Below are positions 1 to 37,500 of a stretch of 37,500 bases of DNA, one piece after another. The notes beneath the pieces are model-generated. The model made no database searches, was not told the origin of the DNA, and saw only the letters and a program-made list of their open reading frames with translations. How positions within the stretch are numbered: position 1 is the stretch's first letter; each line of letters begins with the position of its first letter. Where the stretch lies: positions 1-37,500 of the forward strand of contig JAFIGE010000028.1 of the NCBI GenBank assembly GCA_020831585.1, written 5' to 3'. Position numbers and translations under genes: made by a program. The stretch comes from Opitutales bacterium. Its GTDB lineage: Bacteria; Verrucomicrobiota; Verrucomicrobiia; Opitutales; Oceanipulchritudinaceae.

Positions 1-143
1 TGACCCGCTACCAAACGCTTCAACCTCACCGCATAGTTCATGAATCCCAACCTCTCCCTCCATGCGCTTCGCGTCAAGCTTAATTTGATTTTTAAATTAA
101 TTTGGATTTGAACCTTTTGGCTGAGGTTGGGGTTTAATGCGGT

Positions 144-1568
144 ATGAAGAAGATTACTTTGGGATGGGGTTTCTTGTGGGCGGTGGGGGTGTCGGCATCG
201 ACATCGCTTACGATTTACAACGGGGGTTTTGGGGTGGTGCGGGATGCGGTGTCGCTGGAACTAGAGAGCGGTTTCAATGATGTGCGCTATAGTGGGGTGA
301 CGGCGCAGTTGATTCCGACTTCAGTGGTGCTGCGCGATCCGTCGGGAGTTCATGTGGTGCGGGTGATCGAACAGAGTTACCTGGGAGATCCGGTGGATCA
401 GGTGCGGCTCCTGCAGATGTTCGAGGGAGAGTCGATCGAGTTTCTGCGCGTGGTGGACGGGCGGGAATATATCGAACAGGGACGGATTATTCGCGCGCCT
501 CAGCGGGTTTCCGGGCGAGGGGGCCTCCTCGAACCGATCATTGAGGTGGCCGGTCGGCTGCACACGCGTCTTCCGGGAGAGCCGCTCTTTCCCAGTTTGG
601 GCGATGATTCGACCTTGCTGCCCACGCTGGTCTGGAAGGTGCATGCGGAAGAGGCGGCCGTTTTTGAGGCGCAGTTGAGCTACCTCACGCGGGGGCTCGA
701 ATGGGAGGCGGATTACAATATCATCCTCCCTGAGGACGGAGATGCCATGGCGCTCAATGGCTGGGTGTCCATTCAAAACCACACCGGCAAAACCTTTGCG
801 GACACGCGCATCAAGCTCATGGCGGGGGATGTGAACCTGACTTCGCCGCAGGAAATGCATGCCCATGCGGATCACTTTGCCCTGACTTCCGCGCGGATGG
901 CTGCGCCGGAGGTGGAAGAGCGCAAGTTCGACGATTTTCGCCTCTACACGCTGCCGTTGCCGACGACCCTGCGCGACCGTGAGACCAAGCAGGTGGAGTT
1001 TGCGCGCGCCGAGGGTGTGCCCACGCGGCGGCTGCTTGTCTATGAGGGCACAGGGGGACTTCGCTTCCGTGGGGGCGTGAACACAAATGAAAACTTTGGC
1101 CTGAACAGCCCGTCAACGGTAGCGATTTTCCGCGAATTTGAGAATCGCGAATCGGATGGGCTGGGGATCCCCCTGCCCGCCGGTCGCATGCGCGTCTACC
1201 GGATGGATCGCGACGGCCAACTGGAGTTCACAGGCGAGAACCGTATCGGCCACACCCCGCGCAACGAAACGGTGCGTCTCTTTCTGGGGAACGCTTTTGA
1301 CCTGGTCGGCGAGCGCACCCGCACGGATATTTCCACCCAATCAGCCCGTCGCCAAATGCGGGAGACTTTCCAGGTTGAGATCCGCAATGGCGGTGAAAGC
1401 GCGGAGAATGTGCGGGTGGTCGAACGTCTCTACCGCGCAGCGAACTGGCGCATTCTCTCGAGCTCGCTACCGTTTGAACAAACCGACAGCCAGACGATTG
1501 AGTTCCAGTTGCAGGTGCCGGCGGACGGTGGAACCCGCGTGACCTATACGGTGGAATACAGCTGGTGA
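144..1568 (+). CDS. DUF4139 domain protein, exported
   Basis: This 474-residue protein resembles the DUF4139 family, whose molecular function is unknown. The N-terminus (about residues 1-19, basic MKK then a hydrophobic stretch ending SAS) looks like a Sec signal peptide, so the product is probably periplasmic or surface-exposed. The DUF4139-like part starts near residue 175, where the text YLTRGLEWEADYN and the following NGWVSIQNHTGKTF are typical of the family, and continues as beta-rich sequence to the C-terminus. No catalytic residues are evident and no lipobox Cys is present. The gene converges on map with only 24 bases between the stop codons. The AT-rich 140 bases upstream probably hold its promoter, but I cannot place -35/-10 boxes with confidence, and there is no clear Shine-Dalgarno before the ATG. 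The family call is fairly secure; the role is unknown. Confidence 0.8.
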   Translation: MKKITLGWGFLWAVGVSASTSLTIYNGGFGVVRDAVSLELESGFNDVRYSGVTAQLIPTSVVLRDPSGVHVVRVIEQSYLGDPVDQVRLLQMFEGESIEFLRVVDGREYIEQGRIIRAPQRVSGRGGLLEPIIEVAGRLHTRLPGEPLFPSLGDDSTLLPTLVWKVHAEEAAVFEAQLSYLTRGLEWEADYNIILPEDGDAMALNGWVSIQNHTGKTFADTRIKLMAGDVNLTSPQEMHAHADHFALTSARMAAPEVEERKFDDFRLYTLPLPTTLRDRETKQVEFARAEGVPTRRLLVYEGTGGLRFRGGVNTNENFGLNSPSTVAIFREFENRESDGLGIPLPAGRMRVYRMDRDGQLEFTGENRIGHTPRNETVRLFLGNAFDLVGERTRTDISTQSARRQMRETFQVEIRNGGESAENVRVVERLYRAANWRILSSSLPFEQTDSQTIEFQLQVPADGGTRVTYTVEYSW

Positions 1569-1592
1569 GGAGGGATGCCCCGCCGATCCGGC

Positions 1593-2366
1593 TTACTCCG
1601 GTTCCGGCACGGTGAGGATTTCCGGACCTTCCGGAGTGACGAGGACGGTGTGTTCAAAATGCGCACTGGGGGAACCATCGACGGTGCGGGCAGTCCACCC
1701 GTCGTCGTCGATTTTCACCTTGGAGCTGCCCATCGTGACCATGGGTTCGATGGCAAGGGTCATGCCCGGACGAAGCTTCTCTCCGCGCTTCCGCGGCCCG
1801 AAGTTGGGAATCTGCGGGGCTTCGTGCATTGTCCTCCCGACGCCATGGCCGACGAAGTCGCGGATGATCCCATAGCCGTGCGGAACGATGCTGCGTTCGA
1901 TGGCGTTGGAAATGTAACCCACACGGTTCCCCGGGCAGGCTTCGGCGATGCCTTTGTGCAGGGCTGCTTCGGTGGCATCGAGAAGGCGTTGCACGGGCTC
2001 GGCGATGGCTCCGACGGCGACGGTGCGGGCATTATCCCCGATAAAGCCCTCATAGAGCGCACAAACATCGACGGCGATCACATCGCCCTCGCGCAAAACC
2101 GTCCGGAGGGTGCCGATTCCATGCACGACTTCATCGTTGACAGAGAGGCAGGTGAAGGAGGGGAAGCGACGGTGGCCGTTGCGATAATCGTAACAGGCAC
2201 TGCGCGCGCCAAAGCTCTCGATGAGTCGACGGCCCTCCTGATCCAGATCGTAGGTGGTGATGCCGGGCGCAACCATTTTGCAGAGCCGGTCGAGGACGGT
2301 GGCGGCAATGCGGCAGGCATCCCGCATAATCTGAACCTCGGCCGGGCGTTTGACCGGAATGCTCAT
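1593..2366 (-). CDS. map: Type I methionine aminopeptidase
   Basis: This enzyme removes the initiator methionine from nascent cytosolic proteins. All five metal ligands of the family are visible when numbered from the MSIPVKRP start (257 aa): Asp100 (in VIAVDV), Asp111 (in FIGDNA), His174 (in GHGVGR), Glu207 (in AIEPM) and Glu238 (in HFEHT). His82 matches the conserved substrate-binding His. The length is normal for type Ia enzymes with no zinc-finger extension. The frame is open for 11 more codons to an ATG at 2399, but family N-termini begin at the inner start. It is the last gene of the ribosomal cluster, 61 bases after secY. The secY-map order is common in bacteria, and map is probably co-transcribed with secY. 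Confidence 0.95.
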   Translation of the reverse strand: MSIPVKRPAEVQIMRDACRIAATVLDRLCKMVAPGITTYDLDQEGRRLIESFGARSACYDYRNGHRRFPSFTCLSVNDEVVHGIGTLRTVLREGDVIAVDVCALYEGFIGDNARTVAVGAIAEPVQRLLDATEAALHKGIAEACPGNRVGYISNAIERSIVPHGYGIIRDFVGHGVGRTMHEAPQIPNFGPRKRGEKLRPGMTLAIEPMVTMGSSKVKIDDDGWTARTVDGSPSAHFEHTVLVTPEGPEILTVPEPE

Positions 2367-2427
2367 ACAGAAAGGGGAAATGTTGGCCCAAGCCCCCATC
2401 GACCCGCGTGAGACCGACCGTCCCCGC

Positions 2428-3936
2428 TCACCCGAAGAGAACGATGTTCAGAACCCACGCGACGAGGCCGGAAGCAAACATGATCAAGAGCCAACGCCAG
2501 AGCTTTTTGCCCTGCGCCAAGCCCACTGTATCGACGAGTTGGCGGGTGCGCCCCTGACTGCGGCCTTTGATCCGCCCCTTTTTGAGGAAGCCATCGTAAT
2601 GGCGCTGGAGGAGGTAGGTTTCGATCTGCCGGAGAAAATCCAGAAGCACCCCGACGATGATGAGCAAACCGGTGCCGCCAAAGAACTGAGCGGCCTGGAA
2701 GGGCACACCGGTGTTCACATTGACGATGTCCGGAATGATCGCGATAACCACGAGGAAGATGGATCCGAAGACCGTCAACCGCGTCATAATAAAGTCGAGG
2801 TAGCGGGCGGTGGGTTCGCCTGGACGAACGCCGGGCACATAGCCGCCATACTTCTTCAAATCATCAGCGATCTGGACGGGCTTGAACATCACCGAGACCC
2901 AGAAAAAGCTGAAGGCGAGAATGAGCCCACCGAAAATGAGGTAATAGGTGAAGGTGCCGTGCTGGAAGTAGAGACCGAAGTTGGTGAGCCAGCGGGCATT
3001 CAGGGCCGCGCCACCTTGCGAGAACACCGTCACGAAGAACATGAGGATGGCGGACGCAAAGATGATCGGCATGACGCCGGAATAATTCACCTTGAGGGGC
3101 AGGTAACTGCTCTGCCCGCCGAAGACCTTCCGGCCCACAACGCGCTTTGCGTACTGCACGGCAATCTTCCGCGTGGCCTGCACCACCAAGACGACACCGG
3201 CGATAACGAGGAAGAGGAACATCAGCATGACAATGCCCTGAGCGGGATTGAGCTGCGGCCCCCCGGCCCCAACCGGCGCGGTGAAGAGGGATGCGGTCAA
3301 CGTGACCGCCGCCGGCAAGTCTGCGAGAATACCCACGGTGATGAGGAGCGATATCCCATTACCAATTCCCTTCTGGGTTATCTGCTCACCCAGCCACATG
3401 AGCAACATGGTGCCGGCGGTGAGGAAAATCACCCCCGTGACCATAAACCACGCCTGATCCATGACGATGATGTTCCCGAATCGGGCTATGTCATAGTCGA
3501 AGAAAAGGCGCTGCGGGTTTTGCAGGGTGAAGAGGAGCAGAATTGACTGAACGAAGGCAATTCCCAGTGCGGCGTAGCGCGTATACTGGGTGATTTTCTG
3601 GCGACCGACTTCACCCTCCTGCTGCAGGCGCGAAAGCGTGGGCACGACGGCGGTGAGCAGCTGGAAGATAATGGCCGCACTGATATACGGCATGATGCCC
3701 AAGGCGAAGAGCGCCCCTTTGAGAAGGGCACCTCCGGTAAACATGTTGTAGAGCCCGAGGAGGCTGCCGCCTCCCTGACGGGACTGTTCCGCGAAAAAGT
3801 CCTGCAGCGGGGTCGGGTCCAAGCCCGGCAAGGGGATATTGGCACCGACGCGGGCAATAAAGAGCAGGAAAAGGACGAGGAAAATCTTATCCCGGAGTTC
3901 CGGGATTTTGAACACATTGAAGAAAGCGGAGAACAT
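2428..3936 (-). CDS. secY: Protein translocase subunit SecY
   Basis: SecY is the channel-forming subunit of the SecYEG translocon in the inner membrane. The protein starts MFSAFFNVFKIPELRDK, has the conserved plug-region text ARVGANIPLPGLD, and contains about ten hydrophobic segments. The cytosolic loop PVQIADDLKKYGGYVPGVRPG is the conserved region before TM8, and a basic loop KKGRIKGRSQGR lies near the end. At 502 aa it is longer than the roughly 440 aa of E. coli SecY. The extra length appears in loops and in an added C-terminal hydrophobic stretch (about residues 480-500). It lies between rplO (60-base gap) and map in the usual spc-operon order. Confidence 0.97.
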   Translation of the reverse strand: MFSAFFNVFKIPELRDKIFLVLFLLFIARVGANIPLPGLDPTPLQDFFAEQSRQGGGSLLGLYNMFTGGALLKGALFALGIMPYISAAIIFQLLTAVVPTLSRLQQEGEVGRQKITQYTRYAALGIAFVQSILLLFTLQNPQRLFFDYDIARFGNIIVMDQAWFMVTGVIFLTAGTMLLMWLGEQITQKGIGNGISLLITVGILADLPAAVTLTASLFTAPVGAGGPQLNPAQGIVMLMFLFLVIAGVVLVVQATRKIAVQYAKRVVGRKVFGGQSSYLPLKVNYSGVMPIIFASAILMFFVTVFSQGGAALNARWLTNFGLYFQHGTFTYYLIFGGLILAFSFFWVSVMFKPVQIADDLKKYGGYVPGVRPGEPTARYLDFIMTRLTVFGSIFLVVIAIIPDIVNVNTGVPFQAAQFFGGTGLLIIVGVLLDFLRQIETYLLQRHYDGFLKKGRIKGRSQGRTRQLVDTVGLAQGKKLWRWLLIMFASGLVAWVLNIVLFG

Positions 3937-3996
3937 TGGGCAAAGGCTGTTCCAAAAGGAGACCGGGGCGAGGAAATATCCCGATCAAGGGAAAAA

Positions 3997-4464
3997 TCAG
4001 GATTCAGACGCTTCGGGAGCAACCGGGGTGAGGAGAAGGGCTGTGCCCCCCGCCTTCTCGATTTTTTCCTTGGCGGCACCGGAGAACTTGTGCGCTTCGA
4101 CTTTGAGGGCGCGCTCGACCTCGCCGACGGCAAGGATCTTGATGAGCTTGTCGCTGGAGCGAACGAGGCCGGCCTTCACAAGGGATTCGCGGTTCACCGT
4201 GTCACCCTGGATGCGGGCGAGATCGCCCACATTGACGATGGCGTATTCTGTGCGGAAGCGGAAGTTGCTAAAGCCGCGCTTGGGGAGCTTCCGATATAAG
4301 GGAATGTGACCGGACTCAAAACCGGGACGGAGACCAAAGCCGGCGCGCGCGCGCTGACCCTTGTGACCTTTACCGGAGGTCTTACCGAGGCCGCCGCCTT
4401 CCCCGCGACCGACGCGCTTACGCTTTTTGAAGCCGCCGCTTTTGATGAGATTGTGGAGTCGCAT
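3997..4464 (-). CDS. rplO: 50S ribosomal protein L15
   Basis: L15 is a late-assembling protein of the large subunit. The inner ATG at 4464 gives MRLHNLIKSGGFKKRKR, followed by the diagnostic glycine-rich segment GRGEGGGLGKTSGKGHKGQ. The frame extends 19 codons further upstream, but that part does not look like L15. The product is 155 aa, slightly longer than the E. coli protein (144). The gap to rpsE upstream is 53 bases, so there is no room for rpmD (L30), which normally sits here. Confidence 0.96.
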   Translation of the reverse strand: MRLHNLIKSGGFKKRKRVGRGEGGGLGKTSGKGHKGQRARAGFGLRPGFESGHIPLYRKLPKRGFSNFRFRTEYAIVNVGDLARIQGDTVNRESLVKAGLVRSSDKLIKILAVGEVERALKVEAHKFSGAAKEKIEKAGGTALLLTPVAPEASES

Positions 4465-4517
4465 GACAAATCTGGGAAAAAGAATGAATGGGTGGTTGGG
4501 AGGTTGAGAGCGGAGCC

Positions 4518-5306
4518 TCAACCGTTGCGAAGAGCGAGGATGTCTTCGCGGGAACGCATTTGCTGGAGAGCATCGAGCGTGGCGAAAACCATCGCGGCGG
4601 GATTGTTGGAGCGCAAACTTTTCGTGAGCACGTCTTTCACACCAGCGGCCTCAAGGACAGCACGCACGCCCCCACCGGCAATGACACCGGTTCCGGGCGT
4701 GGCCGGACGAAGAAGGATCTTCCCGCCATCGTGCTCACCGAGAGCTTCATGGGGAACGGTGTTGTTCTTCAACTTCACTGGCTGCATATTCTTGCGGGCC
4801 TGCTCGGTACCCTTGCGGATGCACTCGGGAACTTCCTTGGCCTTGCCGTAACCGACGCCAACATTGCCTTCGCGGTCGCCCACGACAACGAGGGCGGAAA
4901 AGCTGAAACGGCGACCACCGGCCACGACCTTGGCGCACCGGTTGATGTGCACCACCTTTTCGAAGAGGCCGTCATCCTCTTCCTCGGGCTGGTTTTGGCG
5001 ATCACCGCGACGACCACCGCGGCCACCGGGTCCACCGCGGCCACCGGGTCCACCCCGGCCACCGGGACCGCGGCCACGGCCTTGATGGCCCTGACGCGGC
5101 GTTTCGATGGGACGATCAATCTTGCCCACCACAGCGCTGGAACGCTCGCGTTTTTCGGGAGCGGCACCCACGATGTCACCGGTTTCCTCGGCAACAGTTT
5201 CGGTGGGTTCAGGCGCGGGTGCTTCCGGTGTTTGATTCACCGGGGCCTCGGGAGCAGGGGCATCCGTCGGGGGGACAGACTCGTTTTGTTTGTTTTCGTC
5301 GGACAT
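4518..5306 (-). CDS. rpsE: 30S ribosomal protein S5 with RGG-rich N-terminal extension
   Basis: S5 contributes to decoding fidelity and to the mRNA entry site of the small subunit. The conserved core begins near residue 114 ([21 protein letters not shown], with the dsRBD-like fold and [11 protein letters not shown]) and runs to the C-terminus. Ahead of it lie about 113 extra residues absent from E. coli S5 (about 166 aa). Residues 1-50 are acidic and rich in Pro/Ala, 71-105 form an RGG/GGRGGPG tract, and 106-113 are acidic. I chose the ATG at 5306 (MSDENKQ), 12 bases after the rplR stop. A TTG at 5318 is in frame but would add only four residues. The extension is in frame, with no stop or frameshift, so it should be translated. 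Confidence 0.95.
5014..5067. repeat. Three tandem 18-bp units inside rpsE
   Basis: Two identical 18-base copies and a third with three mismatches encode successive PGGRGG blocks in the S5 extension. The array reads through in frame, so copy-number change by slippage would lengthen or shorten the RGG tract by six residues without a frameshift. Confidence 0.85.
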
Positions 5307-5318
5307 GGGGGGAGGCAA

Positions 5319-5681
5319 TTAGAACTGGAGACCACCTTCGCGCGCGGCGTCGGCAAAGGCTTTCACACGGCCATGGTAACGACGGCCGTGACGGTCGAAG
5401 ACCACACTGGAGATACCGGCAGCCGAGGCTTTCTCGGCGAGAAGTTTGCCCAACTTGGTGGCGGTGGCGATGTTCGGTCGGACACCCTCGCCACGCACAT
5501 CCTTGTCGAGGCTGGACACATACACAAGGGTGCGGCCGGCATCGTCGTCGATGGCTTGGGCATAGACGTTGGCGTTGGTGAAGCACACGGCCAAACGGGG
5601 GCGCTCGGCGGTGCCTTGAATCTTCTTGCGCACGCGCCATACGCGGCGCTGACGCAGTTCCTGTTTTTTCTTTAAATCCAT
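5319..5681 (-). CDS. rplR: 50S ribosomal protein L18
   Basis: L18 binds 5S rRNA together with L5. The 120-residue protein has the family pattern: a basic N-terminus ([13 protein letters not shown]), then [24 protein letters not shown] and the C-terminal [25 protein letters not shown]. Length is normal. It sits between rplF and rpsE as in the standard spc order, with 56 bases to rplF and 12 bases to rpsE. Confidence 0.97.
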
Positions 5682-5737
5682 GATGATAAGGTTGGTAACT
5701 TGCGGGGACCGTATCCGTCCCCTCGCTTATGATGGCA

Positions 5738-6277
5738 TCAACCGGCTTTCTTGCCTTCCTTGCGGCGAACGTGTTCGCCCTCGATGGCCACGCCCTTACC
5801 CTTGTAAGGTTCGGCGGGGTAGTAGCTCTTCACCTGGGCGGCGAACTGACCCACGACCTGCTTGTCCGGACCAGCCACGGTGATCTTCGTGGGGTCGGCG
5901 AGGGTGAGGGTGAGCCCGTCCGGCACCGCTTGCTTGATCCCGTGGGAGAAACCCAGGGCGAGTTCGAGCACTTTGCCGTTGAGGTTGGCGCGGAAACCCA
6001 CGCCATTGATGATGATTTTCTTTTCGAAACCCTTGGAGACCCCTTCGACCATACCGGCGATGATGCTGCGGGCGGTGCCGTGCATGGCCTTGGCGTGACG
6101 GGAGGTATTTCGGGGCTTCACAACGATTTCACCATCCGCATCGCTGATGTGAAGGACTTCGTTGTCGAAGGTGCGCTGAAGGGTCCCTTTGGGGCCTTCG
6201 ATGCGGATATTTCCGTTGTCGATGGTCACCTTCACCTTTTCAGGGATGGCGACGGGAAGTTTTCCAATGCGGCTCAT
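5738..6277 (-). CDS. rplF: 50S ribosomal protein L6
   Basis: L6 sits near the factor-binding region of the large subunit. The protein starts MSRIGKLPVAIPEKV and ends with the conserved YKGKGVAIEGEHVRRKEGKKAG. It has the two repeated alpha/beta domains of the family and a normal length (179 aa). A clear Shine-Dalgarno (AAGGAGA) lies about eight bases before the ATG. It follows rpsH with 22 bases between them. Confidence 0.97.
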   Translation of the reverse strand: MSRIGKLPVAIPEKVKVTIDNGNIRIEGPKGTLQRTFDNEVLHISDADGEIVVKPRNTSRHAKAMHGTARSIIAGMVEGVSKGFEKKIIINGVGFRANLNGKVLELALGFSHGIKQAVPDGLTLTLADPTKITVAGPDKQVVGQFAAQVKSYYPAEPYKGKGVAIEGEHVRRKEGKKAG

Positions 6278-6299
6278 AGGTGCGTCTCCTTTTCGTGGC

Positions 6300-6692
6300 T
6301 TACCAGACCGAGCAGATCAACTCGCCACCAATATTCTGGCGGCGGGCGTCGCGGTCTTTCATAATGCCTTTGGAGGTTGTAAGAATGCCGAGGCCGAGGC
6401 CGCCGAGCGTGCGGGGAATTTCGCGCGCCTGGAAGTAGAGGCGGCGGCCCGGTGTGCTGATGCGGCGGATACCGACGATGGCCGGTGCTTCATCGACATA
6501 CTTGAGGTGGATGAGAAGTTGCTTGTGGCCCCGCTCGTCCTTGGCCTCTTCGACATCGCGGATGTAGCCCTCTTCCTTGAGGATGTGCGCGATGTTGAGG
6601 TGAAGTTTGGAAAACCGGCCGGTGCACGTTTCCTTGCGGGCGGCATAGGCATTACGGATGACCGTGAGAAAATCGCTGATGGTGTCAGACAT
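6300..6692 (-). CDS. rpsH: 30S ribosomal protein S8
   Basis: S8 is a primary 16S rRNA-binding protein. The 130-residue product starts MSDTISDFLTVIRNAYAA and carries the conserved C-terminal block with TSKGIMKDRDARRQNIGGE and the final CSVW. An AGGAG ribosome-binding site lies nine bases before the start. In E. coli S8 represses the spc operon by binding mRNA; whether this holds here cannot be read from the sequence. Confidence 0.97.
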   Translation of the reverse strand: MSDTISDFLTVIRNAYAARKETCTGRFSKLHLNIAHILKEEGYIRDVEEAKDERGHKQLLIHLKYVDEAPAIVGIRRISTPGRRLYFQAREIPRTLGGLGLGILTTSKGIMKDRDARRQNIGGELICSVW

Positions 6693-6716
6693 GGAATGGA
6701 TCTCCTGGTGAAGGGC

Positions 6717-7022
6717 TTACCACGAAGACTTCGTCACACCGGGGATTTTCCCGGAGGAGGCGAGTTCGCGGAAGGTCAAACGGCTCACGCCGTATTTGCG
6801 GAGGTAGGCGCGCGGACGGCCCGTGATCTTGCAGCGGTTGCGCAGGCGCACGCCGCTGGAGTTCTTCGGGAGTTTTGTCAGTTTGCGCTGGGCGGCGTAG
6901 AACTCTTCGTCCGAGGTGGAGGGGTCGGCGAGCACTTTTTTGAGCTCGGCCCGCTTGTTTTTGAACTTGGCGACGAGGCGGACACGCTTCTTTTGCCGTT
7001 CGATCATTGCTTTCTTAGCCAT
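6717..7022 (-). CDS. rpsN: 30S ribosomal protein S14 (zinc-free type)
   Basis: S14 belongs to the head of the small subunit. At 101 aa and without CxxC pairs it is the long, zinc-independent form. The signature [20 protein letters not shown] and the terminal [13 protein letters not shown] are present. It sits between rplE (18-base gap) and rpsH (24-base gap) in the usual spc order. No convincing Shine-Dalgarno precedes the ATG. Confidence 0.96.
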
Positions 7023-7040
7023 GAGAAAAAAGGGAGGGGG

Positions 7041-7649
7041 TTAGGCGTTGGCGGTTTCGGCTTCAGCTTCGGCGGGGACGGCTTCCTTGGCCGCTTCGGC
7101 GCGGACAACGCGCTTGCGGAAAGGCATGCCCATCAAGCGGAGGAGCTCGCGGCCCTCGTCGTCGTTCCCGGCTGAGGTCACGATGACCACATCGAGGCCC
7201 ACGGCGTGGCGGGTGCCGTCGCCATGGGTTTCCGGGAAGATGGTGTGGTCGGCGATGCCAAGGGTGTAATTGCCCTGCCCGTCGAGTTTGTCCGGCACGC
7301 CCCGGAAGTCACGAATGCCCGGAAGGGCCACCGCGATGAGGCGAATGAGGAATTCGTACATCTTCGCCCCGCGAAGCGTCACTTTCACCCCGATCGGCAT
7401 GCCTTCGCGGAGTTTGAAGTTGGAGACGCTCTTCTTCGCCTTGGTGATGACAGCGCGCTGCCCGGCGATGGAAGAAAGATCCTTCACGACTTCTTCGATC
7501 TGTTTCTTGTCGAGAGTCGCGGAGAAGCCGCTGTTGAGAACGACCTTGGTGACGCGCGGCACCTCGTGGATATTTTTGTATCCGCGGGACTTGCGCAACT
7601 CGGGAACGATTTGCTCCTCGTAGTATTTCTTTAAATACGGTGTGGACAT
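7041..7649 (-). CDS. rplE: 50S ribosomal protein L5
   Basis: L5 binds 5S rRNA and forms the bridge to the 30S head. The family core is clear: YYEEQIVPELRKSRGYKNIHEVPR, then the KARKS-like KAKKSVSNFKLREGMPIGVKVTLRG, and DVVIVTSAGNDDEGRELLRLMGMPF. The protein is 202 aa against about 179 in E. coli. The surplus is a C-terminal Ala/Glu-rich tail (about residues 181-202) that looks disordered. An AGGAAG element precedes the start. Confidence 0.97.
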   Translation of the reverse strand: MSTPYLKKYYEEQIVPELRKSRGYKNIHEVPRVTKVVLNSGFSATLDKKQIEEVVKDLSSIAGQRAVITKAKKSVSNFKLREGMPIGVKVTLRGAKMYEFLIRLIAVALPGIRDFRGVPDKLDGQGNYTLGIADHTIFPETHGDGTRHAVGLDVVIVTSAGNDDEGRELLRLMGMPFRKRVVRAEAAKEAVPAEAEAETANA

Positions 7650-7727
7650 GACTGGTGACTTCCTGGTTTCCGCCGCGCCGGGGGGACCGGTGGCGGACCT
7701 GTGGCGGCTATTGAAAGGGGGGATGGG

Positions 7728-7988
7728 TTACTTGCCGGCTTTGGCACCGACCTTCTTGTCGTAGCGTGCGGCCAACATGACGTTGGAAAGGTGGAGAGGG
7801 GTTTCGCGCTCCGTGATGCCGCCGGGTTCCTGGTCCGACTTGGCCTTCTCGTGGTGCTTGCGCTTGTTCATGCCTTCGACGAGGAGGCGCTCCTTTTGGG
7901 GGAACACCTGGAGAACTTTGCCGCGCTCCCCGCGCTCGTTTCCGGCAATGACGACAACGACGTCGCCCGCTTTGATCTTTTGTTTCAT
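7728..7988 (-). CDS. rplX: 50S ribosomal protein L24
   Basis: L24 is an assembly initiator at the exit-tunnel side of the large subunit. The KOW motif is near the N-terminus (IKAGDVVVVIAGNERGERGKV). I chose the ATG at 7988 (MKQKIKAGD). It lies one base after the rplN stop, and a GGAGGT site eight bases upstream sits inside the end of rplN. The longer frame to 8018 would overlap rplN. The product is 86 aa, short for the family (about 104 in E. coli) but with the C-terminal RYDKKVGAKAGK block still present. Confidence 0.95.
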   Translation of the reverse strand: MKQKIKAGDVVVVIAGNERGERGKVLQVFPQKERLLVEGMNKRKHHEKAKSDQEPGGITERETPLHLSNVMLAARYDKKVGAKAGK

Positions 7989-7989
7989 A

Positions 7990-8355
7990 TCAGAGGACCT
8001 CCGGTGCGAGGCTGACAATTTTCATGAAGCGCTTTTGGCGCAGTTCCCGGGCGATGGGGCCGTAGACGCGGTTTCCACGGGGCTGCCCTTCCGGATTGAT
8101 AAGGACGACGGCGTTGCTGTCGAAGCGAAGATAACTGCCGTCATCGCGACGAATGGCAGCGCGGGTGCGCACCACGACGGCTCGGCACACGGTGCCCTTC
8201 TTCACGGTGGCATCGGGAGAGCTGTCACGGATGTGTACGACAACTTCGTCACCGACGGACGCGGTCCGCTTCACCTGCCCGAGGCGGCGAATCATTTTGG
8301 CCTTCTTGGCGCCGGTGTTATCGGCGACGTTGACCATTGAAAGCATTTGGATCAT
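7990..8355 (-). CDS. rplN: 50S ribosomal protein L14
   Basis: L14 lies at the subunit interface next to L19. The 121-residue protein starts [18 protein letters not shown] and shows the conserved [30 protein letters not shown] and [13 protein letters not shown] blocks. An AAGGAG site eight bases before the ATG is one of the better ribosome-binding sites in the cluster. The last codons carry the Shine-Dalgarno for rplX, so the two genes are probably translationally coupled. Confidence 0.97.
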
Positions 8356-8382
8356 GGCTGTGAACTCCTTCTTTTGAGGGGA

Positions 8383-8649
8383 TTACCCAATGACCGGGGC
8401 CTTGTCCACGACCTTCACGATACGGAAGCGCTTCAGCTTGCTGAGGGGACGGGTTTCCATGATGACCACGCGGTCACCCACGCCACACTCATTGGCTTCA
8501 TCGTGGGCGTGCACGACTGTCTTCCGTTTCACTTCCTTCACATAGAGGGGGTGGCGGATCTTGTAGTCGTAGGTCACCTTCACGGACTTGTTGCCGGATC
8601 GGCTGCTGACGACGCCGGTGATCGTCTTACGTTGTTTTCTATCGGACAT
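8383..8649 (-). CDS. rpsQ: 30S ribosomal protein S17
   Basis: S17 is a primary 16S rRNA binder with an OB fold. The 88-residue protein shows RKTITGVVSSRSGNKSVKV, the middle block KIRHPLYVKEVKRKTVVHAHDE, and GVGDRVVIMETRPLSKLKRFR, which together define the family. It lies 31 bases after rpmC and 27 bases before rplN, as in most bacteria. Confidence 0.97.
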   Translation of the reverse strand: MSDRKQRKTITGVVSSRSGNKSVKVTYDYKIRHPLYVKEVKRKTVVHAHDEANECGVGDRVVIMETRPLSKLKRFRIVKVVDKAPVIG

Positions 8650-8680
8650 GGGTCAAAATTGGTTGGGGGCCGGAGACCGC

Positions 8681-8890
8681 TCAGGCGGCGGGGGCGGACT
8701 TCTTCTTTTCGGTGAGAACAGTTTCCATGCGGGCGATGTCGCGGCGCACTTCCTTCAGGGTGTGGGTCTTCTCCAACTGGCCGGTGCGCTTGCGCAGGCG
8801 GGCGTCGAGGAGGCTTTGGCGGGAATCGCGGATCTTCTTTTCCAACTCATTGTTGGAGAGCTCGCGCAGATCGGAAATCTTGGTCGGCAT
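8681..8890 (-). CDS. rpmC: 50S ribosomal protein L29
   Basis: L29 is a small two-helix protein beside the tunnel exit. The 69-residue product starts MPTKISDLRELSNNELEKKI and contains the conserved LRKRTGQLEKTHTLKEVRRDIARMETVLTEK pattern in two pieces. A short Lys/Ala tail (KKKSAPAA) ends it. It is 12 bases after rplP. Confidence 0.96.
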   Translation of the reverse strand: MPTKISDLRELSNNELEKKIRDSRQSLLDARLRKRTGQLEKTHTLKEVRRDIARMETVLTEKKKSAPAA

Positions 8891-8902
8891 GGCGGGAACG
8901 GA

Positions 8903-9319
<417 letters not shown>

Positions 9320-9362
9320 GGCTCTTTACGGGTAAGGCGTTAAATCGGGAAAGGGTTAAAAA

Positions 9363-10001
9363 TTAACCGAGGGGGCGTTCATCCGGATCGAGGCAGATCC
9401 AGCACTTCACACCGATAAGACCGTAGACCGTGCGCGCTTCGGCGAAGCCGTAGTCAACATTGGCCCGGAGGGTGTGGAGGGGAACGGAACCGGCGCGGGT
9501 GGTTTCCGTGCGGGCGATATCGGCACCGCCAAGGCGGCCGGAAACCTGGAGGCGGATACCCAGGGCACCCACGCTCATCGTCCCCTGCACGGCTTTCTTC
9601 ATGGCGCGGCGGAAAGCGATGCGGCGCTCCAGCTGGAGAGCCACGCTCTCGGCCACGAGTTGGGCCACGAGATCGGGCTTCTTCACTTCCTGGATGTCGA
9701 GGAGGATGTCCTTGTTCACCAGCTTGGAAAGATCGGCCTTGATCTTCTCGAGTTCGCGACCCTTGCTGCCGATGACAATACCGGGCCGGGCGGTGAAGAC
9801 CTTCACGCGGATGCGGGAACCGGCGCGCTCAATGAAGATGCGGGGCACGGCGGCGTAGCGGAACTTCTCACCGAGGAACTCGCGAATACGGTAGTCCTCT
9901 TCGATGAGATTACCAAAGTCCTTTTTCCGGGCGAACCAGCGGGACTGCCAGTCGCGGCGAACAGCAAGACGGAAACCGATCGGATTTACTTTTTGGCCCA
10001 T
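9363..10001 (-). CDS. rpsC: 30S ribosomal protein S3
   Basis: S3 lines the mRNA entry tunnel. The start MGQKVNPIGFRLAVRRDWQSRWFA is typical. The KH domain (about residues 40-110, with GIVIGSKGRELEKIKADL) and the C-terminal domain (RRAMKKAVQGTMSVGALGIRL) follow, and the protein ends shortly after the IGVKCWI block. At 212 aa it lacks the disordered tail that brings E. coli S3 to 233 aa. It is 14 bases after rplV. Confidence 0.97.
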   Translation of the reverse strand: MGQKVNPIGFRLAVRRDWQSRWFARKKDFGNLIEEDYRIREFLGEKFRYAAVPRIFIERAGSRIRVKVFTARPGIVIGSKGRELEKIKADLSKLVNKDILLDIQEVKKPDLVAQLVAESVALQLERRIAFRRAMKKAVQGTMSVGALGIRLQVSGRLGGADIARTETTRAGSVPLHTLRANVDYGFAEARTVYGLIGVKCWICLDPDERPLG

Positions 10002-10015
10002 GATATGGAAATAGC

Positions 10016-10363
10016 TTAGTTGGAGGAGGCGGCACCCTCGGCGAGGATGATGCGCAAGTGGCTCGTGCGCTTTTTGAAGGGGTGGGCGGAACCGCGGGCG
10101 ACCGGCTTGAAGCGCTTGAACGCTGGACCTTCTTCAACCAGCGCGCTCTTGATGACGAGGTTGTCGGAGGCGAGGTTGTGGTTGTTCTCGGCGTTGGCGA
10201 TGGCGCTCTGCAGCGTCTTGCGCAGCAGGCGGGCGGACTTGCGCGGAATGAAGGCCAGCAGCTCGAGGGCTTCGTTGGCCGGGCGGCCTTGTATCGAGCG
10301 CGCCACTTCACGCGCCTTCTTCGGCGAGATCCGCGTAAACTTTGAAAGGGAGGTCACTTCCAT
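10016..10363 (-). CDS. rplV: 50S ribosomal protein L22
   Basis: L22 extends a beta hairpin into the nascent-peptide tunnel and contributes to macrolide response in other bacteria. The 115-residue protein carries FTRISPKKAREVARSIQGRPA at its N-terminus, the AFIPRKSARLLRKTLQSAIANAENN block, and a C-terminal FKKRTSHLRIILAEG. It is preceded not by rpsS, as in nearly all bacteria, but by the small secreted-protein gene ending 12 bases upstream. Confidence 0.97.
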   Translation of the reverse strand: MEVTSLSKFTRISPKKAREVARSIQGRPANEALELLAFIPRKSARLLRKTLQSAIANAENNHNLASDNLVIKSALVEEGPAFKRFKPVARGSAHPFKKRTSHLRIILAEGAASSN

Positions 10364-10375
10364 GGTGAAGAAATT

Positions 10376-10717
10376 TTAATTGAGTCGAAATGTTTGCAGG
10401 CGCACGAGGTCGCCCGGTTGGATGGATTGCCCGGCGGGGAGATCGAGGATGAGTCCAGCGGTTTTCGCGGTGCCCACATCAGCAATGACGAGGACGGCGA
10501 TCACCTCGCCGTCACGCCGCACTTCGCAGCGCATCCCCTGCCGAAACCCCTGATCGAATCCGCCCGCCAAAACAACGATGTCGGCCGCATCGGTCGCGCG
10601 CACTTCGGCCACGAGGGCTTCTCCCGTGGGGAAGAGGCTCTGGGCCGATGCGCCCGCCGCGAGCACGCTCAGGAGCATGCCGCCTAGGGCCATCAAAGTT
10701 GTGCGGGAAAATTCCAT
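10376..10717 (-). CDS. Small exported protein encoded between rpsS and rplV
   Basis: This 113-residue protein is not ribosomal. From the ATG at 10717 it begins MEFSRTTLMALGG, then a hydrophobic run ending AAGASA, which is a convincing Sec signal peptide with cleavage near residue 25. The mature 88 residues are beta-rich. The pattern VVLAGGFDQGFRQGMRCEVRRDGEVIAVLVI, then GLILDL and a terminal PGDLVRL, recalls the small SH3-like barrel seen at the C-terminus of FlgT-type and related envelope proteins. That resemblance is by eye only. It lies 16 bases after rpsS and 12 before rplV on the same strand, so it should share the ribosomal transcript. The frame is open further upstream to 10789, but that would overlap rpsS. 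No Shine-Dalgarno is evident. Function unknown. Confidence 0.75.
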   Translation of the reverse strand: MEFSRTTLMALGGMLLSVLAAGASAQSLFPTGEALVAEVRATDAADIVVLAGGFDQGFRQGMRCEVRRDGEVIAVLVIADVGTAKTAGLILDLPAGQSIQPGDLVRLQTFRLN

Positions 10718-10733
10718 CGGGACGGCAACGAAA

Positions 10734-11003
10734 TCAGCGCTTCGTGTGCGGTTGGTGGCCCTTGAACTGACGGGTCGGGGCGAACTCACCGAGGCGGTGG
10801 CCGACCATGTTCTCCGTCACGTGAACGGGCATAAAGCCCTTGCCGTTGTGCACCTCGAAATTCAAACCAACGAATTCCGGGGTGATTTGGGAGCGGCGGG
10901 ACCACGTCTTGATCGGCTTGCGATCATCGGTAGCCTGTGCCTTGTCGACCCGCTTCCAGAGACCGGGATCAACGAAAAAACCTTTTTTGAGCGAACGTGC
11001 CAT
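10734..11003 (-). CDS. rpsS: 30S ribosomal protein S19
   Basis: S19 forms a complex with S13 in the 30S head. The 89-residue protein starts [19 protein letters not shown] and contains [24 protein letters not shown] and [22 protein letters not shown], both invariant blocks of the family. It lies 27 bases after rplB. The following gene is an unrelated exported protein rather than rplV. Confidence 0.97.
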
Positions 11004-11030
11004 GGGAAATGTTTCTGCGGATGAGCGGGA

Positions 11031-11873
11031 TTACTTCAGTTTCTTACCGTTGCGGCGGACCTGGATGAGCTTGTCCGACTGCTTGTTCTTGTGGCGCGTC
11101 GGGAAGCCCTTGGAGAGCTGACCCCAGGGGCTCACGGGGTGGCCACCACCGGAGGTGCGGCCTTCACCCCCACCCATCGGGTGGTCCACCGGGTTCATGG
11201 CAACACCGCGAACGCGGGGGCGCTTACCGACCCAACGTTTGCGCCCGGCTTTGCCGAGGGAGCGGTTGTTGTGATTGGAGTTGCCGAGTGTGCCGATGGT
11301 GGCGCGGCAGTTGGCGTTGAAAAGGCGGAGTTCCCCGGAAGGCATGCGCACGCTGACCATCCCTTTTTCCATGGAAACCAGCGTCGCCGAGGTGCCGCCG
11401 GTGCGGACGAGCGAGGCTTTGGTGTTGGGCCGCAGCTCAATGCAGTGAATGGCAGTGGCCGGAGGAATGACGCTCATGGGCATGCTGTTGCCCGGAGCGA
11501 ATTCCACCTTGCCGGTTGCGTTGACCACTTTGTCACCCTCTTTGAGGTTGAGAGGAGCGAGGATGTAGCGCTGCTCGCCGTCTTCATATTTCACGAGGGC
11601 GAGGTTGGCGGAGCGGTTTGGATCGTATTCAAAGCGCACCACTTCGGCCACGGCGTCGTGACGCTCACGTTTGAAGTCGACGATCCGGATGAGGCGCTTG
11701 TGGCCCCCGCCGCGGCGGCGGGAGGTGATGCGGCCGTAAACATTGCGACCACCGGAACGCTTACGGATCTTTGTCAGCTTCTTGACCGGGCGCTCTTTCG
11801 AGAGCTGGGGCTGCTGATTGTGCACCGTATAGCGTTGCGAGGGGGTCAAAGGTCTTTTCTGGATAATGGGCAT
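11031..11873 (-). CDS. rplB: 50S ribosomal protein L2
   Basis: L2 is required for subunit association and supports the peptidyl-transferase centre. The 280-residue protein has KLTKIRKRSGGRNVYGRIT and RRRGGGHKRLIR in the N-terminal half. The C-terminal VAMNPVDHPMGGGEGRTSGG includes the conserved His of the family. A GGAGG site lies nine bases before the ATG. The gene sits 27 bases after rplW in the usual order. Confidence 0.98.
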   Translation of the reverse strand: MPIIQKRPLTPSQRYTVHNQQPQLSKERPVKKLTKIRKRSGGRNVYGRITSRRRGGGHKRLIRIVDFKRERHDAVAEVVRFEYDPNRSANLALVKYEDGEQRYILAPLNLKEGDKVVNATGKVEFAPGNSMPMSVIPPATAIHCIELRPNTKASLVRTGGTSATLVSMEKGMVSVRMPSGELRLFNANCRATIGTLGNSNHNNRSLGKAGRKRWVGKRPRVRGVAMNPVDHPMGGGEGRTSGGGHPVSPWGQLSKGFPTRHKNKQSDKLIQVRRNGKKLK

Positions 11874-11900
11874 GGGAGGGTCCTCCGGGAAATAACGCGA

Positions 11901-12191
11901 TTAAGCGAAATCGATGGTTTGGCCTTCTTTCAGGCGGATGATGGCCCGCTTGTAACCGGGTTTGCGGCCGAACTTGCCACGCTGGCGGCGGTCGGGCTTC
12001 ATCTTCGGTTTCACATTGAGGATGTTCACCTTCTGCACGTCCACGCTGAACTGCTTCTCAATCGCCTGCTTCACCGTCACGCGGTTGGCTTCGGGAACGA
12101 CGTGGAAATAGTATTGGTTGCCGTGCGAGGACGCCTCCGTGGCCTTTTCGGTCACGATTTGGCGGACAATGATTTGCTCGGGATGGATCAT
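11901..12191 (-). CDS. rplW: 50S ribosomal protein L23
   Basis: L23 forms the docking site for trigger factor and SRP at the tunnel exit. The 96-residue product shows IIVRQIVTEKATEASSHGNQY, FHVVPEANRVTVKQAIEKQF and a basic loop with PKMKPDRRQRGKFGRKPGYKR. A GGAGG site nine bases before the ATG lies inside the end of rplD, whose stop is two bases upstream. The two are therefore very likely coupled. Confidence 0.96.
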   Translation of the reverse strand: MIHPEQIIVRQIVTEKATEASSHGNQYYFHVVPEANRVTVKQAIEKQFSVDVQKVNILNVKPKMKPDRRQRGKFGRKPGYKRAIIRLKEGQTIDFA

Positions 12192-12193
12192 GA

Positions 12194-12823
12194 TTAGTTG
12201 CCTCCGTTCACGCGCTCGAGAAGCTTTTCGAGGCCCTTTTCGCTGAAAATGATGCGGTCGTAGTCGCTCAGATCGAGGGCATTGACGCCGGAAGCCTCCT
12301 GGATGTCGACGCGGGCAATGTTGCGCGCGGCAAGGAGGGTTTGGTCGGCCCAGGAATCATCGACCACGAGCACGCGGCGCGATTCGGTGATTTTGTCGAG
12401 CAGGTCGCTGAAGAGGCGGGTCTTGCGCTCGGCGATCTCCCAACGCTCAATGACCTCCACTTCCCCGTCGACCGCGCGGTCAAAGAGAGCGCGCTTGAGC
12501 GCGAGGGTGCGCATCTTCTTATTGATGTGCTGGGAAAAATCCTGCGGCTGCGGCCCGTGGGCGACAGAGCCCTTGTAGTGCTGCGGTCCCGCGCGGGTGC
12601 CCTGACGGGCGATACCGGAACCCTTTTGGCGGAAGGGCTTCTTGCCCGTGCCGTGCACGGTCGAGCGCGTCTTCGTGCTGCGGGTGCCTTGGCGCCGGTT
12701 GGCGAGGTAGGCGAGGATCACTTGCTTGAGCGCCTGGTTCCCCTTCTCGCCCTCAAAGGCGGGAATGGGAAACTCCTTCTCGGAGGAGCTGGCACCATCG
12801 ACTGTGTAAACTTTCAATTTCAT
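12194..12823 (-). CDS. rplD: 50S ribosomal protein L4
   Basis: L4 lines the exit tunnel. The 209-residue protein contains the conserved extended loop RRQGTRSTKTRSTVHGTGKK with FRQKGSGIARQGTRAGPQ, followed by the globular part RTLALKRALFDRA. An AGGAA element lies about nine bases before the start. In E. coli L4 represses its own operon through the leader upstream of rpsJ. Here the equivalent leader would have to lie upstream of rplC, because rpsJ belongs to another unit. Confidence 0.96.
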   Translation of the reverse strand: MKLKVYTVDGASSSEKEFPIPAFEGEKGNQALKQVILAYLANRRQGTRSTKTRSTVHGTGKKPFRQKGSGIARQGTRAGPQHYKGSVAHGPQPQDFSQHINKKMRTLALKRALFDRAVDGEVEVIERWEIAERKTRLFSDLLDKITESRRVLVVDDSWADQTLLAARNIARVDIQEASGVNALDLSDYDRIIFSEKGLEKLLERVNGGN

Positions 12824-12842
12824 AACCCGGGTTTCCTATGCT

Positions 12843-13481
12843 TTAGGCGGATTTGCGCTTCTTCACACTGCCGCGGACGATCACGGACGTTCCGTTTGCC
12901 CCCGGCACACTGCCCTTCACGAGGATCAGGTTCTTCTCCGGCACAATGCGGACCACCTCGAGGTTTTGCACTGTGCGGCGAACGTCCCCCATGTGACCCG
13001 GCATCTTCTTGCCCGGTTGCACGTGACCCGGAAACTGGCGCATACCAATGGAACCGGGACGACGGTGCATCATGTGACCGTGCGAAGCCGGTTGGCCCTG
13101 GAAATCGTAGCGCTTCATCACGCCTTGAAACCCCTTGCCCTTGGTGACACCGATGATGTCTACCTTGGCGTCGCCCTCGAAAATGGAGACGGTCAGTTCG
13201 TCGCCCGAGTTGTGGCCCGGAGCTTCCTTCGTGCGAACTTCCTTGAGGAGGCGCGTGGGAACCACACCAGCTTTGCCAAAGTGACCCTTGGCCGCCTTCG
13301 ACGTGCGCTTTTCTTTCTTCGCACCAAATCCGATCTGGTAGGCGTTGTAGCCGTCCGACTCTTGAGTCTTGACCTGCACAACGCTGCACGGACCGGCCTC
13401 GATGACCGTGACGGGCACCAACACATTGTCTGCTGTGTAGACCTGTGTCATGCCAAGTTTTTTGCCGATGAGTTGTTTCAT
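12843..13481 (-). CDS. rplC: 50S ribosomal protein L3
   Basis: L3 is an early assembly protein whose finger reaches the peptidyl-transferase centre. The protein (212 aa) starts MKQLIGKKLGMTQVYTADN and has VTKGKGFQGVMKRYDFQGQPASHG with HRRPGSIGMRQFPGHVQPGKKMPGHMG, all diagnostic. It is the first gene of the long downstream unit here, not the second as in E. coli, because a terminator and a promoter separate it from rpsJ. Confidence 0.97.
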   Translation of the reverse strand: MKQLIGKKLGMTQVYTADNVLVPVTVIEAGPCSVVQVKTQESDGYNAYQIGFGAKKEKRTSKAAKGHFGKAGVVPTRLLKEVRTKEAPGHNSGDELTVSIFEGDAKVDIIGVTKGKGFQGVMKRYDFQGQPASHGHMMHRRPGSIGMRQFPGHVQPGKKMPGHMGDVRRTVQNLEVVRIVPEKNLILVKGSVPGANGTSVIVRGSVKKRKSA

Positions 13482-13662
13482 GATCCTAGCGGCAGAGCAA
13501 AACTCCGCAATTGGAGCTTTCCCTGCATGGGAAGTTAAAAAAAGATTTTGGGAGGGCCGCCAATGTGGAGTTCCGGCGCAGAATGCGCGCAGCTTTCCGA
13601 ACGACCCCCGGAGGGTTTGGGAGAAAACCGCCGATAGAGAATCAAGCGGACTCCTCTGTCAA
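13482..13662 (-). promoter_or_regulatory. Promoter and structured leader of the rplC unit
   Basis: On the minus strand a perfect TTGACA box (13657-13662) is followed after 18 bases by TCTATC (13633-13638), a fair -10 box. Transcription from here would give a leader of about 150 nt before rplC. Near its end are two small hairpins: TTCCC/GGGAA around 13519-13533, and a six-pair stem at 13501-13518 followed by four U residues. The second resembles a weak attenuator. No homology to the E. coli S10 leader can be judged by eye. Confidence 0.5.
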
Positions 13663-13681
13663 GAGGTTAAAAAGAAGAATT

Positions 13682-13713
13682 GAAAAAATTGGTGGCAGGC
13701 GAATCCGCCCGCC
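13682..13713 (-). terminator. Rho-independent terminator after rpsJ
   Basis: Reading the minus strand just past the rpsJ stop, an eight-pair GC-rich stem (GGCGGGCG with CGCCTGCC, one G-U pair, loop GATT, 13694-13713) is followed after a few bases by six consecutive T residues (13683-13688). It would end the rpsL-rpsG-fusA-rpsJ transcript before the rplC promoter. Confidence 0.75.
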
Positions 13714-13719
13714 GTCCCA

Positions 13720-14028
13720 TCAGACGTTGATGGTGATGTCCACCCCGGCCGGGAGGTTGAGCTTCTTGAGCTCGTCCACCGTTTGCGCGGTGGGGTCGAC
13801 GATGTCGATAAGGCGCTTGTGCGTGCGCTGCTCGAACTGATCCATCGACTTTTTATCGACGTGCGGGGAGCGATTGAGCGAGACCTTCTCGACCTTCGTC
13901 GGGAGGGGCACCGGGCCGGCTACGCGCGCGCCGGAGCGCTTGGCGGTATCGACGATCTCGGTCGCGCTCTGGTCGATGATTCGGTAATCGTAGCCTTGCA
14001 GCTTAATACGGATTCGGGGGCCACTCAT
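13720..14028 (-). CDS. rpsJ: 30S ribosomal protein S10
   Basis: S10 (NusE) is part of the 30S head and of transcription antitermination complexes. The 102-residue protein contains [28 protein letters not shown] in consecutive blocks, the [26 protein letters not shown] loop and [13 protein letters not shown]. It lies 48 bases after fusA and is followed by a terminator. It therefore closes the str unit instead of opening an S10 operon. The gene tuf, usual at this spot, is absent. Confidence 0.97.
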
Positions 14029-14076
14029 GGTATAAAGAACGATTGAATTGGGTTTGAAAAAGAATCGACGGGAAGA

Positions 14077-16245
<2,169 letters not shown>

Positions 16246-16289
16246 ACAGAAAAAGATCGAAAAATGTTGGGAGAGGCTTGACCGGCGAA

Positions 16290-16760
16290 TTACCAGCGAA
16301 GGTGCGCAAAGGCGCGGTTGGCTTGAGCCATGCGGTGGGTGTCGTCCTTCTTCTTCACCACCGAGCCGGTGTTGTTGTAGGCATCGATAATTTCATCACC
16401 CAGGTTTTTGCTCATCGACCCGCGGCGCGCACGGGCGGCGTTGATGAGCCAACGGAAGGCCAGGCTCTGCTGGCGCTCAAAGGAGATTTCCACCGGAACC
16501 TGATAGGTCGCCCCACCAACACGGCGGCTTTTCACCTCCAGCTTCGGGCGAACGTTTTCGAGAGCACCCAAAAGCAGATCCACCGGATCGCCCTTCTCCA
16601 GCTTCTCGCTGGCACGCTCGAAGGCTCCGTAAACGATCTTCTGCGCGACGGATTTCTTTCCATCGAGCATGACGACATTGACCAAATGGCTGACCAATGT
16701 GCTGTTGTGGCGCGGGTCAGGCGTATATTCGCGTTTTTCGGCTCGGCGACGGCGGGACAT
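16290..16760 (-). CDS. rpsG: 30S ribosomal protein S7
   Basis: S7 nucleates assembly of the 30S head and lies near the E site. The 156-residue protein starts [20 protein letters not shown] and has [21 protein letters not shown], then [11 protein letters not shown] and the ending [13 protein letters not shown], all typical. It is 31 bases after rpsL. In E. coli S7 represses the str operon through the rpsL-rpsG spacer; the short spacer here leaves little room for such a structure. Confidence 0.97.
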
Positions 16761-16791
16761 GGCTGGTTTTCTCTTCTGTTAAAAATTCTGC

Positions 16792-17172
16792 TTATTTCTT
16801 CGCTTTGGGGCGCTTCACTCCATACTTTGAGCGGCTGCGGCGGCGCTTGTCCACGCCAGTGCAGTCAAGCGTGCCACGGACAATGTGGTAACGCACGCCG
16901 GGAAGGTCTTTCACACGACCACCGCGCACGAGGACAACGCTGTGCTCCTGAAGGCTGTGCCCTTCGTCGGGAATGTAAGCGATGACTTCATAACCACTGG
17001 TCAGGCGCACCTTGGCCACCTTGCGGATGGCGGAGTTTGGCTTTTTCGGGGTACGCGTCATCACTTGGGTGCAGACGCCGCGGCGAAACGGGTTCGCCTT
17101 GAGGGCCGGGGATTTGCTCTTCCCCGATTTCAGCACCCGGGGGGTGCGAACGAGCTGATTAATGGTGGGCAT
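16792..17172 (-). CDS. rpsL: 30S ribosomal protein S12
   Basis: S12 is part of the decoding centre. The inner ATG at 17172 ([12 protein letters not shown]) is the family start; the frame runs 11 codons further but without resemblance to S12. The 126-residue protein carries the two loops where streptomycin-resistance mutations arise elsewhere. [11 protein letters not shown] has Lys at the position of E. coli Lys43, and [13 protein letters not shown] has the equivalents of Lys88 and of Asp89, the residue that is methylthiolated in E. coli. The sequence is wild-type at those sites. Confidence 0.97.
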
Positions 17173-17203
17173 GGTTCTAGCGCGGAAATAAAGAAAAACG
17201 GCC

Positions 17204-17231
17204 AAAGTAGACCTCTCGTTTCCCGATGCAA
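17204..17231 (-). promoter_or_regulatory. Candidate promoter of the str unit
   Basis: On the minus strand TTGCAT (17226-17231) and TACTTT (17204-17209) are 16 bases apart and end about 30 bases before the rpsL ATG. The fit to sigma-70 consensus is moderate. A perfect six-pair palindrome (GGCGGG-AATC-CCCGCC, 17256-17271) lies just upstream of it. Confidence 0.35.
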
Positions 17232-17407
17232 GAGGTTTTTTCGAAATATCGACGGGGCGGGAATCCCCGCCGCCAAACGGATGTTCAGCGGGATGAAAGA
17301 CTGGGTTTTGAACAAGAGACGACCCCTGCGGGCCTCATCATCACACTTTCAGCTCTTCTCCGTCCGGCCATTATGGAACGGAGAAACGCCTGCGGCGTGA
17401 TCACGCA

Positions 17408-17641
17408 TCAAAGAGCTTTCTGCACCTTGCCGGCTTTCAGGGCCTTGGCGCTCACCCACACACGCTTAACCTGTCCGGAGGGCAGGACCACGCGGACCCG
17501 CTGGAGATTCGGGCGAAAATCGCGACGGGTGACTTTGGCAACGTGGGTACCAATACCACCGCTTTTCTTCGTGAGACCACGACGGTGAATGATGTTCCCT
17601 TTTGTCCGGGTCTTGCCGGTGATGATGCAGGTGCGGGCCAT
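17408..17641 (-). CDS. rpmB: 50S ribosomal protein L28
   Basis: L28 is a small rRNA-binding protein of the large subunit. From the ATG at 17641 the 77-residue product reads MARTCIITGKTRTKGNIIHR and continues with THVAKVTRRDFRPNLQRVRV and WVSAKALKAGKV, a clear match to the family. The upstream continuation of the frame (to 17713) does not resemble L28. It stands alone, 235 bases upstream of rpsL, and is probably a separate transcript. A short ACGCC/GGCGT hairpin followed by TTTCT just past its stop could be a weak terminator. Confidence 0.95.
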   Translation of the reverse strand: MARTCIITGKTRTKGNIIHRRGLTKKSGGIGTHVAKVTRRDFRPNLQRVRVVLPSGQVKRVWVSAKALKAGKVQKAL

Positions 17642-17772
17642 GGGTGCTTCTTTCTGAATTTGTGAAAACCGCTCAAAGAAGACCTCCGGACCTTCCCGCG
17701 CAAGGAAAAACATACCGCCGTCCGGAAATTTTTCGGGGGAGCCGATGAACGGCCCTTCCCCTGCCCTTTACC

Positions 17773-18771
17773 TCAACCCGCACGTGTGCTCGCGGCAAAG
17801 AGATCCTCGCCCTCAAAAACACCCGCCAGGGCAGGCTCCCTGGACCGCTTGCTCTCTTCACCGCGCCGTTTGCCGCCCCACTCGGCCACGAATGCTTTTG
17901 TCCCGATCACCGCCCCCTGGGTCATGTAGCGCAAGCGGGAACGCAGCCTTTGTGCGGTGCTTAAATGGCCGCCCTCCGCTTTCACCGCCGCCGCTTCCTC
18001 CGGTGCGAGTGTGCGACCCTTGCGCGGATCCGCGCCGGCAATATACAAATACCGGCGGTAGCCCGCCGCCGTGACCTCCGGCGAGTCCCCCCGGTTCTCC
18101 GCAATGCGCCACCAGAGCCCAAAGCTCTTCAATCGTCCCGAACCGACCGCCTCCCCATATCCGCTGAACCGGTAGTCTTTCGGGTCGTCCACGATCCCCG
18201 CCCGCACCGGGTTCAGGTCAATATACGCTGCCACTGTCCGCACCGCCACCCGCGTGTTCTCCACCAGCACGCTCCGAAAGCGCCCTTCCCAGAGCGTGCC
18301 CACGCGGTCATACTTGCGGTTAAACAAAATCGAATACCGCTGCTTGAGGATCTTCATGAACATCGGCAGCGACGCCATCCGCGCCATCAGCAAACCCCGC
18401 ATGGCTGCCCGCACCTCGCCCCCGGCCCTCAGTGCGGCCTCAATCCGCGCCATCGACAGCGGCTGTCCCTTCCGCTCCTTCCCGTAGAGCAGCCGCGCCC
18501 GCTCCAGGAGGGCTTCGTCGCTCAACTCCCCCGGCGTCCCCGGAACTTCGAGGAGCAGGTGAAAGTGGTTATCGAGCAGCGCATACGTGATCACCTCCAC
18601 ACCGCAAAACCCCGCCACCCGCGTCAGCAGCCCCCGAAAGGCCTCCTTCTCCACGTCCGTGAAGAGGAACTCGCGACCGCACACCCGGCTCACCACATGG
18701 AAAACCGCATCAACCCCCTTGCGCCCGGCCCGGGGCATTCGGCGACTCTTCGCTGGAATCAAATTCTTCAT
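17773..18771 (-). CDS. REP-associated tyrosine transposase (RAYT-like), copy 1
   Basis: This 332-residue protein belongs to the Y1/HUH transposase group related to IS200/IS605 TnpA. The metal-binding HUH motif is His69-Phe70-His71 (DNHFHLLLEV). The probable nucleophile is Tyr183 in AAYIDLNPVRAGIV, preceded by GTLWEGRFRS, a run typical of RAYT proteins. The C-terminal part (YMTQGAVIGTKAFV) also fits that subfamily. Known RAYTs act on short REP palindromes and are usually single, vertically inherited genes without terminal repeats; I see none of the flanking ends of an IS200 element here. I chose the ATG at 18771 (MKNLIPAKSRRM) because it matches the paralogue at 31632-32624. The longer frame to 18807 is less likely. 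All key residues are intact, so it could be active. Confidence 0.88.
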   Translation of the reverse strand: MKNLIPAKSRRMPRAGRKGVDAVFHVVSRVCGREFLFTDVEKEAFRGLLTRVAGFCGVEVITYALLDNHFHLLLEVPGTPGELSDEALLERARLLYGKERKGQPLSMARIEAALRAGGEVRAAMRGLLMARMASLPMFMKILKQRYSILFNRKYDRVGTLWEGRFRSVLVENTRVAVRTVAAYIDLNPVRAGIVDDPKDYRFSGYGEAVGSGRLKSFGLWWRIAENRGDSPEVTAAGYRRYLYIAGADPRKGRTLAPEEAAAVKAEGGHLSTAQRLRSRLRYMTQGAVIGTKAFVAEWGGKRRGEESKRSREPALAGVFEGEDLFAASTRAG

Positions 18772-18805
18772 CGCACCCCATTCCACACGATTCCTCGCAA
18801 ATTCC

Positions 18806-18827
18806 AAGTTTTAAATTGCCGGTAGCC
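18806..18827. repeat. AT-rich element shared upstream of RAYT copy 1
   Basis: The plus-strand text around TTTTAAATTGCCGGTAGCC resembles an element at 32662-32681 upstream of RAYT copy 2, and the complement of 23482-23503 between mpl and tadA. The shared core is an A/T run followed by (C)CGG(T)TAG. The match was seen by eye and is imperfect. Confidence 0.3.
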
Positions 18828-18887
18828 ATATTTCTTCGTTTGACAGTTTTGCCTCCGGATCAGACGGTGAGCAGCCTGTTGCCTGAG

Positions 18888-20228
18888 ATGCCGAACAAAA
18901 AGACCCTCCACATCGAAGAGCCCACGTGGGTGGATAGCCTCTACGACCGCCTTGCCGAGGATGACGAGGGACGGGTCTGCACCGCGATCAGCGAGAGAGC
19001 CTGCCGGGCGACGCCGGGAAACTTTTTCCTCACGCTGGCGGCCAACACCCTCACATCCGTCGGCGACCGCATTGCCAGCGCAAAGACCACACTGCCCTGG
19101 ATTCTGGGCCAGGTGGGGGCACCGGGGTGGATGGTGGGCATGCTTGTGCCCATTCGCGAATCCGGTTCGATGCTGCCGCAGCTCATGATCGGCGCGCTCA
19201 TTCGCCGCCGGGCCGTGCGCAAATGGGTTTGGGTGGGGGGCAGCCTGGTGCAGGGGATGTCGCTTCTGCTCATGGGTTTGGTGGCGATGAAAACGGAGGG
19301 CCTTCCGTCCGGTCTGGCCATCATCGGCCTGCTCGTCTTTTTCAGTCTGGCGCGGGGGGCTTGCTCGGTGGCGTATAAGGATGTTTTGGGCAAGACGATT
19401 CCCAAAACCCGGCGCGGCCGCCTATCGGGCTGGATTGCTGCCGCGGGCGGCCTCGGAGCCCTCATCGTGGGACTCGGTCTGGGGCAACTTTCCGACTCCG
19501 CCCCACTCTCGCTCTACGCCGGGTTGCTCGCCCTGGCCGCCCTCCTTTGGCTCTTCGCCGCGGCTATCTACAGCCGTATTCTTGAGTTTCCCGGAGAAAC
19601 CGGCGGCGGCGCGAACGGCTTCCGCGAGGGCCTTGATAAACTCTCTCTTCTGCGGGAAGACCGGCCCTTCCGGCTCTTTGTGATCGGGCGCACCCTCGCC
19701 ATGGGTTCGGGTTTGGCCGCCCCGTTTTACGTCACGCTCGCGCGCAGGGACCTCGGTCATGCGGCGGCGCTGCTTGGAATTTTTATTGTCGCGGAAGGCC
19801 TCGCGGGGCTCATCAGCGCTCCGGTTTGGGGCCGGTGGGCGGATCGTTCCAGCCGTCTGGTCTTTGCCGCCGCCTGCGCGCTTTCGGCCGTGGGATCTGT
19901 GGCGGTCGCGGTTTGGGCATGGGCCGATCTATCCGTGGAAGCCGGGCGTGTCTTTTATCCCGCCGCCTTTTTTCTCCTGGGACTCGCCCACGCGGGGGTG
20001 CGCCTTGGCCGGAAGACCTATCTGGTGGATATGGCGGAGGGCAATCAGCGCACCGATTATGTCGCTGTAAGCAACACGGTGATCGGGGCGCTGCTTCTCG
20101 CCGTTGGCGTCATGGGTGCCCTGACAGCGGTTCTCTCCGTGGAGGCCGCCCTGGTGTTGCTGGCTCTGGCCGGATTCAGCGGTGCGGCTCTCAGCTTGAG
20201 GTGGGAGGAAGTATCCGCAAAAAGATGA
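18888..20228 (+). CDS. Major facilitator superfamily transporter
   Basis: This inner-membrane protein of 446 aa (from the ATG at 18888) has a cytosolic N-terminus of about 50 residues and then eleven to twelve hydrophobic segments in two halves. They are joined by a polar stretch near residues 245-270 (GETGGGANGFREGLDKLSLLRED). The loop TIPKTRRGRLSGWIAAAGG after the first segments resembles the conserved basic loop of MFS carriers, and a similar GRWADRSSR follows in the second half. The substrate cannot be inferred. A GTG at 18867 is an alternative in-frame start. It converges on the yihY-type gene with only 25 bases between the stops. Confidence 0.8.
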   Translation: MPNKKTLHIEEPTWVDSLYDRLAEDDEGRVCTAISERACRATPGNFFLTLAANTLTSVGDRIASAKTTLPWILGQVGAPGWMVGMLVPIRESGSMLPQLMIGALIRRRAVRKWVWVGGSLVQGMSLLLMGLVAMKTEGLPSGLAIIGLLVFFSLARGACSVAYKDVLGKTIPKTRRGRLSGWIAAAGGLGALIVGLGLGQLSDSAPLSLYAGLLALAALLWLFAAAIYSRILEFPGETGGGANGFREGLDKLSLLREDRPFRLFVIGRTLAMGSGLAAPFYVTLARRDLGHAAALLGIFIVAEGLAGLISAPVWGRWADRSSRLVFAAACALSAVGSVAVAVWAWADLSVEAGRVFYPAAFFLLGLAHAGVRLGRKTYLVDMAEGNQRTDYVAVSNTVIGALLLAVGVMGALTAVLSVEAALVLLALAGFSGAALSLRWEEVSAKR

Positions 20229-20253
20229 GGAGCGCCCACCCTGCTCCACCAGC

Positions 20254-21798
20254 TCATGCAAGCGCACCCGGCGCACGATCAACCGGACGGGATTCAAAGA
20301 GCTCATCAAAAGGCGCGTCGGCCAACGTCTTCGATACGCCGTGCCCAACCTGCTCGTGAAAGTAGGCAATGAGCGGATCAAGCCCTTCGATTGCCTCAAT
20401 CCCAGTTGAATTCCCGAAGTTCTCAAAGAGATGGTGATAGCCGGCGAGCGTCATGCGCTTCAGCGGAATCGCCGGACGGTAGCAGATCTCGTCAGATTGA
20501 TCGGCCTGAACCACCGGCGTGGGCGCAACCCACCCGCTTTCCAGCAAGAGACTGAGCGATTCATTGAGCACGTTACCGGGGACCCGCAGCCGCGAACTCA
20601 AATCGCCAAAGGACGGCGGCGGGCGGCATTCCGCAAAATCCCGGCAAACGCAGAGCAAAACCCCGAGGGTTAGCGTCTCCTGGGCACGAACGCTCACACT
20701 CTCCCAGGCCTCGCGATGGGAGAGATAGTCCACGTTTTGAATCGCATAACTGATCTGCCCACCCAGCAGGACAAAGACCCAGAAGAAAAACAGCCCGATC
20801 ATGAGAACGGGGATAATCCCCACCGAACCGTAGAGGCTCTGGAACCGGATCACCTGCCCCACATAGAGGATCGACAAGTAGTTATTGAGAAAGAGGAGCG
20901 CTGCGACGACGACCGCCCCGATAAGCGCCGGTTTCACCTTCACGACAGCATTCGGGAAATACATGTAGAAAGCCGTCAGGAGCAGGGTGATCATGCCGAA
21001 TCCAAGAAGCGGCGAGATAAGGATAAATAGCCCCGTGAGCGTATCGCCGAAAAACGGCACAATCTCAAAAAAACCGGCAATGGCAGAAGCCGAGAGCAAG
21101 GCAGCCGAGCCGATGCCCAGCACCGCGCCCAAGCTGATAAACGTCCAGTAGGACACGATGCGGTTCCCCCACGCCCGACCGGTACGCACGCCCCAGATCT
21201 CGTTGAGCGTGGTTTCGATCCCCGTGAGCAACTGGATGCCGATGAAAATGAGGACGAAGACCCCGATCAGGCCGAAGAAACCCGATCCCGCCGTGTTCAC
21301 CTGTGCAATAGCGGCCTCCGCACCTTTCACGATTTGCGCAATAAGGTCGTCGAGCGCGGAACGGAACTGCTCATCGCCCTCCGTCATTCCTCCGCGCGCA
21401 ACCGCAGCCGCGCCACTCTGTTGCTCGATCTGGATGTATTCCGCAATCGAGGGCGCCATGAAGACCAGCAACCGCTTGATCTCCGTCTCCGCATCGGAAC
21501 TGAGAAAAGAGCCCGATACGATGACAATCGTGGCCACCAGCGGACCCAAGCCAATGAGGCTCGAAAAACTCAGCGCCGAGGCGCGGGTAAGGAGGCGCTG
21601 ACCCGAGATGCCATCGATGGTGATCGCCAGAATCCGCATCCACCGGAACCAAACGGACCTCCGGGACCCTTCCTCCAAAGTCGCCTGATCCCAAATATCC
21701 TCCCTCCAAAACCGCTTCACCCGCCGGGCCACGGCACGCACCCGTCGCTGGAAAGGATCCATCACTTTCGGGCGGCGTTTGGAAGGCGTTTCGGTCAT
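20254..21798 (-). CDS. YihY/BrkB-family inner-membrane protein
   Basis: This protein of 514 aa (start MTETPSKRRP at 21798) has the YihY (formerly RNase BN) membrane domain. Hydrophobic segments include ALSFSSLIGLGPLVATIVIV, GFFGLIGVFVLIFIGIQLL, an ETTLNEIWGVR motif, and YLSILYVGQVIRFQSLYGSVG before LLGGQISYAIQN. These are typical text of the family, whose function is not settled. The last 160 residues are soluble and may form a winged-helix-like domain (FGDLSSRLRVPGNVLNESLSLLLESGWV), as in other long YihY proteins. About 25 basic residues precede the first membrane segment. The 211 bases upstream show no gene and probably hold its promoter. Confidence 0.85.
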   Translation of the reverse strand: MTETPSKRRPKVMDPFQRRVRAVARRVKRFWREDIWDQATLEEGSRRSVWFRWMRILAITIDGISGQRLLTRASALSFSSLIGLGPLVATIVIVSGSFLSSDAETEIKRLLVFMAPSIAEYIQIEQQSGAAAVARGGMTEGDEQFRSALDDLIAQIVKGAEAAIAQVNTAGSGFFGLIGVFVLIFIGIQLLTGIETTLNEIWGVRTGRAWGNRIVSYWTFISLGAVLGIGSAALLSASAIAGFFEIVPFFGDTLTGLFILISPLLGFGMITLLLTAFYMYFPNAVVKVKPALIGAVVVAALLFLNNYLSILYVGQVIRFQSLYGSVGIIPVLMIGLFFFWVFVLLGGQISYAIQNVDYLSHREAWESVSVRAQETLTLGVLLCVCRDFAECRPPPSFGDLSSRLRVPGNVLNESLSLLLESGWVAPTPVVQADQSDEICYRPAIPLKRMTLAGYHHLFENFGNSTGIEAIEGLDPLIAYFHEQVGHGVSKTLADAPFDELFESRPVDRAPGALA

Positions 21799-22010
21799 AA
21801 GAAGGGCGTTTCTATGCTCCAAACAGACAGAGCGGGGCCGATTTGGCAACGCAAACACCTGTGACCGGAAAAGCCTCAGCGATTCCGATTCGGTAGCTCT
21901 GCTGTAAACACGGTAGAATTACTTGACACACCGCAGCAACACGGTGGGCGAATGAACGCGTAAGGCACAAACACCTGCGGGGCAGCAGGAGGCGACCTGC
22001 CATTGCACCC

Positions 22011-23426
22011 TTAGGCGCGGGAAGCGGTGCGAACGGCTTCGCTGATCGCGCCATCGAAGGAGCCGTTGCTGAAGAAGCAGTAGAGGGTGGGCCCTGAGGA
22101 GGCACCGATCTCCCCGCGAACGGCCTCGATGAGGGCGGCGTTCGTGCCGTGGGCTGTGGCTCCCTCGCCGATGCGGGAAGCCATCCGGGCGAGGTTGATG
22201 CGGTCGTCATCCGCGTATCGCTCGGCCCGGAACACCTCGCCCAGATGCACCCGATCCGCCGTGCCGAGGGCATCGGCGAAGGCGTCTTCGTGGAAACGGC
22301 GACAGGCTGTGTTGGAGCGCGCCTCAAAGCAGGCCGCCAGGCGTCGTCCGGGGAAGCGGGCGCGGAGACTGCGAAGCGTGCCCGCTATAGCTGTGGGGTG
22401 ATGGCCGAAATCAGAGATGACAGCGAGCTGGCCGTCATCAAAAAGCACTTCCTGCCGTCGCCGAACACCACCAAATTGGCTCAGGCTCTGCAGCGGAAAG
22501 GCCGTCGGATCACCCGTAGGATCGGCAACCAGGGCGGCCCCCAAAGCGGCCATCGCGGCGTTGCGTGCATTGAATACCCCCCACTGCGACCACTCCACAT
22601 GGGCCCATACGCGATCCTGCCAGAGAAGGGTGAAACGGGATCCCTCCGCATTCTCGTGAAAGTCCGCGATGCGAAGGTCGTTGTGCTCCCCCACCCCCAC
22701 CCGCCAAACAGACGTCCAGGCGATCTTAAGCAACGGTGCCAGCTGGGGATCGTCACCATTGGCCACAATCGCTCCGCTCCCGGGGACAATCCGGGTGACA
22801 TGTTGAAACGTCCGCTGGATATCCGCCACATCCCGGAAAATATCGGCGTGATCAAACTCCAGATTGTTCAACAAAAGGATGTTGGGCGCATAGTGGATGA
22901 ATTTGCTGCGTTTGTCGAAAAAGGCGCTGTCGTATTCATCGCCCTCAATGACAAAAGGACCACCGGCCACCCCACCGGCCACCCCACCGGTGCGCCCGGC
23001 GGGCACCCCGCCGATGAAAAAGCCCGGCTCCATAGCAGCCCTCTCCAGCAAATGCGCGCAGAGCGTGGAGGTTGTCGTTTTACCATGCGTACCGCACACC
23101 ACCAGATTCCGGCGCTCCCGCAAAAGGAATTCATGCAAAAGCGCGGGCAAGGAAGTCATGCGCACCTGCCGGTTTTCCAACAGCCACTCCACCTCGGGAT
23201 TACCCCGCGTATTCACATTGCCCACCACCACCAGATCCGGCGCAAGCTTAGCCAACCGCTCGGCGTTATAACCCTCCAGAGGCTCAATCCCGGCCGCTGC
23301 CAGCGCATCGCTCATTGGCGGATAAAGAGCCTGATCGGCCCCCAGCACCTCGTGCCCCAACTGCCGCATAAGCATGGCCGCATTCCCCATACCCGTTCCA
23401 CCGATACTCATGAAATACATCCGCAT
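22011..23426 (-). CDS. mpl: UDP-N-acetylmuramate:L-Ala-gamma-D-Glu-meso-DAP ligase (murein recycling)
   Basis: Mpl joins the recycled murein tripeptide directly to UDP-MurNAc, returning cell-wall material to synthesis. The N-terminus (MRMYFMSIGGTGMGNAA) aligns with the Rossmann-like Mur-ligase domain and fixes the start. The ATP loop is CGTHGKTTTSTL (residues 111-122). The text EGDEYDSAFFDKRSKFIHY is characteristic of Mpl rather than MurC, and ISDFGHHPTAI with FEARSNTACRR completes the C-terminal domain. At 471 aa it has normal length. An oddity is a Gly/Val/Ala repeat (residues 147-156) just before the EGDEYD motif, encoded by tandem DNA repeats. It supports a diaminopimelate-type Gram-negative wall. 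Confidence 0.93.
   Translation of the reverse strand: MRMYFMSIGGTGMGNAAMLMRQLGHEVLGADQALYPPMSDALAAAGIEPLEGYNAERLAKLAPDLVVVGNVNTRGNPEVEWLLENRQVRMTSLPALLHEFLLRERRNLVVCGTHGKTTTSTLCAHLLERAAMEPGFFIGGVPAGRTGGVAGGVAGGPFVIEGDEYDSAFFDKRSKFIHYAPNILLLNNLEFDHADIFRDVADIQRTFQHVTRIVPGSGAIVANGDDPQLAPLLKIAWTSVWRVGVGEHNDLRIADFHENAEGSRFTLLWQDRVWAHVEWSQWGVFNARNAAMAALGAALVADPTGDPTAFPLQSLSQFGGVRRRQEVLFDDGQLAVISDFGHHPTAIAGTLRSLRARFPGRRLAACFEARSNTACRRFHEDAFADALGTADRVHLGEVFRAERYADDDRINLARMASRIGEGATAHGTNAALIEAVRGEIGASSGPTLYCFFSNGSFDGAISEAVRTASRA
22961..22990. repeat. Tandem 12-bp repeat (2.5 units) inside mpl
   Basis: Two exact copies and half a third of a 12-base unit encode GGVA GGVA GG in a loop of the ligase. Unit length is a multiple of three, so slippage would keep the frame. 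Confidence 0.85.
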
Positions 23427-23481
23427 TCCTCAAATCGAACCAAACCCACCTCTCCAGGCAAGCCCTCGCAACCCAAAGTTT

Positions 23482-23503
23482 GCTAACCGGTAAATTTTAT
23501 TGA
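23482..23503. repeat. AT-rich element between mpl and tadA
   Basis: The minus strand here reads close to AATAAAATTTACCGGTTAG, nearly the same as the element upstream of RAYT copy 2 and similar to the one upstream of RAYT copy 1. It sits in the 176-base divergent spacer between mpl and tadA (ATG at 23603). The end of it overlaps a TTGACA (23500-23505) that could be a -35 box, though no good -10 follows. Confidence 0.3.
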
Positions 23504-23602
23504 CATGGTGAAGGCGGAAAACGCGAAAGGATCATGTCGAGATACACGGAAGGCGCGGAAGGCTCGCTTTTGCGGGAGGGGGTGGTTGGGTGTGGTGTGA
23601 TC

Positions 23603-24112
23603 ATGCCGAATCCGCCCCCCTGTCCTTTTGAGAAACGGTATCCTTCGGAGCTGTTCCGGGATGACCGCTACTTTATGCAGCTGGCCTTGAATGAAGCCAT
23701 TGAGGCGTGGAATGCAGACGAAGTTCCCATCGGGGCGGTGGTGGCGTATGGAGGGCAGGTGGTGGCACGGGCGCACAACCGTGTGGAGGCCCTGAAAGAT
23801 CCAACGGCCCACGCGGAAATCCTCGCCATAACGCAGACGAGCAACCTGCTGGGTGATTGGCGCCTAAACGAGGCCACGCTCTACGTGACCAAGGAACCCT
23901 GCCCGATGTGCGCGGGGGCCGCCATCATGGCGCGCCTGAGCCGCGTGGTGTATGCCATACGCGATCCGAAGATGGGGTGCCTCGGCGGAGCCGCCAGCGT
24001 GCAGCGGCTGCCGCGGCTGAATCACCGAGTCGAAGTGACGCCGGGTGTGATGGAGCCTGAGTGCCTCGATTTGCTCCAAGCATACTTCGCAATAAAGCGC
24101 CGCGAGAGTTGA
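23603..24112 (+). CDS. tadA: tRNA-specific adenosine deaminase
   Basis: TadA deaminates the wobble adenosine of tRNA-Arg(ACG) to inosine and is normally essential. The zinc site and catalytic Glu are intact when numbered from the ATG at 23603 (169 aa): His70 and Glu72 in PTAHAEI, and Cys100 and Cys103 in EPCPMCAGA. The first helix, DDRYFMQLALNEAIEAW, and VPIGAVVAYGGQVVARAHN are typical. An upstream in-frame ATG at 23534 would add 23 residues that do not resemble the family. It lies 75 bases before the superoxide dismutase gene on the same strand. Confidence 0.92.
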   Translation: MPNPPPCPFEKRYPSELFRDDRYFMQLALNEAIEAWNADEVPIGAVVAYGGQVVARAHNRVEALKDPTAHAEILAITQTSNLLGDWRLNEATLYVTKEPCPMCAGAAIMARLSRVVYAIRDPKMGCLGGAASVQRLPRLNHRVEVTPGVMEPECLDLLQAYFAIKRRES

Positions 24113-24187
24113 CCCGCCGGAGGTCCCGCTTTTTCTTAGAGATCTTGCGTCTCTTCTTAAGAACGTTTCACTCATAAAGACACGATT

Positions 24188-24820
24188 ATGGCCTATACAT
24201 TACCAGAACTGGACTATGCCTACAGCGCCCTCGAGCCGCACATTGACGCGCGCACGATGGAGATCCACCACACGAAGCACCACAACACCTACGTGACGAA
24301 GCTGAACGACGCCCTCTCCGGAGCGGGCGTCTCCGCACCGGTGGATATCAATGCGCTCATCACGAAACTCGCCGATCTGCCCGAAGGCATTCGCGGGGCG
24401 GTGCGCAACAACGGTGGCGGCCACGCCAACCACAGCCTCTTTTGGAAGGTGATCGGTCCGAACGCCGGCGGCACACCTTCCGGTGCTCTCGCAGCAGCCA
24501 TTGACCGAGATCTCGGGGGCTTCGACAAGTTCAAGGAAGCCTTCACCAACGCCGCCATCACCCGTTTCGGAAGCGGTTGGGCCTGGCTCTGCTCGAACAG
24601 TGAGGGCAAGCTCTGTGTCTGCTCAACCGCCAATCAGGACAATCCGCTCATGGGCGAAGCCTTCGGCGGATGCGGGTGCAACCCCCTCCTTGGTCTTGAC
24701 GTGTGGGAGCACGCCTACTACCTAAATTATCAAAATCGTCGTCCCGACTACATCACCGCTTTTTGGAATGTAGTGAACTGGGATGCGGTCGGCGCGGCTT
24801 ACGCCAAGGCGGCCTCCTGA
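24188..24820 (+). CDS. sodA: Superoxide dismutase, Mn type
   Basis: This cytosolic enzyme converts superoxide to peroxide and oxygen. The four metal ligands are His27 (MEIHH), His82 (ANHSLFWK), Asp171 and His175 (LDVWEHAYY). Gln150 in ANQDNPLM, and Gly rather than Gln before HANHS, indicate the manganese form. Between ANQDNPLM and [10 protein letters not shown] there is a longer loop, [10 protein letters not shown], containing two Cys; most enzymes have only a few residues here. There are two more Cys at CVC just before. The 75 bases upstream contain an imperfect inverted repeat (TTCTTA ... TAAGAA) of unknown role. A strong terminator follows. Confidence 0.95.
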
Positions 24821-24849
24821 TTGAAGCTCATTTTTCTCCCCCCCCCCAT

Positions 24850-24894
24850 AGCCCCTGTGGACGGTCCTCCCCCGTCGCAGGGGCTTCTTGTTTT
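24850..24894 (+). terminator. Rho-independent terminator after sodA
   Basis: An eight-pair perfect stem (AGCCCCTG with CAGGGGCT, 24850-24885) has a second inner stem (GACGG/CCGTC) and is followed by TCTTGTTTT. It starts 29 bases after the sodA stop. Confidence 0.85.
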
Positions 24895-24952
24895 CCACTT
24901 CTGATCGGCCTCAAGGCGATTATCTTGGAACTGCGCTCAAAGAGAGGGCGCG

Positions 24953-25999
24953 TTAAAGTCCGCTCATGCGCGCCGCCGCCGTGCGGTTGTCTACTCCGAG
25001 TTTACGGAAAATATGCTTCAGGTGCGTCTTCACGCTGGTCACCTTGCAGGCGAGAATGAGGGCAATTTCCTCGTTTGTTTTGCCTTCGCGCACCCAGTGC
25101 AGGACCTCTCGCTCGCGCGGGGTGAGTCTTGGCACCCGCCCACCGCCCTGCGGCCGCACGGACATAAGGAGGACGTAACCGGGAGCAAAGTGACGACGGG
25201 TCAAACGCAGTTCCAGACAGGAGTTGGGCCCGGACACCACGAGCGGCCGCACCGCCGTCGGCAGGACGCCCCGATCAAAAAGACCCCGCGCAAACACCAG
25301 CCAGTCCCTCACTGCTTCCGGCGTTTCCACGGAGGCTCGTCCCTCTTTCGGAAAGAAGGCCCGCCAGCATCCCTCAACCGCCTTGGGTATCTCCAAAGGC
25401 CGACCTGTCTCATCCAAAAGAATGTGTCGGCTCTGCTCCGAAACCGGTCCCGCGTCCGTCAGCCCAACCGCCTCCACCATGCGCGCATTGGCCAGCGCCT
25501 GCTCGAAGTGCGGAATTAAAAAAGCCATGACATTCTCATCGCGCCGCCCGAACCCCCGACGGTCGCGGAAGATCCCGATGGAAGTCAGCCGCGCTGTGCG
25601 ATTGCCGAACTCCACGGAGATATGATCGCGCACGCCTTCGAGACCCAGGGCTTCCTTGTAGAGCCGCGTGTTCTCCCAACGCCGCGCACTGGCATGCTCC
25701 GAGAGCACCCGCACGGCTTGCCCGCCCGTGCGAATTGGTTCCCAGAGCGGATGCTGCCCCGCACATTGATTCACCACAGTAATGAAATCCGGAGTCTCAA
25801 ATACATGGCGCACGACACAACCGGTGACGAGCGTTCGCTCCATGTCGTGCTCGCCCACAAACACGTTCTCCCCCGGAACAAAATCCGCCAGTCCCCGACA
25901 AATCGTCGCATACAAGCCGTCCACATCGCGCAAAACATACAGTTCGCGGAGGAACTCCCCCATGCGCGCCAAAGCCTTTCCATCGAAGGTGCTGTCCAT
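24953..25999 (-). CDS. LuxR-type transcriptional regulator
   Basis: From the ATG at 25999 (MDSTFDGKALARM) the product has 348 aa. The last 58 residues are a complete LuxR/GerE helix-turn-helix: LTPREREVLHWVREGKTNEEIA, then VKTHLKHIFRKLGVDNRTAAA. The N-terminal 200 residues look like a GAF-type sensor (FLRELYVLRDVDGLYATICRGLADFVPGENVFVGEHD in consecutive blocks). There is no autoinducer-domain signature and no receiver Asp pattern, so the signal is unknown. The frame continues upstream to 26191, and a start at an inner ATG 16 codons before the chosen one is possible. It is divergent from the ExbB-type gene and may regulate it, which is inferred only from position. Confidence 0.85.
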   Translation of the reverse strand: MDSTFDGKALARMGEFLRELYVLRDVDGLYATICRGLADFVPGENVFVGEHDMERTLVTGCVVRHVFETPDFITVVNQCAGQHPLWEPIRTGGQAVRVLSEHASARRWENTRLYKEALGLEGVRDHISVEFGNRTARLTSIGIFRDRRGFGRRDENVMAFLIPHFEQALANARMVEAVGLTDAGPVSEQSRHILLDETGRPLEIPKAVEGCWRAFFPKEGRASVETPEAVRDWLVFARGLFDRGVLPTAVRPLVVSGPNSCLELRLTRRHFAPGYVLLMSVRPQGGGRVPRLTPREREVLHWVREGKTNEEIALILACKVTSVKTHLKHIFRKLGVDNRTAAARMSGL

Positions 26000-26233
26000 T
26001 GGGAAAAAACGATTCTTCCCTCGTCCCCGCACCCAAGGCAAGTGCATTTCCCAATCTGTTGACAGTCTTTCACGGGCTGGCTGGAGCCGACCGGGGCGGC
26101 TTGGCTGTCCAAATTGCGGAACTCCCCGCGCGGGCAAGCCGCCGATGCAGCCCCTCGCTCTTGACCACTCCTTGCAGCGCAAGCCCTGCACATAAATTTG
26201 ACGCCGCCTGAAGGAGGTGGGAGGGTTTCTTCA

Positions 26234-26272
26234 ATGGCCTTTCATCCGGTGACGCTTTCCGCCCATTTATGA
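26234..26272 (+). CDS. 12-codon leader mini-ORF overlapping the ExbB-type gene
   Basis: An ATG at 26234 with a GGAGG site nine bases upstream opens a 12-codon frame (MAFHPVTLSAHL). Its TGA overlaps the start of the next gene in the classical ATGA arrangement. The ExbB-type gene has no Shine-Dalgarno of its own, so it may be translated by re-initiation. Nothing in the peptide suggests attenuation by a particular amino acid. Only coding context supports it. Confidence 0.35.
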   Translation: MAFHPVTLSAHL

Positions 26273-27087
26273 CCAGAACCGCCCGCCCCTCCCGCCAAAA
26301 AGAATCGGCCATCCTTCCGGTGGCGCTTTTGCTCGGCAGCTTCTTTGTTATCGGACTGCTCTACCAATTTTGGATACGGCCCGAGGCAGCCGCCACGCAA
26401 GCGCGCAACGCGGCGGCTTCGGTGGAAGGTGCTTTGGTCGCGGAAACCAACCTTGCCACGATCCTGGTCGACGCCGAGCAGCAGGTCTGCCTCAGCCTCT
26501 TCCTCTGGGCGGGGCTGCTCATGATGAGCAAGTTCCGGGAGATCTCGCGCGAACGGATTCAGCCGGATTGGCCCTTTGAAGATCTTGAAGAAGGCGAGCG
26601 CATTCTTCCCGACACCGCGCTCGATCTCGCCAAGGCCAGCGCGCGGGCCGTCGCCGCCATTCCCGGCGCGGCCCCCACCCTCATGGCCCGGGCAGTGCAG
26701 CGTTGCCTGCACCGGTTTCACGCCACCGCTTCGGTGCAGGAGACAAGCCAGGCCGTCCAGGAGTTGGCCGACTCCGAGAGCAACCGCCTCGATTCCGAGA
26801 TGGCCGTGATCCGCTACACCGCCTGGGCGATTCCGTCTATCGGCTTTATCGGCACGGTGCGCGGCATTGGGCAGGCCCTCGCCCGGGCGGACGAGGCCAT
26901 TCAAGGGGATGTCTCCGGGGTCACCGCCGCGCTGGGCACGGCCTTTAACTCCACCTTTGTCGCCCTCGTCCTGAGCATATTCCTGATGCTGGGGGTTTAC
27001 ACACTGCAGCGGCGGCAGGAGGCCCACGTCCTTGCAGTGGAGAATTTTTGCCGCGATCACTTGATCGAAAAGATGAAGTCGGTCTGA
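26269..27087 (+). CDS. MotA/TolQ/ExbB-type proton channel subunit
   Basis: This 272-residue inner-membrane protein has four hydrophobic segments: about residues 15-37 (ILPVALLLGSFFVIGLLYQFW), 73-89, 183-205 and 225-247. The third holds the family pattern IPSIGFIGTVRGIGQAL, and the fourth has GTAFNSTFVALVLSIFLML, where the small and hydroxyl residues correspond to the proton path of ExbB/TolQ/MotA. Such subunits work with an ExbD/TolR/MotB partner carrying a membrane Asp. None is next to it; the following gene has one membrane segment but no Asp inside it. It probably starts a plus-strand unit reaching tamB. The specific partner and output are unknown. Confidence 0.82.
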   Translation: MTRTARPSRQKESAILPVALLLGSFFVIGLLYQFWIRPEAAATQARNAAASVEGALVAETNLATILVDAEQQVCLSLFLWAGLLMMSKFREISRERIQPDWPFEDLEEGERILPDTALDLAKASARAVAAIPGAAPTLMARAVQRCLHRFHATASVQETSQAVQELADSESNRLDSEMAVIRYTAWAIPSIGFIGTVRGIGQALARADEAIQGDVSGVTAALGTAFNSTFVALVLSIFLMLGVYTLQRRQEAHVLAVENFCRDHLIEKMKSV

Positions 27088-27184
27088 TCCATCACCCCGA
27101 CCGGGCGATTGACCCCAGCGAAATTTTTGCGGCAAATTTGATTCATCGCTTGCCGGAGGATCGCTTTTCCCTAATGATACAGGA

Positions 27185-27550
27185 ATGATGATCGATTCAT
27201 GGATGATAGCCGTCCTCCGACCGGAGGAATTGATCACTATCATCTTTTGCATCGTCACGCTCTCCATCATCGTGCTCTTCCTTGTGCTCTCCCGCCGCGA
27301 GCGCCCGATGGACACCGAAACACCGGTGGATCTGCCCGTCCTCCCGCCGGTGAATCCGCTCAATCGGCGGCAGATGGACATTCTGCAGATTTACGACGAC
27401 GCCATACCGGTGGCACCGCCCCCGCACCTTTCGGAGCAACCGGCCGTGCGCAACCAGACGTTTGTGCGGCGCACGGCCAAGGTGCGCGACCGCCGCTCCG
27501 GCAATGTCTTTCTCACGCGGGTGGTCCTGCCCGAAGACAGCTCCCATTGA
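27185..27550 (+). CDS. Unrecognised single-pass membrane protein
   Basis: I do not recognise this 121-residue protein. It has one clear membrane segment near the N-terminus (about residues 16-36, LITIIFCIVTLSIIVLFLVLS) followed by basic SRRERP, implying a cytosolic C-terminus. A Pro-rich linker (VDLPVLPPVNP) and a charged domain ending TAKVRDRRSGNVFLTRVVLPEDS come after. No Asp lies in the membrane segment, so it is not a standard ExbD/TolR. The preceding AGGA touches the first ATG, so the second ATG at 27188 may be the true start. It lies 97 bases after the ExbB-type gene and 66 before dodecin, on the same strand. Confidence 0.6.
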   Translation: MMIDSWMIAVLRPEELITIIFCIVTLSIIVLFLVLSRRERPMDTETPVDLPVLPPVNPLNRRQMDILQIYDDAIPVAPPPHLSEQPAVRNQTFVRRTAKVRDRRSGNVFLTRVVLPEDSSH

Positions 27551-27616
27551 GGAGCCCTCCCGTAGCGGAGACCACCCCCCTACAAAAACCTCCCTCCCAC
27601 AGAAAGGAGTCCGCTC

Positions 27617-27829
27617 ATGAGCGACCATGTATACAAAAAAATCGAAATCGTCGGTTCTTCCCAGACTTCCATTGAAGACGCCATTCACAACGCCGTTAAC
27701 CGCGCGGGCAAATCGGTGAAGAACATGCGCTGGTTTGAGGTGGACGAAATCCGCGGTCACATCGACGACCAAAAGGTGGCCCATTTCCAGGTGGGTTTGA
27801 AAATCGGCTTCACGGTTGAAGACCGCTGA
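27617..27829 (+). CDS. Dodecin (flavin-binding small protein)
   Basis: Dodecins assemble into hollow dodecamers that store flavins (or CoA) in the cytosol and buffer free flavin. The 70-residue sequence matches well: HVYKKIEIVGSSQTSIEDAI, then VKNMRWFEVDEIRGHID and VAHFQVGLKIGF. Trp39 is the residue that stacks on the flavin ring in known members. AAAGGAGT seven bases before the ATG is a good ribosome-binding site. Its last 14 bases overlap the start of the tamB frame. Confidence 0.93.
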   Translation: MSDHVYKKIEIVGSSQTSIEDAIHNAVNRAGKSVKNMRWFEVDEIRGHIDDQKVAHFQVGLKIGFTVEDR

Positions 27830-30800
27830 TCACGCAGACGGCGCGGGGGCCTCAACGCCTTCGCGCCGGAAACGGCGACGGGCTCGGCGCCTCCTCCTTG
27901 TTTTTGGGGGCTCGGCGCTGGTTTTGGCGCTTTTCCTCGCGGCCCATCCCTGGTGGCTGGTGCCGCTTGCGCGCCATCTTCTGGAGCGGGAGGGTGTGAC
28001 CGTTCAAAGTATCCGCTCCCATGGCTTTTCCGCTCTCGAACTGACGGGGATTTCCGCAGACATCGATGGCACGGAGTTGCGGGCGGATCGGGCCGTGGTG
28101 GCCCTGCCTGTAGCTTGGCTGATGGCCCTTTGGCGGGATGTCGCCATTCTCGACCGCGCACCTCTGGAGGGCAACCTTGTGACGGTCGACGGCTGGAGCG
28201 CCACGCTCCCGACCGAGCCAGCCGCCACCACCGGGCGAGATGCGCCCCCGCCACCCGCCGCGCTCTTTGGCGAGGTGCTCGAAATCTCCGATGTGGTCTC
28301 GCGCTATTTACCAAGAGCCCGCGTGGGCGCGGGTGAATTCCGGGCGGAGGCGCTGGTTGTCGCCATCGAGGAATTGTCCTGGCGGGCGGGTCATCTGGAA
28401 CTCGCCGCCTCTTTTCCCGAAATCGCCCGTTTAGATCGCCTCCATGCCGTCGTCGAGCGCTCGGGAGAAGGTTTCGCGCTCCGTGGAGAGGTATGGCCCA
28501 CCGAGGGTGGAACGGTGAGCTTTTCCGGACTGGCCGAACTCCTGCGCGACGCCGTGCACTTCTCCGGCGAAACCGACTGGGGAGCCTGGCAGGCTGGTGG
28601 AACCGCCGTTTGGGCCGGTGCCGATTGGATACCCGGGCGGGCCGAGGGGCACTTCTCCGGGGGCGAATTGCCCACACCCATTGCCGCGCTCCTTCCCCCT
28701 GCCGTGGTCGAGCGCGCCACCGGCACCTTTTCCTGGGATGAGGGCCAGTGGTCCGCCCGCTCCACCGGATCGGGCGAATGGCGGGAAACGGATTCCGAAG
28801 AAACCCTCGCCTGGACATTTGATCTCGCCGCCAGTGGAGATACCGAACGGGCGCGCTTCGCCGAGTTGCACGTCGATCTTCCCTTCCTGCGCATGCGCTT
28901 GAGTGAACCGGTGGAGGTTTCCTGGCCCGCATGGGAACTTTCGGACGCCACCACCTGGACAATTGAAGCCGATCTTTCCCGCCTCCCGCAACACCCCCTC
29001 GATGGAGCCTTCCGCGGGCAGGCGCGCTTCGCTCCGCGCGACTGGGAAGCCCCCGCCGCCGGAATGGAGTGGGAAATCGAGGGAGCCCTCCTTGCCCGCA
29101 TCGCGGACACGGACTGGGAACCGGTTTTATCCGCCGCCGGCACCCTCGATCAGGAGCGCGCCACGATTGCCCGGCTGAACCTCGCTCTGCCCGGTGGTTC
29201 GGCGCTCTCCGCCAGCGGAACCTACGTTTTTTCCGAAAATGCCCTCACAGGCGGCAGGGCGGAGGGCACCCTCGTCGTGAGCGAGTTGGCTCCCCTTCTG
29301 CCCGACATCGAATGGCCCTTCGCGCGCCTCACCGCACGGATTGAGGCCGATGGCCCGCTGAGCGGACTCCGCCACGGTGGGGTCGTCGAAGCAAGCGATG
29401 TGCGCGTGGAGCCGTTTCTCCCGGTCGATGCCATGGTTGAGTGGACCGGCGAGGGCCTGCAACAGCTCGATGGTTCGCTGCGGCTGCATCGCGAAAACGC
29501 CGTCGCCCGCACCGAGGTGAGCATCGCCCGGATGGCCGAAACTTCCTGGCAAATCGAAGCCAAGGCTCTCACCGTCGGTGAACAAAGCGCGGACGAGGCG
29601 GCCAAGCGGCATATCCGGCTTGCCGCCCCCATGAACCTGACCCTCGACCTCGCCGATGGCCCGCCCGCAATCACGTGGAGCGCCTTTCGCCTCGAATCCG
29701 GGGACGGCTTTATCGATGCCGGGGACGGTCGATTCGGACCGGATGCGATTGAGATTGGGCAAACCCGCGCCGAAGGTTTCGATATCGCCTGGGTGGCCGC
29801 GTGGCTGGATGAAATCAACGTCCCCGACCTCTTCGTCGAATCGCTGCTCCTGGCCGCCCGGACAGACCCGGATGGCCGCGTAACCGGATCGGTGAGTGCC
29901 CGTGTCTCTCTGGCAACGGCGGATTACGGAGTGGAAGTGGATATCGAAGCCCTCCCCGAATCCCTCCGGATCGAAACCCTGCGCGCCCTCCGCGCCGAGG
30001 GCGAACTCTTCCGCCTCAGCGGCCACCTTCCCGTATCCGCCCGGCGCGACACGGACGGTCGATTCGTCCCCGATCTCGCCTACCGGGCCCCCCTTTCCGT
30101 GGAAGCGGAGGTCGATGGAGAAAGCGTTCTCAGTGATTGGATCGGCGAACTGGCGGGAATTCATCTCGACCGGGGCACGGCGCGGTTCGCCCTCAGCGGA
30201 ACCCTTTCCGCACCCAAGGGCGAGATTCGGCTGAGCGCCCATCAGATGCGCTATCAGGCCGAGGGCTTTGAGGAAGTCACCTTCCTCGAACCTGCGCTCC
30301 ATCTCCTCCTCGATGATGCGCAGATGGAGATTGTCCGGGCGGATTTTTCCCTGCCGGGCATGACCGGTCGCGCAGACTTGAGCGGGCACCTCAGCGGGCT
30401 CGATTGGGAGACGATTCTCCGGGGAGACTTCGATGCGGCCATCCAGCCGCTCAGGGGCCGCATCGCGTTGCGCGCCTTTCCGCTCGCGGCGGTTGCCGGA
30501 TTTTTGCCGGAAGTCCTCGAACCCCGCGGGAGTCTGCAGGGTGCCGTCTATCTCGCTCCGGGCCGTGAACTTACCGGCGAAGTTGATCTTCGCGGAGCCG
30601 CCCTCCGCCCTTTCGAAGACGGCTCCACTCTGCGCGAGATCTACGCCCGCCTCACCTTCGCCGGAACCGAAGTCACTTTCCCCGATATGCGCGCACAATG
30701 GAACGGTCGCCCCGCGCAACTCGAAGGAAGGGCCGATCTGGCAACTTGGCCCGACCCGACCTTTACCATTCGCGCACAAGGCGAAAATCTCGATCTTGTG

Positions 30801-31631
30801 CGCCGCGAAGACCTGCTCCTGAGAGCCGATATCGATCTCCGCCTGGAGCGGCCGCGCGCGGATCAACCACCCCTCATTCGGGGTGAAGTGGGCCTGCGCA
30901 ACAGCCTCTTCCTTCAGGACTTTCGCGACCTCATCCGTCCAGGTGCCGTCGGCGTGGAAACCCGCCCGCCCTATTTCCGCGTGGAAGATGAGTTCTTCCG
31001 CGATTGGCGACTCGATGTCCGTGTAAGCGGCCGCGAGTTCCTCCGCTTGCAATCCACGCTCATGCGCGGACGCGTCAGCGCCGACTTCCGGCTCAGCGGC
31101 GACCTCGGTAATCCCCTGGCCATCGGCCAAGTGCGGGTGACCGACGGTGCCCTCCTCTTCCCCTTTGGCCGCATTCGCCTCGGGCGGGCCGAAGCGGCTG
31201 TCACCCTTGAGCAACCCAACTCCTTGCAGCTCTCCGCCACCGGGACCGGACAAGTCTTCGGCTACAGCCTCTCCCTCTTCCTCGGAGGCACCGCCGAGCG
31301 ACCCCAGTTGGAGCTCACCTCCGTCCCTTCGCTCGGGCAGGAAGCCATTCTGCTCATGCTGGCCACCGGAGCCCTCCCGGAAACCGAAGAAACCGATATC
31401 GGCGCGCGAGGCGGACGCTTCGCCCTCTATCTGGGCCAGGACTTCTTTTCCCTCCTCTTCGGCGGCGGTGCGGCGGAAAACATCCGCATCCGCAGCGGCG
31501 ATTCCTTCTCCGGCGGCGGCCAGGCTACCGCCATCGAATACATCATCAGCGACCGCTGGTCGGTCATCGGTGAATACAACGAGTTTGAAGACTACAACAT
31601 GGATCTCCGCTGGCGGGTCTTCCGTCGCTGA
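27816..31631 (+). CDS. tamB: TamB homologue (translocation and assembly module / lipid-transfer AsmA-like)
   Basis: TamB proteins are inner-membrane-anchored, periplasm-spanning beta-taco proteins linked to outer-membrane protein assembly with TamA and to phospholipid transport. The 1271-residue product has a basic N-terminus (RRKRRRARR), one membrane anchor (about residues 25-45), a long beta-rich middle, and a C-terminal DUF490 domain (about 930-1271). That domain contains SADFRLSGDLGNPLAIGQVRVTDG in blocks, PSLGQEAILLMLATG and a final beta strand ending in an aromatic/Arg pattern (WRVFRR). The length fits the family. No ATG is available near the start. I use the TTG at 27816, which overlaps the dodecin gene by 14 bases and would couple their translation. 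No tamA is adjacent. The stop codon abuts that of the opposite-strand RAYT gene. Confidence 0.88.
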   Translation: MKTADHADGAGASTPSRRKRRRARRLLLVFGGSALVLALFLAAHPWWLVPLARHLLEREGVTVQSIRSHGFSALELTGISADIDGTELRADRAVVALPVAWLMALWRDVAILDRAPLEGNLVTVDGWSATLPTEPAATTGRDAPPPPAALFGEVLEISDVVSRYLPRARVGAGEFRAEALVVAIEELSWRAGHLELAASFPEIARLDRLHAVVERSGEGFALRGEVWPTEGGTVSFSGLAELLRDAVHFSGETDWGAWQAGGTAVWAGADWIPGRAEGHFSGGELPTPIAALLPPAVVERATGTFSWDEGQWSARSTGSGEWRETDSEETLAWTFDLAASGDTERARFAELHVDLPFLRMRLSEPVEVSWPAWELSDATTWTIEADLSRLPQHPLDGAFRGQARFAPRDWEAPAAGMEWEIEGALLARIADTDWEPVLSAAGTLDQERATIARLNLALPGGSALSASGTYVFSENALTGGRAEGTLVVSELAPLLPDIEWPFARLTARIEADGPLSGLRHGGVVEASDVRVEPFLPVDAMVEWTGEGLQQLDGSLRLHRENAVARTEVSIARMAETSWQIEAKALTVGEQSADEAAKRHIRLAAPMNLTLDLADGPPAITWSAFRLESGDGFIDAGDGRFGPDAIEIGQTRAEGFDIAWVAAWLDEINVPDLFVESLLLAARTDPDGRVTGSVSARVSLATADYGVEVDIEALPESLRIETLRALRAEGELFRLSGHLPVSARRDTDGRFVPDLAYRAPLSVEAEVDGESVLSDWIGELAGIHLDRGTARFALSGTLSAPKGEIRLSAHQMRYQAEGFEEVTFLEPALHLLLDDAQMEIVRADFSLPGMTGRADLSGHLSGLDWETILRGDFDAAIQPLRGRIALRAFPLAAVAGFLPEVLEPRGSLQGAVYLAPGRELTGEVDLRGAALRPFEDGSTLREIYARLTFAGTEVTFPDMRAQWNGRPAQLEGRADLATWPDPTFTIRAQGENLDLVRREDLLLRADIDLRLERPRADQPPLIRGEVGLRNSLFLQDFRDLIRPGAVGVETRPPYFRVEDEFFRDWRLDVRVSGREFLRLQSTLMRGRVSADFRLSGDLGNPLAIGQVRVTDGALLFPFGRIRLGRAEAAVTLEQPNSLQLSATGTGQVFGYSLSLFLGGTAERPQLELTSVPSLGQEAILLMLATGALPETEETDIGARGGRFALYLGQDFFSLLFGGGAAENIRIRSGDSFSGGGQATAIEYIISDRWSVIGEYNEFEDYNMDLRWRVFRR

Positions 31632-32624
31632 TCAGCGGGCACTTGCACTGAAGAGAGCCTCCCCGCCCAACCCATCCGCCGCCTTCGGCGGGCGCTTTCC
31701 CGAAGATTCCCCCGCCCGATCCCCCATCCAGCGCTCCACAAACGCCTTCGAACCGATAATCGCCCCCTGCGTCATGTAGCGAAGCCGACACCGGAGCAAT
31801 TGGCCCGCGCTCAACGCCCCACCCTGCGCCTTCACCGCCGCCACATCCTCCGCCTTCAAAGACCGTCCCTTGCGCGGATCGGAGGCCGTTACATACAAAT
31901 ACGTCCGATAGCGGGCCGCAATCACCTCCGGCGACTCCCCCCGGCTTTCCCCGATCCGCTGCCAAAGCGCATAGCCCCTCAACTTGCCCGACCCCACGGC
32001 CTCCCCATATCCGCAGAAACGGTAGTCTTTCGGGTCATCTACCAACCCTGCGCGCACCGCGTTCAGATCGATATACGCCGCCACCGCCCGCACCGCCACC
32101 CGCGAGTTTTCCACCAGCACGCTCCGGAAACGCCCCTCCCACAGCGTCCCCACGCGGTCGTATTTCCGGTTAAACTGAATCGAATACCGCTGCTTCAGAA
32201 TCTTCATGAACATCGGCAGTGAAGCCATCCGCCCCATCAACAGGCCCCGCATGGCCTCACGAACCTCCCCGCCCGCACGCAACGCAGCCTCGATTCGCAC
32301 CATCCAGAGCGGCTGCCCCTTGCGCTCCTTGCCATAAAGCAGCCGCGCCCGCTCCAGGAGCGCTTCATCGCTCAGTTCGCCCGCCTTCCCCGGCACCTCC
32401 ACCAGCACATGGAAGTGGTTATCGAGCAACGCATACGTGATCACCTCCACCCCGCAAAACCCCGCCACCCGCCTCAACAGGTCCCGGAACGCCTCCTTCT
32501 CCCCATCCCTGAGCAGGAACTCCCGCCCGCACACCCGGCTCACCACATGGTGCACCGCATCCACCCCACCCCGCACCCCCGCCCGCGGCATTCGCCGACT
32601 CTTCTTCGGAATCAGATACTTCAT
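31632..32624 (-). CDS. REP-associated tyrosine transposase (RAYT-like), copy 2
   Basis: This 330-residue protein is a close paralogue of the one at 17773-18771, with long identical stretches. HUH is His70-Phe71-His72 (DNHFHVLVEV) and the probable nucleophile is Tyr184 in AAYIDLNAVRAGL, where copy 1 has the more usual LNPVRA. The start at 32624 (MKYLIPKKSRRMP) aligns with copy 1. The frame stays open far upstream through the antisense of trpE, but this is an artefact of GC-rich codon use. Divergence is spread evenly and both copies are intact, which argues for old duplication or separate maintenance rather than recent transposition. Stop codons of this gene and tamB are directly adjacent on opposite strands. 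Confidence 0.88.
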   Translation of the reverse strand: MKYLIPKKSRRMPRAGVRGGVDAVHHVVSRVCGREFLLRDGEKEAFRDLLRRVAGFCGVEVITYALLDNHFHVLVEVPGKAGELSDEALLERARLLYGKERKGQPLWMVRIEAALRAGGEVREAMRGLLMGRMASLPMFMKILKQRYSIQFNRKYDRVGTLWEGRFRSVLVENSRVAVRAVAAYIDLNAVRAGLVDDPKDYRFCGYGEAVGSGKLRGYALWQRIGESRGESPEVIAARYRTYLYVTASDPRKGRSLKAEDVAAVKAQGGALSAGQLLRCRLRYMTQGAIIGSKAFVERWMGDRAGESSGKRPPKAADGLGGEALFSASAR

Positions 32625-32661
32625 ATCCTCACCAACACAGCCCCTTCCCACGTCGCTGGCA

Positions 32662-32681
32662 AGAATAAAATTTACGGTAGT
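32662..32681. repeat. AT-rich element shared upstream of RAYT copy 2
   Basis: The text AGAATAAAATTTACGGTAG here matches the complement of 23482-23503 closely and 18806-18827 loosely. It lies in the 123-base divergent spacer between RAYT copy 2 and trpE. A CGGTA-AAAA-TACCG hairpin sits at 32699-32712. Confidence 0.3.
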
Positions 32682-32747
32682 GGAATTTAGGCGTTTTGCG
32701 GTAAAAATACCGTTGCCGAGCGGGAGGGTGCGGGCACTTTGAGGAGG

Positions 32748-34259
32748 ATGCGATTTTCGCCGACAGCTGATGAGTTTGCCCGCTTGGCCCATGAGGGAAA
32801 TTTGATTCCGGTAACAACGGATCTGATGGCTGATTTTGAAACGCCGGTTTCGGTTTATTCGAAGCTGCGCGCGAGCGGTCCAGCGTTTCTCCTGGAATCC
32901 ATTGAGGGGGGCTCCACGGTAAACCGCTACTCTTTCATCGGTTGCCAGCCACAGATGGTGATCGAGGCCACGCTGGGCGGTGAGTCGGTCATCCGCACCC
33001 GCTCCGGAGAGGAACGCCGCCTTCCCACACCACCGGATCCGCTGACGCTCATCCAGGAGGAAATGGCGCGCTTTCGCCCGGTGAAGCTGCCCGATATGCC
33101 CCGTTTTATCGGCGGGGCCGTGGGCTACCTGAGCTATGACTATGTGCACGCGGTCGAGCCCACCGTTCCCCTCGCGGGGCGGGATGTGCTGGATATGCCA
33201 ACTCTGCACTTCCTGATCACAGATACACTCGTGATCTTTGACCGGGCGCGGCAAACTTTGCGGCTCCTCGTAAATGCGCATGTGGAGAGCCCGGGGGAGG
33301 CTACGGCCGCATATGGTGCCGCCTGTGCGTCTCTGGAGGCGCTGGCCCGCCAACTGGCAGGCGGCCGGGAGGTCCCCACGATCCCGGTTGAGTCGCCGCG
33401 CGAGATCCGGGTGCCGGGGGGCAATTTCACCCAGGCGGCCTTCGAGGAGATGGTGGATAAGTGCAAGGAGTACATCCGCGCAGGGGATGTGATCCAGGTT
33501 GTCGGCAGCCAACGCTTTGAGAAAGATTTTGCCCCCTCTCCCCTCTCGCTTTACCGGTCTTTGCGGGTGGTGAATCCCTCGCCCTACATGTTCCTCTACG
33601 ATCCGGGGCCGTTCGCGCTCGTGGGCGCATCCCCGGAGGTGCATGTGCGCCTGACCGACGGCAAAGCGGAGATGCGGCCGATCGCCGGCACCCGCCCGCG
33701 CGGCGCGACAGCAGCCGAGGACGCCGCCCATGAGGCCGATCTTCTGGGCGACGACAAGGAGCGCGCCGAGCACCTCATGCTGGTGGATCTTGCCCGCAAT
33801 GATCTTGGCCGCGTGTGTCGCTTCGGCAGTGTGACAGTTCCGGAGTATATGATCGTCGAGCACTATTCGCACGTGATGCACATTGTCTCCCAGGTGGAAG
33901 GCATGCTCTCGGCAGACCACAACGCCTATGACCTCATGCGCTCAACCTTCCCGGCTGGCACGGTGAGCGGCGCGCCGAAGGTCCGGGCGATGCAGATCAT
34001 CGCGGAACAGGAGCGGGAAATACGCGGTCCCTACGCCGGCGCGGTCTGCTACTTCAGCTACGATGGCAACGTCGACAGCTGCATCACGATACGCACCGCG
34101 CTGATGAAAGGCGGGCGCATCTACATACAGAGCGGAGCGGGGATCGTGGCCGACTCCGTCCCCGAAAAGGAATACGAAGAAACAGTGAACAAGGCGCGGG
34201 CAATGTTCAAGGCGGTCGCCATCGCCGAGCAGATGGGGCCGACGCCGGGTCTGGATTGA
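32748..34259 (+). CDS. trpE: Anthranilate synthase component I
   Basis: TrpE converts chorismate to anthranilate with ammonia supplied by TrpG, the first step of tryptophan synthesis. The protein (503 aa) has the N-terminal domain with FLLESIEGG, part of the tryptophan feedback site, and RYSFIGCQP. The catalytic domain includes GDVIQVVGSQRF, PSPYMFLYD, AGTRPRGAT, DLARNDLGRVCRFGSV, TVSGAPKVRAMQII and QSGAGIVADSVPEKEYEE. I chose the ATG at 32748; a TTG three codons upstream is also open. GAGGAGG lies directly against this ATG, closer than usual. No trpG or other trp gene is adjacent, so it stands alone and is followed by a possible terminator. Confidence 0.95.
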   Translation: MRFSPTADEFARLAHEGNLIPVTTDLMADFETPVSVYSKLRASGPAFLLESIEGGSTVNRYSFIGCQPQMVIEATLGGESVIRTRSGEERRLPTPPDPLTLIQEEMARFRPVKLPDMPRFIGGAVGYLSYDYVHAVEPTVPLAGRDVLDMPTLHFLITDTLVIFDRARQTLRLLVNAHVESPGEATAAYGAACASLEALARQLAGGREVPTIPVESPREIRVPGGNFTQAAFEEMVDKCKEYIRAGDVIQVVGSQRFEKDFAPSPLSLYRSLRVVNPSPYMFLYDPGPFALVGASPEVHVRLTDGKAEMRPIAGTRPRGATAAEDAAHEADLLGDDKERAEHLMLVDLARNDLGRVCRFGSVTVPEYMIVEHYSHVMHIVSQVEGMLSADHNAYDLMRSTFPAGTVSGAPKVRAMQIIAEQEREIRGPYAGAVCYFSYDGNVDSCITIRTALMKGGRIYIQSGAGIVADSVPEKEYEETVNKARAMFKAVAIAEQMGPTPGLD

Positions 34260-34281
34260 CCAGCCAGAGGCTTGACCCTCC

Positions 34282-34316
34282 GGGCCCTATTGAAAAACGG
34301 CCCATTTCTATTTCTT
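34282..34316 (+). terminator. Possible terminator after trpE
   Basis: A five-pair stem (GGGCC with GGCCC, 34282-34303) with a 12-base loop is followed by the T-rich ATTTCTATTTCTT. It begins 22 bases after the trpE stop. The long loop makes it weaker than the other terminators in the window. Confidence 0.45.
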
Positions 34317-34574
34317 GGAATAATTCTAATTCCGAGGGACTCTGGATGATCATATGCCTGAATTCATTTCAAACAGAGTGGGACATGGCAGGGGAAAGTT
34401 GGGCGATTTACCGTCTGTCCTTCGGCGGGACCGCCCAACCAATTTGTTTATGAAGCCATCCGGATCCCCTCGCCCGACTTGGCCGAAATCTGGCAACATC
34501 TGAACATCGACCGGTCCTCCGCTGTCGGAATCAACAATCTTCGTTCCTTACCTTAAATTAGAAAGCAAACGCAT
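34317..34574 (+). promoter_or_regulatory. Non-coding spacer upstream of the sigma factor gene
   Basis: No convincing gene lies between trpE and the sigma factor. The spacer holds an eight-pair inverted repeat (GTTGGGCG at 34398-34405 with CGCCCAAC at 34432-34439) whose loop has a smaller GTCC/GGAC stem. An AT-rich stretch follows just before the ATG. These could be part of a structured 5' leader. I cannot place the promoter. Confidence 0.35.
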
Positions 34575-35591
34575 ATGAGCACTTCCATCGCCTTAAAAAA
34601 TGACCGTTCCATCCGCGTGTCGCGGGCACAAGTGGCCTCCTTCGAGGAAGTGGAGGACGTCCGCGATTTGCCCAACTCGGAGAAGAGCGCGATCAAGATT
34701 TACCTTCAGGAGATCGGCAAAACGCCCCTTCTGAAGCCCTCCGAGGAAGTTGAGCTCGCCGCCCTCATTCAGCAGGGCGACCAGCGGGCGCGGGAGAAGA
34801 TGATCAAAGCCAACCTGCGCCTCGTGGTGAAGATTGCCCATGATTACAGCAACTTTGGCCTCCCCCTCCTGGATCTGATCAGCGAAGGCAATATCGGTCT
34901 CATCAAGGCTGTGGAGCGCTTCGATCCCAATAAGGGGGGCAAGCTTTCGACCTATGCCGCCTGGTGGATCAAGCAGTCGATCAAACGCGCGCTCGCCAAC
35001 CAGAGCAAAACCATCCGCCTCCCCGTCCACCTTGTGGATAAGATTGCGAAGATGCGCCGCACGGCTGCCGAGATGGAAGAGGAGTTTGGTCGTGCCCCCA
35101 CCGATGAGGAGCTGGCCTACGAGCTGGGGATGTCGGTGAATAAGGTTGCCCACCTCAAGTCCGTTTCGGTTCGACCAACCAGCCTGGACGCTCCTGTCGG
35201 CGAAGACGAAACAACCCAGTTCGGTGATCTGATCGGCGATGAAAACAGCGTTTCGCCGTTTGAATCGCTCAAGGAAAAGAGCATTTTGAATGACCTGAGC
35301 AAGATGCTCGATGAACTCGATCAGCGCGAAGCGGAGATCATTCGCCTCCGCTTTGGCATCGGCGGAGAAAAACCCCTCACCCTCGAAGAAGTGGGAGAAA
35401 TGTTTGGCATCACCCGCGAGCGCGTCCGTCAGCTCCAAAACATGGCGCTCGCCCGCATGCGTCGCTCCCTCATGGCGAAGGAGCGGCAGCGCACGGAAGA
35501 AGAGATCCGCGAGGAGCGAATCGAACAACAGAAGATGGAAGTTTTAAACGAGTTTTTCCAGAGCAAGGTCGCTCCCAAAATGGTGAACTGA
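34575..35591 (+). CDS. Sigma-70 family RNA polymerase sigma factor, RpoD-like without region 1.1
   Basis: The 338-residue protein directs RNA polymerase to promoters. Region 1.2 begins near residue 40 (IKIYLQEIGKTPLLKPSEEVELA). Region 2 (73-143) has NLRLVVKIAHDY, LDLISEGNIGLIKAVERFDP and FSTYA-like LSTYAAWWIKQSIKRAL, the core-binding and -10 recognition segments. Region 3 covers about 152-225 and region 4 (240-300) has LTLEEVGEMFGITRERVRQLQNMAL for the -35 box. Region 1.1 and the large non-conserved insert of housekeeping RpoD are missing, as in group 2 factors (RpoS/SigB-like of cyanobacteria). About 38 charged, helical residues follow region 4 (KERQRTEEEIREERIEQQKM), more than usual. Whether it is the main or an alternative factor is not decidable here. 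Confidence 0.9.
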   Translation: MSTSIALKNDRSIRVSRAQVASFEEVEDVRDLPNSEKSAIKIYLQEIGKTPLLKPSEEVELAALIQQGDQRAREKMIKANLRLVVKIAHDYSNFGLPLLDLISEGNIGLIKAVERFDPNKGGKLSTYAAWWIKQSIKRALANQSKTIRLPVHLVDKIAKMRRTAAEMEEEFGRAPTDEELAYELGMSVNKVAHLKSVSVRPTSLDAPVGEDETTQFGDLIGDENSVSPFESLKEKSILNDLSKMLDELDQREAEIIRLRFGIGGEKPLTLEEVGEMFGITRERVRQLQNMALARMRRSLMAKERQRTEEEIREERIEQQKMEVLNEFFQSKVAPKMVN

Positions 35592-35623
35592 ATCAATCGG
35601 TTTTTCATTGGCACACCTTTTTC

Positions 35624-35660
35624 GCCCCGCCCGGCCAAGCGCCGTCGGCGGGGCTTTTTA
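35624..35660 (+). terminator. Rho-independent terminator after the sigma factor gene
   Basis: A perfect eight-pair GC stem (GCCCCGCC with GGCGGGGC, 35624-35654) is followed directly by TTTTTATTT, 32 bases after the stop. It is the clearest intrinsic terminator in the window. Confidence 0.9.
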
Positions 35661-35704
35661 TTTCATCGTTGCGGAAGCGCTCACGCTGGCCATGGATGGA
35701 GCTT

Positions 35705-37060
35705 ATGAAAATCGTCATTGTCGGGGCCGGGGACGTGGGTGCCTGTTTGGCCCAGGTCCTAAGCGATATCGGCCATTCCGTGACGGTGGTGGAGCGCGCG
35801 GGGGCGGTTGCTGACCGTTTGGACGAGGAACTGGACGTGCGCGTGATCCGGGGCAACGGAGCGAGTGCGTCGATCCTGCACTCCGCCGGCGCGGGTGATG
35901 CGGATTTCATCCTCCCAATGACCAGCGATGATCAAACAAACCTCATCGCCTCCTCCCTCGCCAAGGCCATGGGAGCAAAGAGTGTCATCACGCGGATTCA
36001 CGACCAGACGTATGTGGACAACGCCATCGTCAACTACCAGGTCCACTTTGGCATCGACCACCTGATCAATCCGGAGGGCCTTTGTGCTCTCGAACTTGCC
36101 AAGTCCATCCGTAACCCGGCCCGTGTAGCGGTGGAAAACCTTGCCCGGGGCCAGGTGGAAGCCCAGCGCATCCATGTGGCCGAAGACTCCAAACTCGTCG
36201 GGCGCAGCCTACGCGACCTGAAGCTCCACCCCGAAGTGCGGGTGGGCTATATCCGCGACGGAGAGAACCAGGACGTTCCCTCCGCCGACTCAGTCATCTC
36301 CGCCGGTGCCACGGTCACAGTGTTCGGGCCGCCAGCCGAACTCTATAAACTGCGTTGCAAGCTCGATCCCGACTCCGCCAGCACGATTACCCGTGTTGTG
36401 ATCATGGGCGGGGGCGAGATCGCTGTGGCGCTCCTGCGCGTTCTCAAGGACAATCGCTTCAAAATCCGCGTGCTTGAGCGCGATGCGGAGCGGTGCGCCC
36501 GCCTCGCCGACGCCTTTCCCGATGTCACCATCATTAACGGCGATGCCACGTCGCTCCGCCTCCTCGAGGAGGAGCAGATCGAAAACGCCGATTTTTTCGT
36601 ATCCACGACCAAAGACGACGAGCATAACATCATGGCCGGTATCCAAGCCTCCAAACTCGGAGCCAAGCACGTGCAAGCGGTGCTCAACAAACCGGACTAC
36701 GAGGAAATGCTGCACCATTTGAAACCGGCGCTCGGGCTGGAAACCATCGTCGCACCACGAGTGGTTTCAACGAACGAGGTGTTGCGCTACGTATCCAGGG
36801 AGCCCTACATTGAGCTATTTAAATTTCCCGGCCAGAAGGCGCGCATTATTGAAATCACTGTATCCGCAGATGCCCCCGCAGCCGGGAAGACCCTCCTTGA
36901 AGTGGCCTTCCCGCCAAAGACGGTGGCCGTCGCTCTATTTCACAAATATCAGGTGAAAGTTCCGGGCCGGGATGACCGTATTCTCGGGGGCGACCGTATC
37001 GTTTTCATTACACGGGAGGAAAACATCAATGGCTTGCTCCGTCTTCTCCGATCTGATTGA
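35705..37060 (+). CDS. trkA: Trk potassium-uptake regulatory subunit TrkA
   Basis: TrkA is the cytosolic NAD(H)/ATP-binding ring that gates the TrkH/TrkG potassium channel. The 451-residue protein contains two RCK units in tandem. The first Rossmann fold begins MKIVIVGAGDVGACLA (glycine motif residues 7-12) with TSDDQTNLIASSLAKAMG. The second begins near residue 232 with VVIMGGGEIAVALLRVL and has STTKDDEHNIMAGIQASKLG. Each is followed by a TrkA-C domain. The ATG at 35705 with GGAG four bases upstream is preferred over the open frame from 35669. No trkH is in view; it may lie beyond the window. A strong terminator separates it from the sigma factor gene. Confidence 0.94.
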   Translation: MKIVIVGAGDVGACLAQVLSDIGHSVTVVERAGAVADRLDEELDVRVIRGNGASASILHSAGAGDADFILPMTSDDQTNLIASSLAKAMGAKSVITRIHDQTYVDNAIVNYQVHFGIDHLINPEGLCALELAKSIRNPARVAVENLARGQVEAQRIHVAEDSKLVGRSLRDLKLHPEVRVGYIRDGENQDVPSADSVISAGATVTVFGPPAELYKLRCKLDPDSASTITRVVIMGGGEIAVALLRVLKDNRFKIRVLERDAERCARLADAFPDVTIINGDATSLRLLEEEQIENADFFVSTTKDDEHNIMAGIQASKLGAKHVQAVLNKPDYEEMLHHLKPALGLETIVAPRVVSTNEVLRYVSREPYIELFKFPGQKARIIEITVSADAPAAGKTLLEVAFPPKTVAVALFHKYQVKVPGRDDRILGGDRIVFITREENINGLLRLLRSD

Positions 37061-37110
37061 AAGAAGAGCATTTAACCAAGTAGTGACCACCACCCTCAGC
37101 CCATAATCCT

Positions 37111-37497
37111 ATGAGTTCATCGTTTGACTCCCCAAATCTCGAGCCCACCCGCGTTGAAACAGACAAGGATGCGAAAATGTTCGGGATGCTCTGCCATCTT
37201 TCCGCCCTTGCAGGTTTGATCATCCCCTTCGGCTCGATCGTCGGACCACTGGTTTTCTGGATGCTGAAACGCGACCAATACGAGTTCGTGAACCAAGAGG
37301 GACGCGAGGCCCTAAACTTTTCCATCTCGATGTTAATTTATGTGGTCGTGGCGAGCCTGCTGATCTTCGTTGGAATTGGCCTTATCCTTTTGCCTATTCT
37401 GGTTCTCTTCTGGCTCATCATGATCATCGTCGCCACGATCAAATCGAGTGCGGGTGAAAGCTACCGGTATCCGCTCAATATCCGCCTGATCAAATAG
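37111..37497 (+). CDS. DUF4870 small membrane protein
   Basis: This 128-residue protein fits the DUF4870 (Tic20-like) family of unknown function. The N-terminal text KMFGMLCHLSALAGLIIPFG, then GPLVFWMLKRDQYEFVNQEGREALNFSIS, is the family signature. Two further membrane stretches follow (MLIYVVVASLLIFVGIGLI and ILVLFWLIMIIVATI), and the protein ends YRYPLNIRLIK. The stop codon lies three bases before the window end, so the gene is complete. It follows trkA by 50 bases and may be co-transcribed with it. Confidence 0.88.
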   Translation: MSSSFDSPNLEPTRVETDKDAKMFGMLCHLSALAGLIIPFGSIVGPLVFWMLKRDQYEFVNQEGREALNFSISMLIYVVVASLLIFVGIGLILLPILVLFWLIMIIVATIKSSAGESYRYPLNIRLIK

Positions 37498-37500
37498 TTC

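Follow-up and report, generated by a model that had tools for sequence, protein, structure and literature searches.

A gene for an exported barrel protein held directly upstream of rplV in Verrucomicrobiota

A small exported protein encoded between rpsS and rplV

The window (the whole 37,500-nt stretch analysed, from an Opitutales bacterium) carries a standard ribosomal-protein cluster on its minus strand, and within this cluster a 113-codon gene lies between rpsS and rplV (Table 1). The gene starts with an ATG at 10717, is separated from rpsS by 16 nt and from rplV by 12 nt, and shares the strand of both neighbours; no internal promoter or terminator beyond chance was found within it. The product begins with MEFSRTTLMALGGMLLSVLAAGASA|QSLF..., which reads by inspection as a good Sec signal peptide; approximately 88 residues come after it. 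AlphaFold2 applied to an alignment of 21 orthologs predicted a barrel with a mean pLDDT of 88 overall and of about 96 across the barrel itself. Frame reading and the predicted barrel thus bear out the earlier note, made from the sequence alone, which had described a same-strand frame of this length and spacing with a Sec signal peptide and a small beta domain.

Table 1 Features of the locus in window coordinates
Feature	Position	Strand	Evidence
Short-form gene, 113-aa exported single-barrel protein	10376..10717	-	ATG frame; 21 syntenic orthologs; dN/dS 0.11-0.18 between close orthologs
Sec signal peptide (residues 1-25; probably cleaved at ASA|Q)	10643..10717	-	Sequence; N-terminal hydrophobic segment shared by 59 of the 60 homologs at the locus
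Predicted beta-barrel domain, residues 33-107, six strands	10397..10621	-	AlphaFold2 pLDDT 94-98 per block; FlgT-C / F1-ATPase barrel / MreC fold
rpsS, upstream neighbour	10734..11003	-
rplV, downstream neighbour; partner kept when the operon splits	10016..10363	-

Two other features of the region were observed in passing. The rpsE frame (4518-5318, minus strand) encodes a 266-aa S5 protein whose N-terminus is extended by a long stretch full of GGRGG/RGG repeats, and beside the ribosomal cluster a 344-aa frame (17773-18807, minus strand) has by eye the look of a REP-associated (RAYT-type) transposase.

Evidence for a genuine gene

Length by itself is weak proof of a 113-codon gene, because this GC-rich genome contains many longer spurious antisense frames, and most genomes of the same family lack the frame; both observations would fit a chance open frame or an annotation artefact. 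We regard that explanation as practically negligible, since it is refuted by orthologs in the same slot, purifying selection, a confident predicted fold and phylum-wide synteny. A sequence search of 55 relatives gave matches in 20, one of which sits away from rpsS-rplV, and direct reading of the interval, with two cases added by synteny, placed orthologs between the two ribosomal genes in 21 of the 55. The distance from rpsS to rplV is 342-524 nt in these holders versus mostly 3-122 nt in relatives without the gene, with orthologs starting 1-34 nt past the rpsS stop and ending 3-46 nt ahead of rplV. Aligned, the 21 sequences share conserved glycines and a GFRxGM...ALI...GD pattern; the last barrel strand is conserved and the C-terminal tails vary. 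In close ortholog pairs with unsaturated dS, dN/dS (Nei-Gojobori) was 0.11-0.18, a low ratio of the kind that the earlier note had named as support for a real gene. The frame is therefore a genuine gene, and its product a small barrel protein that is exported. Absence from close relatives, proposed in the same note as a refutation, proved a poor test: 12 of 16 same-family genomes, other than the window's plus g3, lack the gene, and yet it is real.

A longer form at the same junction across the phylum

When 384 genomes of the class were searched with a profile, 322 had matches, a count that takes in paralogs. Outside the window's order, the regions around the best matches in the class all contained a 215-290-aa protein between rpsS and rplV, consisting of a signal peptide, a coiled coil and then the C-terminal barrel of the short form. 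Across the class and other classes of the phylum this longer version is mostly 160-320 aa, with a signal peptide or N-terminal anchor ahead of the coiled coil and barrel. For a phylum-wide sample, genomes were chosen via RpsS and their rpsS regions were fetched; in other families, 13 genomes had a homolog at the same place (129-321 aa), 16 junctions lacked the gene, and in many genomes rplV does not follow rpsS. Among 119 loci with both rpsS and rplV, 60 carried the gene, 55 did not and 4 had a wider gap without a recognized frame, frequencies that are biased because some genomes were fetched on account of hits. Even so, the expectation that rpsS and rplV are contiguous in almost all bacteria fails in this phylum, and homologs occupy the junction in several classes of Verrucomicrobiota. 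We recognize an rplV-linked family of exported proteins, each having a signal peptide or anchor and a C-terminal barrel and encoded directly upstream of rplV.

A single-protein scan identified three named Opitutaceae loci with the gene in this position, in Geminisphaera colitermitum TAV2 and two Opitutaceae metagenome-assembled genomes, from which the window's order is judged to be Opitutales. The long form also occurs in a genus (g72) whose genome G149 encodes a GH20 enzyme scoring 841 bits to PDB 7cbn, which we take to be an Akkermansia muciniphila enzyme; the genus is probably Akkermansia.

The same genomes encode paralogs elsewhere that share the anchor, coiled-coil and barrel plan and often form tandem pairs; such pairs were seen in class members L129-L147 (for example, G209 C1 3330079-3331085 and G145 C2 71308-72389). 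The phylum thus has a wider group of envelope proteins of this kind, one of which is fixed at rplV. We found no clear case of an rplV-linked ortholog at another site, matches elsewhere being weaker and paralog-like.

Descent and repeated loss

A species tree built from RplB, RpsS, RplV and RpsC segments of the 119 loci separated the window's order from the rest and required 19 changes in presence and 2 between short and long forms. Long forms (29) occurred only outside the order, and short forms (30) inside it together with one outlier. The gene tree of the barrel grouped sequences largely by family, with short and long forms apart save for a few exceptions, and is therefore consistent with descent and loss. 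Within the window's family the gene is kept only in the window's genus and one other (g3). It has been lost many times within the order, including from most of the window's own family, and is dispensable. The patchiness in that family could reflect either several losses or a single horizontal regain, and grouping the five sequences of families f1 and f9 as one was not rejected (p-AU 0.43). Overall, the results point to mainly vertical inheritance of a gene that predates the divergence of the phylum's classes, with the short Opitutales form as a trimmed version of the ancestral long one. What the earlier note took for an unexpected exported gene at this spot is instead a long-standing feature of the phylum that has been lost repeatedly.

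Retention next to rplV in split operons

The S10 operon has one of the best-conserved gene orders in bacteria. Several of the phylum's families have this operon split at rpsS|rplV (L148-L156, L164-L169, L175-L179, L187, L188 and others), and one split genome read directly has a terminator-like sequence after rpsS. In ten split-operon genomes we located rplV elsewhere, and in 8 of these 10 a coiled-coil and barrel homolog lies directly upstream of it. The linkage is therefore to rplV: the operon broke at the gene's own junction, with the gene remaining on the rplV side. Such retention is the strongest evidence for more than chance linkage.

It also weighs against the idea that an envelope gene simply rides the strong constitutive S10 transcript, its position having no regulatory meaning and persisting as ribosomal operons seldom break. 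Repeated loss without visible compensation and codon usage unlike that of ribosomal-protein genes would suit such a passenger, but synteny held across classes and the lack of a clear ortholog at any other place, together with the split operons, would not, and we judge this explanation to have perhaps one chance in a few.

Fold and family searches

No curated family fitting the window protein was found in Pfam, NCBIfam, PHROG or PADLOC, so no function can be transferred; a PDB sequence search found no relatives and a literature search found no paper describing the gene. Structural comparison used the predicted models. For the short form, FlgT (3w1e) was the top Foldseek match (E 1.1e-3), rotary-ATPase subunits and MreC ranked lower, and the model aligned to the F1-ATPase barrel with a VIA-align Z of 11.1 (1.7 A over 70 residues). 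With the long-form model, FlgT chains took ranks 1 and 2 (VIA Z 11.2 and 11.1, 75-77 residues, 2.0-2.1 A; Foldseek E 1.2e-4 and 2.3e-4). The likeness to the C-terminal domain of FlgT that had been noted by eye thus holds for the fold, as judged on predicted models, but not for sequence membership in FlgT_C (PF16538): the window protein matches no Pfam family, and the window's genome has no FlgT_C match at E<=1. Among 16 long forms, 6 gave weak FlgT_C matches (best E 5e-4, which is not established to pass the family cut-off), and 5 long forms weakly matched the NCBIfam MreC model (best 7.7e-6).

FlgT being the closest fold, and a component of the Vibrio H ring (PMC7693769), these weak FlgT_C matches would be expected if the protein belonged to a ring in the periplasm at an outer-membrane machine, either a secretin or a flagellum, as would the very weak profile matches to PDB entries of TsaP or LysM-domain proteins. 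Such a role is improbable, because FliG is missing from most holders among the 55 relatives and from the window's genome (98.5% complete), in which FliG_C, the one marker family used here for a flagellar H ring, was not found. Across the 51 relatives with known state, 20 had the gene only, 1 had both, 11 had neither and 19 had FliG only (Fisher p 2e-5). The apparent mutual exclusion disappeared within family f14 (p 1.0) and in phylogenetically independent pairs, and was dropped.

We also rejected the window protein as the MreC of its genome, which has a separate MreC elsewhere (G000 C120); the window protein has a single barrel and no coiled coil. MreC was found in 50 of the 55 relatives and showed no association with the gene, being present irrespective of it.

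Position upstream of rplV and possible regulation

With its gene ending 12 nt short of rplV, at a conserved location, the exported protein might act as a SecM-like secretion monitor in cis, with export of the nascent chain governing translation of rplV. The C-terminus is nevertheless the last strand of a conserved folded barrel, followed by variable tails with no conserved arrest-like motif, and the 160-320-aa long forms are atypical of such monitors. RNA structure at the rplV start likewise showed no overall signal or excess in holders (mean z 0.00 across 60 loci) versus non-holders (0.06). We consider this mechanism very unlikely.

In family f14 (Opitutaceae), loci with and without the barrel gene contain a conserved RNA element just ahead of the rplV start (AAAGGGYAGGG-hairpin-CTRTCGCC-hairpin-GGAATC; for example L111:3316-3371, and in L208, L210-L213, L216, L056, L061, L242, L243 and others). 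The element has covarying pairs (C-G/T-A, A-T to G-C), and the sequence of its two hairpins changes. A search against Rfam 15 at E<=1 gave no relevant match, and the element is a candidate ribosomal-protein leader.

A proposed link between ribosome synthesis and the envelope

The account we lean towards, by a modest margin of belief, is that of an old rplV-linked secreted gene, co-transcribed with ribosomal proteins, whose product serves the envelope as a scaffold or adaptor in the periplasm. The ancestral protein would have comprised a signal peptide or N-terminal anchor, a coiled coil and a C-terminal barrel of the FlgT_C/MreC type, encoded directly upstream of rplV; in Opitutales the coiled coil would have been lost, leaving signal peptide and barrel. 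Judging from its position, the gene is probably transcribed with its ribosomal neighbours, such that its mRNA would scale with ribosome synthesis and growth. The architecture suggests that the coiled coil may oligomerize and the barrel may dock on a periplasmic partner, in a manner comparable to MreC or to FlgT-C within a ring.

Translation would be set below that of the ribosomal neighbours. The codon usage score of the gene (-0.089) resembles those of ordinary genes (-0.24 to 0.035) and falls outside the range spanned by the window's 22 ribosomal-cluster genes (0.01 to 0.14), and synthesis at ribosomal-protein level is therefore unlikely. The proposal in the earlier note that the gene ties envelope capacity to ribosome synthesis may hold, but codon usage argues against translation at the ribosomal-protein level. 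A bolder version, which we put forward tentatively and as less probable than the general account, is an envelope scaffold hard-wired to ribosome production, with its dosage on the ribosome growth law, leading the rplV half-operon after the split and having the barrel alone as its working part.

The persistence of an exported, non-ribosomal gene at one junction throughout a phylum, and its staying with rplV, speaks strongly at the genomic level for a selected link between translation capacity and envelope building, and suggests an old connection between ribosome making and envelope building that has so far been unexplored. With the long form likely in Akkermansia and a transposon library (TraDIS) published for Verrucomicrobium spinosum (PMC12283558), the gene is experimentally accessible now.

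Comparison with known systems

Like the C-terminal domain of FlgT (PF16538; 3w1e, 8z5n), the barrel of the rplV-linked family forms the C-terminal part of an exported protein of the periplasm. Unlike FlgT, the protein lacks the other FlgT domains, its short form has no Pfam match and its ancestral form would have had a coiled coil; the setting differs too, no FliG having been found alongside it in the window's genome. With MreC (PF04085; 2j5u, 6zm0, 7eft) the family shares an N-terminal membrane segment, a coiled coil and a periplasmic barrel fold, but MreC has two barrels where the rplV-linked protein is predicted to have one, and the window protein also appears to lack the coiled coil. The N-terminal barrel of the F1/V1-ATPase alpha and beta subunits has the same topology as the short-form barrel, but those subunits are cytoplasmic and work within the ATPase, so that the resemblance is one of fold only.

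The nearest parallel in gene arrangement is secY in the spc ribosomal operon, a universal and essential envelope and export gene inside a ribosomal-protein operon. The rplV-linked gene is likewise an envelope or export gene within such an operon but, unlike secY, is bound to one lineage, encodes a secreted product and has often been lost.
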